From: Halobellus rarus
GTDB taxonomy: Archaea > Halobacteriota > Halobacteria > Halobacteriales > Haloferacaceae
NCBI RefSeq assembly: GCF_024494595.1
Contig: NZ_JANHDI010000008.1
Location: 1 to 64,000 of the forward strand
Length of the DNA: 64,000 nucleotides
Direction of reading: 5' to 3'
The notes under the pieces were generated by a model. The model did no database searches, had not been told where the DNA came from, and worked only from the letters and a program-made list of their open reading frames with translations. Both the position numbers and the translations under genes were made by a program. Positions 1 through 64,000 of the stretch are shown here, in pieces (within the stretch, counting starts at the first letter, position 1; each line of letters opens with the position of its first letter).

Positions 1-60
1 GCGTTCAACTTCCTCGGCGACGCGCTCAGAGACGCGCTCGACCCGCGACAGGAGGTGTGA
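1..60 (+). CDS. C-terminal end of ABC transporter permease (DppC/OppC-like), partial
   Basis: Frame +1 is open from the window edge to TGA at 58-60 and encodes 19 residues ending in a [14 protein letters not shown]-type tail. That tail is typical of the second inner-membrane permease of dipeptide/oligopeptide ABC importers. Two ATPase genes follow directly (next ATG 3 nt after the stop), which fits a permease-permease-ATPase-ATPase operon. Only the last residues are visible, so the substrate cannot be inferred. Confidence 0.8.
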
Positions 61-63
61 CCG

Positions 64-1050
64 ATGAGAGACACCGACGAACCGGACTGGACGAACACCG
101 ACGAACCGGACTGGACGAACACCGACGAACCGGACTGGACGAACACCGACGCACCGGACTGGACGGACACCAACTCGCCGGAGCCGACGAACGCGGACGA
201 ACTAGCGGAGCCCACTGACGCCCGCGAACCACTGCTCCGAGTGGAGAACCTCCGGACAGTGTTCCACACCGACGACGGAACGGTCCGCGCCGTCGACGGC
301 GTCTCCTTCGGGGTCGCCCGCGGCGAGACGGTTTGCCTCGTCGGCGAGTCCGGGAGCGGCAAGACCGTCGCGAGCGAGTCGATCACGCGGTTGGTCCGGG
401 AGCCGCCCGGCGAGATCGCCGGCGGCTCCGTTCGGTTCGACGGCGCCGACCTCCTGTCGCTGTCGGCGTCGGAACTGCGGGCGGTCCGCGGCGACCGGAT
501 CGCTCACGTGTTTCAGAGCTCACAGACCTCACTCAACCCCGTCTACACCGTCGGGTGGCAACTGATCGAGGCGGTCCGATTGCACGCGGACGTCACGAAA
601 GCGGACGCGAGGGCCCGCGCCGTCGACCTGTTGGACCGGGTCGGAATGCCGAACCCCGCCGGCCGGGTCGACGACTATCCGCACGAACTCTCCGGCGGCC
701 AGACGCAGCGGGTCGCGCTCGCGATGGCGCTCGCGGGCGATCCCGACCTCCTGATCGCCGACGAACCGACGACGGCGCTCGACGTCACGATCCAATCGCA
801 GGTGCTCGGGCTTCTCGAAGAGATTCAGTCGGCGTTCGGCCTGGCGGTCCTCCTCGTGACGCACGACCTCGGGGTCGTCGCCGAGGTGGCAGACCGCGTC
901 GTCGTCCTCCGCGACGGCGGGGTGGTGGAACGCGGCGACGTCGTTCAGATCTTCGAGCGACCCTCGCACCCGTACACGCGACGGCTTCTCGACTCGATTC
1001 CCGGACGAGACCGGATCGGTACGACCGGTCGGAGAGGTGACGACGGATGA
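64..1050 (+). CDS. Peptide ABC transporter ATP-binding protein (DppD/OppD-like)
   Basis: ATPase that would power uptake of peptides or similar solutes with the permease just upstream. It has Walker A GESGSGKT near residues 94-101, signature LSGGQ near 209, Walker B LLIADEP and the H-loop VTHD. The C-terminus ends soon after the oligo/dipeptide motif ([13 protein letters not shown]). The first 35 residues are odd: four copies of an eight-residue unit (TDEPDWTN type) from a 24-bp DNA repeat. Conserved ABC sequence begins only near residue 57, so a later start is possible. It overlaps the next ATPase by 4 bp (ATGA), implying translational coupling. Confidence 0.93.
71..166 (+). repeat. 24-bp tandem repeat, 4 copies, coding
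   Basis: Units start at 71, 95, 119 and 143. The first three are identical and the fourth has two substitutions. The period is a multiple of three, so the reading frame is kept and an eight-residue acidic repeat (core DEPDWTNT) results at the N-terminus of the ATPase. Near-identity of the copies suggests recent expansion. Confidence 0.95.
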
Positions 1051-2339
1051 GCGCTGAGACGCCGCTGCTCGACGTTCGTGCCCTCGTGAAGCACTACCCG
1101 GTCACCGAGGGCGTCTGGAGCCGCGAGGTCGGCCGCGTGCGGGCAGTCGACGGGATCGACCTCACTGTCGAGCGCGGCGAGACGGTGGGCCTCGTCGGCG
1201 AGTCGGGGTGCGGGAAGTCGACCGCGGCCCGCGCGATGCTCCGGATCGAGGAGCCGACCGGCGGGACGGTTCGGTTCGACGGTGAGGACGTCACGGACTA
1301 CGACAGGGAGGGACTGAAGCGGTTCCGCAGGCGGGCGCAGTTGATCCTCCAGGACCCGGCGTCGAGTTTCGATCCGCGGCGGTCGATCGGCCAGTCGGTC
1401 GCCGAACCGCTCGCCGTCCACGGGATGAGCGACCGGCACCGCCGTCGCCGACTCGTCGAGGCGACGCTCGAACGTGTCGGCCTCTCGCCCGACGCTGCCG
1501 ATCGGTACCCGCACGAACTCTCCGGGGGAGAGAAACAGCGCGCGGCCCTGGCTCGCGCCCTGATCGTCGATCCCGACCTCCTCGTCGCCGACGAACCGGT
1601 CTCCGCGCTGGACACGTCCGTCCAGGCCGACGTGCTCGAACTCCTGGACCGTCTCCGATCGGAACTCGGCCTCGGCGTGCTCCTCATCAGCCACGACCTG
1701 CGTGTGATCCGGGAAGTCTGCGACCGCGTCGCGGTGATGTACCTCGGCGAGATCGTCGAGTCGGGTCCGATCGACGCGGTGTTCGGCGACCCGCAGCACC
1801 CCTACACGCGGGCGCTTTTGGCCTCGGTTCCGATTCCCGACCCGACAGTCTCGCGGCCGTCGGTCGATCTGCTCGGTACGGTCCCCGACGCCGCGGATCC
1901 GCCGTCCGGCTGTCGGTTCCACACGCGGTGTCCGGAGGTCATTCGACCGGAGGAATACGACCTCGACGACGACGTCTGGCGGCGGGTTCATCGGCTCCGA
2001 ACGCGGCTCTCCGGCGGTTCGGAGTCGATCGACGTCGACGCCGTCCGGACACGCGTCGCGGCCGGCACCGGAAGTGACGATGACGGGCCGGCCGAGTCGG
2101 TTTCCGCAGCGCTCAAGCGGGAGTTCGAGCTCCCGCAGCGGCTCTCAGACCCCGGCGCGGACGCGGTTCTGGACCGCGCGCTCGAACGGCTCGCGTCGGG
2201 CGAGCGCGAGGCGGCCGCGGAGGTGTTGACTTCGGCGTTCGGCACCGTCTGCGAGCGGGACGCGCCGGCGACGCGGTCGCTGTCGGCCGATCACGAGGCC
2301 GCCTGTCACCTCCTCGAGGACGAACGAGACGCTGACTGA
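1047..2339 (+). CDS. Peptide ABC transporter ATP-binding protein (DppF/OppF-like)
   Basis: Second ATPase of the peptide importer. Walker A GESGCGKS lies near residue 51, signature LSGGEKQ near 158, Walker B LLVADEP and switch SHD follow. The Cys-containing oligopeptide-transporter tail ([10 protein letters not shown]) is near residue 290. At 430 residues it is about 100 longer than bacterial DppF. The extra C-terminus is acidic and probably helical, with no motif I recognise. The start ATG overlaps the previous stop (ATGA). Substrate class is inferred from family only. Confidence 0.92.
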
Positions 2340-2351
2340 TCCGTCCGGCGC

Positions 2352-2654
2352 TCACTCGATCAGAAACCGCGGCGGGGCGATCCGCTCGGAACGACACTCC
2401 GGGCACCGCGAGGGATCGTTCAGCGGGTCGTCGAACCCGTCGAAACCGCACGCGCGACACTCCGGTGGTGCGACCAGGAACCGCTCGCCGGAGTCGTCGC
2501 TCTCGACCGTCTGTGAGACGTGCTCGACGTGTCTGTAGACTGCCGATTTCGGCACGCCGACGGCCGTCGACAGTTCCGCGGCGTCGTGTGGCTCCGTCCG
2601 AAGCGCGTCCGCGATCCGCTGTCGCGTCGTCGCCTCCTCGCCCGGTTCGGACAT
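2352..2654 (-). CDS. HTH transcriptional regulator with C-terminal zinc ribbon
   Basis: 100-residue protein of the archaeal type that joins a winged-helix-like N-terminus (residues about 10-50, SAVYRHVEHV recognition region) to a zinc ribbon with Cys66/Cys69 and Cys84/Cys87. It is probably a DNA-binding regulator; targets are unknown. It converges on the peptide-transporter operon, with 12 nt between stop codons. A TATA-like box about 28 nt before the ATG supports a leaderless start at 2654. Confidence 0.85.
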   Translation of the reverse strand: MSEPGEEATTRQRIADALRTEPHDAAELSTAVGVPKSAVYRHVEHVSQTVESDDSGERFLVAPPECRACGFDGFDDPLNDPSRCPECRSERIAPPRFLIE

Positions 2655-2677
2655 ACTCGTAGAAGCGGAGTCGAGGC

Positions 2678-2687
2678 GTATATATTG
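2678..2687 (-). promoter_or_regulatory. TATA-like box for the HTH/zinc-ribbon gene
   Basis: The AT-only core TATATAT lies about 28 nt upstream of the ATG at 2654 in GC-rich surroundings. This spacing puts the transcription start at or next to the start codon. Confidence 0.6.
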
Positions 2688-2843
2688 TCGGCTCCGATGG
2701 AGTGGTCCGGGGGTCGGTTTCGACGACCTCCTCCCGGTGCGGCGATGGTCTCCGGACTTCGATCCCGATTCGCTCCGTCGTTTGTCCGTGTCGGAGTCCC
2801 GTTATGGGAAACACACTTGACACTCCGTTCAGTGAGTACTCGT

Positions 2844-3803
2844 ATGAAGGCAGTCGTCCTCGCAGGCGGGTACGCGACGCGTATGTGGCCGATCACCAAA
2901 GACCGGCCGAAGATGTTCCTCCCGGTCGGCGACGGCACAGTCATCGACATCATCTTCGAGGACCTCGAGGCCGACGACCGGGTCGACGAGGTGTTCGTGA
3001 GCACGAACGAGCGCTTCGCGGAGGCGTTCGAGACGTTCATCTCGGAGTCCCCCTACGAGAAGCCGACCCTCTCGGTCGAGGAGACCGTCGAAGAGAACGA
3101 GAAGTTCGGTGTCGTCGGCGCGCTCGCCCAGCTCATCGACCGCGAGGGCGTCGAGGACGATCTCGTGGTCATCGCCGGCGACAACCTGCTCTCCTTCGAC
3201 GTCTCGGAGTTCGTCGACTTCTTCGAATCGAGCGGGACTCCGTGTCTCGCCGCCTACGACGTGGGCTCGAAGGAGCGCGCGAGATCCTACGGACTCGTCC
3301 AACTGGAGGGCGACCGCGTGGTCGACTTCCAGGAGAAGCCCGACGACCCACAGAGCACGCTCGTTTCGATCGCCTGCTACGCGTTCCCCGCGGAGACGCT
3401 CCCGGACTTCGAGACGTACCTCGAAGACGGCAACAACCCCGACGAACCCGGCTGGTTTATGAAGTGGCTCCAAGACCGCGGCACGGTGAAGGCGTTCACG
3501 TTCGACGGCGCGTGGTTCGACATCGGGACGCCCGAGAGCTACCTCGAGGCGGTATCGTGGCACCTCGACGGCGGGACGTTCGTCCACGACGACGCCACGG
3601 TCGAGAACTCCGAACTCGGCTCGAACGTCCACGTGATGGCGGGCGCGTCAGTGACGGATTCCCGCCTCGAACGGTCGGTGATCTTTTCGGACGCCACCAT
3701 CCGCGACGCCGACCTCCGCAACACCATCGTCGACGAGGACACCCACATCGAGAACCTCGACCTCTCGAACGCGCTGATCGGCGCGCACTCGCACCTGGAG
3801 TGA
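2844..3803 (+). CDS. Sugar nucleotidyltransferase (glucose-1-phosphate thymidylyl-/uridylyltransferase type)
   Basis: Makes an NDP-sugar from a sugar 1-phosphate for glycan or surface-polysaccharide synthesis. The 319-residue protein starts with the nucleotide-binding loop LAGGYATRM and has KPMF-type (KMFLPV) and DIGTPESYLEA motifs. After about residue 250 it carries hexapeptide-like repeats (SNVHVMAGASV and following) forming a short left-handed beta-helix tail. Start chosen at 2844 because the P-loop begins seven residues later; longer forms add arginine-rich shadow sequence. A 23-bp tandem array begins exactly at its stop codon. Confidence 0.92.
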   Translation: MKAVVLAGGYATRMWPITKDRPKMFLPVGDGTVIDIIFEDLEADDRVDEVFVSTNERFAEAFETFISESPYEKPTLSVEETVEENEKFGVVGALAQLIDREGVEDDLVVIAGDNLLSFDVSEFVDFFESSGTPCLAAYDVGSKERARSYGLVQLEGDRVVDFQEKPDDPQSTLVSIACYAFPAETLPDFETYLEDGNNPDEPGWFMKWLQDRGTVKAFTFDGAWFDIGTPESYLEAVSWHLDGGTFVHDDATVENSELGSNVHVMAGASVTDSRLERSVIFSDATIRDADLRNTIVDEDTHIENLDLSNALIGAHSHLE

Positions 3804-3909
3804 CGGGACGATGTCGCTTGGAGTGACGGGACGATGTCGCTTGGAGTGACGGGACGATGTCGCTTGGAGTGACGGGACGATGTCGCTTGGAATGACGGGA
3901 CGATGTCGC
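3801..3909 (+). repeat. 23-bp tandem repeat array starting at a stop codon
   Basis: Units begin at 3801, 3824, 3847, 3870 and 3893. The first four are identical and the fifth differs at the end and is cut short. The first three bases of the first unit are the TGA of the sugar nucleotidyltransferase gene, and the bases before it (CTGGAG) resemble the unit end (CTTGGAG), so the array copies the 3' end of the gene. It fills the gap to the convergent cupin gene. There are no spacers, so it is not a CRISPR. Confidence 0.95.
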
Positions 3910-3947
3910 CTCGTGTCGGAACCACCCTCCCGTTTCGATTGGCCCCG

Positions 3948-4340
3948 CTACTCCCGCTCGTCGTCGCGCACCGTGTACTCGCCGAAATCGTCGACCGTCC
4001 CCAGCGGCGGCGCACCGATCATAACCCACGTCTGCGCGGCGTCGCTCTCGTTGCGAACGCTCCGCATCGGCTCCGGGCCGATGCGGACGATCCCGCCCGG
4101 CGCGACGTCGTAGATCTCCCCGTCGATCTCGACGGTTCCCCCGTCGAGCGCCACGTACACCTCCTCCTGCCGTTCGTGAGCGTGCGGAGTCGTCGCCTCC
4201 CCCGGTTCGAGCGTCACCGCGTTCACGCGCATCTCCGTGCATCCCAGCGCTTCGGTGAACTTTCGGTGGAGGTTCCCGGATTCGGGGAACCGTTCCGCTT
4301 CGACGGTCTCGGGATCGACGACGTTGAAATCGGTTGTCAT
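3948..4340 (-). CDS. Cupin-domain protein
   Basis: 130-residue single-domain cupin. Cupin motif 1 is visible as PHAHERQEEVYVALDGG (about residues 52-68), with metal-binding His/His/Glu, and motif 2 follows near PGGIVRIGPEP. Such small cupins bind a metal and act as isomerases, dioxygenases or sensors; nothing here decides among them. It is convergent with the sugar nucleotidyltransferase, with the 23-bp array between. Sugar-related activity is possible but unproven. Confidence 0.85.
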   Translation of the reverse strand: MTTDFNVVDPETVEAERFPESGNLHRKFTEALGCTEMRVNAVTLEPGEATTPHAHERQEEVYVALDGGTVEIDGEIYDVAPGGIVRIGPEPMRSVRNESDAAQTWVMIGAPPLGTVDDFGEYTVRDDERE

Positions 4341-4410
4341 ACCGCCACTTCGGCAGAGATCGGTATAGTCGACTGGGTTGGGTTCGCAACGTCTTCTTTT
4401 CCCGGCTACC

Positions 4411-4459
4411 GAGGCCGGGCGTCACTCGCCGAGCCGGGCGTCACTTCCCGAGCCGGGCG
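4411..4459 (-). repeat. 19-bp degenerate tandem repeat at the dph6 3' end
   Basis: The core GCCGGGCGT recurs at 4414, 4433 and 4452 (period 19). The stop codon of the Dph6 gene (4441-4443) lies within a unit, so the last codons plus stop are repeated beyond the gene. Confidence 0.8.
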
Positions 4460-5166
4460 TCCGTCACCTGGATGTGTCCGCGCGTCCCCTCCCACACCGT
4501 CTCGTACGCCAGTCCGATCGGGCGATCCATGTGCGGTCCGTCGGTGACGAGCGTCTCGAACTCGCCGCCTTCCCCCAGAACGTGCACGCCGTACTCCTCG
4601 TTGAGCGCGAGCAACTCGCCGAGCGCGTCGGCGTCGAGCGTCCGTCCCAGCCACGATTCGTCGAGGCCGCGGGCGGCCACCTGGACGATCCGGATCTCGA
4701 AACCGGCGTCGAGCATCTCCTCGGCTAACTCCTGTGGGTCGCGCTGCCACAGCGGCGCGAAGAGATCGATTCCCAGTCGGTCGCACATCCCGCGGATCCG
4801 CGAGGTCTGGAACTCGCTTTCGACGGCCCCCGCCGTGACACCGGCGATGCCGCCGTCGAGTTGCGAGTCGAGTTCGACGAGCGCGGCTTCGAGCGGCTCC
4901 AACTCCCTGTCGCCCTGTGCGCCCGCGTCGTCGACATCGGCCGCGTTGAGGTTACCCGGCTCCACCTCGATGAGATCGATCCCGATACTCTCTGCGGCGA
5001 GGCCGGCCAGCCGCGTCTCGGGGACGTGGTACATGTACGAGTCTTCGCCGGGGTGGACTGTGAGGAGGTGCGAGACGTTCAGCCCTTCTTCGAGCGCTCG
5101 GTAGAGCGCCCACGAGGAGTCCTTGCCGCCGGAGAAGAGGCTCACCCAGGAACCGGAGTCAGTCAT
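4441..5166 (-). CDS. dph6: Diphthine--ammonia ligase (Dph6 family)
   Basis: Catalyses the last, ATP-dependent amidation in making diphthamide on translation factor aEF2. The N-type PP-loop SGGKDS is at residues 12-17 and the family motifs GEGGEFETLV and E(T)VWEG lie in the C-terminal half. The 241-residue length fits archaeal members. Start chosen at 5166 (MTDSGSW) because the PP-loop follows directly; a start at 5193 would add nine residues. Dph2 of the same pathway is at 41535-42569. The product name rests on family membership. Confidence 0.88.
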   Translation of the reverse strand: MTDSGSWVSLFSGGKDSSWALYRALEEGLNVSHLLTVHPGEDSYMYHVPETRLAGLAAESIGIDLIEVEPGNLNAADVDDAGAQGDRELEPLEAALVELDSQLDGGIAGVTAGAVESEFQTSRIRGMCDRLGIDLFAPLWQRDPQELAEEMLDAGFEIRIVQVAARGLDESWLGRTLDADALGELLALNEEYGVHVLGEGGEFETLVTDGPHMDRPIGLAYETVWEGTRGHIQVTDARLGK

Positions 5167-5205
5167 TGCCAGCGCTTGGGTTCCGGCGTACAAACGGCCA
5201 CCGGT

Positions 5206-5565
5206 TCACGCGTCATCCCCGAACGCGTCGCGGCCGGCCTCCGCGCCGACTACGTCGTCTTCGGCGGTTCTTTCGGGGTTCGAGCTTTCGGCATTCGTCT
5301 TCTGAGCGTCCGTCTCGTGCGTCCGATCTGCACCGCTGACTTCCGCTTCTCTCGCCGCGGCGATCCGCTCGATGGCGTCGACCAACCGGAACAGCGCGAG
5401 GACGAGCAACCAGGCGATATAGACTCCAGCGGCGATACCGACGAGGACGAACCACAGGAGGATCTGCCCGGCGATCACCAAACTGTACGCGAGCGTCACG
5501 AGCAGCACGACGGCAACGGCGATCTTCACGCGATTCGACGGCGATGGAGGGAGTTCGGCGGGCAC
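5206..5565 (-). CDS. Small membrane protein with acidic tail
   Basis: 119 residues. Two adjacent hydrophobic segments (about residues 14-35 and 38-60, VVLLVTLAYSLVIAGQILLWF then VLVGIAAGVYIAWLLVLAL) are followed by an acidic, probably cytoplasmic tail with many Asp, Glu and Asn. No catalytic motif is seen and I do not recognise the family. It lies 39 nt upstream of the dph6 start on the same strand, so the two may be co-transcribed. Confidence 0.7.
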   Translation of the reverse strand: MPAELPPSPSNRVKIAVAVVLLVTLAYSLVIAGQILLWFVLVGIAAGVYIAWLLVLALFRLVDAIERIAAAREAEVSGADRTHETDAQKTNAESSNPERTAEDDVVGAEAGRDAFGDDA

Positions 5566-5716
5566 GATTTCCGGTTTCGCCCACGGCGTACGTAAGTGCT
5601 TTCGTGCCTACGGCTGTCGACGGCGACGCCGTTCGCCCGGTCGCAGAGCCTTTTTCGCCGTACGTCGCCTCACGGTCTCGGCAGGAGCGATCGCCTCGCC
5701 CATATCCGCCTGCCCG

Positions 5717-6418
5717 TTATTCGTCCGCTTCCTCGTCTTCGATCTCGTGGTTCATCTCCGGCACTTCGGCTTCGAGCCACTCGCGGAACCACTTCACGCG
5801 CGTGAGCCGCTTGTGGGCGATGCTCTCTGCGGCGTCGGAGTTGACCCGCTCGGTGGCGTCGCGGCCGCGTTCGAGGACGCGTTCGACCATCTCGGCGGCG
5901 TCCATGTGCGTCCGGGCCTCATAGCCCATCCGGAGCAGCATCAGCGCCGTGCCGTTCGCGCCGACCTTGTCGAGGATGTCGGCCTCGATGAGGCTCTGCG
6001 TTTCCAGTGAGACGTCCGAGAGCGGGCCCTGATAGGAGTGGTCGGCGACGACCTGACACACCTGTTCGACGAACGACTGCGGGAAGTCGCCGTGGGCTTC
6101 GAGGTACTCGCGCGCGACGCGTGCTCCCTCCTCGGCGTGGACCTCCTGGTCGGCCTCCAGCTTCGAGATGTCGTGAAAGAGCGCGGCGACGCGGACGACG
6201 TCGATGTCGGCGCCCTCGCGCTCGGCGATCCGGGTCGCGATGTCGACGACGTTCAGGATGTGGTTGAAGCGGTACTCGGCGCTGTGCCAGGGGTACCACC
6301 GCATCCGGCCGCCGTGGTCTTCGCTCTCGACGCTCGCTGCGAGGTAGTCGCGGACGAACCGCTTCATCTCCTCGAACTCCTCGTCGTCGACCGTCGATTC
6401 CTTGATTTCAACGCCCAC
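5717..6418 (-). CDS. HD-domain phosphohydrolase (YedJ-like)
   Basis: 233-residue metal-dependent phosphohydrolase. Metal ligands are visible as H (RFNHILNV), HD (ALFHDISKLEAD), a later H (ADHSYQGP) and D (EADILDKVG), the usual HD-superfamily order. Related single-domain proteins hydrolyse nucleotides or other phosphoesters; the substrate is unknown. The C-terminal third is helical and acidic. 225 bp separate it from the surface-protein gene, and I see nothing coding there. Confidence 0.88.
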   Translation of the reverse strand: MGVEIKESTVDDEEFEEMKRFVRDYLAASVESEDHGGRMRWYPWHSAEYRFNHILNVVDIATRIAEREGADIDVVRVAALFHDISKLEADQEVHAEEGARVAREYLEAHGDFPQSFVEQVCQVVADHSYQGPLSDVSLETQSLIEADILDKVGANGTALMLLRMGYEARTHMDAAEMVERVLERGRDATERVNSDAAESIAHKRLTRVKWFREWLEAEVPEMNHEIEDEEADE

Positions 6419-6644
6419 GGAACCACCTCCGTTTCGGAGCAGTGGGGGGTCCCACGACGTCCGCGTTCGCGTTCGGGTTCATTACCCGATAGAATGGCTC
6501 TTCGGTTCTTAGGCGTTACGACGAGGCGAGCGCGCCGCCGTCCCCGAATCGGGACCTGAAGGCCCGTTCGGATGCGCTGACCGCTTCACGCTGCCGGCTC
6601 CGAGAGTCGCCGTCCCGGAACGGCAGGCTTGATCGCTGCTGCTC

Positions 6645-9600
6645 TCACTCCCGCCGAGAGACGAACAGCGCGACCGTCGTCAACGCGCCAAGTGAGACGA
6701 GAACGTCGAAGCCGAGCAGGCGGCTTCGGAGCGTTTCGTCGCCCGAACTGTCGACGAACGTTCCGAGCACGCCGCCGAGGAACCGCCGTGTCGAGTCGAC
6801 GACTGACTCCGTCGAGTCCGGGCTTTCTGTCGGCGTTGTGGTCTCGCCCGTCGCCGTCGAAGTGGGATCGCCGCCCGACGCCGCTGGGCCGCCGCCACCC
6901 CCGCCACCACCCTGTCCGCCGCCCGCGAGACGGTCCACCGATGTAGACTCGGAAACCTTCGGAATGACTGTCCCGATCACGCCGTCAACCCGGAGTTCCC
7001 TTACCGACGCGACCACGTCGACGGCGGAGGTCACCGAGAACTGATCGCCCACACGCTGCGTGTCGAAGTCGACGCTCAGGGTCCACCGTCCGTCAGGCCC
7101 CACGACGGCCTCCTTCGTCGTCAGGAACGACGGATCGGTACCGTTGACCGATTGAATCTGGAACTCGATCTCGGTCCCGGGCGCGACGGTCGTCGTACCT
7201 CCGATGGACTGGTTCGTTTCGTTCTCGACGACGAGCGGGTCCTCGGAGGGTGAAACGGTCGCCTTCAGGAGTTCGTACTCTTCGATGAGTGTTCGATTCT
7301 CGGTGCTCAGTCCGCTGTAGGGGCCGCTATCGGCCACCACGAACGAGACGGCGCGTGAGTCACCGGCGCTGAGACCGATCCCCCCAGCACTCTCGTAGGC
7401 GATCACGTAGGTATCGTTGGCCGGATCAGCGACGACGCTGGCGTTATCCTCGCCCGGTACGTACAGGTCCCCGCCGTCGCTGGACGGCACTGTCTGCCCG
7501 GTGAAGTTGGCGTCGTTCGCCCCAACGCGAGTGATGTTCAACCCGTATCTCGCGTCGGCGTCGGTACCGGAAAGCGCGAAGAACGCCTCGGTCGGCGTTC
7601 CCGACTGGCGGGCGAACTCGCCGGCGAGACCGGGGACGACCAATCGGTGGACGACGACGTCGCCAGCCGCGATTTCGGCGGTCCTGGTGAGTCGATCCGC
7701 TTCGATCGCCGCCGAAACGTCGTCGCGGGTCGAAAACGCGGACCCGGCGGGCGCGACCCAATTCGTGAGATTCCTCGGGGCGGCCGATCCGACGACCAGC
7801 GTCCCCGTGTCGGTTGCGGTCGCGTTCGACACCATATCGGGTCGAACCGCGAGAGTGTAGTTACCTGGTTCGATCGCCTCTGTGAGGTCCTGATTCGCTG
7901 TAATTCCGGCATCGACGACCGCGTCTACGGCCCCGTCGCCGGATTCGTCCTTCCCGACCACTCCGAAGACCGCGCCACCGTCGGACGGAAGCGTCGTCGC
8001 ACCGATCACAGCCGCGGTGTTGAACCATACGCGAACCGTGCCGTCCCCGTCACGGTCGACGACCGTCGCGCTCGCACGGAATCCGTCCTCGTCGCTTCCG
8101 ACGGTTACGGTCGCGGCGTCCGTTTGGTGCAGTTCGATCCCGAACGGGGCCACGTCGCCGGCGTGCTCCTTGACGACCGTGGATCGGAACGAGGCTTCTC
8201 CCTCCTCGTCTGGCTCCTCGACGACGTCGGACTGCGACGAGGAGTCCGTTACGTCGGCAGCGACCACGCGGATGAGAGCGGATTGGTTTCTCGCGCCTGT
8301 CCCGGCGTCGGTCACCTCGACGGTGTAGTTTCCTGGCCCGGCCTCCCCGACGGTCGCGGCCGCGAAATTGAACCTCGCGTCGCCGGTGTCGTCCAGCGTG
8401 ACGTCCCTTCGCTCGACGACCGCAGACCCGTCGGCGTCCGAACGGAGGGTGACCTCGACGATCCGATCGGTGGCGTTCGCGCTGATCTCCCCCTCGATGG
8501 GATCTGAAGTGGTGACGTCTCGATCGTCGATATCGACAGCTAACTCCAATCCGCGGAGTGCGACGTCGAGACTCCGGTCGATGGACCCGTTTTCGAGATA
8601 CGTCTCGATCCCGTAGTCTCCGCTCCAGTTGCGCGCCGCCGTGTCGAAGGTGAACACCTGACTCCCGGCTCCGGTGTGTCCGGAGAAGACGAGCGTTCCG
8701 ACGCCGTCTTCCACCTCGAACGTCTGATTGGTATCGGCGGACCCGTCGGTGGCGACGAACGCCAACGTCGACCCCTCGTAGGCGTCCGCGTCTCCGTCGT
8801 CCTCGCTGACAGTCGCGCTCGCCACGGTCACGTCCATCGATCCGGGCTCGATAGTCTCGGTGTCGATCGAATCGTTCACCGCGTCGATTCCGACCGTCAC
8901 TCCCGATCGCGGATCGATCGGCGTTTCCGAACTCAACACGACTTGCCCGTCGGTCGATCCGTCCGCGTCGAGCGTGTAGCGGTCGGTCACGTCGATTCCG
9001 CCAACGCTCACGGTGATGTTATCCGCGAGCGTCAGCGCCCCCGCTTCCCCGCCGGCCTTCGAGACGTCCTCGCTGAATGGAATCTCGACGACGCTCTCGG
9101 TGTGAGTCAAACTCGTTCCTGCGAGGTCACTGGTGGCGAACTCCGTTATTGGTCCGAGTGTGAGTGGTGCTGGGTCTTCGTCGATAATTGCAGATGTGAT
9201 TAATTCGGTATTGATACTGGTGTCAAAGTATTTTGATGTGATTGAATCACCATCATTTATTTGTAGAGTCCCGGTACTATCTGTAGTATTTATTTTAATA
9301 CTTCCTGAAAACTCTGAATCTGTTGTCTGTGATAAGAGTATAGTCTCTCCCACTGTATAATCAATAGCATCACTAGATGATGGCGGATTTTTAAAATGAA
9401 TTGTCACAGTTCCATTCTCATTCCTGCTGGTTTCTTCTATTCTATTGTTCCCTCCATCAGAGTCTTGATATTCAATGTCTTCCTTTGTTATTTTATTATC
9501 TGAATTTTGATCAGCGACACCTGCTTCAGTAGTATATTTTGTTGAAGTACCGGGTCTTTGACCTCGTCCTAGGAATTGTGATTCAGTATCTGATTCGATG

Positions 9601-9809
9601 TTGACGACGTAATTTTCAGTCGTCGATAGGTCGGCATCGTCGACGGTGACTGTCACGGTGTCACCATCCGTGTAGCTCGCCGCGTCGAAGCTAATGCTGC
9701 CCTGCTCGGCGTCGACCGGTGCGGAAAACGCGCCCGCTCCACCGAGAATACTGAGAATCAGAATCGTTACGAGAGAGACTGCACGAACACCGTTCGTATC
9801 TCCTGTCAT
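6645..9809 (-). CDS. Large S-layer-like surface glycoprotein
   Basis: 1054 residues. The N-terminal signal peptide (VSLVTILILSILGGAGAFSAPVDA, cleavage near residue 35) is followed by a long acidic, Thr/Ser/Asp-rich series of beta domains with many Asn-X-Ser/Thr sites, a Gly-rich stretch near residue 960, a Thr/Ser/Pro linker and a single C-terminal hydrophobic segment ending in SRRE. This is the architecture of haloarchaeal S-layer and related cell-surface glycoproteins. The anchor reads LLGFDV where archaeosortase substrates usually read PGF. Residues about 72-211 are encoded by an AT-rich block unlike the rest of the gene. Whether it is the main S-layer protein is undecided. Confidence 0.85.
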   Translation of the reverse strand: MTGDTNGVRAVSLVTILILSILGGAGAFSAPVDAEQGSISFDAASYTDGDTVTVTVDDADLSTTENYVVNIESDTESQFLGRGQRPGTSTKYTTEAGVADQNSDNKITKEDIEYQDSDGGNNRIEETSRNENGTVTIHFKNPPSSSDAIDYTVGETILLSQTTDSEFSGSIKINTTDSTGTLQINDGDSITSKYFDTSINTELITSAIIDEDPAPLTLGPITEFATSDLAGTSLTHTESVVEIPFSEDVSKAGGEAGALTLADNITVSVGGIDVTDRYTLDADGSTDGQVVLSSETPIDPRSGVTVGIDAVNDSIDTETIEPGSMDVTVASATVSEDDGDADAYEGSTLAFVATDGSADTNQTFEVEDGVGTLVFSGHTGAGSQVFTFDTAARNWSGDYGIETYLENGSIDRSLDVALRGLELAVDIDDRDVTTSDPIEGEISANATDRIVEVTLRSDADGSAVVERRDVTLDDTGDARFNFAAATVGEAGPGNYTVEVTDAGTGARNQSALIRVVAADVTDSSSQSDVVEEPDEEGEASFRSTVVKEHAGDVAPFGIELHQTDAATVTVGSDEDGFRASATVVDRDGDGTVRVWFNTAAVIGATTLPSDGGAVFGVVGKDESGDGAVDAVVDAGITANQDLTEAIEPGNYTLAVRPDMVSNATATDTGTLVVGSAAPRNLTNWVAPAGSAFSTRDDVSAAIEADRLTRTAEIAAGDVVVHRLVVPGLAGEFARQSGTPTEAFFALSGTDADARYGLNITRVGANDANFTGQTVPSSDGGDLYVPGEDNASVVADPANDTYVIAYESAGGIGLSAGDSRAVSFVVADSGPYSGLSTENRTLIEEYELLKATVSPSEDPLVVENETNQSIGGTTTVAPGTEIEFQIQSVNGTDPSFLTTKEAVVGPDGRWTLSVDFDTQRVGDQFSVTSAVDVVASVRELRVDGVIGTVIPKVSESTSVDRLAGGGQGGGGGGGGPAASGGDPTSTATGETTTPTESPDSTESVVDSTRRFLGGVLGTFVDSSGDETLRSRLLGFDVLVSLGALTTVALFVSRRE
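9175..9600 (-). other. AT-rich mosaic block inside the surface-protein gene
   Basis: About 425 bp of clearly lower GC sit within a GC-rich ORF, using AT-ending codons (ATT, AAT, GAT, TCA, ACA runs such as GTATTTATTTTAATAC near 9287). Both edges are sharp and the frame stays open. This looks like a domain replaced by recombination with a low-GC relative. Confidence 0.75.
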
Positions 9810-10294
9810 ACATTGATCGGCAAAAAATCCACAGTAGACGAGTTCGCTCTACGTATTCAAGCGGTGATTGGCTCGGATATCGTGAGTCGTCGTCGGCCCA
9901 ACGTCTCCGCTGACGCAACCGTCTTTGGCAGTGTGTGATAATCACCTGGCAACTCGGACGCCCGCGTACAGCGGACCGACCTCGCCTTCGTCTGTCGATT
10001 TTCAACCCAACTCAATCGAGTGAAATTTCGTATAAGTAACCTCGTTTCTAATCCTCAGCTCTGATATTTGTAGTCTCACCTATCTTCTGCGATCGATCCG
10101 GCGCTGCCGCTACGCATCGGAGACCTGAATGGAATAGAGTAGTCCCGGGCGGCGTTCGACGTTCGATGTTCGAATCTCGACGGCGACTACGGCGGCATCG
10201 ACGCTCTCCTCGGACACGCGATAGCCGCCTCCCGAATCGACCGACGCTCAGTGAGATTTACGCTGGTCCCTCCGACGACCGAGAGCCGGTTCGC
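9810..10294. other. Gene-poor interval upstream of the surface-protein gene
   Basis: About 485 bp without a convincing ORF. It must hold the promoter of the surface-protein gene. An AT-rich patch lies at 10020-10080. From 10138 it contains a 15-bp copy of the tRNA-Gln 3' end. Confidence 0.6.
10138..10152 (-). repeat. Partial copy of the tRNA-Gln 3' end (attachment-site-like)
   Basis: The 15 bases agtagtcccgggcgg are identical to 13628-13642, the 3' acceptor/T-stem end of tRNA-Gln on the same strand plus two flanking bases. Similarity continues weakly into TTCGA of the T-loop. The copy lies on the 3' side of the tRNA gene, where the distal att site of an element integrated in a tRNA 3' end would be. 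Confidence 0.7.
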
Positions 10295-11035
10295 TCACCA
10301 GCCTTCGAACTTGTCGCGTCGGTACAGATCGATCTCGTGGACCGTCGATCGATCCTGGGACGCGGCGAAGACGATGGCGTCCGCGATCTCTTCGGGTTCG
10401 GTCACCTCTTCGGGTTCGAACCGTTCTTCGAACGAATCGTCCTCCTCGCTGCCGAACTCCGTTCGGACCTCGGTAGGGTTGACGACGCTGACGCCGATGC
10501 CGTCCGGTCCGATCTGGCCCTCGACGCTGTGTGCGAAGCCGCGGACCCACCACTTCGTCGCCGCGTACATCGGGTTCGTGGGCCGGGGGTACTGCCCCGC
10601 GAAGCTCCCGACGAACACGAGGTTCCCACTCGTCTCTCGCAAGTGCGGTACCGCCGCCTGCGTCGCGAAGAAGACGCCGTCGACGTTCGTCTCCATCATC
10701 AGGCGGTACTCCTCGCTCGTCGTCTCTTCGACGTCGCCGCCGACGCCGAGTCCCGCGTTGTTCACGAGGATGTCGAGTCGGCCGAACGTCTCGACCGTCG
10801 TCTCGACCATCGCCTCGACCGCCGTCTCGTCGCGGACGTCCGTCGGGACGACGAGCGTCTCGGCGTCGAACGTCGATTCGAGCTCGTCGGCGATCTCTTC
10901 GAGTCGTTCTCGGCGTCGCGCTGCGAGGGCGATATCCGCTCCCTCGCTCGCGAGAGCGCGCGCCGTCGCTTTACCGATCCCCGCGCTAGCCCCCGTGACG
11001 AGGGCGACGTTGTCCTCTATGGTCACGTCTGCCAT
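10295..11035 (-). CDS. Short-chain dehydrogenase/reductase (SDR)
   Basis: NAD(P)-dependent oxidoreductase of classical SDR type, 246 residues. The cofactor loop TGASAGIG is at residues 14-21, NNAG near 92-95 and the catalytic triad is Ser144, Tyr157, Lys161 (YAATK). An Arg cluster (ARRRER) after the second strand favours NADP(H). The substrate cannot be told. It lies in the stretch bounded by tRNA-Gln and the partial copy of its 3' end, but its composition is ordinary for the genome. Confidence 0.92.
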   Translation of the reverse strand: MADVTIEDNVALVTGASAGIGKATARALASEGADIALAARRRERLEEIADELESTFDAETLVVPTDVRDETAVEAMVETTVETFGRLDILVNNAGLGVGGDVEETTSEEYRLMMETNVDGVFFATQAAVPHLRETSGNLVFVGSFAGQYPRPTNPMYAATKWWVRGFAHSVEGQIGPDGIGVSVVNPTEVRTEFGSEEDDSFEERFEPEEVTEPEEIADAIVFAASQDRSTVHEIDLYRRDKFEGW

Positions 11036-11549
11036 CTCTTCGTCGAGTGACTTGAGTCCTCGCTTGATCGGCTAGTACAGCGCGGATGAGACTGAAGCTA
11101 GGCTGACGAGAGTGGTAGAACTGGATCCGTTTTTGTTCTCATCACTACTGGCTCGCTCGTACGACCCGCTGGCGGAATTGGATCCGATCCAGTTGGGAAT
11201 ACGCCTTGCACAGAGTAATGTACTACTCTTGACGGAGATCTGTCGTTCGATGCAAGCTGAACGTCGCAAGTACCGACGTAATTGTCGCTCCGGGTACCTG
11301 TATGCGCTTTTCAATATCGACCACACGAAACAGACGACGCCGAGCAGTTCGACGTTTCACCGCTTCGGTCTCGGCCGTGAACGTCGAACTCACTCGCCGA
11401 ACTCGATAGAGTTGGGCCGGCACGGTCCGGCAGTAAGTGTCAAATACTTCGGCCGGTGGTACGTGACTTCCGACGATAATCGGGATAATGTTAACTTATT
11501 ACGCGCTTGGTGGCTATTTACTATCATATCCTAGCCCGCTAGCCGCTCT
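11036..11549. other. Gene-poor interval before the acidic repeat protein
   Basis: About 510 bp, less GC-rich than the neighbours. Open frames on both strands lack any recognisable family and overlap one another, so I call no gene. The right end holds the promoter region of the acidic protein. Confidence 0.5.
11514..11521 (+). promoter_or_regulatory. TATA-like box before the acidic repeat protein
   Basis: CTATTTAC is centred about 32 nt before the ATG at 11550, within an AT-rich patch. The spacing is compatible with a very short leader. Confidence 0.45.
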
Positions 11550-13451
11550 ATGGGAAGGGTTGTCGCACTGGGTTTAGTGAGCTTCCTCTTTGTCGCGCTG
11601 ATGTTCACGGGCGGGGTATCTGGCACCTCTCTCTCGAATCCAGACGTTGCGGACGACGGGCAATTCGAGTCCACGGAAAGCCATCCGGGCAACGTGGCTG
11701 TCTTTGATTTCTCCCTGCACCAGTTCCAGCAAATTGACGAAGAGGAAGAGGACGAGGAAGAGGAAGAGGAAGAGGAAGAGGAAGAGGACGAGGAAGAGGA
11801 AGAGGAAGAGGAAGAGGAAGAGGACGAGGAAGAGGAAGAGGAAGAGGACGAGGACGAGGAAGAGGAAGAGGACGAGGAAGAGGAAGAGGACGAGGAAGAG
11901 GAAGAGGACGAGGAAGAGGAAGAGGACGAGGAAGAGGAAGAGGAAGAGGAAGAGGAAGAGGAAGAGGAAGAGGAAGAGGAAGAGGAAGAGGAAGAGGAAG
12001 AGGAAGAGGAAGAGGACGAGGAAGAGGAAGAGGAAGAGGACGAGGAAGAGGAAGAGGACGAGGAAGAGGAAGAGGAAGAGGACGAGGAAGAGGACGAGGA
12101 AGAGGACGAGGAAGAGGACGAGGAAGAGGACGAGGAAGAGGAAGAGGAAGAGGACGAGGAAGAGGAAGAGGACGAGGAAGAGGAAGAGGACGAGGAAGAG
12201 GACGAGGAAGAGGACGAGGAAGAGGACGAGGAAGAGGAAGAGGAAGAGGACGAGGAAGAGGAAGAGGACGAGGAAGAGGACGAGGACGAGGAAGAGGACG
12301 AGGAAGAGGACGAGGAAGAGGACGAGGAAGAGGAGAAAACAACTGCTACCTCGACACCAACGCCAACTGCAACCTCAACTCCGGCACCAACGCCAACACC
12401 GACCGCCACTGCAACGCCAATCGCAGCTCGGTCACCAACCCCGACCGCGACCCCAACGTCGACTGCTACCCCGACCGCCGCCCCGATCGCGATGCTAACG
12501 TCGACTGCCACCCCGACTGCCGCTCCGACCGCGACGCCAACGCCGACTGCCGCCCCGGCCGCGACGTCACCACCAACGTCAACCGCTCCCCCGACAGCAA
12601 CGCCGACATCACCGACCGCCACCACAACGCCGACATCACCAACCGCCACCGCGACGCCGACGGCCATAGCGACCAGCTCTCCCTCGAGGAACCCAGCACC
12701 GGCGGCTGCCTCCGAGGAAACGAGATTCAATACGGTAGTTGCGACACTCAACAACACGCTGATTACCGCAGGAGAGAGCGTACAGATAGCGTTGCAGGTC
12801 GAGAACGCCGGCGAGGAGGACGGCACGTTCCGAGCGGGTCTGGCTGTGAACTCCGAGACGGTCGACTCGAAGTCAGTCATCGTCGAGGCGGGCGAGACCG
12901 AGACAATAGTGTTCGAATATCGATTCGATGAACCGGGCGAGTACGATATCGCCATCGCGGATACCTCAGTCGGCACGCTGACCGTGACCGCCGCAAGCGA
13001 CGACGGGACGGTTGCACCCCGGCCCGGCGATGATACCGACGGAACCGGACCTATCGAGGTCACCGAGGCCACAGCACTGGCCGATTGGATCAAGAAAGGC
13101 TACGATACCACCGTGAGAGCGACGGTCGTGAACACGGCAAACCGGACGGCGAACCGGACTCTCACAGTGACCGTCGATGGCCGGCCGGTCGCAACGGAGA
13201 CCGTGGCGCTACGCCCCCAAGAGCGCGGCGTGGTGGCTATCGAATTCGAAGCCGTCGACGGGACAGTCGCGGTCGAGGGCGTTGACGCGGGCCGGATCAG
13301 TGTCAGTGAGCGCCCCGGAGACGTCGCAACGGAAACGGACGACGCCGCGGGAGGCGCTGGGCTGGGAATGCCCGTCGGCGTCGTCGTCGTCGCGGTCGTC
13401 ACGACTCTCGCCAGTGTAGCTGTTTTTGTCGAGCGGGGAAACGGCTCGTAG
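11550..13451 (+). CDS. Secreted, membrane-anchored protein with poly-Glu/Asp tract and CARDB-like domains
   Basis: 633 residues. A signal peptide ([22 protein letters not shown]) is followed by a short linker, then a tract of about 200 residues that are only Glu or Asp (about 63-262), then a Thr/Pro/Ala-rich linker to about residue 390 that could be O-glycosylated. Two beta-sandwich segments resembling CARDB/DUF11 adhesion-type domains follow (about 391-480 and 505-590), and one C-terminal hydrophobic helix (about 606-628) anchors it. The tract comes from a hexamer DNA repeat. It probably acts at the cell surface, perhaps in cation binding or adhesion; that role is inference. Confidence 0.85.
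11736..12343 (+). repeat. Hexamer repeat GA(A/C)GAG, about 100 copies
   Basis: The + strand has no T for 608 nt. Almost the whole tract is GAAGAG or GACGAG: every second codon is GAG, and the other is GAA or GAC. The order of GAA and GAC forms longer imperfect repeats, with DEEE blocks near 12100-12140 and 12190-12230. It encodes the Glu/Asp tract. A long serine-coding frame on the opposite strand is a by-product. Confidence 0.97.
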
Positions 13452-13629
13452 TGGTCGTGCAATGGACGTCCCGGATAAAGGACAGAGCGTCGCCAACCCG
13501 TGAGAAATGGGATGAGCCGCTCTCGCTCGAGAGCGCGTGACCGCTCGTCGAGGATCGCCTCCCCATCCCTATTCGTGTCGCCGTGCTCGCCGCCATACGC
13601 AGTTGGACGGATTCGGACGTCCGAAGTAG

Positions 13630-13702
13630 TAGTCCCGGGCGGATTCGAACCGCCGTCATGGGCTCCAAAGGCCCATATGATTGGCCACTACACCACGGGA
13701 CT
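13630..13702 (-). tRNA. tRNA-Gln (TTG)
   Basis: Folds as a full cloverleaf on the minus strand. Acceptor AGTCCCG pairs with CGGGACT, anticodon stem TGGGC/GCCCA encloses loop CTTTGGA with anticodon TTG (reads CAA), and T-arm GGCGG/CCGCC encloses TTCGAAT. The discriminator is A at 13630. CCA is not encoded and no intron is seen. Confidence 0.96.
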
Positions 13703-13725
13703 GCACGCTCTACTCACAGCGCAGT

Positions 13726-13735
13726 CTTTGAAAAC
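13726..13735 (-). promoter_or_regulatory. TATA-like box of tRNA-Gln
   Basis: GTTTTCAAAG on the minus strand is centred about 29 nt before the first tRNA base, the usual archaeal TATA position. Confidence 0.55.
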
Positions 13736-13776
13736 CCATCGGGTTCCGACGGCGACGCGTCACTGACGCCGATCGG

Positions 13777-14013
13777 CTATTCAGCGGCCGAATCGTCGAA
13801 AGATACCGTGCCGTGGTCCCCCTGGCGCTCCGTCGAGCTCCGAGATTCGACGGAGAATCCGCCGCAGTTCGGGCAGACGTGATACTGAACGTCGTATGCG
13901 GCCTCACAGCCCAGACACACGTACGGACTCGGTCGTTCCGTGGCCTCCGTCGATTCGCGAGGTCCCAATCCCGCGAACGCGAGGAGACGATCGATCGCCG
14001 CTGTCCCATCCAT
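13777..14013 (-). CDS. Small zinc-ribbon protein
   Basis: 78-residue protein with one zinc ribbon: CLGC and CPNC pairs about 13 residues apart in the middle, followed by an acidic Ser-rich tail. Such small CxxC proteins are common in haloarchaea and mostly have no known function. Start chosen at 14013 (MDGTAAI); an ATG at 14022 would add three residues. It is 130 nt downstream of the DtxR-family gene on the same strand. Confidence 0.78.
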   Translation of the reverse strand: MDGTAAIDRLLAFAGLGPRESTEATERPSPYVCLGCEAAYDVQYHVCPNCGGFSVESRSSTERQGDHGTVSFDDSAAE

Positions 14014-14143
14014 ACGCGCCACTACGAGAGGAAGGACTTGAAGATGTGGGCTTTGGTTCCGTGAGAGAGTCGTCGACAGAACTTCTCCAGAGCAGCCCCG
14101 CCTCCGAGTGTCCAGTCGCGTTACGAACCTCCGTCCGGTCGTA

Positions 14144-14596
14144 TCAGTCCGCGTGCTGCTCTTCGGTTTCGACGCTCTCGGCGGGGACGTCGAGGTGACA
14201 GCACGCGTCGGTCTCCGGGTCGAAACAGTCCGGACACTCCGGACTCCGGTCGATGATCGTATCGAGTCGCTCGGCGACCAGGTCGTCGATGACCGGTTCG
14301 AGTTCGCGCGCCTCCGCGCGGAACTCCGCGACCGACAGCACGTTCGAGAGGAAGCGCTCGATGATACAGTACGTCTGGAGGGCGTCGCGGGCGCGGACGA
14401 TACCCTCGTCGGTGAGAGTAACGCCCTTGTACTTCTCGTGTTCTGCGAGGCCCCGCGATTCGAGTTTCCCGATCATCTCGTTCGCGCTCGCTGGACTCAC
14501 GCCTAATCGATCCGCGAGCGCCCCGGTCGAGGCGGGCCCGTTCTCCATCTGCTGGAGGAGGTAGATCGCTTTCACGTACTGGTCGGCGGTGTTCAT
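14144..14596 (-). CDS. DtxR-family metal-dependent transcriptional regulator
   Basis: 150 residues. The N-terminal winged helix (residues about 1-60, DRLGVSPASANEMIGKLESRGL) is followed by the metal-binding/dimerisation domain with the ERFLSNVL helix. A Cys/His-rich tail (CPDCFDPETDACCH) may add a metal site. DtxR/IdeR/MntR proteins repress iron or manganese genes when metal is bound. It lies 31 nt after a ferritin-like gene and has a clear Shine-Dalgarno site, so both are probably one iron-linked operon. Confidence 0.92.
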   Translation of the reverse strand: MNTADQYVKAIYLLQQMENGPASTGALADRLGVSPASANEMIGKLESRGLAEHEKYKGVTLTDEGIVRARDALQTYCIIERFLSNVLSVAEFRAEARELEPVIDDLVAERLDTIIDRSPECPDCFDPETDACCHLDVPAESVETEEQHAD

Positions 14597-14602
14597 TTCC
14601 GT

Positions 14603-14607
14603 CCTCC
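14603..14607 (-). promoter_or_regulatory. Shine-Dalgarno GGAGG for the DtxR-family gene
   Basis: GGAGG ends 6 nt before the ATG at 14596. An internal ribosome site fits translation from a shared mRNA with the upstream ferritin-like gene, unlike the leaderless genes elsewhere in the window. Confidence 0.7.
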
Positions 14608-14627
14608 GTGGTGCGTCGTGTGTCGTT

Positions 14628-15122
14628 TCATTGGCGGTCGTTCATAATTTTCGTGACTTCCTCGACGCCCTCGGCTTCCTCCTCGCGGATCTCGACGAGG
14701 GTGTCGATGAGACGTTCGCGATCGATGCCGAACGTGGTTTCCGAGGCGCGGAGCGCACCGATGAGGTCGTCGTAGAACTTGTACGCCGTCTCCTCGTTGC
14801 ACAGTTGGTCGTAGAGGATATCGTCGAAGTCCTCCGGTTCGGTGCCGCCGTACTGCGCTTGGACGAGCGCCTCGATCTCGTCGAACGGGATGCTCTCGGC
14901 GTCGAGTTCGTCGACGAGCGCTTCGAGTCGCTCCCGGTGTTCCGCCGATTCGGCCGCGGCGTGCTCTAAGAGCGACTCGATCTCGGGATCGAGTTTCGGC
15001 GCGTCGTCGAGCGACTGGTAGTGGTGGTACGACCGGGCCTCGACCACCTCTTCGAGGACGATCCCGATCTGTAGGAGGCGCGCGAGCTGGTGATCGGAGG
15101 TGACCTGATGACCGACGCTCAC
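14628..15122 (-). CDS. Ferritin-like/rubrerythrin-like protein
   Basis: 164-residue, all-helical acidic protein. Candidate di-metal ligands are seen as EEVVEARSYHH in the first helix pair, ESAEHRERLE in the second and NEETAYKF further on, resembling ferritin-like and Dps-related folds. It probably binds iron or detoxifies peroxide. It is followed closely by a DtxR-family regulator, which supports a metal-related role. The exact subfamily is not certain. Confidence 0.75.
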   Translation of the reverse strand: MSVGHQVTSDHQLARLLQIGIVLEEVVEARSYHHYQSLDDAPKLDPEIESLLEHAAAESAEHRERLEALVDELDAESIPFDEIEALVQAQYGGTEPEDFDDILYDQLCNEETAYKFYDDLIGALRASETTFGIDRERLIDTLVEIREEEAEGVEEVTKIMNDRQ

Positions 15123-15306
15123 GGTCGCCCCTCCCGGTTCACGAGCGATACGCGGTTCATACAGTAGCGGTGGATAGTGACGGACTTAAGCGGTTCCCTC
15201 GTGGGGCGATACGAGCACAGGGTTGGCGCTGTTTCGAGGGTCTGAAGACCGGTGCAGGCCCGACACGTTCGGAAACGGTTTTGCCGCGCCGGCAGTGATT
15301 TGTGGT

Positions 15307-15738
15307 ATGCTGTACGACGCGGCCGACGACCCCGCACGCCTGACGCCGGTGGAACTCCGCGAGGCGTACGAAGCACAACTTAGAGCCGTCGTGAGCGCCC
15401 ACGGCGTCGAACCGGTGGCAGACGACGCCGACGTCGACGCCGACCTCCTCGAAGCGCTCGTCGAGGGAGCGGTGCCACAGTTACGCGTCGAGGACGCGGC
15501 GTCAATTCTCGCGCTCGACGAGGAGCGACCGGACGCCGAGGCGATTCTGCTCGAACTCCGCGATCACCTTCTGATGGCGATGACCACGGGCGTCGTCGAC
15601 GTCGACACGATCGCCTCGAACGTCGACCTAGACCTCTCCGGTCAGGAGGTCCAGCAGGCGCTCGAAGGCCGGACGGCGATGACGCTCGCACAGCTCGCGG
15701 CGATCCAGCAGTACCTCGCCGAGCGGAACGACCGCTGA
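15307..15738 (+). CDS. Conserved haloarchaeal protein, function unknown
   Basis: 143-residue acidic, mostly helical protein with no Cys, no membrane segment and no catalytic motif I recognise. The start at 15307 is preceded by a T-rich TATA-like stretch (GGTTTTGCC, about 25 nt upstream). Its stop overlaps the next ATG by one base, so it is coupled to the epimerase-like gene. It may belong to a haloarchaea-only DUF family. Confidence 0.75.
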   Translation: MLYDAADDPARLTPVELREAYEAQLRAVVSAHGVEPVADDADVDADLLEALVEGAVPQLRVEDAASILALDEERPDAEAILLELRDHLLMAMTTGVVDVDTIASNVDLDLSGQEVQQALEGRTAMTLAQLAAIQQYLAERNDR

Positions 15739-16649
15739 TGTCCAGGGTCGTTATCGTCGGCTGCGGTTACGTCGGCCTCGAACTCGGCAGACGGCTCCGC
15801 AACGCCGACCACGACGTGACGGGCGTCCGCCGCTCCGACGGGGGACTCGAGGCCGTCGCGGCGGCCGGTCTCGACGCCCGGCGCGCCGACGCCACCGATC
15901 TCGAGACTCTCGCTGCCCTCCCGGACGCCGACTGGATAGTCTTCGCGGCCAGTTCCGGTGGACGCGGTCCCGACGCTGCTCGGCGGGTCTACGTCGAGGG
16001 CCTCCGGAACGTCATCGAGGAGTACGGCGGGCGTTCGTCGCCACCGGACCGTCTCGTCTATACCTCGTCGACGGGCGTTTACGGCGACCACGACGGCGAC
16101 TTCGTCGACGAGGAGACGCCGATCGATCCCACGACGGAGAAGACTCGCGTGCTCGCCGAGGCCGAGCGGGTCGCCCGTGAGGAGACGGCCAACGCCGGCA
16201 TCGACGGGACAGTCGCGCGCTTTGCGGGACTGTACGGCCCCAGCCGCTACCGCCTCGACCGCTACCTGGACGGACCGGTCACCGAGGGCTATCTGAATAT
16301 GGTCCACCGAGACGACGCCGCCGGTGCGGTCGCCTTCCTCCTCGAATCGGACCTTGCGCGCGACGACGTCGTCCTCGTCGTCGACGACGAACCGGTCGAC
16401 AAGTGGGCGTTCGCCGACTGGCTGGCTTCCGAGTGTGACGTACCGTCTCCCCCGAAGCGAACGATCGACCAGCGCCTGTCGAACTCGGATCTCTCCGCAG
16501 CGGCGCGCCGCCGGATCGCGACGAGCAAGCGCTGTTCGAACGACCGCCTTCGCTCGCTCGGCTACGAGTTCGCGTATCCGACCTATCGCGAAGGCTACCG
16601 GGCGGCGATCGAGGCGTACCGCTCGGGGACGGACGCGGCGTCGATCTGA
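15738..16649 (+). CDS. NAD-dependent epimerase/dehydratase-like protein (extended SDR)
   Basis: 303 residues. The N-terminal Rossmann loop GCGYVGLELG is at about residues 8-17. The middle has TSSTGVYG and a downstream RFAGLYGP, typical of the YeeZ/WcaG-like extended SDR group. The normal YxxxK pair is not evident (the expected region reads TEKTRVLAEAE), so catalysis may differ or be absent. Substrate unknown. Translation is coupled to the preceding gene. Confidence 0.83.
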   Translation: MSRVVIVGCGYVGLELGRRLRNADHDVTGVRRSDGGLEAVAAAGLDARRADATDLETLAALPDADWIVFAASSGGRGPDAARRVYVEGLRNVIEEYGGRSSPPDRLVYTSSTGVYGDHDGDFVDEETPIDPTTEKTRVLAEAERVAREETANAGIDGTVARFAGLYGPSRYRLDRYLDGPVTEGYLNMVHRDDAAGAVAFLLESDLARDDVVLVVDDEPVDKWAFADWLASECDVPSPPKRTIDQRLSNSDLSAAARRRIATSKRCSNDRLRSLGYEFAYPTYREGYRAAIEAYRSGTDAASI

Positions 16650-16721
16650 CGGAGCGTTTTACTGTCATTTGATGGAGATTACGAGGGAATCTTCTTGGGT
16701 GTGCATCCTGAGGCGGAACGT

Positions 16722-17915
16722 ATGGGCAGCGCACGCTCCGGAGTAGCACAGGCCCTCCCCCCGGAGCTACTCGACCGGATCCGATCGCTCGTGATGGCGT
16801 ATCCGGCGGTCGCAGCCACCGTCGTCGTCGCGCTCCTCGCGACTGCGGTCGGGCTGTACGTCCTCCATCGGTTCGAGCGACCGATGGGCACCCGGTTTCT
16901 CGAGAACCTGAAGGAACTCGACGAGGTCGCGGTACTGCTTCATCCGAACCCCGACCCGGACGCGATGGCCACCGGTATCGGCGTCGCGAGTCTCGCAAAA
17001 CAGGTCGGAACGGACGCGACGGTCCAGTACGCCGGCCAGGTCCGCCACCAGGAGAACCGCGCCTTCCAGACGGTGCTGGACCTCGATATCGAGCAGATCG
17101 ACCACGTCAGCGACGTCGCGGCCGAGCACGTCGTCCTCGTCGATCACAACCGTCCGCGGGGGTTCGCCGGCTCCGACAGCGTGCTCCCCTTCGCGGTCGT
17201 CGACCACCATCCGGGCGACGGAACGGGCGAGGCGTTCACGGACGTCCGGACGGACTACGGCGCGGCCTCCAGCATCGTCGCCGAGTACTTCGAGAACGTG
17301 GGCGCGAAGCCCGTCCCATCCGCAAAGCACGCCAGCGAGGTCGACGCGCCCTACACCGTCCCGTCGACTGTCGCGACGGGGCTCCTGTACGGCATCCTGA
17401 CCGACACGAAGCGCTTGACTTCGGGCTGTTCGGCGGCCGACTTCGAGGCCGCCGGATTCCTGTACCCCGGCGTCGACGAGGACCAACTGGATCGAGTCGC
17501 GAACCCCGCGGTGTCCAGGGAGGTCCTCGAACTGAAGGCCCGGGCGATCGCCGGCCGCGACGTCCGCGGCCCCTTCGCCGTCAGCGACGTCGGCCGCGTC
17601 TCGAACGTCGACGCCATCCCCCAGGCGGCGGACGAACTCGTCCAACTCGAGGGCGTCACCGCAGTCGTCGTCCTCGGAGAGCGAAACGGGGTCGTCCACC
17701 TCTCGGGCCGCTCCCGCGACGATCGGGTGCATATGGGTCGGACCCTCGACTCTGCCATCGCAGACGTTCAGGACGGATCCGCTGGCGGGCACGCGAGGAT
17801 GGGTGGCGGTCAACTCTCGCTGCACGACGGGGCGATTCGGACGGAATTCGGGGAGTCGATCTCTCGCGAGGACCTCTCCGATCGCCTCTTCGAGTCGATG
17901 TCCGGCGAGGTGTGA
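16722..17915 (+). CDS. Membrane-anchored DHH-DHHA1 phosphoesterase
   Basis: 397 residues. One N-terminal membrane helix (AAVAATVVVALLATAVGLYVL region) precedes a DHH domain with HPNPDPDAM, VDHN and VDHHPGD metal motifs. A DHHA1 domain follows with a GGHARMGGG nucleotide-binding loop near the end. The family includes cyclic-di-AMP phosphodiesterases and nanoRNases; membrane attachment recalls GdpP, but no GGDEF or PAS domain is present. Start chosen at ATG 16722; a TTG at 16695 would add nine residues. Confidence 0.87.
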   Translation: MGSARSGVAQALPPELLDRIRSLVMAYPAVAATVVVALLATAVGLYVLHRFERPMGTRFLENLKELDEVAVLLHPNPDPDAMATGIGVASLAKQVGTDATVQYAGQVRHQENRAFQTVLDLDIEQIDHVSDVAAEHVVLVDHNRPRGFAGSDSVLPFAVVDHHPGDGTGEAFTDVRTDYGAASSIVAEYFENVGAKPVPSAKHASEVDAPYTVPSTVATGLLYGILTDTKRLTSGCSAADFEAAGFLYPGVDEDQLDRVANPAVSREVLELKARAIAGRDVRGPFAVSDVGRVSNVDAIPQAADELVQLEGVTAVVVLGERNGVVHLSGRSRDDRVHMGRTLDSAIADVQDGSAGGHARMGGGQLSLHDGAIRTEFGESISREDLSDRLFESMSGEV

Positions 17916-17979
17916 CCCGCCCCTGATTCGCTCGGGGACGAGCCGACGCCCGTTTATCCGCGCGGAGCGTACTCCAGAT

Positions 17980-19074
17980 ATGGCGACGAGTCAGGGGACC
18001 TGGGGCTATCGGGACCGGTTCGGCGACGCCTTCGCGCGCACCTATTTTCGCCGGTTCGGCCCGGGTGTCGCATCGAGCATCGGTCTCGGGACGTACCTGG
18101 GTGAGCCGACCGACGCGGTCGACGAGCGCTACCGCGAATCGATCACGGAAGCGCTTTCGGCGGGGATCAACGTCGTCGACACGGCGATCAACTACCGCCA
18201 CCAACGGAGCGAGCGCGTCGTCGGCGACGCGCTCGACGCCGCGGAGATCGACCGCGAGGAAGTCGTCGTGGCCACGAAGGGCGGATTCGTCCCCTTCGAC
18301 GGCTCGCGCCCGGACGATCCGGCCGCGTACGTCCGTTCGGAGTTCCTTGACACTGGGCTCGTGGATCCGGACGACCTCGCCCGCGGGAGCCACGCGATCT
18401 CACCGGACTTCCTCGATGCGATGCTCGACCAGTCGCTATCGAATCTCGGCCTCGAGACGGTCGACTGCTACTACGTCCACAACCCCGAGACGCAACTGCA
18501 GGTCCGCGACCGCGAATCCGTCTACGACGCGCTCGAAGCGGCCTTCGAGCGGCTCGAACGCCGGCGCGCGGCCGGAGATATCGGCGGCTATGGCGTCGCG
18601 ACCTGGGAGGCGTTCCGCGTTCCCCGATCTCACGACGCGTACCTCTCGCTCCCCGAGGTCGTCGCTCGCGCCGAATCCGCCGCCGAGGCGGTCGGCGTCG
18701 GCGACGTCGGACTCGCTGCCGTCCAGTTGCCGTTCAACGTCGCGATGGCGGACGCGTTCACCGTCGCGGCGCACGGACACCCCGAGGAGGACCGCGACGT
18801 CAGCGCCCTCGAATACGCTCAGGCGGTCGACCTCGACGTCGTCGCGAGCGCGACCCTCGCGCAGGGCGACCTCGCGGCGTCGATTCCCGCGGGGGTCGAC
18901 GCGGAGTTGGCGGGTGAGACCCCCGCACAGCGGGCGATCAACTTCGCGCGGAGCGCACCGGGCGTCACGACCGCGCTCGTCGGGACGAGCTCGCCCGCAC
19001 ACGTCCCGGAGAACGTCGCCGCCGGGACGTTCGAGCCGCTGGGTGCGCGGGCCTTCGACGCCGTGTTCCAGTGA
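17980..19074 (+). CDS. Aldo/keto reductase
   Basis: 364-residue TIM-barrel oxidoreductase. The catalytic tetrad is visible: Asp and Tyr in VVDTAINYRH, Lys in VVVATKGG, His in CYYVHNPE. C-terminal GVTTALVGTSSPAHV matches the NADPH phosphate-binding region of the family. The substrate is unknown. It probably has its own promoter, since 64 nt separate it from the DHH gene. Confidence 0.9.
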   Translation: MATSQGTWGYRDRFGDAFARTYFRRFGPGVASSIGLGTYLGEPTDAVDERYRESITEALSAGINVVDTAINYRHQRSERVVGDALDAAEIDREEVVVATKGGFVPFDGSRPDDPAAYVRSEFLDTGLVDPDDLARGSHAISPDFLDAMLDQSLSNLGLETVDCYYVHNPETQLQVRDRESVYDALEAAFERLERRRAAGDIGGYGVATWEAFRVPRSHDAYLSLPEVVARAESAAEAVGVGDVGLAAVQLPFNVAMADAFTVAAHGHPEEDRDVSALEYAQAVDLDVVASATLAQGDLAASIPAGVDAELAGETPAQRAINFARSAPGVTTALVGTSSPAHVPENVAAGTFEPLGARAFDAVFQ

Positions 19075-19104
19075 CGAGCGGCCGCCTACGGGAATCGCTC
19101 CCGA

Positions 19105-19275
19105 CTACCGGAGTTCCTTCCACTCGCGCTCGCAGTCGACGCACCGTCGAACCGTGTACACCTCGTCCGGATCGTTCTCCGTGTTCAGCGTCTCACCGCA
19201 CTCGGCGCAGTTCAGTCGTCCGTACGTGTCCTTCTCCAACTCCCCGTCCCGTAGCCCCTTCCGCGTCGACTTCAT
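19105..19275 (-). CDS. Very small zinc-finger protein (56 residues)
   Basis: Reads MKSTRKGLRDGELEK at the start, then a CAEC pair and, after about 20 residues, a CVDC pair, ending in EWKELR. It is a one-domain zinc ribbon of the kind haloarchaea carry in large numbers. A TATA-like box about 30 nt before the ATG supports expression. It is convergent with the aldo/keto reductase, with 30 nt between stop codons. Confidence 0.82.
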   Translation of the reverse strand: MKSTRKGLRDGELEKDTYGRLNCAECGETLNTENDPDEVYTVRRCVDCEREWKELR

Positions 19276-19299
19276 AATCACGTCGCCCTTGGGCCTGCA

Positions 19300-19308
19300 G
19301 GGTATAAG
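19300..19308 (-). promoter_or_regulatory. TATA-like box for the 56-residue zinc-finger gene
   Basis: CTTATACCC on the minus strand is centred about 30 nt before the ATG at 19275. Confidence 0.5.
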
Positions 19309-19368
19309 GACTGTTGTAGGTCCGCCCCGGACCGCAACAGTTGAACGCGCCGACGGTCAAATCCGCCC

Positions 19369-20547
19369 GTGTCTCGGGGACGGCTCTTCGGTACGCTCTG
19401 TTCGATGATCTTCCTGGTGAACCTCGGGAGAGTGGTCTTCGCGCCGCTGCTCCAGGAGTTCATCGCGGTGTTTCAGATCGGGGAGGGAACGGCGGGCCTC
19501 ATCGCGACCCTCGCGTGGCTGGGCAGTGCGCTGCTCCGCGTCCCGACCGGATGGCTTCTCACGCGAGTCCCGCGCCATCGGGTGATACTGGGGACCGGCG
19601 TGATCCTCACGGGCGCGGCGGCGTTCATCGCGAGCGCGACGTCTGTCTCGATGGTCGCCGTCGGCGCGCTGTGTATGGGGCTCGCCTCCGGGAGTTACTT
19701 CGTCGCCGCCAACCCGCTCGTCAGCGAACTCTACCCCGAGCGCGTCGGCTGGGCGCTGGGCGTCCACGGGATGACGAGCCAACTCGCGGCCGTCGCGGCC
19801 GCGCCGCTCGTCACGCTCGTCCTCACTCTGTTCGTCGACTGGCGGATCGTGTTCGTCTGCATCGCCGCCGTGGCCGCGCTCGTCACGATCACGCTGTTCT
19901 TCACCGCCCGGTCGACGGAGCTCCCCGAGGCCGGCTCCGAGGACCGAGACCTGATCGGGGCGATCCGTGCCGAGTGGCGGGTCGTGTTACTCAGCGTCGT
20001 CGTCGTGGGCGCGACCGGGTTCGTCTGGCAGGGCCTGTTCAACTTCTACGAACTGTATATGGGGACTAAAGGGCTCTCGGCCACGGCCTCGAAGAACCTC
20101 CTCACCGTGATCTTCGCCGCCGGAGTGCCGGCGTTCTTCGTGTCGGGACGGCTGGCCGATACGCTCCCTCGCGTGCCCTACATCCTGACCATCATCGGAT
20201 CGTTCACGGTCTGCGTCCTCGCGCTGACGGTCACGTCCGGTCTCGTCCCCCTGATCGTTCTGACGGCCCTGATCGGGTACGTGCTCCACAGCCTGTTCCC
20301 GGCGATCGACACGTACCTGCTCGATACGCTCCCCGATGGAACGCGAGCGAGCGCGTACGCGTGGTACTCCGGCGGGATGATGGTCCTCCAAGCCAGCGGC
20401 TCCTCGGCCGTCGGCGCGCTGCGGGAGGCCGGACTCGCCTACGACCTCATCTTCACGCAGTTGGCACTCGGACTGGCGGTCGTCGTCGCCGCCCTCCTCG
20501 TCCTCCAGCGGAGCGGTCGCCTGCCGCAGTCGGCGACCCGCGAGTGA
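19369..20547 (+). CDS. Major facilitator superfamily transporter
   Basis: 392 residues with about 12 hydrophobic segments in two bundles and a hydrophilic central loop (EAGSEDRDLIGA region). The MFS loop-2/3 signature is degenerate (GWLLTRVPRHRVI). The resemblance is to nitrate/oxalate/phthalate-type MFS carriers, but the substrate cannot be deduced. The start is a GTG at 19369, since the first membrane helix begins about ten residues later. 280 bp without a gene follow. Confidence 0.88.
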   Translation: MSRGRLFGTLCSMIFLVNLGRVVFAPLLQEFIAVFQIGEGTAGLIATLAWLGSALLRVPTGWLLTRVPRHRVILGTGVILTGAAAFIASATSVSMVAVGALCMGLASGSYFVAANPLVSELYPERVGWALGVHGMTSQLAAVAAAPLVTLVLTLFVDWRIVFVCIAAVAALVTITLFFTARSTELPEAGSEDRDLIGAIRAEWRVVLLSVVVVGATGFVWQGLFNFYELYMGTKGLSATASKNLLTVIFAAGVPAFFVSGRLADTLPRVPYILTIIGSFTVCVLALTVTSGLVPLIVLTALIGYVLHSLFPAIDTYLLDTLPDGTRASAYAWYSGGMMVLQASGSSAVGALREAGLAYDLIFTQLALGLAVVVAALLVLQRSGRLPQSATRE

Positions 20548-20826
20548 CGGCGATTCGACTGTCGGCCGTCACGTGTGGCGAACAGTCGGCACACCGCCGG
20601 CGACGACGTCCTCGCAGCGCCGTCGCCCTCGCCCCGCGTCGGCGTGCCGAGCGACCGCGGCCCGACGCGGGGTGATTCTCACGTCACACTCCCGCTGGCC
20701 GCTCCGTCTGATATAAACTCACGTACGGGGCCGATCGATATCCACGCCTCGAACGGCGCGAGTGACGAGCGGTCCCGACCGCCGGAACCCCCGCGCTTTT
20801 GCTCGTCCCGTCCCGAGGGCAGTTCG

Positions 20827-21972
20827 ATGGAGTACGTGCAAACGCGGGTAACGACGCTCCACGACCTCGCCGATCCCCTCCCGGCCGCTCCGACGGATCG
20901 CGCGGCGGTCGTCGTTCCGATGACGGAGCGCGAGTACGAGACCGACGCCGCGAACCGGATGTTGCGCGTCATCGAAGGACTCGACCCCGCGCGCGTCGTC
21001 GTTCCCCTGCGCGCCGCGGCGGATCGAGTCGGCCCGGTTCGCGAGTGGCTCTCGGAGTTCGATCTCTCCTTGGACCTCCTGTGGTGTGACGGTCCCCGGG
21101 TCGCCTCCCTGCTCTCGGAGGCGGGCCTCGACGGCGGTCGCGGCAAGGGACGAGACGTCTGGCTCGGACTCGGTCGCGCGACCGCCGAGGAGTTCGTCGT
21201 CGTCCACGACGCCGACACGGCCACGTACGACGAGTCGTTCGTCCGACGGCTGTTGTTCCCGCTGACGCACGGCCACGACTTCTCGAAGGGGTACTACGCC
21301 CGCGTCGAGGACGAGCACCTCTACGGCCGGCTCTTTCGGCTCTTCTACGCCCCGCTCGTCCGTACCCTCGTCGACGAACACCCCGAGCCGTACCTCAAGT
21401 ACCTCGACTCGTTCCGGTACGCGCTCGCCGGCGAGTTCGCCGCGACAGCCGAGATGGCGCGGAAGATACGGACCCCGCGGAAGTGGGGGCTCGAAGTCGG
21501 GACGCTCGGGGACGCGTTCGACGCGGCCGGATTCGATGGGACGGCGCAGGTCGACCTCGGAACGTACGAACACGACCACCGAACCGTCGAGGGGTCCGCG
21601 GGACTCTCCGATATGAGCCGCTCGGTCGGCGAGACGCTCCTGCGGAGCGTCGTCGAACGCGGGATCGACCCGGACTTCTCGACCCTGTCGAGTCGGTACC
21701 GGGAGGCGGCGACCGCGCTCGTCGACCAGTACGCGCTCGACGCGTCGTTCAACGACTTCCGGTTCGATCGCGCCCACGAACGGGAGCAGGTGTCACAGTA
21801 CGCCGCCGCCGTCGAGGAGCCCACGGGAGCCGACGATCGCCTCCCGGCCTGGGAGAACGCGCCGCTCTCCGCGGAGGCGGTGGGTGCAGCGGCCGAAGCG
21901 GACGTCGAGGTCGCGGTCGACGGGGGAAGTACCGGCGTCGCCGCCGCCGACGCGACGGGGTTCGGAGAGTGA
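20827..21972 (+). CDS. Glycosyltransferase, glucosyl-3-phosphoglycerate synthase-like (GT81/GT2)
   Basis: 381 residues. The nucleotide-sugar-binding part has VVVPMTEREYE near residue 28 and a DxD-type motif in VVHDADTATYD (about 125-135). The acceptor region has KGYYAR and WGLEVG motifs like glucosyl- or mannosyl-3-phosphoglycerate synthases, which make compatible solutes. The Ala/Gly/Val-rich tail looks disordered. Start at 20827 is the last ATG before conserved sequence. Its stop overlaps the next gene (GTGA). Confidence 0.78.
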   Translation: MEYVQTRVTTLHDLADPLPAAPTDRAAVVVPMTEREYETDAANRMLRVIEGLDPARVVVPLRAAADRVGPVREWLSEFDLSLDLLWCDGPRVASLLSEAGLDGGRGKGRDVWLGLGRATAEEFVVVHDADTATYDESFVRRLLFPLTHGHDFSKGYYARVEDEHLYGRLFRLFYAPLVRTLVDEHPEPYLKYLDSFRYALAGEFAATAEMARKIRTPRKWGLEVGTLGDAFDAAGFDGTAQVDLGTYEHDHRTVEGSAGLSDMSRSVGETLLRSVVERGIDPDFSTLSSRYREAATALVDQYALDASFNDFRFDRAHEREQVSQYAAAVEEPTGADDRLPAWENAPLSAEAVGAAAEADVEVAVDGGSTGVAAADATGFGE

Positions 21973-22445
21973 CGTCCGAACTCCAGTCCGACGAACTGGC
22001 CGGCGTCGTCGACCTCTTCGGCGCGCTCACGCCCGTCGAACTCGAACGCGCGCTGAGCGAACTGGCGTTCAAGCAAGGGTCCGACGTCGACGACGCCGCG
22101 CTCTCCGACGCCGTCGAGGACGCGGTGGCGTCGTACGCGTTGGTTCGGTACGAGAAGGACGGTGAGACGCTCTTGATCCCGGGACCGGCGGCGTTCCCGA
22201 CGCTCCCGGAGAACGCGGAGGATCTGCCGCACATCCTCGACGTGTCCGCTCGCGATATCGACCGAGAGGCCGCCGCACAGGCGGTCGCGGAACGGCTTCG
22301 GACCGAGGCGGCACGCGCCGTCACCGACGGGGACGAGGAGTCGATGCGGCGACTGTTGGACGTGACGTACGACGTCGCCGTCTGGTCTGCAGCGGTCGAC
22401 GTCGACGACATTCAGGCGCGACTCGACGACGAACTGGACACATGA
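21969..22445 (+). CDS. Conserved haloarchaeal protein, function unknown
   Basis: 158-residue acidic, mainly helical protein with a possible winged-helix-like first half (ALTPVELERALSELAFKQG). No catalytic or metal motif. GTG start in a GTGA overlap with the glycosyltransferase, so it is translationally coupled to it and may work with it. Its 3' end is copied several times in a 23-bp tandem array. Confidence 0.75.
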   Translation: MTSELQSDELAGVVDLFGALTPVELERALSELAFKQGSDVDDAALSDAVEDAVASYALVRYEKDGETLLIPGPAAFPTLPENAEDLPHILDVSARDIDREAAAQAVAERLRTEAARAVTDGDEESMRRLLDVTYDVAVWSAAVDVDDIQARLDDELDT

Positions 22446-22515
22446 CCGACGACGAACTGGCCGCGTGATCCACGACGAACTGGCCGCGTGATCCACGACG
22501 AACTGGCCGCGTGGC
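22425..22515 (+). repeat. 23-bp tandem repeat array over a gene 3' end
   Basis: The core GAACTGG recurs at 22431, 22454, 22477 and 22500 (period 23). The first copy is the coding end of the gene stopping at 22445; the second and third each contain another in-unit TGA. The last three units are nearly identical; the coding copy differs just after the core. Confidence 0.93.
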
Positions 22516-22600
22516 CCGCGGAGCGGTCGGACGACCCCGAATCCTTCACGAATCTACAGCAGACAGTATAAGCCCCCCGGGATCCTACGTGGGTCCGAGT

Positions 22601-23200
22601 ATGGATCTCTCGCGGGTGTCGGGCCACGCGCCGGGCGCGGTCGAAGGGGCGGGACAGCAGGCGGCGGTCCTCGCGCCGATCCTCTTCCGGGACGGGCAAG
22701 AGCACGTCCTGTTCACGAGACGCGCGGATCACCTCGGCGAACACCCCGGCCAGATGAGCTTCCCCGGTGGATCGCGCGAGCCGGAGGATTCCGATCTGCG
22801 CGCGACCGCCCTCCGCGAGGCCGACGAGGAGATCGGCCTGCGGGCCGACGAGACGAGCGTCGTCGGCCGCCTCGACGATATCCGGACCGTCACCGACTAC
22901 TCCGTGCGACCGTTCGTCGCCGAGGTCCCCGACCGCACGTACGACCCCGACGAGCGCGAGGTCGCCGAGGTCGTCGCGCTCGCCGTCTCCGATCTGATCG
23001 ATCTCGACAACTACGAGTCCGAGCGGCGGGAGCACCCCACCTACGGCGCGCGTCGCATCCACTTCTTCCACGTCGGCGACTACACCGTCTGGGGGGCGAC
23101 CGGCGTGATGCTGCTGCAGTTACTCGAACTGACGACCGACTGGACCGTTCCGGAAGAACCGGACCGGGTCGTCGGTCCCGACGCGGAACTGCCGGTGTAA
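22601..23200 (+). CDS. Nudix hydrolase (CoA pyrophosphatase type)
   Basis: 199 residues. A complete Nudix box runs from GGSREPEDSD through ATALREADEEIGL (about residues 52-74), with the READEEIG metal-binding glutamates. The preceding Gln-Met-Ser-Phe-Pro-Gly-Gly fits the CoA/NADH pyrophosphatase group (YeaB/NudL). Start at 22601 (MDLSRVSG); a TATA-like GTATAAG lies about 33 nt upstream. Substrate assignment is family-level. Confidence 0.9.
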   Translation: MDLSRVSGHAPGAVEGAGQQAAVLAPILFRDGQEHVLFTRRADHLGEHPGQMSFPGGSREPEDSDLRATALREADEEIGLRADETSVVGRLDDIRTVTDYSVRPFVAEVPDRTYDPDEREVAEVVALAVSDLIDLDNYESERREHPTYGARRIHFFHVGDYTVWGATGVMLLQLLELTTDWTVPEEPDRVVGPDAELPV

Positions 23201-23272
23201 GCTCCGAAACGAGTTTTCACCGCGACGGGCGGCGCAGATTCCGGAGGTTCGTTCTGGGAGGCGTCGTCTCGA

Positions 23273-23704
23273 CTACGCCCCGACGTCGCCGGCGCGCTTC
23301 GGGACTCGGACCCGCAGGGTCCCCGACTCGGTGACCGTCGCGGAGGCGTTCTCCGGTTCGACGGCGACGCCTTCCGGGAGCCGCGCTGTACCGTCCAACG
23401 AGAGCCCCCGGCCGGGGAAGCGCATCTCGAACCCCTCGTGGAAGGTGCGGAACCGGTCGACCGTGACGCGCACCTCGCGGTCGACGAAGCGCACCTGTAC
23501 GTCCTTGCGGCGAACGCCGGGCGCGTCGAAGACGACGAGATACGCGTCGTCGCCCTCCAGGAGATCGTACGCGAGCGGCGTCCGTTCCTGCACGCGGGCG
23601 ATACTGCGTCCGACGCGCTCCAGCGCGTTCTCGGCGATCGACTCGCCGAGTTCCTTCAGGCGCTCGGGGGCGTCGCGTCCGCCGAGCCGTTCGAAGCCGC
23701 TCAT
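23273..23704 (-). CDS. Hsp20/alpha-crystallin-type small heat-shock protein
   Basis: 143 residues. The N-terminal helix-rich arm is followed by an alpha-crystallin-like beta domain (YLVVFDAPGVRRKDVQVRF onward) ending in GTLRVRVPKR, where the I/V-x-I/V tail motif would be. It would act as an ATP-independent holdase. Start chosen at 23704; a longer frame only adds arginine-rich shadow sequence. Its first codon overlaps the stop of the upstream zinc-ribbon gene by 4 bp. Confidence 0.85.
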   Translation of the reverse strand: MSGFERLGGRDAPERLKELGESIAENALERVGRSIARVQERTPLAYDLLEGDDAYLVVFDAPGVRRKDVQVRFVDREVRVTVDRFRTFHEGFEMRFPGRGLSLDGTARLPEGVAVEPENASATVTESGTLRVRVPKRAGDVGA

Positions 23705-23859
23705 AGTTCGATCGCCTCCAGGGAATCGCTCTCGCGGCAGTACGGGCAGACGAAGTCGTCGACGCCGACGCTGTCGGGCATATCGTACGTGTAGTGAAGT
23801 TCGAACATATCGAGTTCGCACTCGTCGTTGGTGCATCGAACTTCGAGCGTCGCGGGCAT
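23701..23859 (-). CDS. Small zinc-ribbon protein (52 residues)
   Basis: Begins MPATLEVRC, with Cys in CTNDEC and a second pair CPYC about 30 residues later, then an acidic end. It is a small conserved-type haloarchaeal zinc ribbon. The ATGA overlap with the downstream Hsp20 gene makes co-translation likely. Start at 23859 rather than 23916 because the extra upstream residues are basic shadow sequence. Confidence 0.8.
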   Translation of the reverse strand: MPATLEVRCTNDECELDMFELHYTYDMPDSVGVDDFVCPYCRESDSLEAIEL

Positions 23860-23922
23860 ATCCCCGGATTGGCCCGCCACGGTGATAAGCGCGCGGGCTC
23901 GAAAGCGCCCTGCCACCGCGAC

Positions 23923-24717
23923 CTACGCTTCGAGTCCCAGACCCGCGGTCTCGACGGCGTCGTCGACGTCGGCGTCGTCGTGGATGATCGCGCTCACGGC
24001 GCGGGTGATCGCCTCGGGTTCGTCGTGCTGGAAGATCGACCGCCCCATCGACACGCCGGCCGCGCCGGCGTCCATCGCCCCGCGGACCATCTGCGCGGTC
24101 TCTAGATCCGTTCCGCGGCTGCCGCCCGCGATGACGACCGGCAGGCTGGTCGCCGCACAGACGCGCTCGAAGGAGTCGGCGTCGCCGGAGTAGGCGGTCT
24201 TGACGACGTCCGCGCCCAGTTCCTCAGCGATTCGGACGGCGTGTGAGAGGCTCTCGGCGTCGTGTTCGTCGACGCCGGGGCCGCGGGCGTAACTCATCGC
24301 GAGTACCGGGACACCGAGCCGGTGGGCCTTCTCGGTCAGATCCCCGAGTTCGGTCAGTTGATCCGGTTCGTGGTCGCTGCCGACGTTGATGTGGAACGAG
24401 ACCGCGTCCGCGCCGGCGCGGAGCGCCTCCTCGACGGAGCCGGTCCGTCGCTTGTCCTCCTCGTCGGGGCCGATCACGCTCGATCCGTTGAGGTGGACGA
24501 TGTATCCCTTGCCGTTCTTGTTCGGGTGGACGCGCGGGGCGACGCCCTTCTGGGTGAGGACGGCGTCCGCGCCGCCGCGCGTGATCGAGTCGACCGTCGA
24601 TTCGAGGTCGACGAGGCCCTTCACGGCCCCCAGTGTGATTCCGTGGTCCATCGGGACGACGAGGTATCGCCCCCCTGTCGAGACGCGGTCGAGCCGCGCC
24701 GAGAGTCCTGCGTTCAT
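23923..24717 (-). CDS. 2-amino-3,7-dideoxy-D-threo-hept-6-ulosonate (ADH) synthase, AroA'
   Basis: First enzyme of the archaeal route to 3-dehydroquinate, a class I aldolase-type TIM barrel that joins aspartate semialdehyde with a ketose phosphate derivative. At 264 residues it is of usual length. It has PMDHGITLG near residue 22, the probable Schiff-base lysine in ADVVKTAYSGD and the phosphate-binding GGSRG and MGRSIFQ loops. It is 27 nt after trpA, linking the top of aromatic synthesis to tryptophan. A plain fructose-bisphosphate aldolase is the alternative. Confidence 0.87.
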   Translation of the reverse strand: MNAGLSARLDRVSTGGRYLVVPMDHGITLGAVKGLVDLESTVDSITRGGADAVLTQKGVAPRVHPNKNGKGYIVHLNGSSVIGPDEEDKRRTGSVEEALRAGADAVSFHINVGSDHEPDQLTELGDLTEKAHRLGVPVLAMSYARGPGVDEHDAESLSHAVRIAEELGADVVKTAYSGDADSFERVCAATSLPVVIAGGSRGTDLETAQMVRGAMDAGAAGVSMGRSIFQHDEPEAITRAVSAIIHDDADVDDAVETAGLGLEA

Positions 24718-24744
24718 CGTATGTGATTCTGTGGCAACCGTCCG

Positions 24745-25635
24745 TTATGTGCGTTCCGCTTGGGGCACACGTTGTTCGTACCCGCGCAGGGCACCCTGCT
24801 TCAATTCGCGGGCCTTCTCCTCGAGTCGTCCGGCGACTGTCTCCGCAGGCTCCCCCGCTTTTGCGCCCTCCGCGACGATGTCGACGAGCGCGCTCCCGAC
24901 GATGATCCCGTCCGCCCCCCCGGCGACGATCCGCTCGGCGTGCTCGCCGGTCTTGATCCCGAACCCGACCGCCTTCGGGACGTCGTAGTCGGCGAGGCGG
25001 TCGAGGCTCTCCTCTGTCTGCCCGGAGACGTCCTCCTGCGCGCCGGTGACGCCCAGGCGTGCCTGCACGTAGACGTATCCGGACACCTGCGACATGATCC
25101 GCTCCAGTCTGTCGCCGCGGGTCGTCGGCGCGACGATGAACACGAGGTCGAGGCCGAACTCGTCGCAGGCCTCTCGGAGCGGGTCGGCCTCCTCGGCGGG
25201 GAGGTCGGGGACGACGAAGCCCGAGAGCCCGACTTCGGCGGCGCGCTCGACGAACGGCCGGGGGCCCTGCTCGGAGCCGTACTGGTAGATCAGGTTGTAG
25301 TACGTCATACACACCAGCGGCACGTCGACGTCCAGGTCCTCGACGAACTCGAAGAAGCGCTCGGGCGTCATCCCGCCCTCCAGGGACCGCACGACGGCGC
25401 TCTGGATCGTCGGCCCCTCCGCGATCGGTTCCGAGAAGGGCAGGCCGAGTTCGATGACGTCCGCGCCGCCGCGTTCGAGGGCCTCCACGTATTCGAGCGA
25501 GGACTCGTAGTCGGGGTCGCCCGCTGCGAGGTAGGGGACGAACGCCGGGCCGTCGGCGAAGGCCGCTTCGAGGTCCGGGTTGCGGACGGGGTCGGACCCG
25601 GATTCGCCGCTCATCTCAGATCCTTCGTCGCCCAT
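24745..25635 (-). CDS. trpA: Tryptophan synthase alpha chain
   Basis: Cleaves indole-3-glycerol phosphate to indole and glyceraldehyde 3-phosphate. The 296-residue TIM barrel has the catalytic Glu in VIELGLPFS. The motif that normally reads FSDPLADGP reads FSEPIAEGP here, so the usual Asp60 is Glu. The glycine-rich phosphate-binding loop [11 protein letters not shown] is present. The start at 25635 lies 1 nt after the trpB stop; Met at 25614 is an alternative giving 289 residues. Confidence 0.95.
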
Positions 25636-25636
25636 C

Positions 25637-26884
25637 TCAGATCCCCCCCGAGAACGCCGCCATCGACGGGGCGGCCTCGATGTCGCGCTTCTCGGTCTCC
25701 TCGATGACGGTCTCTAAGTCCTTGTCGCCGCGGCCGGAGACGTTCACGAGGACGGTCTCGCCGAGGTCCTCGTAGTGCTCTTCGAGGTAGCCGAACGCGT
25801 GCGCCGTCTCCAGCGCGGGGATGATCCCCTCCAGCTGGGAGAGTCGGTGGAACGCCTCCAACGCGCCGTCGTCGTCGACGTTGACGGCGTTCACGCGATC
25901 GTCGTCGACGAGGCGGGCGAGTTCGGGGCCGACGCCCGCGTAGTCGAGGCCGGCGGAGACGCTGTGACTCTCCATAATCTGGCCGTCGGAGTCCTGCAAC
26001 AGCTTCGTCCGCGCGCCGTGGAGGACGCCCTCGTCCCCGGTCGACAGCGACGCCGAGTTTGGTGCGACGCCGGCCTCCTCGTCGACTTCGAGGGTCGAGC
26101 CGCCGGCCTCGACGGCGTACAGCCCCACCGACTCGTCGTCGACGAAGTTCGCGAACGCGCCCATCGTGTTCGAGCCGCCGCCGGCGCAGGCGAGTACCGA
26201 ATCGGGGAGCCCGCCGGTCTTCTCGCGGAGTTGCTCTCGGGCCTCCTCCGAAATCACGGCCTGGAAGTCCCGAACCATCGAGGGGAAGGGATGCGGGCCG
26301 ACGACCGAGCCGATGACGTAGTGGGTGTCCTCGACGTTCGTCGCCCAGTCGCGCATCGTCTCGGAGATGGCCTCCTTCAGCGTGCCCCGGCCGGTGGTGA
26401 CGGGATTGACCGCCGAACCGTTGAGCCGCATCCGGAAGACGTTCGGCCGCTGGCGGTTGATGTCGCGCTCGCCCATGTAGATCTCACACGGCATATCTAG
26501 GTGGGCGGCGGCCATCGCGGTCGCGGTACCGTGCTGGCCCGCGCCGGTCTCGGCGACGATGCGCTCTTTACCCATGTACTTCGCCAGGAGGACCTGCCCG
26601 AGCGCGTTGTTGAGCTTGTGCGCGCCGCCGTGCAGCAGGTCCTCGCGCTTCAGATAGACCTCGCGGCCGTACCGCTCGGAGAGCCGCTCGGCGTGCTGTG
26701 TCGGCGTCGGTCGCCCGCCGAAGTCCCGCAGCCGGCTCCGGAACTCGTCCATGAAGCCGTCCTCGTTCTCCAGGACGTACCGCTCGTAGGCGTCCGTCAG
26801 CTCCTCGATCGCCGGCATCAGCGCCTCCGGCACGTACTGTCCGCCGTACTCGCCGAACTTCCCGTCCGCGTACTGTTGTGTCAT
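25637..26884 (-). CDS. trpB: Tryptophan synthase beta chain
   Basis: PLP enzyme that joins indole with serine to make tryptophan, in complex with TrpA. 415 residues. The PLP lysine lies in HGGAHKLNN, the catalytic Glu region in ETGAGQHG, the phosphate-binding loop is [10 protein letters not shown] and the C-terminal GRGDKD is present. It overlaps trpC by 4 bp and abuts trpA. It belongs to the TrpB1 type, which pairs with TrpA. Confidence 0.98.
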
Positions 26885-27831
26885 TGGTTGGTGTCCGTGT
26901 TCCTCGGTGTCGTATCTGTCGACTTCGCGAGCCCTCGATTCGCGTCCGTCGACTCCGCACTCGTCGGCTTCGCGTCCCTCTCCGCTTTGACCGCCTCCTC
27001 ACCGCCCGCTCCGCTCGTCCGCTCGGCGTCGGCCGATTTTCTTCTGCTCGCCCGCTCGGCGTCGACGGTCGTCAGCCGCTCGGTATTGGCCTCGACGTCG
27101 CCGTCCATTATGGCCGTCCCGATCAGGAGCGCGTCCGCGCCCGCCGCGCGCATCCGACGGACGTCCCCGACGCTCGTGACGCCGCTCTCGGCCAAGAGCG
27201 TCACGTCCTCGGGGACGTGCGGGGCGAGCCGTTCGAAGGTGTCGAGGTCGACCTCCAACTTCCCTAGATCGCGGTTGTTCACCCCGACGATCTCCGCGCC
27301 GAGGTCGAGCGCGCGCGCCAGTTCCTCGCGGGTGTGTACCTCGACGAGCGGCTGGAAACCCCGCTCGCTGGCCGCCTCGTACAGCGCCGCGAGCGAGTCC
27401 GTTCCGTCCTCGTCGAGGAACCGCGCGATGAGCAGGATCAGATCCGACTCGACGGCGTCGAGTTGGGCCTCGCGGACGACGAAGTCCTTCCGGAGCACCG
27501 GCACGTCGACGGCCTCGCGGATGCGCCGAAGATTCTCCGCCGACCCGCCGAAGTGCTCGGGCTCGGTCAGTACCGAAAGCGCCGTCGCACCGCCCGAAAC
27601 CATCTCTCTGGCGAGCGCCACGGGGTCGTCGGTCCGTTCGCCCTCGGTCGTCGGGCTGGTCGGCTTGACCTCGGCGACGACGGGGACGCGCCCCGCCGAC
27701 TCAGTCGCCGCGACAGCCTCGGGGAACGATCTCGCGTCGACATCGAGCCGGTCCGCCCCGCCGGAGCGCTCCCGCGCCGTCGCGAGGATCGACCGCACCG
27801 CAGGGGCAAGTTTGTCCTCACTAGCGTTCAT
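26881..27831 (-). CDS. trpC: Indole-3-glycerol phosphate synthase
   Basis: Closes the indole ring in tryptophan synthesis. Catalytic residues are all visible: Lys in [10 protein letters not shown], Lys in VLRKDF, Glu in LVEVHTRE, Asn in GVNNRDL, and Glu/Ser in LLAESGV. At 316 residues it is about 60 longer than usual; the extra C-terminus after [12 protein letters not shown] is a low-complexity Thr/Asp/Ala tail. It is first in trpC-trpB-trpA, with ATGA overlap to trpB. An AT-rich patch at 27836-27862 holds the promoter. Confidence 0.96.
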
Positions 27832-27975
27832 CTATGTCCATTAACGGACTCTTTTGCACATAAGGCTTGCGCGTCGCGCCCGTCGGCGTGAATTCCCCGT
27901 ATTCGACTCGGCCGCGACGGGCGTCGCCTCGTCCCGGTCGCGAACGTTCAAGGCTGCGGACGAGAAACTCTCGGT

Positions 27976-28440
27976 ATGGACGTCGGCACGGATGACGGGA
28001 TCTTCGCCCGCGAGTCGGAGCGACTGGATCGGGCCGTCGAGATCGGCGTCGCGAGCGGCCGCGTCGTCGGCGTCTCGTTTCCGGAGACCCTCCCGGACGA
28101 CGCCGACCCCGAGCACCCGGTGCTCGACCGGATCTTCGCCTACCTCGACGGCGAGTCCGACCACCTCGCCGACGTCGAGATCGGACTCACGGTGCCGACC
28201 GAGCACCGACGCGTGCTGGAGGCCGCGCGGAACGTCCCCCACGGCGAGACGGTGTCGCTCGACCGCGTGGTCCGAATGGCCGGTCTCGATCCCGACGACT
28301 CGGCGGACGTCGAGACCGCCCGGGCCGCGTTCGCGGAGAATCCGGTGCCGCTCCTGGTTCCCGATCACCGCGTCCGCGACGCCCCCGGCGGTGCGCCGGC
28401 TGCCGTCGCTGCGCGGCTCCGGGAGATCGAATCGAACTGA
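27976..28440 (+). CDS. Alkyltransferase-like (MGMT-family) protein lacking the active-site Cys
   Basis: 154 residues. The C-terminal half has the fold signature of O6-alkylguanine-DNA alkyltransferases: helix-turn-helix VPHGETVSLDRVVRMAG, then the active-site region, which reads VPDHRVRD where repair enzymes have PCHR. The methyl-accepting Cys is replaced by Asp. Alkyltransferase-like proteins of bacteria and yeast also lack this Cys and bind lesions without repairing them; a similar role is possible here. The N-terminal half is less conserved. Confidence 0.78.
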   Translation: MDVGTDDGIFARESERLDRAVEIGVASGRVVGVSFPETLPDDADPEHPVLDRIFAYLDGESDHLADVEIGLTVPTEHRRVLEAARNVPHGETVSLDRVVRMAGLDPDDSADVETARAAFAENPVPLLVPDHRVRDAPGGAPAAVAARLREIESN

Positions 28441-28491
28441 GCGCGCAGACGGGGCGAAAGCGCCGAAGAGTGCCGGAACGGCGACCCGAGG

Positions 28492-28821
28492 TCACCGCCA
28501 CCGCAGGAGGAAGTACCCCACGAACCCGATGATAAAGAACCCGGTCGACGCGAGCGCGGCGACGCCGAACCCGGGAACGAGGGCGAGCAACTGGGCGACA
28601 CCGGCGAGGACGAGCGCCGCGGCGGTGACGTAGACGATCCGCTCGTCCTCCGACGGCGAGCGGTTCGCGTACACCGTATAGCCAAAGAACCCGGCCACGG
28701 CGGCGAACCCGAGGTCCGCGGCCGTCGTCAGCACCGGATTATCGAAGGCGATCGACGCGAACAGCAGCACTAGATACCCGATGAGCACCGACTGTAGGAT
28801 CGTCTGCGTGCGGCGTTCCAT
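28492..28821 (-). CDS. Small membrane protein with four predicted helices
   Basis: 109 residues starting MERRTQTILQS. Four hydrophobic segments cover most of the length (VLIGYLVLLFASIAF; GFAAVAGFFGYTVY; VTAAALVLAGVAQLLALV; STGFFIIGFVGYFLLRW). No charged residues inside helices and no motif. Family not recognised. It is convergent with the alkyltransferase-like gene, and 101 nt separate it from the CPBP protease gene upstream on the same strand. Confidence 0.75.
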   Translation of the reverse strand: MERRTQTILQSVLIGYLVLLFASIAFDNPVLTTAADLGFAAVAGFFGYTVYANRSPSEDERIVYVTAAALVLAGVAQLLALVPGFGVAALASTGFFIIGFVGYFLLRWR

Positions 28822-28922
28822 ACCGAAACGGCGCGCCCGAGGAACAAAAACGGTCGGGGCGTTCGCCGGATGGCACGTCGGACCGCTCGCTGGCCGGCAC
28901 GTCGCCGACTCGCGTCGACGAC

Positions 28923-30017
28923 TCACGCCGCGTCGCGTGGCCACTCGATCCCCAGTCCCTCGTGGACGACGAACTCCAGCGCGTTCACGAGGTAGTGGGC
29001 GACCACGACGACGAGGAGGCTTCCGGTGACGACGAACGCCGCGGCGAGGACGAAGCCGAGCGCGCCGGTCACGAGGACGCCGATCCGACCCTGGGCGCCG
29101 TGGCCGAAGCCGAAGGCGACCGAGGAGACGAGGGCGAGCAGCCACGGCGAGACGTCGTAGCCGGCCGCGAGCACGCCGACGAGCGCGCCGCGAAAGAGCA
29201 GTTCCTCGAACCCGGCGATGACGGGCAGGACGACGAACAGCAGCGCGGCCCATCCGACAGCCGAGTCGGGTGCGAGCGCGCTCCGGAGTCGTTCACCCTC
29301 TCCGAGGCCGAACCGCGCGCCCAGCGTCGCGCCGGCCTCGTTGGCGGCGTAGAGGGCGAGGCCGAGACCGGTTCCGAGCGCGAGCGAACCGACGGTGGCC
29401 GTCTCGGCCGCGACGCCGAACGCCCGCGCGGGAATCTCCGCGTACCACGCGCCCGCGAGCAACAGCACCCCGAACAGACCCTGGGAGACGGCGACGTTCG
29501 CCAGGAGCGACGCCGTCGAGAGGTTCGACGCCGCCGGGTCGCCGTCGGCCGAGCGGTCCCGCTCGCCTCGGCCGCGGCGGTCTGTCACCTGAACTTCGAC
29601 GCCCGACTTCGGCAGGACGACGGTCTCCTCGCTTCGACCGTCGCGTCCGCTCGCGTCGTCGGTCTCTTCGGCGGCGTGGTCCGCTCCGCCGGTGCCGTCG
29701 TCGGCGCGGTCATCGCTCCCGTGGTCGGCGGCGGCGCGGTCATCGCTCCCGTGGTCGTCGGCGACGCGGTCCTCACCCTCGGCTCCGTCGGGAACGCGGT
29801 CTCGGACGTCTGTGTCGCCGACGGCGCGGTCGTTTCCCGCGTCCCCGTCGTCGAAGACGACGGTTCGGCTCGTACCGCCGGCTTCGTGATCCGCACTTCC
29901 CACTCCGCTGTCCGTCTCGGGATCACCGTCGAGAACGCCGCGGGACGCGTGCGAAAGTAATAGCAGCCCGGCGGTGACGACGATCGCGAACCCGGCGAAC
30001 GTCGCCCACTGGGGCAT
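28923..30017 (-). CDS. CPBP-family intramembrane metalloprotease with acidic insert
   Basis: 364 residues. The first membrane helix is followed by about 120 residues of acidic, Gly/Asp/Ala-rich loop (about 30-165), then the CPBP core with motif 1 EELLFRG, motif 2 FGFGHGAQG and motif 3 HYLVN. These supply the Glu/His/His/Asn catalytic set of the CAAX-protease/bacteriocin-processing family. The substrate is unknown; immunity or protein processing are common roles. The insert carries a 30-bp in-frame duplication. It starts 9 nt downstream of the lon stop. Confidence 0.9.
   Translation of the reverse strand: MPQWATFAGFAIVVTAGLLLLSHASRGVLDGDPETDSGVGSADHEAGGTSRTVVFDDGDAGNDRAVGDTDVRDRVPDGAEGEDRVADDHGSDDRAAADHGSDDRADDGTGGADHAAEETDDASGRDGRSEETVVLPKSGVEVQVTDRRGRGERDRSADGDPAASNLSTASLLANVAVSQGLFGVLLLAGAWYAEIPARAFGVAAETATVGSLALGTGLGLALYAANEAGATLGARFGLGEGERLRSALAPDSAVGWAALLFVVLPVIAGFEELLFRGALVGVLAAGYDVSPWLLALVSSVAFGFGHGAQGRIGVLVTGALGFVLAAAFVVTGSLLVVVVAHYLVNALEFVVHEGLGIEWPRDAA
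29701..29765 (-). repeat. 30-bp in-frame tandem duplication in the CPBP gene
   Basis: CATCGCTCCC recurs at 29711 and 29741 (period 30). It encodes a repeated DHGSDDRA stretch in the acidic loop. The copies are nearly identical. Confidence 0.85.
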
Positions 30018-30026
30018 CGGAACGCG

Positions 30027-32192
30027 TTACTGCGGGCTCGGACTGGACGGCCCCGAGACGCTCTCGCCTTGACCCTGCGAGAGCGCCGAGCCGGTGATGC
30101 TCTTGAGGCGGTCGACGAGCGAGTCCTTCTCGGGTTCGCCCTCGAGGGCGATGTCGAGGACCTCGCTGATGTGGCTGACCGGAATGATCTCGACCATCTC
30201 CTCGTACTCCTCTTCGATCATCACGTCCTGGAGGTTCGCCGCGGGGATGATGACCCGGGTACAGCCGGATTTCGCGGCGGCCTCGATCTTGTGGGTGACC
30301 CCGCCGACCGGGAGCACGTCGCCCCGGACCGAGAGGCTGCCCGTCATCGCGAGCGACTGATCCACGCCCATATTTTCGAGGGCGGAGATGACCGCGGTCG
30401 CGACCGTGATCGACGCGGAGTCGCCGTCGACGCCCTGCTGGCCCGCCTGGACGAACTGGATGTGGATGTCCATCTCCGAGATGTTCTCGTCGGAGAACTT
30501 CTTGATGATCGCCGAGACGTTCGAGACCGACTCCTGGGCCATCTCCTTCAACTGTCCGGTGGCGATGACCTCACCGGGCCCCTGCGAGGGGGTGACCTCG
30601 GCCATCACGGGGAGCATGATCCCCGAGTCCTCGCCCATCACGGCGAGACCGTTGACGCGGCCGACCTCGTACCCCTCCGAGACCTGGAGTTCGTAGTCCT
30701 TCCGGCGCTCGATGTAGTCGTCGGCGAGCTGCTGCTCGATCGAGCGGCTGCGGCCCTTCGCCTGCAGGACGTGCTCCCGCGTGACGAAGTCGGCGTCGGC
30801 GGAGCGGGCGATGTCGCCCGCGACGCGGACCAGTCCGCCCAGGTTCCGCAGTTTGAGCGTGAGGTGGCCCTTGCGGCCGGCGCGACGCCGCGCCTCGAGG
30901 ATGACCTCCTCGATGGCCTCCGCGGAGTACTCCGGCAGTCGCCCGTCCTTCGCGACCTCCTGGGCCACGAACCGGGCGTACTTCCGGCGCATCTCGGGGG
31001 TGTCCTCGATGGTGTCGTCCATGTACACCTCGTACCCGTAGCCCTTGATCCGCGAGCGCAGGGCCGGGTGCATGTTCTCCATCGCGTCGAGGTTCCCCGC
31101 GGCGATCATGATGAAGTCCGTCGGGACGGGCTCGGTCTGGACCATCGCGCCCGAGGAGCGCTCGGACTGGCCCGTGATGTGGAACTCGCCCTCCTGGATC
31201 GCCGTCATCAGGTGCTGCTGTGAGCGGATGTCGAGCGTGTTGATCTCGTCGATGAACAGCACGCCCTTGTTCGCCTTGTGGATCGCGCCGGGTTCGACGC
31301 GGTCGTGACTCGGCGTCTCCATCCCCCCGGACTGGAACGGGTCGTGACGGACGTCGCCGAGCAGCGCGCCGGCGTGTGCGCCGGTGGCGTCCTCGAACGG
31401 GGCCGTCGTCGTCTCGGAGTTGTTGACGATGAGGTTCGGCACCATCGCGTCGCCGCCGCGAGAGCCGTAGCGGAAGGCGAGGTAGATGACACCGGCCGCG
31501 AGGATGCCGAGCAGGATCTGCCCGGCGATGATGAACGAGTAGCCGATGACGATGGCGATGATGATCCACATGAGGAACGAGCGCATCTGGTTGCGCTTTC
31601 GCGCCTCCTCCTTGTGGGCCTCGACGATCTGCTCGCCTTTCCCCGCCGGGACGGTCCGAACCTTGGGGTTGTTCCCGTCGTCGGGGTTGTGATAGACGAG
31701 GACGTCTTGGAGTTCTTCCGGGGGCAGGAGTTCGGACATCGCCTTCGCGAGCATCGATTTGCCCGTCCCGGGCGAGCCGATCATCATCACGTGGCGTCGC
31801 TGCTTGGCAGCTTTCATCACCACGTCGCGGGCGTGTTCCTGGCCGATGACCTGATCGACGAGGCGGTCCGGGACGTCGATCTCGCTGGTGGAGTCGATCT
31901 TGAGTCCGCCGAGGAGGTCGTCCTCGTCGACGTCCTCTGCGACCTCGGCGTCGACTTCCACGTCGCTGCCGAGGTCGTCGATGGTCCCCTCGCCGGCCCC
32001 CTCCGAGTGACCGTTCTGGCTCCCGGGCACGTCGCCGCGCTCGTCGGGTCCGACGGGCCCGTCGGACGGTTCGTCGGCGACGCCGTCGCTGAACCCGTCG
32101 CCGTCGTCTGACGGCGGCGACTCGGGCACCTCGTCGGTGACGCCGCCCCCCTCTTCGGGGGCGTTCTCGTCGGTTTCCGTGTCGTTACTCAT
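30027..32192 (-). CDS. lonB: Archaeal Lon protease (LonB), membrane-bound
   Basis: ATP-dependent protease of 721 residues. After an acidic N-terminal arm of about 90 residues come Walker A GSPGTGKS, two membrane helices inserted in the AAA+ domain (SFLMWIIIAIVIGYSF and QILLGILAAGVIYLA), Walker B VLFIDEIN, and a C-terminal peptidase domain. That domain has the catalytic Ser in DGDSASITVA and Lys in GGVTHKIEAA. LonB controls membrane composition and is essential in studied haloarchaea. Start at 32192 (MSNDTET). Confidence 0.97.
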   Translation of the reverse strand: MSNDTETDENAPEEGGGVTDEVPESPPSDDGDGFSDGVADEPSDGPVGPDERGDVPGSQNGHSEGAGEGTIDDLGSDVEVDAEVAEDVDEDDLLGGLKIDSTSEIDVPDRLVDQVIGQEHARDVVMKAAKQRRHVMMIGSPGTGKSMLAKAMSELLPPEELQDVLVYHNPDDGNNPKVRTVPAGKGEQIVEAHKEEARKRNQMRSFLMWIIIAIVIGYSFIIAGQILLGILAAGVIYLAFRYGSRGGDAMVPNLIVNNSETTTAPFEDATGAHAGALLGDVRHDPFQSGGMETPSHDRVEPGAIHKANKGVLFIDEINTLDIRSQQHLMTAIQEGEFHITGQSERSSGAMVQTEPVPTDFIMIAAGNLDAMENMHPALRSRIKGYGYEVYMDDTIEDTPEMRRKYARFVAQEVAKDGRLPEYSAEAIEEVILEARRRAGRKGHLTLKLRNLGGLVRVAGDIARSADADFVTREHVLQAKGRSRSIEQQLADDYIERRKDYELQVSEGYEVGRVNGLAVMGEDSGIMLPVMAEVTPSQGPGEVIATGQLKEMAQESVSNVSAIIKKFSDENISEMDIHIQFVQAGQQGVDGDSASITVATAVISALENMGVDQSLAMTGSLSVRGDVLPVGGVTHKIEAAAKSGCTRVIIPAANLQDVMIEEEYEEMVEIIPVSHISEVLDIALEGEPEKDSLVDRLKSITGSALSQGQGESVSGPSSPSPQ

Positions 32193-32358
32193 AGAGTACT
32201 TCGCTACTTCAACGGTGGGTCGGACGACTGATATACTTTCTCCTCGCGTGTGCCGGTAGCGCATCTGTGATACCGGCTGTTTCAGCCCGTATAACGCGGG
32301 AACGCGGCGGTTATCGGATCTCGGGGTATTTATAAACGACGCGACCGATTGAGGCGGT

Positions 32359-32892
32359 ATGCGGGGGTTCTACATCGGCCGGTTTCAGCCCTACCACGAC
32401 GGGCACCACCGGATGGTCGAAGAGATCGCGACCGAGGTCGACGAACTCGTCCTCGGGATCGGGTCGGCGGGCGACTCCCACAGCCCGCGGAATCCGTTCA
32501 CGGCCGGCGAGCGCGTGATGATGGTGACCAAATCCGTCGCCGATCTCGACGTCACCACGTACGCCGTTCCCATCGAGGACCTCGACCGGAACTCGGTGTG
32601 GGTGAGCCACGTCCAGAGTATGTCGCCGGCGTTCGACGTCGCCTACTCGAACAACCCGCTCGTCATCCAACTGTTTTCGGAGGCGGGCGTCGAGGTCCGA
32701 CAGTCGCCGATGTTCAACCGCGACGTCCTCGAGGGCGCGGAACTGCGCGCGCGGATGATCCGCGACGAGGAGTGGCGGCACTTGGTCCCCGACCCCGTCG
32801 TCGACGTCGTCGAAGAGACCGACGGGATCGAGCGCATCCAGCGCGTCAGCGACACCGACGCCAACGGGGACGACACCGACGATCCCGAGTGA
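32359..32892 (+). CDS. nadM: Nicotinamide-nucleotide adenylyltransferase
   Basis: Joins NMN and ATP to form NAD. 177 residues, usual for archaeal NadM. The nucleotidyltransferase HxGH motif is in GRFQPYHDGHHRM at the N-terminus, the GSAGDSHSPRNPF loop follows, and the C-terminal part retains RARMIRDEEWRHLV. The tail is acidic. Start at ATG 32359 (MRGFYIGRF). A SAM hydrolase gene follows after 14 nt and is probably co-transcribed. Confidence 0.95.
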   Translation: MRGFYIGRFQPYHDGHHRMVEEIATEVDELVLGIGSAGDSHSPRNPFTAGERVMMVTKSVADLDVTTYAVPIEDLDRNSVWVSHVQSMSPAFDVAYSNNPLVIQLFSEAGVEVRQSPMFNRDVLEGAELRARMIRDEEWRHLVPDPVVDVVEETDGIERIQRVSDTDANGDDTDDPE

Positions 32893-32906
32893 GGTGACGA
32901 AGGGAG

Positions 32907-33716
32907 ATGATCACGCTCGCCTCCGACTTCGGCTCCCCGTACCCGGCCGCGATGAAGGGCGTCGTCCTCCAGCGATCGGACGCCAGACTCGTCGACGTCG
33001 CTCACGACCTCCCCCGCCAGGACGTCCGAGCGGCCGCGTTCTGGTGCCGCGAGACACTCCCGTACTTCCCGCCCGCCGTCCACCTGGTCGTCGTCGACCC
33101 CGGCGTCGGGACCGACCGGGACGCGCTCGTCGTCCGCGTCGGCGAGCACGCGCTGGTCGCCCCCGACAACGGGGTGTCGCTGCCGGTGGCCCGCGAGATC
33201 GCCTCGGAAGTGTCCGAGGCGGCCCCCGACGTCGAGTGCTTCAGATACGACTACGACGACCCCGCGTCCTCGACGTTCCACGGCCGCGACGTCTTCGCGC
33301 CCGCCGCCGCCGCGGTCCACGAGGCCGGCGTCGACTCGCTCGAAACGCTCGACGCCGTCTCGCTGGTCGAGTCAGTCGTTCCGGACGGTTCGCCCGAATC
33401 GGTCGTCGACTGCCGCTTTCCCGAGCCGACGGTCGATTCCGGCGCCGGGGAGGCCCGCGGCGAAGTCCTCGTCGTCGACGACTTCGGGAACGCGATCACG
33501 AACGTCCCGGGGTCGTTCCTGGACGGCCGCGCGGGCGAGATCGTCGAGGTGAACGGCGTCTCCGCGCCCGTCACGACCGCCTTCGCGGACGTCGACGCGG
33601 GCGAACGGCTCGTGACCGTCGGCAGCCACGGCTTCGTCGAGTGCGACGTCAACCGCGGACGCGGCGACGAGGCGTTCGGGCTCGCCCCCGGCGACGAGGT
33701 CGTCCTCGCCGGGTGA
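32907..33716 (+). CDS. S-adenosyl-L-methionine hydrolase (adenosine-forming)
   Basis: Member of the SAM hydroxide adenosyltransferase family (DUF62), which splits SAM to adenosine and methionine using water. Motifs: SDFGSPYPAAMKG at the start, VVDPGVGTDRDALVV near residue 70, APDNGV and FHGRDVFAPAAA in the first domain, and DDFGNAITN in the second. 269 residues, typical. It follows nadM by 14 nt. The physiological role of this hydrolase in archaea is not settled. Confidence 0.93.
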   Translation: MITLASDFGSPYPAAMKGVVLQRSDARLVDVAHDLPRQDVRAAAFWCRETLPYFPPAVHLVVVDPGVGTDRDALVVRVGEHALVAPDNGVSLPVAREIASEVSEAAPDVECFRYDYDDPASSTFHGRDVFAPAAAAVHEAGVDSLETLDAVSLVESVVPDGSPESVVDCRFPEPTVDSGAGEARGEVLVVDDFGNAITNVPGSFLDGRAGEIVEVNGVSAPVTTAFADVDAGERLVTVGSHGFVECDVNRGRGDEAFGLAPGDEVVLAG

Positions 33717-33758
33717 AAAAGTACCAGACCGGCCGCAGCCGATGGTTCTCCCTCCCCG

Positions 33759-35327
33759 TCAGTTCGCCGCGATGACGTCGTCGATGCGGACGATCATCGT
33801 CGCCGCTTCTGTCGCGGCTGTGATCGCTTCGCGCTTCACGGCCGCGGGGTCGAGCACGCCCGCCTCGACCGGGTCACCGATCACGCCGGTGCGGCCCTCC
33901 GAGATGATGCCCGCGACGCCCTCGCGGTCGAACGTCGACCGGAGTTCGACGACGGCGTCGATGGGGTCCATCCCGGTGTTCGTCGCGAGCGTTCGCGGGA
34001 TCGCCTCGATGGCGTCGGCGAACGCCTCGACGGCGAGCTGCTTGCGGCCGCGCACGCCGCCCGCGTTCGAGCGGACGTACTCGGCGATGGCGACCTCGGT
34101 CGCGCCCGCGCCGGGGACGACGCCGCCGGCGTCGATGGCGGCGACGGTCACGTCCACGGCGTCGTTGATCGCGCGTTCGAGTTCGTCGACGACGTGTTCG
34201 GTCCCGCCGCGGAGCAGGAGGGTGACGGTCTTCGCCGCGTCGCCGCCCTCGACGAAGGTGAGGTCGTCCTCGCCGAAGCGCCGGATCGAGATCCGCTCGG
34301 CGCGGCCGAAGTCCGCGTCGTCGAGGTCTTTCACGTCGCCGAGTTGCTTCGAGCCCGTCGCCCGGGCGATGGCGCGGGCGTCGGAAGAACTCACGCTGTC
34401 GAACGCGAGGATGCCGTGTCTCGCGAGGCGGTCCGCGACGCGGTCGGCGATCGATTTCGTGCAGAACAGGACGTCGACCCCCGCGTCGGCGAGGGCGTCG
34501 GCGTAGCCACTGAGTTCGGCGTCCTCGGCCTCGATGGCCGCTTCGAGCTGGTCTACCGAGGAGATGGTGTACTCGGCGTCGGACTCCCCCTCGCGGATGT
34601 CGAGTTCCGTCGTGAGGACGGCGACGGTCGCGTCGTCGACGGACCGGGGCATTCCCTCGCGGACGCGCTCCTCGTCGACGACGACGCCCTCCACTAACTC
34701 CGTCGCCGAAGAGGACGCGCCGGTTCGGGTGAGCACGCGGACGTCGTCGGGATCGAAGCGGTCGCTCCCGTCGTGTACCGCCCGCACGGCATCGACGACG
34801 TGCCGTGCGAGCGCGTCGGCGGTGACGTCGCCGGTCCCCTTTCCGGTCATCGAGGACTCCGCGACCGACGCCAGGAGGTCGTCGTCCAGCGTGACATCGA
34901 GCACCTGCTCGTCGATCGCTTCCTGGGCCAGCCGAGCGGCCTCGTTGTAGCCCTCGACGATCACCGTCGGGTGGAGGTCGTCGTCGAGCAGGTCCTCCGC
35001 GTGCGTGAGCAGTTCGCCCGTCAGCACCGACGCCGTCGTGGTCCCGTCGCCGACGCTCTCCTCTTGGGTCTGGGCGACCTCGACGATCATCTGGGCGGCG
35101 GGGTGCTCGATGTCCATCTCCGCTAAGATGGTCGCGCCGTCGTTGGTCACGACGACGGTGCCCTGGGAGTCGACCAGCATCTTGTCCATCCCGCGCGGCC
35201 CGAGCGTCGTTCGGACGGCGCTCGCGACGGCCTTGCCCGCTCGGATGTTCGAACTCTGGGCGTCGCCGCCGCGGGTCCGCTCGCTGTCACTCGAAAGAAC
35301 GTACAGGGGCTGCATACGTGTCGACAT
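33759..35327 (-). CDS. Thermosome (group II chaperonin) subunit
   Basis: ATP-driven folding chamber subunit, 522 residues. ATPase motifs [26 protein letters not shown] and [11 protein letters not shown] are all present. It is shorter than the usual haloarchaeal subunits and ends at DDVIAAN with no Gly-Met-rich tail. This suggests a divergent paralogue working in a hetero-oligomer rather than the main subunit. Start at 35327, with a second Met four codons in. An AT-rich promoter region lies upstream. Confidence 0.96.
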
Positions 35328-35361
35328 ATCTATGAATCCTCAGCGGGAAAATACGATTGCA

Positions 35362-35380
35362 GTTCTATATATAGATATTG
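35362..35380 (-). promoter_or_regulatory. AT-rich promoter core of the thermosome gene
   Basis: A TATATATAG core lies about 43 nt upstream of the ATG, giving a short leader. A GAGG about 12 nt before the ATG could serve as ribosome site. Strong AT-richness in a GC-rich genome fits a heat-inducible promoter, but no specific heat-shock element was identified. Confidence 0.5.
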
Positions 35381-35590
35381 GTTTATGTGGTGTTAGAGCG
35401 ACGGAAAAACGATTTAAATCGGTTCGATCTATCTGTGATCGAACCGCACGTATTCCTGTGCTCCATTCGTGACTGATTTCGTATCGTTCTCTGAGGCGTC
35501 GAGGTCCGAGACTCGCTCGGAGAGCGCTCCGTCTTCGACTCCCGCCGCCATCGCCAAGGTATATTTACGTCGCCGCGACAGTCTTCGACG

Positions 35591-36421
35591 ATGCTCGAGT
35601 TGAACCACGGGTTCAGGGTCGTCGACCTCCACGCGCGACTCGATCCGAGCGACGAGGCGGAGGTCGCCAGCCGGGGCCGTGAGACGACGCCCGAGGCCCT
35701 CGAACGTGAACTCCACCAGGCAGGGGTGGTGCGGGCGGTCGTCTCCCCGGGGGAGCGACCCGGGGGCGAGGGGTACCTCCGCGCCAACAACGCGGTCGCC
35801 CGGCTGAGCGTCGACCGGCCCTTCCTCGCGTTCGCGCGGATCGACGGGCCGCGCGACCCCGGTTCCCGGGCGTCGTCGCGGCTTCGAAACCTCACCGCGT
35901 CCCGGAAGGACCACCACGTCAGCCCCGAGGACGTCGAGCAGTACGCCTACGACGACCGGTTCCACGGGTTCACGCTCGCGCCCGACAGGGACGGCCTCCC
36001 GGACGAGGAGACGCTGGACGAACTGGGTGACGTCGAACTGCCGCTCGTCGTCCGTGCCGGCCGCGCGTTTCCCCCTTCGGCGGTCGAAGAGACGCTCCTC
36101 GATCGCGGCTTTCCCGTGGTGCTCGCCGGGTTCGGCGGTTACCCGCTCGATCGGGAACTGATGTCGACCGCCATCGACCTCCTCGGCGACCACGATCACC
36201 TGTATCTCGACACCCGTTACGTCCGCTTTCGAAGCGTTTTGGAACGGGCGCTCCTGGAGCATCCCGACCGAGTCCTGTTCGGGAGCGGTGCCCCGGAGAC
36301 CCACCCCAACGTCGGCGTGATGGAGATTCTGACCCTCGACGTCTCCGAGGACGCGATGCGGCGGGCGTTCTCCTCGAACGCCTCGCGGATCGTTCCCGGT
36401 CTCTCGCCCGGCGAGACGTAG
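35591..36421 (+). CDS. Amidohydrolase-like TIM-barrel protein
   Basis: 276 residues resembling the amidohydrolase_2 group: FRVVDLHARLDPSD at the N-terminus, where the HxH metal motif is reduced to one His, then VVLAGFGGYP, YLDTRY and ending VLFGSGAPETHPNVGV with RAFSSNASRI. The final motif is typical of these TIM-barrel hydrolases/decarboxylases. Because the first metal His pair is incomplete, activity may have changed. Substrate unknown. It diverges from the thermosome gene. Confidence 0.75.
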   Translation: MLELNHGFRVVDLHARLDPSDEAEVASRGRETTPEALERELHQAGVVRAVVSPGERPGGEGYLRANNAVARLSVDRPFLAFARIDGPRDPGSRASSRLRNLTASRKDHHVSPEDVEQYAYDDRFHGFTLAPDRDGLPDEETLDELGDVELPLVVRAGRAFPPSAVEETLLDRGFPVVLAGFGGYPLDRELMSTAIDLLGDHDHLYLDTRYVRFRSVLERALLEHPDRVLFGSGAPETHPNVGVMEILTLDVSEDAMRRAFSSNASRIVPGLSPGET

Positions 36422-36477
36422 CCGGGACTCGGCGTCGTTTCGTCTCCCCTCCGCTCACCGCGGCGTCGTTCGGCTAC

Positions 36478-36530
36478 TCACCGACGTGTCATCCGCACGC
36501 TCACCGACGTGTCATCCGCACGCTCACCGA
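36478..36530 (-). repeat. 23-bp tandem repeat at the glycosyltransferase 3' end
   Basis: TCACCGACG recurs at 36478, 36501 and 36524 (period 23); the first two units are identical. The TCA at 36524 is the reverse complement of the stop codon of the minus-strand gene, and each unit brings another TGA. Confidence 0.93.
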
Positions 36531-37426
36531 CGGTCGTACTTCGCGACCGCCCGGTCGGCCCGCTTCGAGCAGCCGTGGGGGTTGCGCGCGGGCGTCCGAT
36601 CGCGCGCTCGGGCGACCAGACCGTCCGACCACCCCGTCGCGATCCCGACGACGACGTCCCGTCCGTTCCCGAACCACCCCGTCGGTGACGTGTCGCCGGC
36701 GACGACGTCCCGGGCGGCGGAGACGGCGTCCGATCCCGCGTGCGAGGCGATACGGCGGAAGACCGTCGGACGGACCCCGTAGTTCTTCACGAGCCGGTAG
36801 GCGAGCGCGCGGTACTTCCACTCGTGGTCCCGTTCGTCGACCCCACCGTCGGCCTCGTACTCCGTGCGGACGCACAGTTCCGACTCCCAGGCGACGTCGT
36901 GTCCGAGCCCCGCCAGGCGGTGTGCGGCGTCGCGAGCGCCGCCGGTTTCGAGGTACTCGTCGAACCCGTCGAGGTCGTCCAGGGCCTCGGCGCGTAACGC
37001 GACGTTGCCGCCGTTGAAGTACGTGACCTCGCGGTTTCGGATCGTGCGCGTCTCCGGCGCCGTCGTCGTCATTCCCGCCGGCAGCGTCTCGTGGACCGGC
37101 CCCGTCACGACCGGCGCGCGTTCGATGCCCGCCTCGATGGCGTCCGTCCAGGTCTCCTCGATCGCGAGGTCGTGGCGCAGAAAGGCGACCACGTCGCCCG
37201 AGGCGGCGTGGATTCCCGCGTTTCGGGAGACGTTCAGCGTCCGGTCTGACACCTCCACGAGCACGTCGACGTCGTCTCGGTCGCGGACCATTCCGGTCGT
37301 CCCGTCCGCCGAGGGGCCGTTGACGACGACGACCTCGGCGTCGGGCGCGTTCGCGGCCAGCACGTCCAGGGTGGCCGCGAGGTGATCCCGTCTGTTCAGT
37401 GTCGGGATCACTACCGAGAGCTCCAT
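36524..37426 (-). CDS. Glycosyltransferase family 2
   Basis: 300-residue GT-A enzyme. N-terminal SVVIPTLNRRDHL, NGPSADGT and SRNAGIHAASGD are the donor-binding motifs. The usual DxD is replaced by HDLAIEE, and FNGGNVALRAEAL is the acceptor-loop motif. Likely roles are protein N-glycosylation or surface polysaccharide; donor and acceptor are unknown. The C-terminal 60 residues are basic. The stop codon lies in a 23-bp tandem repeat. Confidence 0.88.
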   Translation of the reverse strand: MELSVVIPTLNRRDHLAATLDVLAANAPDAEVVVVNGPSADGTTGMVRDRDDVDVLVEVSDRTLNVSRNAGIHAASGDVVAFLRHDLAIEETWTDAIEAGIERAPVVTGPVHETLPAGMTTTAPETRTIRNREVTYFNGGNVALRAEALDDLDGFDEYLETGGARDAAHRLAGLGHDVAWESELCVRTEYEADGGVDERDHEWKYRALAYRLVKNYGVRPTVFRRIASHAGSDAVSAARDVVAGDTSPTGWFGNGRDVVVGIATGWSDGLVARARDRTPARNPHGCSKRADRAVAKYDRR

Positions 37427-37525
37427 ACCTATGGGTTGCGATACGCGAACTTAAATGTCGCACCTCGGGGCGGGTCCCTCCCGAGGCGGCGTCCCGCCAC
37501 TCCCCGCGACGCCGGCGGCGCGTCG

Positions 37526-38245
37526 CTACAGCCCGCCGTCTTCGACGGCCGCGGTCCAGTAGGAGACCGACGCGAGCGCGTCTCCGAGCGCGGTCTCTCC
37601 GAGGGCGGTGTCGATATCGCGGAACTCCTGGGCGATCCCGTTGGGGATCTTCCGGTAGAAGCCGTAGGGAAGCAGGAAGTCGTGTTCGCCGTTCAGCAGC
37701 CGCAGACCGGCCCCGTCGAGGAGCCGCTTCACCTGCGAGGCGGAGTACAGGTGCGACCCCATCGGGAGGAGCCAGTTGTAGACGACGCGGGCGCTGCGTT
37801 CGTTGAACGTGTCGAAGAAGACGAGGTTCTTCGAGACGCGGGCCATCTCCGCCATAAACTTCGCGGGGGTGTCCGCGAGGTGGAAGAACCGCATCGCGAA
37901 GACGGCGTCGAAGTGGTCGTCGGGGAAGGGAAGGCGCGCGGCGTCGCCGCGGAGGAACTCGATGTGATCCGCGACGCCCGCCCGTCGGGCCTTCTCACGC
38001 CCCTGGGCCAACATCGCGTCGGAGATGTCGAGACCGACGATGTTCGCGCCTCGTTCGGCCAGCATCGCCGTGAACCGCCCCGTCCCGCAGGCGATTTCGA
38101 GGACGTCTTTCCCCTCGACGGGCCCGATGGCCTCGACGACGGCCCGCTTCTCGCGGTCGTCGATGAGTCTCCCGCCCCGCGAGAACCGCTTCGAGTCGTA
38201 CTCCTCGGCGACGTCGTCGGCCTGGTACCACTCCTTTCCTTTCAC
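37526..38245 (-). CDS. Class I SAM-dependent methyltransferase
   Basis: 239 residues. The SAM-binding motif is VLEIACGTGRFT (about residues 48-59), followed by GLDISDAML, GDAARLPFPDDHFDAVFAM and other Methyltransf_11 features. The C-terminal half, with HDFLLPYGFYR, is typical of small-molecule or lipid methyltransferases; the substrate is unknown. A GTG start at 38245 is chosen because a TATA-like box lies 30 nt upstream; longer frames add non-homologous residues. Confidence 0.88.
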   Translation of the reverse strand: MKGKEWYQADDVAEEYDSKRFSRGGRLIDDREKRAVVEAIGPVEGKDVLEIACGTGRFTAMLAERGANIVGLDISDAMLAQGREKARRAGVADHIEFLRGDAARLPFPDDHFDAVFAMRFFHLADTPAKFMAEMARVSKNLVFFDTFNERSARVVYNWLLPMGSHLYSASQVKRLLDGAGLRLLNGEHDFLLPYGFYRKIPNGIAQEFRDIDTALGETALGDALASVSYWTAAVEDGGL

Positions 38246-38271
38246 GCTATCATCCAGTGCTCGCTCGTGGA

Positions 38272-38279
38272 CTAAAACC
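38272..38279 (-). promoter_or_regulatory. TATA-like box of the methyltransferase gene
   Basis: GGTTTTAG on the minus strand is centred about 30 nt before the GTG at 38245. This decides in favour of the GTG start and a leaderless mRNA. Confidence 0.5.
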
Positions 38280-38417
38280 GTACTGGAAGCGCGCCGGTAC
38301 GACGGACCGATACACCGGTCGGACGTCGGCCTCGTCGTCCTGAGAGTCCGCAGCCATCCTTGTATGTGTATAAGGTCTACGGATTGTATTGTCACACTTG
38401 TAGGCAACCTTTACCAA

Positions 38418-38436
38418 GAGTGCAACATTTGCTCTC
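38418..38436 (+). promoter_or_regulatory. Inverted repeat before the winged-helix gene (candidate operator)
   Basis: GAGTGCAA, three bases, TTGCTCTC: 7 of 8 positions pair as an inverted repeat. It ends 3 nt before the ATG at 38440, between the probable TATA region (GTATAAGG near 38369) and the gene. Such placement fits autorepression by the encoded protein. Confidence 0.5.
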
Positions 38437-38439
38437 CGT

Positions 38440-38712
38440 ATGAGCACCAGTACCGCAGAACTCGACGGCGACGACCTCCTCTCGGAGTCGGAGTACCGGG
38501 ACCGCCTCCGCGAACTCCCGCCGAGCGCGAAACTCGTCGCGAAAGTACTCGAGGGCGACGCGCCGCTCTCACAGGGCCAGCTCGCCGAGGAATCGCTGCT
38601 GCCGGATCGGACCGTTCGCTACGCCCTCAACCGCCTCGAAGACGCCGAACTCGTGGGGTCCCGATACAGCTTCAAGGACGCCCGCAAGCAGGTCTACTAC
38701 CTCAACACCTAG
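38440..38712 (+). CDS. Winged-helix (MarR-like) transcriptional regulator
   Basis: 90 residues. After an acidic N-terminus comes a single wHTH: LPPSAKLVAKVLEGDAPLS, QGQLAEESLLPDRTVRYALNRLEDAELV, then a wing with RYSFKDARKQVYYL. The length and the one-domain build match small haloarchaeal MarR/TrmB-like regulators. Targets are unknown. An inverted repeat next to its start codon may be its own binding site. Confidence 0.87.
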   Translation: MSTSTAELDGDDLLSESEYRDRLRELPPSAKLVAKVLEGDAPLSQGQLAEESLLPDRTVRYALNRLEDAELVGSRYSFKDARKQVYYLNT

Positions 38713-38835
38713 GCGTCTCCGACACCCGTCGCCGCATCCAGCCAGCGGAGCGGCTCCGACTCTGACGTGTTTTCACGGCTGTCAACGCGTTCGCCCTGAC
38801 GCCAGCGTTTTCTGCTCTCGAACGACGATACGACT

Positions 38836-39639
38836 GTGACCGCTACGCCGCCGAACGCGCCGCCGATCCGACGCGTCCCGATATCGGTCGACGCCCCCGT
38901 CCCGACGGGCTCGACGAACGCCTACGTCGTTGGCGACGATCCCGCACTGCTCGTCGATCCGCAGCGGCGGACCGAGGCGCTCGACGACGCCGTCGCCGCC
39001 GTATCCATCGAACACATCACCGTCACCCACGCTCACCCGGACCACGTGGGTGCCGTCGAGACGTACGCAGAGGAGACGGGCGCGACCGTCTGGTGCCGCC
39101 GCGGTCGCGAGGCCCGCTTCGCCGACGCGACCGGCGTCGCTCCCGACCGGACGTTCGTCGAGGGCACCGACCTCCCCGTCGGCGACGGCGTCGGCGTCAT
39201 CGACACTCCCGGTCACGCGCCGGACCACGTCGCCTTCGAGACGGACGCCGGGACCCTCTGCGGCGACGTCGCGATCGCCGAGGGCAGCGTCGCCGTCGCC
39301 GCCCCCGAGGGCGACGTTCGAGCCTATCTCGTCGCGCTCCGACGCCTCTACGCCCGGAACCCGCCGCGCCTCTTTCCGGGGCACGGACGAGTCATCGAGG
39401 ACCCGCGAGCCGTCTGCGAACGCCTGCTCCGACGTCGACTCGATCGCGAACGGGACGCGCTCGCGGCCGTCGCGGCCGGCGCTCGCGACGTCGACGCCGT
39501 CCTCGAGGCCGTCTACGATCGGGACCTCTCCGGCGTCCGCGGGTTCGCGCGGGCGACGATCGTCGCCCACCTGGAGAAACTCGACGCCGAGCGTCGCGTG
39601 CGCTTCGACCGCGAGGCGGAGACGGTCGAACCATTTTGA
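38836..39639 (+). CDS. MBL-fold metallo-hydrolase
   Basis: 267 residues. The metallo-beta-lactamase motif THAHPDHVGAVE carries the zinc ligands, and further ligands are seen in TPGHAPDHV, CGDVAIAEG and FPGHGRVI. The C-terminal 90 residues form a winged-helix-like domain (LEAVYDRDL...ATIVAHLEKL), as in lactamase_B plus BLACT_WH proteins of the LACTB2 type. Possible substrates are thioesters or nucleic acids. GTG start at 38836. Confidence 0.9.
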   Translation: MTATPPNAPPIRRVPISVDAPVPTGSTNAYVVGDDPALLVDPQRRTEALDDAVAAVSIEHITVTHAHPDHVGAVETYAEETGATVWCRRGREARFADATGVAPDRTFVEGTDLPVGDGVGVIDTPGHAPDHVAFETDAGTLCGDVAIAEGSVAVAAPEGDVRAYLVALRRLYARNPPRLFPGHGRVIEDPRAVCERLLRRRLDRERDALAAVAAGARDVDAVLEAVYDRDLSGVRGFARATIVAHLEKLDAERRVRFDREAETVEPF

Positions 39640-39703
39640 GTGGAAACCGTCCGACGACTCCCCGACCGAGAGGCCTTTGTCCGCGCCGACCCGACGACGA
39701 CCC

Positions 39704-40525
39704 GTGAACGACGCTCCGTCGCTCGAAACCGAACTCGAACGCGCCCGCGACCTCTCGGTGTCGGAACTGGCCGACGCCATCGAGTCGATCGGCTTCGAGT
39801 GCACGCGCTGCGGCGCGTGCTGCAAGGGCCACGAGCGCGAGGACGGAGAGGGAACGGAACCGCACACGGCGACGGTCTTCCCGGACGAGGTGCGGCGGTT
39901 GCAGTCAGTCGCTGCCGACGCGGACGGCCGGCGGCGGGAGAGCGAACCTGACGGTTCCGGCGCCGAAAACGGGAGCAAGTCCGCCGAGCGCTACGACTGG
40001 CGGGACGTGGCCCGCCCGATGCCGTACGGGGTCGTCGACGGAGCGGACGGCCCCGAGGGCGAGACGTTCGAGTGGGCGCTCCAGACCGACGCCTGCGGCG
40101 ACTGCGTCTTCTACGAGGAGGTCGGCGAGCGGGGGGACGGCACCGCCAAAGGGGCCTGTCAGGTCCACGAGGACCGGCCGCTGATCTGTGAGACGTACCC
40201 CTTCAGCGTCGCGCTCGGCGGGACCAGCCAGCCGATGGGCGAGGCCGTCGACGAGGCGGGAATGGTTCGCGCGCACGAGTGCGAGGGGCTCGGCCGCGAC
40301 ATCTCCCGCGCGGACGCCGAGGAACTGGCGGCCGCGCTCAAGGAACGCGCTATCCGGGAGTTGGAGGAGGCGATCGGCGTCCGCGACAACTACGAACCGG
40401 TCGATGTCGACGGCGTGGTCGTCTACGACTCCGAGGGGCCGAAGCGGCCGGACGGGACGGCGATTCTGGACGGGACATCGATTCGGGACGGGAGCGCGGA
40501 CGACGACGGTCGGCGGGACGCGTGA
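39704..40525 (+). CDS. YkgJ-family cysteine cluster protein
   Basis: 273 residues. The cysteine cluster is CTRCGACCKGH near residue 35, with further Cys in ACGDC, GACQVHEDRPLICETYP and HECEG. This is the YkgJ/Fe-S-or-zinc-binding pattern. An acidic, low-complexity insert (about 65-95) and a repetitive tail (GTAILDGTSIRDGSAD) flank it. The function of the family is not established. GTG start at 39704 follows a GACGAC stretch 64 nt after the MBL gene. Confidence 0.85.
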   Translation: MNDAPSLETELERARDLSVSELADAIESIGFECTRCGACCKGHEREDGEGTEPHTATVFPDEVRRLQSVAADADGRRRESEPDGSGAENGSKSAERYDWRDVARPMPYGVVDGADGPEGETFEWALQTDACGDCVFYEEVGERGDGTAKGACQVHEDRPLICETYPFSVALGGTSQPMGEAVDEAGMVRAHECEGLGRDISRADAEELAAALKERAIRELEEAIGVRDNYEPVDVDGVVVYDSEGPKRPDGTAILDGTSIRDGSADDDGRRDA

Positions 40526-40599
40526 CCTCGCCGTCGACACGCTCGACCACCGACGTCGGGTGCGAGCCTTCTTGATGGTCCTCTCCCAAGCGAGCGATA

Positions 40600-40989
40600 A
40601 TGACGGCTGATCTCATCGAACGGATCGAGAGCGCGACCGAGGGCGACGTGGTGCGGGTCACGCTGGCGGCGGGCTCGGCCACCGTCGGCGGCGTCGAACT
40701 CGAATCGCCGATCGTCACCCGGGTGTCGGCGGTGAGCGAGGAGACGGTGGACGCGCGCGAGAAGGACGTCGACATCGACGGGATCGTCGACCGGCGGATC
40801 GTCCACCTGGCCCCGCTCCGCGACGACGACCGGCACGACGCCTACGTCCTCGAAACGCGGAGCCCGGTGGTCGGCGAGGAGACCCTGTTACCGCTCCGGG
40901 CGCGTCCCAGATCGGGGTGCGGTCCGGCCGAGGACCTGGAGGCGCTCCCCGAGATCGGCGAGGTCGAAGCGGTCGAGATCCGTTCGTAG
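40600..40989 (+). CDS. Hypothetical haloarchaeal protein
   Basis: 129 residues, acidic, beta-rich at the start (GDVVRVTLAAGSATVGGVELESPIVTRV), perhaps a small barrel. No Cys pairs, membrane helix or known motif. Start at ATG 40600. It sits between the YkgJ-like and the LOG-like gene on the same strand and may belong to that transcription unit. I do not recognise the family. Confidence 0.65.
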   Translation: MTADLIERIESATEGDVVRVTLAAGSATVGGVELESPIVTRVSAVSEETVDAREKDVDIDGIVDRRIVHLAPLRDDDRHDAYVLETRSPVVGEETLLPLRARPRSGCGPAEDLEALPEIGEVEAVEIRS

Positions 40990-41059
40990 AGGTGAACAGA
41001 CCGCTGTTCGGTCTGTTGAAAGCCGAAACCACTACCGTCTCTCCGGGCGAGCGTCCGCT

Positions 41060-41512
41060 ATGCGAGTCAGCGTGATCGGCGGCAGCACAATACGTCGGGC
41101 GGAAGCCGAAACGGCCGAGGAACTGGGACGGGTCCTGGCTCGGCGAGACCACACGGTCGTCTGCGGCGGCCTCGGAGGGGTGATGGAGGCCGTCTGCCGC
41201 GGCGCGTCCGAGGCGGGCGGACACACGATCGGGATCCTCCCCACGGACCGCCGCGCGGACGCGAACGAGTACGTCGAGGAGGCGATCGCGACCGGACTGG
41301 GCCACGCGCGCAACGCGCTCGTGGTGATGAACGGCGACGCGGTCGTCGCGGTCGACGGCGGCGGCGGGACGCTGTCGGAACTCGGCTACGCGTCGGTCTA
41401 CGACCGGCCGACCGCGGGACTCGGAACGCACGACGCGGCGCACGTGGAGGCCGTCCAGACGGTCGAGAAGGCGGTCGAATACGTCGAGTCGGCTGTCTCG
41501 GGAGAACGCTAG
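41060..41512 (+). CDS. LOG/TIGR00725-type Rossmann-fold protein
   Basis: 150 residues. N-terminal RVSVIGGS, GGLGGVMEAVCRGA near residue 37 and GGGGTLSELGYA near 100 match the SLOG/lysine-decarboxylase-like group, which includes cytokinin phosphoribohydrolase LOG and TIGR00725 proteins. The glycine-rich loops would bind a nucleotide. The PGGxGTxxE motif is present in altered form (DGGGGTLSE). Function beyond nucleotide binding is unknown. Confidence 0.85.
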   Translation: MRVSVIGGSTIRRAEAETAEELGRVLARRDHTVVCGGLGGVMEAVCRGASEAGGHTIGILPTDRRADANEYVEEAIATGLGHARNALVVMNGDAVVAVDGGGGTLSELGYASVYDRPTAGLGTHDAAHVEAVQTVEKAVEYVESAVSGER

Positions 41513-41534
41513 CGAGACGGTCGATCGCGGCTCC

Positions 41535-42569
41535 CTACCAGGTGCCGTGGAACGTGTCGAACGACAGCGAGTCGAGCGGCTCGTCGCCGACGGCGATCCG
41601 GTACTCGCCGGGCGTGAGCATCGGCTTGTGGAACTGCGGCCCGTCGTCGGTCGTGATCCGGGGACAGCCGGTGTTGACGAACGCGTCCATGGCGAAGTTT
41701 CGGAGCCGATCCGGCGTCACCTCGTCCATCGTGATCAGGTACGCGTCGTCGTTGTCCTCGATGATCTCCTCGGCGATCTCCATCCGGCCCTGGCCGATCT
41801 TCGTACAGAAGATGACGCCCCACTTCTCGGCGTCCATCGCGCGGTGGACCGCGCCGTAGCGCTGCTTCATGAACTTCTCCGTGTCCGCGACGGTCACGAC
41901 GTTGTTGACGGGGTCGGCGATGAGCACCTTCTTTTCGGGATGTTCCATCGCGAGGCCGAGCGGGTGGAACTTCCCGCCGCCGACGTACAGCACCTGGTCG
42001 GCGTCGATGTCGGCGGAGGCGTAGTTGCAGCCGAGGACCTGCCCCTCGTAGGTCAGGCGGTCGTCGCCCCGGCGGGTGTGGACGTCGAAGCCGCGCTCCT
42101 CCAGCCACTCGACCATCTCGCCGAAGCGGTTCATGTGCTGGGCGGTCGTGACGAGGCCGACCTCCTCCTCGGGGAGTTCGTCGACGGCCTCCTCTAAGAT
42201 CGGGAACGGATCGACGTTCGAGAAGAGGGGGACGTAGATGATCTTCTCCGATTCCTTCATCGGCGAGTGCCCGAAGTGGACGAACACGTCAGTCCGCCGC
42301 ATCAGATAGGTGTCGAGGTCGCACGCGCCGTAGCAGGGCTGCCCCGAGAGCATGAACGTCACGTCGTCGCCGCACAGCTCCCGGAGGTCGTCGGCGACGG
42401 CCGGGCCGCGGCGCTTCAGCCCCTCGGGGAACTGGAGGCCGACGCGGTTCGCGTCGCGCTCTTCGATCTCCTCGACGATCCGGTCCAGTTCGTAGTCCCA
42501 CTCGCGGTCGTGCCGTAGCGACATTCCGGTGTTGCGGAGGTCTCCCTCGGTGGCGGCGTCCTGGCTCAT
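41535..42569 (-). CDS. dph2: 2-(3-amino-3-carboxypropyl)histidine synthase (Dph2)
   Basis: Radical SAM-type enzyme of the first diphthamide step, which transfers the aminocarboxypropyl group from SAM to a His of aEF2. The three Cys that hold the 4Fe-4S cluster are in QPCYGACD, LGCNYA and NTGCPRI, spread over three domains as expected. 344 residues, typical. Start at 42569 (MSQDAATEG). Dph6 lies at 4441-5166. Confidence 0.94.
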   Translation of the reverse strand: MSQDAATEGDLRNTGMSLRHDREWDYELDRIVEEIEERDANRVGLQFPEGLKRRGPAVADDLRELCGDDVTFMLSGQPCYGACDLDTYLMRRTDVFVHFGHSPMKESEKIIYVPLFSNVDPFPILEEAVDELPEEEVGLVTTAQHMNRFGEMVEWLEERGFDVHTRRGDDRLTYEGQVLGCNYASADIDADQVLYVGGGKFHPLGLAMEHPEKKVLIADPVNNVVTVADTEKFMKQRYGAVHRAMDAEKWGVIFCTKIGQGRMEIAEEIIEDNDDAYLITMDEVTPDRLRNFAMDAFVNTGCPRITTDDGPQFHKPMLTPGEYRIAVGDEPLDSLSFDTFHGTW

Positions 42570-42666
42570 TGCACCGACCTTGCGGGGCGGGAGGCATAAC
42601 GTCGGCGGTTGCAAGACACTCTCGATACCGGTCTCAGGGGCCGTGCGTACCAGTCGCAGACGCCGT

Positions 42667-42679
42667 GATGATATATGCC
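42667..42679 (+). promoter_or_regulatory. TATA-like box upstream of the small ORF at 42703
   Basis: GATATATG is centred about 30 nt before the ATG at 42703, the spacing seen at leaderless genes in this window. Confidence 0.5.
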
Positions 42680-42702
42680 ACAGCTGGGCGTAGGTACTCG
42701 GT

Positions 42703-43349
42703 ATGCCGTCCGACGCACAGGACCACAAAGGCGAGGGGGAACCGACCGAGTGCCCCGAGTGCGGGGCGGTGAGAGAGGAATCGGAGAGCCTCGGATCGGA
42801 GTGGGTGTCGGGACTCCGCGCCGGCCCACGGTCGGTGTACCTGTACCGCACGTTGAAGGACGACCTCTGGCTGTACAAGAACTGTCGCGCGACGCTCGGC
42901 GTGAGGTTGCGAGCGCCATCCGACGCACACGGGCCCGCAGGCGTCGTCGTTCCGTTCGCCGTCGTTCGTTTCTCTCCGTCGTCACGCTCTGGTTCGCTTC
43001 AGCCGCCGTCCCGCTCTCGTCCGTCGGCCCCGGTCGTCGCCGATTCGTCACCGAGCGTCGGCGTCGCGGTGACGGCGCGGTTTCGGGTCGCGAGCGCCTC
43101 GACGTCCGGCACGCCCGACGCCGAGACGTCGGGGGAAGCCGTCCGCTCGGCGCGGCCACAGCGGCCAACAGCCGACGCCGGACTGTCTGGCGAGGGCCGG
43201 TCCGTTCCGGGAGCTGTTCGTCCAGTCACCGGTCGATCGCGCGCACCGCGAAGAGTCACGCAGAAGCCCCGTCGAGTGCGAGTCCGTTCTCCGCGCGCCG
43301 ATACCGGGCAGGCGAGCCGAGGGCCGTCAGCGGACGCCGAGAGAGGCGG
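42703..43349 (+). pseudogene. Small zinc-finger-like ORF with decayed 3' part
   Basis: The first about 70 codons look coding, with an acidic start, a CPEC pair, then SVYLYRTLKDDLWLYKNC, and a promoter in place. From about 42910 the frame becomes rich in Ser, Arg and Pro, as expected for non-coding GC-rich DNA, and it runs into the convergent gene. A lost stop codon or frameshift would explain this. The 400 bp to 43349 hold no other gene I can support. Confidence 0.4.
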
Positions 43350-44594
43350 TCACTCCAACTCCGCGGGACGACAGGCGAAGTGCCGGCTGCGGTTGTCCGC
43401 GACATAGCGGTAGACCCGGCGTCCGACCGACCGAGCCGGGGGGAGCCCCATCACCCACACGAGCGGGGAGAACAGCCGGTTCTGACGGAGCAGTTCGCGG
43501 AACGCCTCGTAGCCCTCGTAGCCGCTCTGCCCGTCGAAGACGTACATCGCCCGTCCGAGGTCGACTTCGGAGCGCTCGGTGCACGCGTCGGGCGCGTCGT
43601 ACTGCGAGTAGAACGTCACGGTGCCGTCGATATCGAGGAGCTTGAACGGGTAGAGCGACCGAGCGCAGAACAGGCAGTGTTCGTCGAAGACGAGGTCTAT
43701 CTCCCGGTCGAGGGCGAGGCGTCGATAGGCGCCGTCGAAGGCGGCGAACACCGCCAAGAAAAATAGATTGTCGACGAAGAATATCCCCAGCAACACCACG
43801 TTCGACAGCGTGAAGAGCACCAGCCCGACGACGAACGGCGTTATCGAGACGCCGACGAGCACCGCGACGAGGAACCCGAACTCGAGGACGAGCGTCCCGA
43901 TACCGCCGAGGACGCCGAGGAAGGGGTGTTCGACGAGGAGTAACGGGATGTCGTTCCAGGGGTAGACGTACGTGCGCAGAAAGACGAGCCGTGACAGGTT
44001 GTCGGGCGCGACGAACCCGGGCCCCCCGCCGTCGACGACCTTGCTGGCTCCGGTGCTGAAGAACAGAATCGCGAGGGTGAGAAGCGAGTATTTCATCGCC
44101 GACATTCGGTACGAGCGGTCCTCGTCCGACTTCAGTCGAGCGACGAGCGAATCGAGAGACTGCGACCGCGCCTTCCGAAGACCGTCGACGGAGAGCACGT
44201 CGTCCTCGGGATACAGCGCGATGAACACCAGAAACGCCGACCCGATGAACAGGCTGTTGACCTCGCCGGAACTGACCACGGTCCCTCGGATGACCCCCAG
44301 ATGGGCGGCCAGAGCCGCGCTCACTAGAGCGGTAACGCGAATCCGATAGCCCACGATCACCAACAGGACGAATCCGATCAGGAGCCACTTCTCGACGGTC
44401 AGAATCCACGGTATGGAGAGCGGAATCAGCGGGTCGAACTCGTCGTGCGCCATCGCCCGGGAGACCCCCGAGAGCAGGAGAGGCCAGTCGTAGAACACCG
44501 TCTTCCACGCCAGCCAGACGCCGAGCACCCACCGCGCGACCGCGAGATTGATCGGCGACGACCTGCGGTCGTCGTCGAAGTAGTTGGCGAACAT
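43350..44594 (-). CDS. HTTM-domain membrane protein fused to a DCC thioredoxin-like domain
   Basis: 414 residues. About 280 residues with several membrane helices match the HTTM type (related to vitamin K-dependent gamma-carboxylase and SdpB): WVLGVWLAWKTVFYDWPLLL, FSTGASKV and YPWNDIPLLL. A DCC/DUF393 domain follows, starting VFDEHCLFCARS with a CxxC-like pair, and YSQYDAP, typical of thiol-disulfide oxidoreductase-like proteins. It overlaps its upstream partner by one base. It may modify or process an exported protein; no substrate is visible. Confidence 0.82.
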   Translation of the reverse strand: MFANYFDDDRRSSPINLAVARWVLGVWLAWKTVFYDWPLLLSGVSRAMAHDEFDPLIPLSIPWILTVEKWLLIGFVLLVIVGYRIRVTALVSAALAAHLGVIRGTVVSSGEVNSLFIGSAFLVFIALYPEDDVLSVDGLRKARSQSLDSLVARLKSDEDRSYRMSAMKYSLLTLAILFFSTGASKVVDGGGPGFVAPDNLSRLVFLRTYVYPWNDIPLLLVEHPFLGVLGGIGTLVLEFGFLVAVLVGVSITPFVVGLVLFTLSNVVLLGIFFVDNLFFLAVFAAFDGAYRRLALDREIDLVFDEHCLFCARSLYPFKLLDIDGTVTFYSQYDAPDACTERSEVDLGRAMYVFDGQSGYEGYEAFRELLRQNRLFSPLVWVMGLPPARSVGRRVYRYVADNRSRHFACRPAELE

Positions 44595-45385
44595 CAGTAA
44601 GCCGCCTCCGGTGACGGAGACGGTATCCCGAGCGAGAGACTGATAGGCTCGCGTTCACCCGTCCGATTCATCTGCGTCGTCGGCATCGAACCGTTACGCG
44701 AAGGTATCGCTTCCTCGTCGGCCAGCGGGAACGCCTCGAAGACGACGTCCTCCTCGTAGCGGACGACTTCGGTTCCGTCTTCCGACGTGACGAACGTCAT
44801 CTCGTACACCCTGACGCCGACGAACCGCTCGTGTCCGTCGAGCAGTTCCGGCGTCCACACGCTCGTCAGTCCGTGGCTCGGGAACCTCGCGAGGCCCTCG
44901 GCGTCACCCCGTTCGACCGCCTCACGGTACTCGGTGGCCCGATCGAGCAGAAGCCGCGCGGTGGTCTCGTTCTCCGTGGTGTTCTGTCCGCGGCGCATGT
45001 GCTTGATCAGTCGCGTCGTGGCCACCGAGTCGAACGCGAGCGTCATCTTGTCATCCATCTTCAATTCGTGGCCCGACTCGTCGACGAGACGTATCTCCTG
45101 ATACGTCTCCACCTCGGCGGTCGGCTGAGAGAAGTGTCCCCACGAGACGAAGGGCGGCGGCGCCATCGGGAGGACGGAATTGGACAGTATCAGTCCGACG
45201 AAGAAGCACGCGACGAACAGCCGGCGAGCGTACCACCGGTCCGAGAGAACCGCGGCGACGGCGGCCCCGACGAAGAACACGACGAGGAATCCCGGCAGGA
45301 TGAGCGTCGCGTACGGGCGGAGAGCTGTCACCAACTGTTCCGAGAAGCTCAGGAGGACAATCGGTGCAACTGCGGAAACGCTCAT
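44594..45385 (-). CDS. Membrane protein, partner of the HTTM-DCC protein
   Basis: 263 residues. Two to three N-terminal hydrophobic helices (LRPYATLILPGFLVVFFVGAAV; RLFVACFFVGLILSNSVLP) are followed by SWGHFSQPTAEVETYQEI and an outer-side domain of about 160 residues with Asn-X-Ser/Thr sites. The W-x-x-F segment followed by an exposed beta domain resembles proteins encoded next to bacterial HTTM genes. The stop/start overlap (TGATG-like) with the HTTM gene implies they act together. Confidence 0.72.
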   Translation of the reverse strand: MSVSAVAPIVLLSFSEQLVTALRPYATLILPGFLVVFFVGAAVAAVLSDRWYARRLFVACFFVGLILSNSVLPMAPPPFVSWGHFSQPTAEVETYQEIRLVDESGHELKMDDKMTLAFDSVATTRLIKHMRRGQNTTENETTARLLLDRATEYREAVERGDAEGLARFPSHGLTSVWTPELLDGHERFVGVRVYEMTFVTSEDGTEVVRYEEDVVFEAFPLADEEAIPSRNGSMPTTQMNRTGEREPISLSLGIPSPSPEAAY

Positions 45386-45514
45386 CTCATCACCACGCCG
45401 ATACTCGGCTGAGAATCGCTTCTACAGGAATTCATATATTTATGCGTGAATGTCGAGTGTGATATATTGTATATTTGCTATTTAACGTGCATATAGTGGG
45501 CGTTTAATCGCGTC
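45386..45514. promoter_or_regulatory. AT-rich divergent promoter region
   Basis: About 130 bp much richer in A/T than the flanks, with several TATA-like boxes (ATATATT, TATTTATG, TTTAAT), between the start of the HTTM module and the YlbF gene. Individual start points cannot be assigned. Confidence 0.55.
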
Positions 45515-45562
45515 TCACGCGACAAATGGGCCGCAGGATCACGCGACAAATGGGCCGCAGGA
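45515..45562 (+). repeat. 24-bp tandem duplication upstream of the YlbF gene
   Basis: Two identical copies at 45515-45538 and 45539-45562, each containing GCGACAAATGGGCC. They lie 66 nt before the YlbF start, in the divergent intergenic region. Confidence 0.95.
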
Positions 45563-45627
45563 GAGGGACGCGGCGGGCGATGGGGCCTCCGGCAGGTTCA
45601 AACGAATCGACTCCCAAACGCGAGACG

Positions 45628-46002
45628 ATGAGCGTCCAGAAAGATCGGCTCGAAGCACTCGGTCGCGAACTCGGCGAGGCGATCGCCGAGACGCCGGAGT
45701 ACGAGGCGTTCGAGGAGACGAAGGCGGCCGTCGAGGCCGACGACGACGTCCAAGAACAGATCTCGACGTTCCAGGAGCGTCGCGATCACTACATGCACGC
45801 CCGACAGATGGGGAACGCCACGGAGGAGAACCTCCGAAAGGTCCAGGAGGCCCAGGAGGAACTGCACTCGATGCCGAAGATGGCCTCCTACCTCGACGCG
45901 CAGGAGGAACTCCAAGAGCGACTCGAAGCCGTCAACGAGGCGATCTCGGAACCGCTGGCGGTCGACTTCGGCGACGAGGCCGGCGGCTGCTGTCACGACT
46001 AG
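45628..46002 (+). CDS. YlbF-family protein
   Basis: 124 residues, almost all helical: ETPEYEAFEETKAAVEADDDVQEQISTFQERRDHY matches the YlbF/YmcA fold, which in Bacillus forms a complex that stimulates RNase Y processing and biofilm-related regulation. The tail ends GGCCHD, a possible metal or redox site. Its archaeal role is unknown. Start at 45628 (MSVQKDRLE). Confidence 0.87.
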   Translation: MSVQKDRLEALGRELGEAIAETPEYEAFEETKAAVEADDDVQEQISTFQERRDHYMHARQMGNATEENLRKVQEAQEELHSMPKMASYLDAQEELQERLEAVNEAISEPLAVDFGDEAGGCCHD

Positions 46003-46104
46003 CGGCGCGCGGACAGACCCGATTTTGATTTTCGTCGACTCCGCTCGACCGCGACTGCCGAGAGCGTCCGAGCGTTCAAATACGAGGACGGGACCACGAG
46101 GGCT

Positions 46105-46854
46105 ATGCTCGCGATCGCCGGCGGCAAGGGAGGCAGCGGAAAGACGACCACGACGCTCGGGCTGGCACGGGCGGTCGACGGCCCGACGCTCGCTGTCGAC
46201 GCCGACTGCGACCTCCCGAACCTCCACGCGCTGGCGGGCGTTCCGCGGGCTGCCGCACCGGGTGGCCGCGGTCATCCGGACCCGGCGTCGAGCAGCGGCG
46301 ACACGCGAATCGTCCCCGCCCCCCGCGACGCTCCCGACGGGATCGGCGGACGCCTGCGTCGGATCCGCGAGCGCGAAGCGGCCCGGTCTCCGGTAGCTGT
46401 CGGCGACGACGCGTTCGACGGCCGAGGTGGCAGTAGCGTCGGCGACGAGCGCGCCGGCAGACGCGGTAGCGGCGGCCGATCCGCGGACCACGAAGACGCA
46501 GCCGACCCGGTGCCCGTTTTCGTCGACTGCCCCGCCGGTGCGGGACCGGACGCGACAGTCCCGCTGCGCGTCGCAGACGACGTCCTGATCGTCGCGACCC
46601 CGTGCGTCGCCGCGCTCCGTGACGCGGCGAAGACGGCCGCGATGGCGCGCGCGGTCGGCACGCCGGTGGTCGGTGCCGTGCTCACGCGGGCCAGACTCGC
46701 CCCGCCGGGCGTCGAGGACCTCCTCGAGTGTCGGGTTCTCGGGACCGTCCCTCCGGCGTCGGCCTCCAGGGTCGGCGAACCGCTCCGCGATCCGACCGTC
46801 AGCCGCGCGTACGACGAACTCGCCGAGAGACTGACCGATCGACCGAACACCTAA
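46105..46854 (+). CDS. MinD/ParA-like P-loop ATPase
   Basis: 249 residues. The deviant Walker A GGKGGSGKTT is at residues 6-15, the A' region DADCDLPNLH and the switch VDCPAGAGPD follow. The middle (about 70-135) is a low-complexity Gly/Arg/Asp insert. The lack of a clear amphipathic membrane-targeting helix at the C-terminus distinguishes it from true MinD. Possible roles are positioning or Fe-S cargo; none is indicated. It is 25 nt upstream of a RAD55-like gene. Confidence 0.88.
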   Translation: MLAIAGGKGGSGKTTTTLGLARAVDGPTLAVDADCDLPNLHALAGVPRAAAPGGRGHPDPASSSGDTRIVPAPRDAPDGIGGRLRRIREREAARSPVAVGDDAFDGRGGSSVGDERAGRRGSGGRSADHEDAADPVPVFVDCPAGAGPDATVPLRVADDVLIVATPCVAALRDAAKTAAMARAVGTPVVGAVLTRARLAPPGVEDLLECRVLGTVPPASASRVGEPLRDPTVSRAYDELAERLTDRPNT

Positions 46855-46879
46855 GCCGATCGACTCCGTACCCCTCGCC

Positions 46880-47506
46880 GTGGCAGACAGGCTCTCGACC
46901 GGGGTCAGCGTCCTCGATCGCCAACTCGACGGCGGGATTCCGCCGGGGAGCATCGTGCTCCTCGCGGCCGACCCCGCCAGCCAGTCGGAGCTGTTTCTCT
47001 ACGAATTGACCGCGGTCCGCGCGTCGCTGTACCTCACGACGATCCGCTCGGACCAGGCAGTAAAGGACGCCATCGACCGCGCGCCCGGTCACGTCGGTGA
47101 TCCCACCGTCAGGGACGTCGGTGGCAACGCGCCACTGGACACCGCCCATCGGTTCGTCCGGGACCTCCCGGAGGGCGCGAACCTGATCGTCGACGTCGTC
47201 GACGTCTTAGAGGAGACCGAGCCCGCCCGCTATCGGCAGTTCCTCAACGAACTGCAGACGCATATGGTCAACACCGGCGGGCTGGCCGTCCTCCACGGGA
47301 TGAAGGGCGACGCCGAACCCCGCAACCGCGGGTACACGAAACACATGGCGGACGTCGTGTTCGACCTCCACACGAAGATCAAGGGCTCGGAGATCGAGAA
47401 CCGCCTGGCGGTGCCGAAGTTCCGCGGCGTCCAGCCGCCAGAGGAGACGATCAAGCTCCGGCTGGGCGAGCGCGTCACGGTCGACACGAGCCGCGACATC
47501 GCGTAG
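46880..47506 (+). CDS. RAD55/KaiC-like protein without Walker A
   Basis: 208 residues with RecA-fold features of the RAD55 group: LSTGVSVLDRQLDGGIPPGSIVLL at the start, and Walker-B-like ANLIVDVVDVLE near residue 95. The P-loop position reads AADPASQSE, with no Gly-Lys-Thr/Ser, so it probably cannot hydrolyse ATP. Haloarchaeal members are sometimes labelled HTR-like or regulators. GTG start at 46880. It follows the MinD-like gene closely. Confidence 0.8.
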   Translation: MADRLSTGVSVLDRQLDGGIPPGSIVLLAADPASQSELFLYELTAVRASLYLTTIRSDQAVKDAIDRAPGHVGDPTVRDVGGNAPLDTAHRFVRDLPEGANLIVDVVDVLEETEPARYRQFLNELQTHMVNTGGLAVLHGMKGDAEPRNRGYTKHMADVVFDLHTKIKGSEIENRLAVPKFRGVQPPEETIKLRLGERVTVDTSRDIA

Positions 47507-47539
47507 CCCTCGGATCCGGGCAGAACCCCGTTCGCCAAC

Positions 47540-47972
47540 TCAGGCGACGAACCCGAGGTAACCGAACGTCGCCGGCGTGATCGCGACAGTCAGGAGCGAC
47601 CAGTTCCCTGGTGTGTCGAGACCACCGAGTTCGAGCCGTTTCGTGACGAGCGAGAGGAAGTTCGGCACCAGCGGTAGCAGCCGCCAGAGGGGACCTCCCG
47701 ACCGAGCCCGTACTGAAGAAGCACCGTCAGCCCACGGTGCAGGCGGCAGCGACGATCGCCACTCGCAGGTCGTCGGTCGGGAGACCGGTCTCCGGGGCCC
47801 GCAGGTCGTCGGTCGGGAGATCGGTCTCCGCGGCCCCTGTTTCGTCTCCCGCATCCGTGCCGGTGGGATCCTCGGTCGTTGCGTCGTCCCGGGCGAACGA
47901 AACGCGTTCCGAGGTGCGCCGTGACGTCGGTCTCGGCGGCGCACCTCTCGAACCGATCGTCGGAATCGACAC
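47540..47972 (-). pseudogene. Frameshifted small membrane-protein gene
   Basis: Three minus-strand segments read as one protein if two single bases are restored. First an acidic N-terminus ending DDLRVAIVAAACTVG (stop at 47729), then LTVLLQYGLGREVPS in a second frame, then LWRLLPLVPNFLSLVTKR in a third, running to the stop at 47540. Together they give a hydrophobic helix pair and a plausible C-terminus. A 36-bp in-frame duplication (from 47765 and 47801) lies in the N-terminal part. Sequencing error is the alternative. Confidence 0.55.
47765..47836 (-). repeat. 36-bp tandem duplication
   Basis: GCAGGTCGTCGGTCGGGAGA occurs at 47765 and 47801; the rest of the unit is nearly identical. It encodes a repeated LPTDDLR stretch in the frameshifted gene. 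Confidence 0.9.
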
Positions 47973-48004
47973 TCGCTTCGGGCGCGGTGCCCGCCTCGGA
48001 AGCG

Positions 48005-48976
48005 TTACTCTTCGAGGTCGGCGTCGAGCTCCTCGGCGAGCTCGTCGGCGTCGACGTCGACGTCTTCGATCGCCTCCTCGATGTCCTCAGCGCCCATTCC
48101 GCCGGCACCGCCCATCATTCCGCCCATACCGCCCATCATTCCGCCCATCCCCTCGATGGTCTCCTGGACGATGACGCGGTCGAGGTCGAGGCGGTCCATC
48201 ACGTCTTGGGCGATCTGCTGCTTCGAGAACATCCACTGCTGGTTCATCGTCATCTGCGGGGTGGCCTCGATGTACAGCGTCTCCTTCTCGACTTCGACGG
48301 TCTCGGTTTCGGGTTCGGCGTCCTCCTCCTCGTCGTCCTCGTCGGACTCGACGACCTGCTCTTCCTCGACCGTGTCCGTCTGGATCCAGACCTCGGGGGC
48401 CTGCTGGAGGTACATCTCCAGCATGCTGGCGGCCTGCTCCTCGCGGTCGTCGACGAGTTCGAGCACCTCGTACTCGTACTCGAGGTCCTCGCCTGCGAGC
48501 GGGTGGTTGAAGTCGACGCGTGCGCGCCCGCTGACGATCGTCACGATCCGGCCCTGGTCGCCGTCGATCTGGACCTGCGCGCCCGGGTAGCGCTCTTCCT
48601 CGTCGATCTTGTTGGCGCTGACCGTCCTGACCTGCTCGTCGTCGTACTCGCCGAAGGCCTCTTCGGCGTCGATTTCGACTGTGCCGGAGTCGCCGACCTC
48701 CGCGCCGATGAGCGCCTCGTCGACGCTCTCGAAGACGTGGCCGGCGCCGACGACGATGACGCGCGGTTCGAAGTCGTACTCGTCGGTGTCGATCTCGGCC
48801 TCTTCGGCCGTCTCCTCGTCGGTGGTGTCGACGACGGTGCCGTCGTCGGTGGTCCGGAGCGTGTAGGCCAGACGGACGAAGTCGTCGTCCTGGATGCCGG
48901 AGACGTCTTCTTCGACGTCTTCCGCGTCGGCGTCTGCCTGCGATTCGGCGGCGTCCGCCTGCTGTTCGTCACTCAT
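48005..48976 (-). CDS. FKBP-type peptidyl-prolyl isomerase (SlyD-like) with Gly-Met tail
   Basis: 323 residues. The FKBP domain with an inserted IF chaperone domain is recognised from VRLAYTLRTTDDGTVVDTT, GAGHVFESVDEALIGAEVGD and the SlyD hallmark FNHPLAGEDLEYEYEV. An acidic linker (about 215-240) follows, then a C-terminal region with a Gly-Met-rich stretch (GGMMGGMGG type, about 280-297) like that of chaperonins, and an acidic end. It would assist folding in the cytoplasm. Start at 48976 (MSDEQQ). Confidence 0.92.
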   Translation of the reverse strand: MSDEQQADAAESQADADAEDVEEDVSGIQDDDFVRLAYTLRTTDDGTVVDTTDEETAEEAEIDTDEYDFEPRVIVVGAGHVFESVDEALIGAEVGDSGTVEIDAEEAFGEYDDEQVRTVSANKIDEEERYPGAQVQIDGDQGRIVTIVSGRARVDFNHPLAGEDLEYEYEVLELVDDREEQAASMLEMYLQQAPEVWIQTDTVEEEQVVESDEDDEEEDAEPETETVEVEKETLYIEATPQMTMNQQWMFSKQQIAQDVMDRLDLDRVIVQETIEGMGGMMGGMGGMMGGAGGMGAEDIEEAIEDVDVDADELAEELDADLEE

Positions 48977-49092
48977 ACGCTGATCATCTCCCGTGCGACC
49001 CTTAAGAATCACGTTTCGCCCCGGCGGCGGGTTCGGCGTGTTTTCGCGGCGGTTCCGCGGTCAGTTCGGGATGCACCCTCCGAATCGGACGC

Positions 49093-49099
49093 TTTTTTT
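49093..49099 (+). promoter_or_regulatory. T-tract promoter element of the CYTH gene
   Basis: Seven T residues are centred 27 nt before the ATG at 49123. The spacing favours a TATA-equivalent over a terminator, although it could also end transcription from upstream. Confidence 0.4.
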
Positions 49100-49122
49100 G
49101 AGGGGTGACCCGACAGGCCGGT

Positions 49123-49725
49123 ATGATCGAGGTCGAGGTCAAACTCCGTGCGGCCCACGAGGCGGTCCGGGCGGCGCTCGAGGCCGCGGATGCCGAGTCA
49201 AAGAAACGACTCACGCAGGTCGATACCTACTACGACGCGCCGCACCGGGACTTCGCCGAAACCGACGAAGCGCTCCGGGTCCGTCGAGAACGGAACCCCC
49301 CGTCGTCCGACTCGGGAGCAGAGCCCGCCGGATCCGACGCCCCAGGTGGGCACCGATTCGAGGAGACGGTCAAAGTCACGTACAAGGGGCCGCTGATCGA
49401 CGCGGAATCGAAGACGCGGGCGGAACACGAGACGGCCGTCGCCGACGGCGACGCCGCGGCGGCCATCTTCGACGGCCTCGGGTTCGAGCAGGCGGCCGTC
49501 GTCGAGAAGGAACGGGAGTACTTCGTTCTCGACGGCTACACCGTCACACTCGACCGCGTCGACGGCCTGGGCGAGTTCGTCGAGGTCGAGGCCGAAGCGA
49601 GCGAGAGCGCCGACGTGGAGTCCGTCCGCGACGGCGCGTTCGAGGTTCTCCGTCGATTGGGCCTCGATCCGGACGAGCAGATTCGGACCTCGTATCTGGG
49701 CCTGCTCCTCGAGGACGCGGAGTGA
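49123..49725 (+). CDS. CYTH-domain protein (class IV adenylate cyclase-like)
   Basis: 200 residues. The ExExK signature is seen as IEVEVKLR at residues 2-9, followed by QVDTYYDAP and VRRERN, KVTYKGP, EKEREYF and LGEFVEVEAE, all typical of the CYTH triphosphate tunnel fold. Archaeal members hydrolyse triphosphates or thiamine triphosphate, or are annotated as CyaB-like cyclases. A hydrophilic insert lies at about 60-80. Start at 49123. Confidence 0.92.
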   Translation: MIEVEVKLRAAHEAVRAALEAADAESKKRLTQVDTYYDAPHRDFAETDEALRVRRERNPPSSDSGAEPAGSDAPGGHRFEETVKVTYKGPLIDAESKTRAEHETAVADGDAAAAIFDGLGFEQAAVVEKEREYFVLDGYTVTLDRVDGLGEFVEVEAEASESADVESVRDGAFEVLRRLGLDPDEQIRTSYLGLLLEDAE

Positions 49726-49784
49726 GCGGGGCGCTCCGATCTGATACTCGGCGGTAATAATAACAGTGGCGAACTTTTCCGCAA

Positions 49785-49791
49785 GTTATAG
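49785..49791 (+). promoter_or_regulatory. TATA-like box of the methionine adenosyltransferase gene
   Basis: GTTATAG is centred about 30 nt before the ATG at 49818, with further AT-rich sequence upstream (TAATAATAAC near 49756). Confidence 0.5.
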
Positions 49792-49817
49792 AACGGCCGG
49801 GCCAGTAGCGTCGGGCA

Positions 49818-51023
49818 ATGACCGAACGGAACATCTCTATCGAGGCAGCAGACCGGACCGCCGTCGAGGACCAGGGGGTCGAAATCGTCGAGCGAAAGGG
49901 ACTCGGCCACCCCGATTCGATCTGCGACGGAATCGCCGAGGCCGTCTCGCGGTCGCTCTCACAGCTCTATCTCGACCGCGTCGGACGCGTGCTTCACTAC
50001 AACACCGACGAGACGCAGCTGGTCGCCGGCGAGTCCGCGCCGACGTACGGCGGCGGCGAGGTCGTCGAACCGGTCTACGTGCTCATCGTCGGCCGCGCGA
50101 CCAAGGAGTACGACGGCGAGCGGCTTCCCGTCGACGCGACCGCGCTCTCTGCCGCCCGCGACTACCTCAACGAGCACATCCCGGAGCTCGACGTCGGCAC
50201 CGACATCGTCGTCGACACCCGGATCGGCGAGGGTTCGGGCGACCTCCAGGACGTCTTCGGGGAGGACGGCGCGGAGGTCCCGATGTCGAACGACACCTCC
50301 TACGGCGTCGGACACGCGCCGCTTACCGAGACCGAGGAGATCGTCCTGACCGTCGAAGAGGAACTCAACGGCCCCTACGCGGCCGACCACCCGGAACTCG
50401 GCCCGGACATCAAGGTGATGGGCAAACGCGAGGGCGACCTGATCGACATCACCGTCGCCGCCGCGATGGTCGACGCCTACGTCGAGGACCTAGAGGACTA
50501 CGACGACGCGGTCGAGCGCGTCCGCGCCCACGTGGGCGACGTCGCCCGCGGGCTGACCGATCGGGAGGTCCGCGTCGAAGTCAACACGGCCGACGACTAC
50601 GAGTCGGGGTCGATCTACCTGACGGTCACCGGCACCAGCGCGGAGATGGGCGACGACGGCTCCGTCGGCCGGGGCAACCGTGCCAACGGGCTCATCACGC
50701 CGAACCGCCCGATGAGTATGGAGGCGACCTCCGGAAAGAACCCCGTCAACCACATCGGAAAGATCTACAACCTCCTCTCGACGGACATCGCCGAGTCCGT
50801 CGTCGCCGACGTCGACGGCATCCGCGACCTCCAGATCCGTCTCCTCTCGCAGATCGGCCGCCCGATCGACCAACCGCACGTCGCCGACGCGAAGGTCGTC
50901 ACCGAAGCGGGCGTCGACCTCGCCGACATCGAACCCGAGATCCGCTCGCAGATCGACGATCGGCTGGCGAACGTCACCGACATCACCCGCCGCGTCATCG
51001 ACGGCGAGCTTTCGACGTTCTGA
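49818..51023 (+). CDS. mat: Archaeal S-adenosylmethionine synthetase
   Basis: Makes SAM from methionine and ATP. 401 residues, the archaeal length. Family motifs: [20 protein letters not shown] at the N-terminus, [50 protein letters not shown] and [14 protein letters not shown]. Only a small gap precedes the thiI-like gene, so they may share a transcript. Confidence 0.98.
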
Positions 51024-51048
51024 AGCCGCTCGCCGCGAAACTGCACGT

Positions 51049-52314
51049 GTGAGCGGAACGAACGACGCGGACCGCGAGGACGCAGACGTCGCCCCCCCGC
51101 CCTCCGAGAGCGCGGACGCCGACGACACCGGAGAGCGGGCCGCTCTGACGGACCCGACGAACGCGGTCCTGATCGGTCACGGCGACTTCGGCACCAAGAG
51201 CAGCGGCGTCCGCGCGCGGATGGCCGAGCGGGTCGCCCGCGACGTCGAGGCCGCGCTCGACGCCGACGGGATCGAGGCCACCGTCGAGCGCCCGTGGTCG
51301 CGCGTCGTGGTCCGGACCGGCCGTCCGAAGGCGGCCGCCCGCGTCGCCGCGGCGCTCCCCGGGATCGCGTTCGCTCGCCCCGCCGTCGCGGTCGATCCCG
51401 AGATGGCAGCGATCCGCCGGGCGGTTCGCCGACTCGCCGAAGCCGGTCCGCACGACCCCTCGGAGACGTACGCGGTCGACAGCGACCGGATCGGGCCCGC
51501 GGAGGTCCACGGCTTTTCGAGCCGAGACATCGACGTCGAGGCCGGACGGGTCGTCGGCGAGGTCACCGGCGCGTCGGTCGACCTCGACGACCCCGACCGA
51601 ACCTACCGGATCGAGGTCCGAGAGCGGGAGGCGTTCGTCTCCGCGATTCGACTCGAGGGGCCCGGCGGGCTCCCCGTCGGGACGCAGGGACGGGTCGCCG
51701 TCCTCGTCAGCGGCGGCCTCGACTCCCCCGTGGCGATGTGGCGACTCCTCCGACGCGGGTGCGTCGCGATCCCCGTCTACGTCGACCTCGGCGAGTACGG
51801 CGGGGCGGACCACCGGGCTCGCGCGCTCGAAGTCACCCGGACGGTCGCCGAGCGCGCCCCCCGGGCGGACCTGCGTCCCCGGATGGTCGACGGCGGCGGG
51901 TTCGTCGACCGCGTGGTCGAGACCGCCGAGCACACGCGGATGCTGTCGCTCCGGCGCGCGATGCTCGCGGCGGCCGAGGGCGTCGCCGAGACCGTCGACG
52001 CTCACAGCGTCGCGACCGGGGAGGCACTGGGACAGAAGTCGAGTCAGACCGGATGGAACGTGGCGGTCACGGACGCCGCCGTCTCCGTGCCGGTCCATCG
52101 GCCCCTCCTCACCGAGGACAAACCCGACATCGTGGCGGCGGCGCGGGAACTCGGCACCTACACCGACGCGACGCTGCCCGTCGGTTGCGACCGAATCGCG
52201 CCAGCCCATCCCGAGACGAACGCGACGCTCGACGGCGTGCTGGCCGCCGAGCCCGACGGACTCCTCGACACGGCCCGGGAGGCGGGGCGAAGCGCCGAAC
52301 TCGGATCGTTCTGA
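51049..52314 (+). CDS. thiI: ThiI-like tRNA 4-thiouridine synthase
   Basis: 421 residues. An acidic N-terminal tail of about 35 residues precedes a THUMP region (to about 210) and a PP-loop ATPase domain with SGGLDSPVAMW. Later motifs HTRMLSLRRAML, SVATGEALGQKSSQT and PVGCDRIAP are conserved in ThiI. No rhodanese domain is present, as in many archaea, so sulfur is delivered directly. GTG start at 51049. Confidence 0.92.
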   Translation: MSGTNDADREDADVAPPPSESADADDTGERAALTDPTNAVLIGHGDFGTKSSGVRARMAERVARDVEAALDADGIEATVERPWSRVVVRTGRPKAAARVAAALPGIAFARPAVAVDPEMAAIRRAVRRLAEAGPHDPSETYAVDSDRIGPAEVHGFSSRDIDVEAGRVVGEVTGASVDLDDPDRTYRIEVREREAFVSAIRLEGPGGLPVGTQGRVAVLVSGGLDSPVAMWRLLRRGCVAIPVYVDLGEYGGADHRARALEVTRTVAERAPRADLRPRMVDGGGFVDRVVETAEHTRMLSLRRAMLAAAEGVAETVDAHSVATGEALGQKSSQTGWNVAVTDAAVSVPVHRPLLTEDKPDIVAAARELGTYTDATLPVGCDRIAPAHPETNATLDGVLAAEPDGLLDTAREAGRSAELGSF

Positions 52315-52504
52315 GACCGTGTTCTCGCGCCGCGGTCACCTCGCTACCGGCGCGGCGACTCGCAGCGAGGTCGCCGACTCGCGAGGAGACCGCCGGTGCG
52401 CCCCGTGGGAACGCGACCCACAAATTTCTATGTGTATGTCTACCTTACGCCGAATAGACGTTAATCATTGTTGCTTATTGCGTGATAGATTGGGCAAAAA
52501 TGGG

Positions 52505-52512
52505 TTTACATA
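52505..52512 (+). promoter_or_regulatory. TATA-like box before the zinc-binding gene at 52536
   Basis: TTTACATA is centred about 28 nt before the ATG at 52536. It supports that ATG over an in-frame upstream ATG at 52482. Confidence 0.5.
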
Positions 52513-52535
52513 CCTTCGGACCGTACGAACCGTTA

Positions 52536-52805
52536 ATGTCGAAGACGTGCCGCCCCGCCCCGTCCAAATCGGACGCCGAATGGACCGTGAGACAAGTGGT
52601 CCCGCGCAGCAACTGGGACGCCGCGAGCGAGACGTGTCCGGCGTGCGGCGAGCGCGTCGACCTCCGGGGCCCGCACCACCAGGTGGAACTCGACCGGGAA
52701 CGGACACCCGGGGCCGGGTCGAAGCTGACCCGAGAGCGTCGGCTCCTCGCCTTCTGCGACGAGGCGTGCGCCACCGCCTGGCTCGACGAGACCGACAACC
52801 GCTGA
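52536..52805 (+). CDS. Small zinc-binding protein
   Basis: 89 residues starting MSKTCRPAPS. CPAC in the first half and a CDEACATAWL stretch near the end suggest a treble-clef or TRASH/MYM-type zinc finger, preceded by HHQVELDRER. No enzyme motif. It stands alone, with 220 bp of partly AT-rich DNA upstream. Confidence 0.75.
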   Translation: MSKTCRPAPSKSDAEWTVRQVVPRSNWDAASETCPACGERVDLRGPHHQVELDRERTPGAGSKLTRERRLLAFCDEACATAWLDETDNR

Positions 52806-52997
52806 GCCCGGGGAACCGCCGACGCCGGCAATCGCTCGCGTCGAGGCGTCCGACCGCAACCGATTTATCCCTCCTTCTCGACCGTTCTGACGCCTCTCGA
52901 CGCTCTCGACGCCGCCAGCTATGATTCACGCCTCTCTGCACTCAGTGCGCGCACCGTTCCGTAAGCGAGCCTCTCGTCCCCGAACGGTTTCCAATTC

Positions 52998-53456
52998 GTG
53001 ACGCGCGTCTGCTTCGTCGGTTCGGAAGACGTCGACGTGCAGTTCGAACTCCTCTCGCGGGAGACCGCACGCGAGGCGCTCTCGACGTACCAGCGGTACG
53101 CCCCGTTCGAGAACTCGCTGGCGGTCGACACGGTGAGCCTCGGCGCGGCCGTCTCGCTGTGCAACGACCTGAACTGGTATCTCGTTCGGTTCGTCGACCT
53201 CGCGCTCGTTCGCGAGCCGAGCATCCACGCGGACGAGTGGCTGAGTCGCTCGCTCGCCGCCGCCGTTCGCGACGGCGACGTTCGACCCGGGGAGACCGGC
53301 GAACGACTCGCGATTTACGGAGTGGAGGGTGGTCGGCTGGTCGAACCGATGTACGTCACCCGGCGGCCGGACGGGACAGTCCCCGGATACGACCTCCGAC
53401 CGGTGGAGGAGACGGTGACCGTCCGCGTGACGGGCGAGGAGTTCGACGCTGCCTGA
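52998..53456 (+). CDS. Conserved haloarchaeal protein (possibly DUF5804)
   Basis: 152 residues, GTG start (MTRVCFVGSEDVDVQFELLSRETAREAL). Alpha/beta pattern with many Val, Leu, Arg and Glu, ending EETVTVRVTGEEFDAA. No Cys pair or membrane helix. I associate it loosely with a haloarchaea-restricted DUF family; the function is unknown. An in-frame ATG further down is less likely, since conserved-looking sequence starts at the GTG. Confidence 0.7.
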   Translation: MTRVCFVGSEDVDVQFELLSRETAREALSTYQRYAPFENSLAVDTVSLGAAVSLCNDLNWYLVRFVDLALVREPSIHADEWLSRSLAAAVRDGDVRPGETGERLAIYGVEGGRLVEPMYVTRRPDGTVPGYDLRPVEETVTVRVTGEEFDAA

Positions 53457-53634
53457 TCCCGAGGGCGACCCTCGCCAGATCGGGCGTCCTGGACCGATCG
53501 GGCGTCTGAGACCGCCCGGACGTCCGGGAGCGCGGTGATCTCCGGCTCGTCGCACACCACCTCTCGGGGCCGCTTTGCGGCGGTCCGGACGCGCCCTACC
53601 AACAATTAAGACGGACCCTCCCGATCATCGGAGT

Positions 53635-53952
53635 ATGGACGAGACCCCCCAGAAGATCACGACGCTCGTCGGCCGCGAGGTGTACTCGAACGAAGGCGTG
53701 TTCGTCGGCGAAGTCGCCGACGTCCGGCTCGACCTCACCGACCGGCAGGCCGTGACCGGACTCGCGCTCGCGCAACTCAATGACGAACTCTTTTCGGACC
53801 TCGTCGGTAGCAAGAAGGGCGTCATCCTGCCGTACCGCTGGGTCCGCGCCGTCGGCGACGTCATCCTCGTCAACGACGTCACCCTCCACGACGTCATCGA
53901 ACAGATGTCACAGCCCAACGGCGAGGACAAAGAGGACTCCGCGGTCGCGTAG
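53635..53952 (+). CDS. PRC-barrel domain protein
   Basis: 105 residues, one PRC-barrel: TTLVGREVYSNEGVFVGEVADVRLDL with RAVTGLALAQ-like strands and VILPYRWVRAVGDVILV. Small PRC-barrel proteins of this size (CdpB1/CdpB2) take part in FtsZ-based division in haloarchaea with SepF; others bind RNA. I cannot decide which subgroup this is. Start at 53635 (MDETPQK). Confidence 0.85.
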   Translation: MDETPQKITTLVGREVYSNEGVFVGEVADVRLDLTDRQAVTGLALAQLNDELFSDLVGSKKGVILPYRWVRAVGDVILVNDVTLHDVIEQMSQPNGEDKEDSAVA

Positions 53953-54044
53953 CGTCGAAGCCGACGAAGCTCCCGCCCGCTTTCGCTCTCCGACTTCGTC
54001 TCCCGACCGTCAGTCATTTGCGGGGCGAGTCTGTACTCGGAGGT

Positions 54045-54500
54045 ATGTCGGACGAATCAGACGATCCCGCCGCCGAGAACGACGCCGAAGAGACGCTCCC
54101 CCCGGAGGACGACGCCGAAGAGGCGTCCGACGACGCCGAGGAGAAATCGTTCCGCGAGCGCGTCGAGGAGATCCGCGAGCGGCGCGCCGAGGAGCGAGAG
54201 GAAGGCGACCGCCCCGACCCCGAGGAGATGATGGGTGGCGGCGGCGGTCCGGGCGGTGCCGGCGGCAACCCCTTCGCACAGATGATGAGCGGTATGATGG
54301 GCGGCGGCGGCCCCGGCGGGATGGGCGGCGGTCCGCCCGGAATGGGTGGCGGTCCCGGCGGCCGCGGCGGTCCCGAGGAGAGCGAGTCCGCGGGCAACGA
54401 GGAACTCGTCCGCGAGGTTCGACAGCTCCGCGACGAGGTCCGCGACGCGACGCGGCAGCTCCAGCGCATCGCACAGGCCGTCGAAGACATCGACGACTGA
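54045..54500 (+). CDS. Acidic protein with Gly/Met-rich middle and coiled-coil end
   Basis: 151 residues. The N-terminus (about 1-60) is acidic with charged helix FRERVEEIRERRAEEREE, then about 60 residues of Gly, Pro and Met (GGGGPGG and MGGG units), then the C-terminal helix ELVREVRQLRDEVRDATRQLQRIAQAVEDI with heptad spacing. The low-complexity middle recalls chaperonin tails. I do not recognise the family. Start at 54045 chosen because the upstream nine codons lack conservation-like features. Confidence 0.7.
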   Translation: MSDESDDPAAENDAEETLPPEDDAEEASDDAEEKSFRERVEEIRERRAEEREEGDRPDPEEMMGGGGGPGGAGGNPFAQMMSGMMGGGGPGGMGGGPPGMGGGPGGRGGPEESESAGNEELVREVRQLRDEVRDATRQLQRIAQAVEDIDD

Positions 54501-54581
54501 GACGCCTAACGGTCCCCTCGACGGCGAACAGGTCCAGACCACCTCCGGTCGCGATCCGGGCGCGTTCGACCCGAACCGCGA

Positions 54582-55700
54582 CTACTCTTTTTCGTCGATG
54601 ACGCGGTCGTAGAGGTCGGAGAGCTGATCGACCACGCGTTCGACGCTCAACTCCTCGCGGTGTGACAGACACGACGCCGAGAGCGACTCGCGTTCGTCGA
54701 GCACCCGGCCAATGGCGTCGCGACAGTCCGCCACGTCGCCGTGCTCGTAGTGATAGCCCGTGACGCCGTCTTCGATCGTATTCGAGAGCGCGCCGGCGTC
54801 GACCGCGACGACGGGCGTCCCGCAGGCGTTGGCTTCGAGGGCGACGAGACCCTGCGTCTCGACGGGACTCGGGAAGACGAACGCGTCGAGCGCGGCGTAG
54901 AAGGCCGGAAGCTCCTCGCGGGGGAGAAAGCCGAGGAACCGCGCGTCGACGTCGAGGCTATCGGCCAGCGATTCCAGTTCCTCGCGCGCGGGACCGTCGC
55001 CGCCGATGACGACCGTCGCGTCGATGCCGTCGGCCGCGCGGACGAACTCCGAGAGGTTCTTTTCGTACCCGTGGCGGCCGGTGTATCCGATCAGCGTGCC
55101 TTCGGGAAGGCTATACCGTTCTCGGAACGGACCGGGGTCCGTCGGCGAAAAGAAGTCGACGTCGACGCCGTTCGAGAGCACGACCGCCGGTGTGTCGTCG
55201 TCGACGGTCTCGCGGACACGGTCTCTGGCGTCCGCACTCGGGCAGACGATCGCGTCCGAGCGAGAGAGGAACCAGCACTCGTACCGCTCGGCCAGTCGTT
55301 CGATGCTGTGTTCGACGCGCGGCCGAGACGTGAGGTAGTCCGCGTACTCCGCGGTCGGCGTGTGATAGGATGTCACGAGCGGTAGGTCCTCGCTGCGGGC
55401 GAGTCGCGCCCCGCCGACACCGACCGCGAAGGGGGTGTGCGCGTGGACGACGTCGACGTCCTCGACGGCCGCGGGGACCCGCGGCGTGCCGATTCGAAAG
55501 CCCTCGTACATCGGGAACGGCAGGCTCCGGACCGGATACTCCTCGGGGTCGGGATCGTACTCGGCGCTGCCGGGATAGACGATCCGCATCGTGCCGCCGC
55601 GCTCGCGCCAGCGGTCCCGCCACGTCTGGATCGTGTAGGAGACGCCGTTGACTGTCGGCAGATAGGTGTCGGTGAAGGCGGCGACCGAGGCGGGAGCCAT
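54582..55700 (-). CDS. Glycosyltransferase family 4
   Basis: 372-residue GT-B enzyme. The N-terminal acceptor domain has FTDTYLPTVNGVSYTI and HAHTPFAVG. The donor domain has LSNGVDVDFF, GYTGRHGYEKN (the K of the E-K-N group), GGDGPAREELE, and the EX7E region SPVETQGLVALEANACGTPVV. Homologues add mannose, glucose or other sugars to lipids or glycans. 99 nt separate it from another GT4 gene upstream on the same strand, so they may share a pathway. Confidence 0.93.
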   Translation of the reverse strand: MAPASVAAFTDTYLPTVNGVSYTIQTWRDRWRERGGTMRIVYPGSAEYDPDPEEYPVRSLPFPMYEGFRIGTPRVPAAVEDVDVVHAHTPFAVGVGGARLARSEDLPLVTSYHTPTAEYADYLTSRPRVEHSIERLAERYECWFLSRSDAIVCPSADARDRVRETVDDDTPAVVLSNGVDVDFFSPTDPGPFRERYSLPEGTLIGYTGRHGYEKNLSEFVRAADGIDATVVIGGDGPAREELESLADSLDVDARFLGFLPREELPAFYAALDAFVFPSPVETQGLVALEANACGTPVVAVDAGALSNTIEDGVTGYHYEHGDVADCRDAIGRVLDERESLSASCLSHREELSVERVVDQLSDLYDRVIDEKE

Positions 55701-55770
55701 CGGCGGCGATTCACGGACGGAGGCTTAATCAGTTGCGAATCTCCCGGACCGTCTCCAGCGTCCTCCGCGG

Positions 55771-55825
55771 TCGATCGCTCACCCGCTGCCGTCGACTGGT
55801 CACCCACCGCCGTCGATCGGCCGCC
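55771..55825 (-). repeat. 21-bp degenerate tandem repeat at a GT4 gene 3' end
   Basis: Units start at 55771, 55792 and 55813; copies differ at about a quarter of positions. The stop codon of the upstream GT4 gene (55800-55802) lies in the middle unit. Confidence 0.75.
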
Positions 55826-56891
55826 CCGATCGTTTGGCCTCGCGGACCTCCTGGTAGGTCGCCGCGAGTCGCTCGCCGACCCGATCCAGACTGTGTTCCA
55901 TCGCGGTCTCCCGGGCGTTCTCGCCGAGTCGCTCGCGGAGGTCTTCGTCCTCCGCGAGACGCTCGACGGCGTCGACGAACTCCGACTCGGTCTCGCGCTT
56001 GAGGCAGTCGTGGCCGTCGGTGTAGAACTCCTCGAACACCGGGATGTCGCGGAGGACCACCGCCTTACCGCAGGCCATCGCCTCGAGGACGGCGATGCCC
56101 TGGTTCTCGTTCTTCGTCGGGAAGAGGTAGACGTCGCCCGCGCCGTACGCCCCCCGGATGTCGTCGATCCAGCCGGTGAACGTGACGTTCTCGGGAGGGT
56201 TCGACGTCCACCGGCGGACCGCCTTCGAGGCGTGCGGGCCGGTGTCGTAGGGGCCGAACCACGCGAAGTCGTAGGGCGTCGCCTCCGCGACCCGGCAGAA
56301 CGTCGTCAGCCCCTTCCGCTCGAAGACGTTGCCGACGAGGAAGACGACCGTCCCGTCGAGGTCGTAGCGCTCGCGGTACTCCCCGCGGAGGTCCGCGAAC
56401 CCCGAAAGCGCCTCGACGTCGACGCCGTTCGTCATCGGGCGGATCGGGGCGTCGACGGGGTACGACTCCAGCACGCGCTTCGTGTACTCGGAGGGACAGA
56501 GCACCAGGTCAGCCTGCGAGTAGAACCACTTGAGATACCGGCCCAGCGCCGGCGCGATCGTCGTCGATCCGCGGAACGACTCCGCGAAGTCCTCGCGCGT
56601 GACGTGCGTGTGGAGGATAAGCGGGATATCGTGTCGCCTGGCGTGGCGAGCCACCGCGAGCGATCCCGGACCGACGAGGTTGCAGTGGGCGACATCGTAC
56701 TCGTCGAAGAGGCCGTGACCGGACAGGGCTGACCGGAGGCCGGTAGGCAGGTCGCCACCGCGCCACGGCGAGGTCACGACCTCGACGTCCGTTCGTTCGA
56801 GGGCGGCCCGCTGCTGGTCCGCCGCGGTACCGATGCCGCTGCGGTCCAGCCGCGATTCGAGTTCGAGGTAGTTGAGCGCGCGGAGAGCCAC
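55800..56891 (-). CDS. Glycosyltransferase family 4
   Basis: 363 residues. HCNLVGPGSLAVARHARRHDIPLILHTHV marks the acceptor domain; MTNGVDVEALSGF and GNVFERKGLTTF, then KNENQGIAVLEAMACGKAVVL, the nucleotide-sugar domain with the EX7E-type Glu. Closest in kind to surface-glycan or lipid glycosyltransferases. The gene precedes another GT4 gene. Its 3' end shows a 21-bp degenerate repeat. Confidence 0.92.
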   Translation of the reverse strand: MALRALNYLELESRLDRSGIGTAADQQRAALERTDVEVVTSPWRGGDLPTGLRSALSGHGLFDEYDVAHCNLVGPGSLAVARHARRHDIPLILHTHVTREDFAESFRGSTTIAPALGRYLKWFYSQADLVLCPSEYTKRVLESYPVDAPIRPMTNGVDVEALSGFADLRGEYRERYDLDGTVVFLVGNVFERKGLTTFCRVAEATPYDFAWFGPYDTGPHASKAVRRWTSNPPENVTFTGWIDDIRGAYGAGDVYLFPTKNENQGIAVLEAMACGKAVVLRDIPVFEEFYTDGHDCLKRETESEFVDAVERLAEDEDLRERLGENARETAMEHSLDRVGERLAATYQEVREAKRSGRPIDGGG

Positions 56892-56978
56892 GTCGTCGTG
56901 GAGTTGCTCGCGATCCTATTTATACGTACGACTCTCGACGTCGGGGACCGGGCGTCGCGCGAGCGACGGCGTCGCCTC

Positions 56979-57824
56979 CTATCGCCTCCCGCGCGCCGGC
57001 GGGACGAGGAGGACGTTGTTGTTGCCGCGGGCGACGATCGATTCCGAGACGCTCCCGAGGAGGAGTCGGCGGAGACGGCTCCGTCCGCGCGTGCCGAGCA
57101 GCGTCGTCGTCGCGTCGACGCGGGTCTCCTCTTCGAGGATCTCGTCGACGGGGCTCCCCTCGCGGACGTTGACTCCGGCCTCGATCCCCATCTCTCGTTC
57201 GACCTCGTCGGCGAGGTCTTCCAGCCGCCGTCGGGGGTCTTCGACCGCCGCGCTGGCGTTCTCCTTCCGCACGTGCAGGAGGTCGACCGCCTGCGTCGCC
57301 CCCTTCAGCATCGGGAGGAAGTCGAACGCCTGCCGGGCATTGTCCGAGAAGTCGGTCGCGAACAGGACGTGCTGGAAGAGGTGCTCTTTCACGACGGCCT
57401 TCTCCGAGTCCGGAGGCGCGATCCGCTCGACGAGCAGCGGACGCGTGGCCGTCCGCGCGACGTTCCGCGTCGTGCTCCCGACGAGCCGGTTCGCGAGCGG
57501 GCTCTCGCCCCGCGATCCGACGACGATCATATCCGCGTCGAGTCGGTCGGCGAAGCCGTTGATTCGTCGGTGCGGCGTCCCGCGGGCGACGTGCGTCTCG
57601 ACGGTGAACCCCGCCGACTCGAAGACGTCGCGCTGCGGTTTCAGCGACTTCCGGGTGTCCGTCGCGGCGTCCATCCCCGGGAGGCCGCTGGAGACGTTGT
57701 CCGGGACGACCGTCACGAGGTGGACCTCCGTGACGCCGATGTTGTCGAGACAGTCCAGACACGTGCGTGACCGGATCGCCGCCTCGTTCGCGTCCGAGAG
57801 GTCCGTGGCGAATACGATGCGCAT
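56979..57824 (-). CDS. Tandem universal stress protein (UspA, two domains)
   Basis: 281 residues holding two Usp domains. Domain 1 starts MRIVFATDLSDANEAAIR and has VGSRGESPLANRLVGSTTRNVAR, the ATP-binding G-2x-G-9x-G-S/T loop. Domain 2 (from about residue 150) starts LFQHVLFATDFSDNARQAF with GTRGRSRLRRLLLGSVSESIVAR. It probably binds ATP and responds to stress. An AT-rich TATA-like stretch is centred 27 nt before the ATG. Confidence 0.93.
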   Translation of the reverse strand: MRIVFATDLSDANEAAIRSRTCLDCLDNIGVTEVHLVTVVPDNVSSGLPGMDAATDTRKSLKPQRDVFESAGFTVETHVARGTPHRRINGFADRLDADMIVVGSRGESPLANRLVGSTTRNVARTATRPLLVERIAPPDSEKAVVKEHLFQHVLFATDFSDNARQAFDFLPMLKGATQAVDLLHVRKENASAAVEDPRRRLEDLADEVEREMGIEAGVNVREGSPVDEILEEETRVDATTTLLGTRGRSRLRRLLLGSVSESIVARGNNNVLLVPPARGRR

Positions 57825-57845
57825 ACTCGGGGTTCGCGCTCCACG

Positions 57846-57856
57846 AATTAATATTG
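57846..57856 (-). promoter_or_regulatory. TATA-like box of the Usp gene
   Basis: CAATATTAATT on the minus strand, centred about 27 nt before the ATG at 57824. Confidence 0.55.
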
Positions 57857-57947
57857 CACGGTTAATACAATAAAATGAAATACCAATCCGACGTCCGGAC
57901 CCGATACGACTCGGAACGCCTTTGTCCGCCCGAGTCCGTGCGCCAGT

Positions 57948-58232
57948 ATGGGCATCCCGGCCGAGCGAATCGAGCGACTGCACGACCTCGCCCGGGAAGC
58001 AACGGCCGGTTCGGACGTCGATCTCGCGCGGGAGTACGTGCGCCTCGCGCGCCGGATCGCCGAGCGGAACCGGATCAGGCTCCCGCGTCGATTTCGGCGT
58101 TTCACCTGTGACGACTGCGACGCGTACCTCCGCCCCGGCTCGACGGCGCGGGTCCGGCTCCAGTCCGGGCACGTCGTCGTCAGGTGTCTCTCCTGCGGCG
58201 CGACGAAGCGGTACCCGTACGAGGACCGGTAG
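57948..58232 (+). CDS. rnp4: Ribonuclease P protein component 4 (Rpp21 homologue)
   Basis: 94 residues. An N-terminal helix pair (RIERLHDLAREAT, EYVRLARRIAERNRIRLPRR) is followed by a zinc ribbon with CDDCDAYL and CLSCGA, the Rpr2/Rpp21/SNM1 pattern. It binds the RNase P RNA with RNP1 to aid tRNA 5' maturation. The usual length is close to 100. It lies between divergent Usp and YhbY genes. Confidence 0.93.
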   Translation: MGIPAERIERLHDLAREATAGSDVDLAREYVRLARRIAERNRIRLPRRFRRFTCDDCDAYLRPGSTARVRLQSGHVVVRCLSCGATKRYPYEDR

Positions 58233-58311
58233 CCGAGCCCCGCAACACGACACCGCTCGAACTCGTCGGGAGTCTTAAGTTTCAAACCGGATGCCGACGT
58301 ATCGAAGCCGT

Positions 58312-58560
58312 ATGGACGAACAGGAGCTGCGCAAGGCGGCCCACGATCTGGACGTCACCGTCTGGGTGGGAAAAGGGGGGATCGATCCGGTCGTCGAGGA
58401 GGCGACCGATCAGTTGAAAGACAGAGAACTCGTGAAGGTGAAGTTCCTTCGGGCGGCCCGCGGGGGCACGACAGTGGAGGAACTCGCCGCCGAACTCGCC
58501 GAACGCACCGGCGCGGAGGTCGTCGAGACGCGGGGTAACACGGGGGTCCTACATCGATGA
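58312..58560 (+). CDS. YhbY/CRM-domain RNA-binding protein
   Basis: 82 residues: LRKAAHDLDVTVWVGKGGIDPVVEEATDQLKDRELVKVK matches the CRM fold with the GxxG-type loop GKGG. YhbY proteins associate with ribosome precursors. Start chosen at 58312; an upstream ATG would add seven residues. It overlaps the MscS gene by 4 bp (ATGA). Confidence 0.92.
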   Translation: MDEQELRKAAHDLDVTVWVGKGGIDPVVEEATDQLKDRELVKVKFLRAARGGTTVEELAAELAERTGAEVVETRGNTGVLHR

Positions 58561-59471
58561 GTGCGGGGGCCCCGATGCAGGCCGGAATCGGCCTGAACGA
58601 CTCGATCGCCGGGCTCCTGGCCGGGTTCGGCGTCCCGGACGCGATCGCCAGCCTGCTCGGACAGGCGCTCGCGTTCCTGGTCGTGTTCGCGGTCGTGTTC
58701 GTGGTCGGCCGCAGCGTGCTCCTGCCGATCGCGACCCGGATGATGGACTCTCGGGGACTCGAATCGCACGCCCAGCGGCCGCTTCGACGACTCCTCGTCG
58801 TCGTCGTCGGCTTCGCCGGCATCACGGCCGCCTTCGGCGCGGCGGGGTATCCCAACTTCCTCCAGTCGCTCGCGACGATCGCCGCGGCCGCGACGCTGGC
58901 GATCGGCTTCGCGATGCAGGACGTCCTGAAGAACTTCGTCGCCGGTATCTTCATTTACACCGACAAGCCGTTCAAGATCGGCGACTGGATCCAGTGGGAC
59001 GGAAACTCGGGAATCGTCGAGGACATCAGCTTCCGCGTCTCCCGGGTTCGAACGTTCGACAACGAACTCCTGACGGTGCCGAACTCGGCGCTGACCGACG
59101 GCGTCATCAAGAACCCCGTCGCGAAGGACAAGCTCCGCCTGCAGGTCCCCTTCGGAATCGGCTACGACGACGACACGGAGCGGGCCACCGAGATCATCAT
59201 GGAGGAGGCCGAGGCGCACGCGGACATCCTCGAAGACCCCGCGCCCTCGGTGCGACTGACCGAACTCGGCGACTCCTCGGTGACGCTCACCTCGCGCATC
59301 TGGATCTCCGAGCCGAGCCGCGCGGACTTCGTGAAGACCCGCGCGGACTACGTCCAGTCGGTCAAGCGCCGGTTCGACGAGGAGGGGATCGACATCCCGT
59401 ACCCGAACCGCACCCTCAGCGGCGAACTCACTGTCGCCGGTCTCGAAGCGGTCTCGCCCGCGGACGACTGA
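58557..59471 (+). CDS. MscS-family mechanosensitive ion channel
   Basis: 304 residues with three membrane helices and the pore-lining TM3: SLATIAAAATLAIGFAMQDVLKNFVAGIFIYTDKPFKIGDWI, the MscS hallmark with its Gly/Ala pattern. The cytosolic beta domain has VEDISFRVSRVRTFDNELLTVPNS. It would release ions on hypo-osmotic stress. Its coupling with an RNA-binding gene (4-bp overlap) is unusual, though close genes often overlap here. Confidence 0.95.
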   Translation: MSAGAPMQAGIGLNDSIAGLLAGFGVPDAIASLLGQALAFLVVFAVVFVVGRSVLLPIATRMMDSRGLESHAQRPLRRLLVVVVGFAGITAAFGAAGYPNFLQSLATIAAAATLAIGFAMQDVLKNFVAGIFIYTDKPFKIGDWIQWDGNSGIVEDISFRVSRVRTFDNELLTVPNSALTDGVIKNPVAKDKLRLQVPFGIGYDDDTERATEIIMEEAEAHADILEDPAPSVRLTELGDSSVTLTSRIWISEPSRADFVKTRADYVQSVKRRFDEEGIDIPYPNRTLSGELTVAGLEAVSPADD

Positions 59472-59485
59472 ACCGCCAACTCCCC

Positions 59486-60298
59486 TCAGAGTTCGATCCG
59501 TTCGACGAGCTGGTCGCCCGACTTCGTGTTCACCGCGACGATGCGGACGTGTTCTTCCAGCCCAGATCCGTCGAGCTTCGCCTTCAGGAGGTTGTCGACC
59601 TGGTAGACGCCGGCGGCGTTGATCATCTCGATCTCGACGAGGACGGCCTTCCCGTCGCCCGGCCGGAGCGACACGTTCTCGATGGCCTGACTCGACAGCG
59701 TGTTGATGCCGCGCCCGCCCTTCTCGTAGGGGATGCGCGAGCGGCCGCGTTCCATGTCCAGCGCGTCGGCGACGCGGATGATCCCCGCCTCGGTCGTCAG
59801 CGGGTCCTCCTCGGTGTGGTGACAGAGGATCGCGTGGAGCACCTCGGCCTTCAGTCGGACCGCCTCTTCGGTGTCGTAGAAGCCCAACTGCGGGACGAAC
59901 CGGTCGAGGAGGTCCGCCGCCAGCGGGATCGAGTAGTAGACGTGGTCGTCGCGGTGGACCACGTGTCCGATGTCGTGCAGCGTGGCCGCCAGCGCGAGGA
60001 TCACCGCTTCGTCGGCCTCGGCGAGGCCCTGGTCCCCGGCCCCGTTGCAGGCGACGTCGCCGCCTTTCAACAGGTCGTACAGACAGAGCGCGCGGTTTCT
60101 GACGATCTCGATGTGTTTCGTGCCGTGGTCGTTGTACCCCTTTCGCTGGACGGCGTTGACGTTCTGCGCCTTCAGATAGGTCGTGATCTCCGGGTCCGAG
60201 TTGATCTCGTCGAGAACCGAATTGAGGCGCTCGTCGGGGAAGTTGTGCTCGGCCTCGGGATCGTACTCCCGACCCCCGTTTCCGGTGGATTCAGTCAT
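59486..60298 (-). CDS. HD-domain phosphohydrolase
   Basis: 270 residues. Metal-ligand order is H in HGTKHIEIV, HD in ATLHDIGHVVHRDDHVYY, His in AILCHHTEEDP and D in IIRVADALDMERGRSRI, matching the HD superfamily. The C-terminal 70 residues form an extra domain with VEIEMINAAGVYQV. Related archaeal proteins hydrolyse nucleotides. Start at 60298 (MTESTGN). It is not closely related to the HD protein at 5717-6418. Confidence 0.9.
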   Translation of the reverse strand: MTESTGNGGREYDPEAEHNFPDERLNSVLDEINSDPEITTYLKAQNVNAVQRKGYNDHGTKHIEIVRNRALCLYDLLKGGDVACNGAGDQGLAEADEAVILALAATLHDIGHVVHRDDHVYYSIPLAADLLDRFVPQLGFYDTEEAVRLKAEVLHAILCHHTEEDPLTTEAGIIRVADALDMERGRSRIPYEKGGRGINTLSSQAIENVSLRPGDGKAVLVEIEMINAAGVYQVDNLLKAKLDGSGLEEHVRIVAVNTKSGDQLVERIEL

Positions 60299-60435
60299 AC
60301 TCCTCGCTACTCCGGGGACGGCAAAGTATCTGCGGGAGCGACGCAGTCGACGGGAGAACGGTCCGTACTCGGTTCGGAGTTCGTTGCGGCCACGCTTCTC
60401 CGTTGCTGCTGCGGCGGTCTGTTGCGGCCGCGGTG

Positions 60436-60933
60436 CTACGTCGCGTTTTGTCGCCGTTTTCGGGCGTCCTCGGCCGCGGCGGCGACCTCGTCGTAGTCGG
60501 GTTCGACGCCGGGGTCGTCGCTCACCCAGGCGTAGGTGATCTCCCGGTCGTCGTCGACGACGAAGACCGCGCGCTTGGCGAGGTTGCGGACGCCGAGGTC
60601 CGCGAAGTCCATCGAGACGTCGTAGGCGTCGATGATCTCGCGGTTGGTGTCGCTGACGAGGCCGAAGTTGAGGTCGTTCTGCGCGCGGAACTCGTTGAGC
60701 GTGAACGGCGTGTCGATGCTGATCCCGTAGACCGTCGCGCCGACGTCCTCGAAGTTGGCCATCTGATCGCGGAAGGTGCACATCTCGGTCGTGCAGGTGC
60801 CCGTGAAGGCCGCGGGGAAGAACGCGAGCACGACGGGGGCCGAGTCGAGGTGCTCCGAGAGCGTGAGCGAACTCACGTCGCCGTCTGCGAGCGGTGCGGT
60901 GAAATCCGGGGCGTCGTCGCCGACTGAAACCAT
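60436..60933 (-). CDS. Peroxiredoxin (AhpC/TSA family, AhpE/BCP type)
   Basis: 165 residues. The active-site region PAAFTGTCTTEMCTFRD holds the peroxidatic Cys (TCTTEMC) with the preceding Thr/Pro. N-terminal DDAPDFTAPLADG and C-terminal ITYAWVSDDPGVEPDY are also typical. It reduces hydroperoxides; the second Cys two turns later may be the resolving residue. It is divergent from tatA, with 130 nt between. Confidence 0.94.
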   Translation of the reverse strand: MVSVGDDAPDFTAPLADGDVSSLTLSEHLDSAPVVLAFFPAAFTGTCTTEMCTFRDQMANFEDVGATVYGISIDTPFTLNEFRAQNDLNFGLVSDTNREIIDAYDVSMDFADLGVRNLAKRAVFVVDDDREITYAWVSDDPGVEPDYDEVAAAAEDARKRRQNAT

Positions 60934-61030
60934 ACCGGGCTTTGAGAATCGCGCCGGTTGTATGTTGCTTTTGGCCGGCCTGATTTCGCCAGTTGCGGTC
61001 GCAACTTCTCGGGATGGCCGAGCAAAAAGC

Positions 61031-61038
61031 CTATAATT
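61031..61038 (+). promoter_or_regulatory. TATA-like box of tatA
   Basis: CTATAATT is centred about 30 nt before the ATG at 61064, suggesting a leaderless transcript. Confidence 0.55.
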
Positions 61039-61063
61039 ACCACTGGGTTAGACTCTGGTAGCG

Positions 61064-61324
61064 ATGTACGGAACTATCACCCCACTGTTCCCGGGGCTGC
61101 CGGGTGGGCCGGAAGTGCTCGTCGTCCTGCTCATACTGGTGCTTCTGTTCGGCGCCAACAAGATCCCGAAACTCGCCCGTTCGACGGGGCAGGCGATGGG
61201 CGAGTTCAGGCGCGGCCGCGAGGAAATCGAGGAGGAGCTCAGCGAGATGGACAACGACGACGAAGAGGAAGAAGAGAAGACGACGACGTCGACCTCGACG
61301 GAGACGTCGACCGAGACTAACTGA
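61064..61324 (+). CDS. tatA: Sec-independent translocase TatA
   Basis: 86 residues: a short N-terminal region, one membrane helix (EVLVVLLILVLLFGANKIPKLARS) with the FGANKIPKLA hinge typical of TatA/E, then amphipathic helix GQAMGEFRRGREEIEEELSEM and an acidic Thr-rich tail. TatA forms the pore of the twin-arginine pathway, which haloarchaea use heavily. No other tat gene is near. Confidence 0.95.
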   Translation: MYGTITPLFPGLPGGPEVLVVLLILVLLFGANKIPKLARSTGQAMGEFRRGREEIEEELSEMDNDDEEEEEKTTTSTSTETSTETN

Positions 61325-61365
61325 CGCGCTGCACCCACCCGGTTCTTTTCGCGAAACCGTATCAG

Positions 61366-61371
61366 TTTAAG
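61366..61371 (+). promoter_or_regulatory. TATA-like box of tRNA-Arg
   Basis: TTTAAG is centred about 27 nt before the first tRNA base at 61396. Confidence 0.5.
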
Positions 61372-61395
61372 CAGTGGCTATACAATCAGCCGACG

Positions 61396-61469
61396 GGACG
61401 TGTGGCCTAGTGGACCAGGGCGAGGGGTTCCTAACCCCTAGATCGCGGGTTCGACTCCCGCCACGTTCG
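61396..61469 (+). tRNA. tRNA-Arg (CCT)
   Basis: Acceptor GGACGTG pairs with CACGTTC (one G-U), anticodon stem AGGGG/CCCCT encloses TTCCTAA with anticodon CCT (reads AGG), and T-arm GCGGG/CCCGC encloses TTCGACT. The discriminator is G at 61469. CCA is not encoded; no intron. Confidence 0.95.
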
Positions 61470-61615
61470 TTCGCTTCGCTCACTCACGTGGCGACCTCCC
61501 GCTCACTTCGTTCGCGGGAGTCCCGCCACGTCCGTTTTCCACCGAGCGATAGCGAGGCGCTAAAACGACCCGCGGGAGTCGAATCAGGGAGGTCGCCGCG
61601 TCCAACGCTCCTCGC
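61470..61615 (+). repeat. tRNA-derived repeat fragments behind tRNA-Arg
   Basis: The segment 61516-61531 repeats the 3' end of the tRNA (TCCCGCCACGT.CG, 14 of 16 bases as at 61455-61470). An imperfect hairpin of about 15 bp surrounds TCACTTCGTTC (61487-61528). Around 61572 GCGGGAGTCGAA appears, the reverse complement of a T-arm. Together these look like scars of integration or partial duplication; a terminator hairpin is also possible. Confidence 0.5.
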
Positions 61616-62449
61616 TCAGAGGTCGACGCGGTCGCCGATCTCGGCGACTTCGAGCGACTGCGGATACTCGTAGCTCCGGGCGTGGTGATGCAGCACCTTC
61701 GGATCGGCGGTCATCCCCTTCCACATGTCCCAGTGGCTCGGGAGGAATCGATCGAATGCGAGGTCCGAGGCCGCCTCGACGGCCTCGTTCTCCGTGGAGT
61801 ACCACCGCGTTCGAACCGGTTCGCCGGTCTGTTTGTCGTCGATGTTGCCGATCGCGCCGAACGCCAACACCCCCAGATCGACGTCGTACCGCTCGCCCAG
61901 TTCGTCGAAGTCGTCGTGGGGTTTCGTGTCGCCGCCGTGGAAGAACGTCCCCGAGTCGTGCTCGAAGACGTACGAGACGGGGTGCGTGGAGTCGGGGTCG
62001 TTCGAGAACTCCACGTGGACGGTGAACTCACCGACATCGAGGGTGTCACCCTCGACGACTTCGGCGAACTGGTCGTCGTCGAGGTCGTAGTCGTCGAGCC
62101 ACGCCTCGTCGTCGAACGCGACCGACAGCGAGTCGTCCGGGGCGTAGAAGGACGCGCCGGTGTTCTCGAGAATCGGTGCCTGACTCGGGCCGTGGGTGTG
62201 ATCGGTGTGCTCGTGGGTGGCGAAGACGGCGTCCATCTCCGCGACGTCCTCGGGGTCGAACGGCACCGGAATCATCCGGACCGTCCGCGGCGGATCGCCC
62301 GTCCCCAGATAGGGGTCGATCGCGACGGTCGTGCCCTCGCTGCCTTTCAGAATGAAACCGTTGCAGCCGAGGTACCAGACGGCGACAGTGTCGGGGTCCG
62401 CTGCCTCCACGGCGCGTGGGAGCCAGTCTCCCCAGTCGCTTCGAGTCAT
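61616..62449 (-). CDS. MBL-fold metallo-hydrolase (UlaG-like)
   Basis: 277 residues. The zinc-binding motif THEHTDHTHGP follows VFA; further ligands are in FFHGGDTKPHDDF and SHWDMWKG. The YLGCNGFILKGS start and overall pattern are like UlaG (ascorbate-6-phosphate lactonase) and related hydrolases. Substrate unknown. Start at 62449 (MTRSDWGDW). It is convergent with tRNA-Arg. Confidence 0.9.
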   Translation of the reverse strand: MTRSDWGDWLPRAVEAADPDTVAVWYLGCNGFILKGSEGTTVAIDPYLGTGDPPRTVRMIPVPFDPEDVAEMDAVFATHEHTDHTHGPSQAPILENTGASFYAPDDSLSVAFDDEAWLDDYDLDDDQFAEVVEGDTLDVGEFTVHVEFSNDPDSTHPVSYVFEHDSGTFFHGGDTKPHDDFDELGERYDVDLGVLAFGAIGNIDDKQTGEPVRTRWYSTENEAVEAASDLAFDRFLPSHWDMWKGMTADPKVLHHHARSYEYPQSLEVAEIGDRVDL

Positions 62450-62852
62450 ACGTGTCGCTGCGGCCGGCGGTAGGCTAAGTGTTCCGGAGACGGATGCGGT
62501 ATGGCGGCTCGGCACCGCCTGGCTTGCCGGTCGAGATCCCATCATCGGTTATAATAACACGAATGATTACTTATACAGTAGAAAAATAGTAATATATGGT
62601 AACTAACCAGGGAGTAATAAAATGAATAACGCCATTTCTCTCAGCATATATTTGTGTGATACCGGCGTCCTCTACGGTATGAATCCCCACACGAGAGAAA
62701 CGGCGAACTTCTCACAGATGGACGCGACGATCCGGGAACTCGGCTCGTGGAGTCCGCGCCCGGAGCAAAAAACTCCTGATCGACGTCGGTGGGGATCCCG
62801 TTCGTTCGTGGGCGACCCTCGTTCGTAAACCCCGATACGCGCGGGAAACTGA
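62450..62852. other. Gene-poor interval with an AT-rich core
   Basis: About 400 bp. 62545-62665 is strongly AT-rich (AATAGTAATATATGG near 62585). A 68-codon ORF at 62622-62828 starts in it, but its sequence is unlike a haloarchaeal protein and I do not call it. Confidence 0.5.
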
Positions 62853-63302
62853 TCACTCGGCGTCGAGGTTTCCGAACGCCTCGTCGACGAGCTCGCCCGT
62901 GTCGGCGATGATGTCTGCCATCACGTCGTCGTCGGGTGCCATCCCGACGAGTCGGGCGATCCGCATAATGCTCACGTGATAGACGGTCTGGACGCCCGGT
63001 TCTTCCTGCCAGACCACGACGTTGCACGGGAACAGCCCGCCCATACGCCGCTCGCTCGCGTCGAGCGCGCGGTTCGCCACGCTCGGGTTGCACGCGCCGA
63101 GGACGTAGTACGGGTCGCGGCCGGCGTCGACCTTCTCGTTCAGCATCTCCGAGGCAGAGAACTCGGTGGCGACGCCGAACCCGGCGTCGGTGAACGCCTC
63201 GCGCACGTGTTCGATCGCCTCGTCGTGTTCCATCCGAAGGGTGGCTCGCTCCTCGCCGATGTCGCCCGCCGCGATCGCTTCTGGGTCGATTGGTAACGTC
63301 AT
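62853..63302 (-). CDS. DUF302-domain protein
   Basis: 149 residues. The DUF302 pattern is seen in MEHDEAIEHVREAFTDAGFGVATEFSASEMLNEKV, YYVLGACNPSVANRALDA and LFPCNVVVWQEEPGVQTVYHVSIMRI. The two conserved Cys (GACN, FPCNVV) are kept. The fold is TTHA1732-like; the function is not established, though it often occurs near metal or redox genes. Start at 63302 (MTLPIDPEA); a longer frame adds non-conserved residues. Confidence 0.9.
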   Translation of the reverse strand: MTLPIDPEAIAAGDIGEERATLRMEHDEAIEHVREAFTDAGFGVATEFSASEMLNEKVDAGRDPYYVLGACNPSVANRALDASERRMGGLFPCNVVVWQEEPGVQTVYHVSIMRIARLVGMAPDDDVMADIIADTGELVDEAFGNLDAE

Positions 63303-63398
63303 CGACGTAGCGTACGACGGCGACCGATGAAAACGTATGGGAGTGTGTCTACCACACACTATCGATCCGTCGGGGCGTACGTCCGCCCCGAAACCGGA

Positions 63399-63442
63399 GT
63401 TGCGGACCCGCTCGTGCACCGTTGCGGACCCGTCCGTCCACC
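63399..63442 (-). repeat. 22-bp tandem duplication just after a gene 3' end
   Basis: Copies at 63399-63420 and 63421-63442 match at 19 of 22 positions. They lie 2 nt beyond the stop codon of the CPBP-like gene (63445-63447). Confidence 0.85.
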
Positions 63443-63444
63443 GC

Positions 63445-64000
63445 TCACAGCGGCACCGGGAGCCAGCGGAGGGCGGCGAGGACGTCTTCCGGCGGGAAGA
63501 TCGGATCGTGCAACGCGAGCCAATCGAGGAGCGTCAGCCCGAGGCCGTGGGCCACGATCGAGGGCAGGAGCGACTGGCTGTGGTAGTCGACCGCGCCGAA
63601 GAGGACGTCGGTCGGCCCCGACAGCAGCAGTTCGATCGGGGGCTTCCCGACGTGGTGCAGCGCGTAGACGACGGGGCTGATGAAGACGCTCTTGAACCCG
63701 AACTCCTCGCTGACGCCGACGCAGAGCAGTCCGCGGTAGTACGTCTCGGCGGCGACGACGACAAGCAGTTGCTGCAGCGTGTGCGGGAGGAACTCGCCGA
63801 GGGCGGTCGTAGTGTGCCACATCGGGTAGTACGCGCGGATGCTCGGCAGCGACGACCCCACGAGATAGAAGGGGAGGACGAACGCCGCGAGGACGAGGGT
63901 GTCCCGGAGGGCCACCCGGTCGACGCGGAAGCCGAGATCGCGGCCGTGGGTGGCCGCGAGGCTGGCCGGAATGGCGAGGAACAGCAGTACGTCGCGGGCG
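63445..64000 (-). CDS. CPBP-like intramembrane protease, 5' end outside the window
   Basis: At least 185 residues, open to the window edge; a GTG at 63915 is only an internal codon, since in-frame coding-like sequence (ARDVLLFLAIPASLAATHG) continues upstream. Several membrane helices; motif 1 reads AETYYRG instead of EExxxRG, motif 2 VVYALHHVGKP and motif 3 IVAHGLGL are present. It resembles the CPBP family with an altered first Glu pair. Substrate unknown. Confidence 0.78.
   Translation of the reverse strand, partial: ARDVLLFLAIPASLAATHGRDLGFRVDRVALRDTLVLAAFVLPFYLVGSSLPSIRAYYPMWHTTTALGEFLPHTLQQLLVVVAAETYYRGLLCVGVSEEFGFKSVFISPVVYALHHVGKPPIELLLSGPTDVLFGAVDYHSQSLLPSIVAHGLGLTLLDWLALHDPIFPPEDVLAALRWLPVPL

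Follow-up and report, generated by a model that had tools for sequence, protein, structure and literature searches.

Short tandem arrays are enriched about twofold at gene 3' ends in this Halobellus genome, and we consider it likely, at a probability of about 0.8, that they are young and independent duplications made by slippage between short direct repeats. Such duplications would be kept where they are silent for the protein and would be helped by the denser seed repeats of gene ends. What appeared to be a hidden signal at gene ends would then come from a process of mutation on which a simple filter acts.

Tandem arrays at gene ends in the window

The window is the whole 64,000-nucleotide stretch of DNA that was analyzed, and its gene-end arrays are listed in Table 1. 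All six arrays that the preliminary description had placed at gene 3' ends are real, as TRF recovered six of six in the window. The stop codon was also found inside the array at five of these loci, with the exception at 63399 as it had been claimed; that array stops 1 nt short of the stop codon. The list was nevertheless incomplete, having missed the stop-crossing array at 25603-25644, the unit of which occurs once each in several relatives.

Table 1. Gene-end tandem arrays in the window, with the nucleotidyltransferase gene whose stop is crossed by the first of them
Feature	Position	Strand	Remark
NTP_transferase gene (sugar nucleotidyltransferase, GlmU-like C-terminus)	2520..3803	+	stop crossed by 3796-3909 array
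23-bp tandem array, 5.0 units, 98% match	3796..3909	+	TRF; spans nucleotidyltransferase TGA (3801-3803)
19-bp array, 2.7 units	4409..4461	-	TRF; spans stop (4441-4443) of Diphthami_syn_2 gene
23-bp array, 3.8 units	22426..22513	+	TRF; spans TGA (22443-22445) of DUF7109 gene
21-bp array, 2.0 units	25603..25644	-	TRF; spans stop (25637) of PALP-family gene
23-bp array, 2.4 perfect units (100%)	36477..36532	-	TRF; spans stop (36524-36526) of family 2 glycosyltransferase gene
21-bp array, 2.6 degenerate units (73%)	55765..55819	-	TRF; spans stop (55800-55802) of glycosyltransferase gene
22-bp array, 2.0 units (86%)	63399..63443	-	TRF; just downstream of stop (63445) of CAAX-protease-like gene

The array at the nucleotidyltransferase gene had been described as starting exactly at the TGA. 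This is off slightly, since it begins 5 nt upstream, inside the gene, and has the last Leu-Glu codons in register. Its count of four perfect units out of five is correct; four units are identical and the fifth carries two differences. Four identical units thus stand in one array of more than 50 nt, while most other arrays have two to three copies. TRF found further arrays in the window at 52356-52395, 52876-52913 and 53478-53529, which lie 22-71 nt downstream of stops, and a perfect one at 45515-45562 (two 24-bp copies) near a start.

Genome sample and comparison with chance

The genome sample comprised 1.9 Mb in stretches, about half of the 3.66-Mb Halobellus genome. Genes were called with our own program. 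Its earlier form overlooked many genes of a foreign genome (25 of 41) and gave way to a six-frame model, which is the final version; in a check on one 45-kb stretch from another haloarchaeal genus, this model found 37 of 41 annotated stops and gave no false ones. Positional tests were rerun under both start models. Two null genomes were built from codon-shuffled genes and Markov spacers. The first 1.5 Mb contained 93 arrays outside coding sequences with a score of at least 50, compared with 0-3 in the null genomes, so the arrays are not due to chance.

One 23-bp array of 3.1 units lies exactly at a contig end of this genome (G000 contig C11:1-72; locus L016:1-72). Arrays may therefore break the assembly, and longer arrays may be absent from it.

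Excess at stop codons and depletion at starts

The enrichment scan, run over about half of the genome with the window left out, found arrays enriched about twofold at stops and depleted at starts. The null model placed an ancestral footprint, consisting of one unit plus border homology, uniformly over the spacers and their edges. Against this null, 27 or 25 arrays (depending on the start model) crossed a stop where 10.8 were expected (p 5e-6 to 3e-5). A null in which whole present-day arrays were placed randomly gave 32 versus 25.6 at stops (p=0.09); it was judged to be the wrong null because arrays spread from a shorter ancestral footprint. In the same sample, stop crossings also exceeded expectation in spacers of at most 200 bp (20 versus 10.8-12.4) and in convergent spacers (10 versus 4.9). 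The density of array edges was highest from about -20 to +40 nt around stops. At starts, 3 crossings were observed for 11.2 expected, or 6 for 10.6 when extended starts were used.

Other haloarchaea showed the same direction of effect at stops but more weakly, with 10 crossings for 5.2-5.7 expected. Among exact duplications, 9 crossed a stop in the source genome for 3.7 expected (p about 0.01), whereas the pooled set gave 10 versus 6.4-7.0 (p 0.10-0.16); exact duplications in convergent spacers had no stop excess (4 versus 5.2 expected). The 3'-end pattern noticed in the window thus extends past it, with an excess of about twofold that is less than fully robust.

Protein silence and the one-unit limit

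Stop-crossing arrays rarely reach far into the gene. With the window left out, 42 of 48 entered the coding sequence by no more than one period, compared with a uniform expectation of 20.8; the proportion was 24/28 in the source genome and 11/11 in other haloarchaea. An array whose start lies at most one unit ahead of the stop leaves the protein unchanged, since the extra copies land behind the stop, and the observed limit is what a protein-silent filter predicts. Periods divisible by 3 accounted for 270 of 289 arrays within coding sequences and for 40 of 95 intergenic arrays.

The repetition of stop codons had been proposed as a safeguard of the protein end. Any such effect is only incidental; since the majority of stop-crossing periods cannot be divided by 3, the later TGAs usually fall out of frame. 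The protein is kept unchanged by the start of the array within one unit of the stop and not by the repeated stops. The one-unit limit provides a clean test for any genome, to be run ahead of functional claims about 3'-end repeats.

Age of the arrays and single-copy precursors

Orthologous sites were compared across six Halobellus genomes; even the nearest relatives belong to other species, with a DNA identity of about 90%. In 165 site comparisons, the unit was absent from 139, present as one copy in 23 and present as two or more copies in 3. The 3796-3909 array is absent from the relatives G010, G008 and G003, and the unit of the 4409-4461 array is represented in relatives by degenerate partial copies. 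A single-copy precursor was visible for two window arrays, and for most sites none was recognizable. At 22426-22513, the unit consists of the last codons of the DUF7109 gene itself (DDEL); it is a single copy in G010, the closest relative, and in G008. At the glycosyltransferase end at 36477-36532, G010 has one unit between near-identical 10-bp direct repeats.

The DUF7109 gene also ends in short repeats in Halobellus species G003 and G006, each with its own, unrelated unit. This gene end has therefore been hit at least three times.

Proposed origin by slippage between seed repeats

Extra flanking homology of at least 5 bp was found at 25 of 46 exact two-copy arrays outside coding sequences, where about 0.8% would be expected by chance. 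Such border homology is the mark left when short direct repeats slip or recombine with each other. The potential seeds of these events were counted as 7-mers repeated 15-30 bp apart, per 1000 positions. Their density was 5.9 in coding sequences, 5.6 at the ends of coding sequences, 4.8 in the 3' flank, 2.5 in the 5' flank and 3.2 in deep intergenic DNA. Gene ends are accordingly about 1.75-fold denser in seed repeats than deep spacers, a ratio near the residual stop excess. In vitro, both PolB and PolD of the archaeon Pyrococcus abyssi undergo slippage when the template carries a hairpin and short direct repeats (PMC4134008).

In the mechanism we propose, direct repeats with a length of a few to about 20 bp would become misaligned during replication or repair, and a tandem duplication of about 15-30 bp would result; once two copies were present, further expansion would be possible. 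Duplications would arise everywhere. Within genes nearly all would be purged except where the unit length is divisible by three, and duplications covering starts or promoters would be purged likewise, while a duplication across a stop that reaches at most one unit into the gene would leave the protein unchanged and survive. The greater supply of seed direct repeats at gene 3' ends than in deep intergenic DNA could explain most of the roughly twofold excess. Silent duplications and commoner seed repeats would thus suffice as causes for the 3' ends.

The suggestion that the arrays are simply slippage products tolerated at gene ends is supported by the one-unit limit, the flanking homology, the lineage specificity and the two single-copy precursors. 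From these we infer the slippage step itself and the neutrality of its products. The role of the seeds is likewise inferred, and that argument would be circular in part should the seeds include decayed arrays. One observation stands against tolerance and seeds acting alone: exact duplications, which are the youngest, should show the stop excess at least equally, and theirs was weaker, in small numbers.

Alternative explanations

The preliminary description had also suggested that the arrays act in transcript 3'-end formation, by terminating transcription or blocking readthrough, in which case selection would hold them at gene ends. The twofold excess at stops in the source genome would fit such a role, as would the motif AGATC, which has been reported in connection with termination inside coding regions of Haloferax (PMC7237163) and was present in 6 of 54 stop-crossing arrays, compared with 146 of 3637 control windows of 60 nt. 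This signal is weak among several motif tests, and inspection found AGATC in none of the six listed window arrays. A second in-frame stop within 45 nt was slightly commoner at arrays (17/54 versus 697/3637, p=0.035), which the periods divisible by 3 would produce mechanically; stop-codon usage at array genes gave nothing firm. Intergenic termination in Haloferax volcanii has the T-stretch as its established motif (PMC7237163), and the T-stretch argues in the opposite direction: TTTT was present in 0 of 54 stop-crossing arrays, and T-runs just downstream did not differ from controls (7/54 versus 710/3631, p=0.30). An apparent deficit of downstream T-runs at array genes (1/34 versus 370/1734) was gone when counting started from the array end. 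Folding was equally unremarkable, with an RNA folding energy per nt of -0.310 for arrays, -0.304 for controls and -0.310 for arrays of shuffled units, and the 54 stop-crossing arrays had no motif in common. The orthologous genes of sister species also do without arrays, and we regard a role in 3'-end formation as very improbable.

It is somewhat less improbable, and still unlikely, that stop regions are a specific hotspot of tandem duplication, for example through transcription collisions or R-loops, beyond the effects of seeds and tolerance. The persistence of the excess in short and convergent spacers and the peak of edge density close to stops are what a hotspot would produce, but the pooled exact duplications have little excess, other haloarchaea reach only 10 versus 5.2-5.7, and the seed density at gene ends already comes close to the residual excess. 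A dispersed repeat family of the MIRU kind, or remnants of mobile elements, has almost no probability left. The placement at gene junctions does recall known dispersed intergenic repeats, but the 23-bp unit of the 3796-3909 array occurs at no other locus in the 3.66-Mb genome even with 3 mismatches, units share no motif between loci, and two window units are visibly local sequence. The occurrence of arrays on both strands, with unrelated units, bears out the original reading of a local process rather than a dispersed element, and we retain slippage between direct repeats, filtered by protein silence, as the explanation.

Relation to known repeats and density in haloarchaea

We class the arrays as slippage-derived minisatellites of the VNTR kind. 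They resemble prokaryotic minisatellites and VNTR loci in their head-to-tail local copies, lineage specificity and border homology; VNTR loci vary in copy number, whereas the Halobellus arrays were compared between species only. To our knowledge, protein-silent placement across stop codons has rarely been emphasized for such loci. Mycobacterial MIRU likewise stand in tandem at gene junctions and can extend over stop codons. They form a dispersed homologous family, however, while Halobellus units are unrelated between loci.

The closest described pattern is that of the Borg tandem repeats (PMC9879509). As in Borgs, the units are recent, independent and unshared between relatives (two or more copies at 3 of 165 sites). 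Borg units are A-rich, whereas the Halobellus arrays are GC-rich, with a GC content of 0.640 compared with 0.649 in control downstream DNA. Borg repeats are carried on extrachromosomal elements and the Halobellus arrays on ordinary haloarchaeal contigs with Halobellus synteny, where they usually consist of two to three imperfect copies and are far less conspicuous. Borg arrays are defined by at least three perfect units and a length of at least 50 nt; the array at 3796-3909 has this form, while most of the others stay at two to three copies. The TAACTGA direct repeats of Beggiatoaceae (PMC4679880) share one heptamer, which forms 169 sets that for the most part lie directly upstream of starts; in Halobellus, by contrast, the unit differs from locus to locus and arrays avoid starts. 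Among the papers searched for tandem repeats of archaea and bacteria, and for repeats at stop codons, none was found that describes the pattern for haloarchaea. The earlier statement that no description was known holds to that extent, with the Borg repeats as a resembling case.

Per 10 kb of intergenic DNA, arrays outside coding sequences numbered 3.65 in the source genome, 7.2 in five Halobellus relatives and 2.2 at four further Halobellus loci. Other haloarchaeal groups had 0.5-2.6 (Haloferax 2.6, Haloarcula/Halomicrobium loci 0.55), and two alphaproteobacterial plasmids (Rhizobium, Novosphingobium) had none in 300 kb, which makes for thin controls. Array density in Halobellus could be what is novel here, judged on these thin controls. 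We propose tentatively, and as a possibility that we rate below even, that haloarchaea, Halobellus above all, have an elevated process of tandem duplication, with a preferred unit of about 15-30 bp, that continually remodels spacers and gene 3' ends and would be the chromosomal equivalent of the Borg repeats. Should the high density be confirmed, Halobellus would be suited to studying the origin of short tandem duplications in archaea.

Other repeats in the window

Two repeat-bearing open frames in the window were noted in passing. A 24-bp in-frame array (71-202; 4.2 units, 97%) lies near the 5' end of the open frame at 64-1050. The open frame at 11550-13451 (633 aa), which has no Pfam match and received no call from our gene caller, contains about 50 copies of a 12-bp repeat of the GAAGAG type (11739-12334), followed by 24-, 42- and 27-bp repeats.
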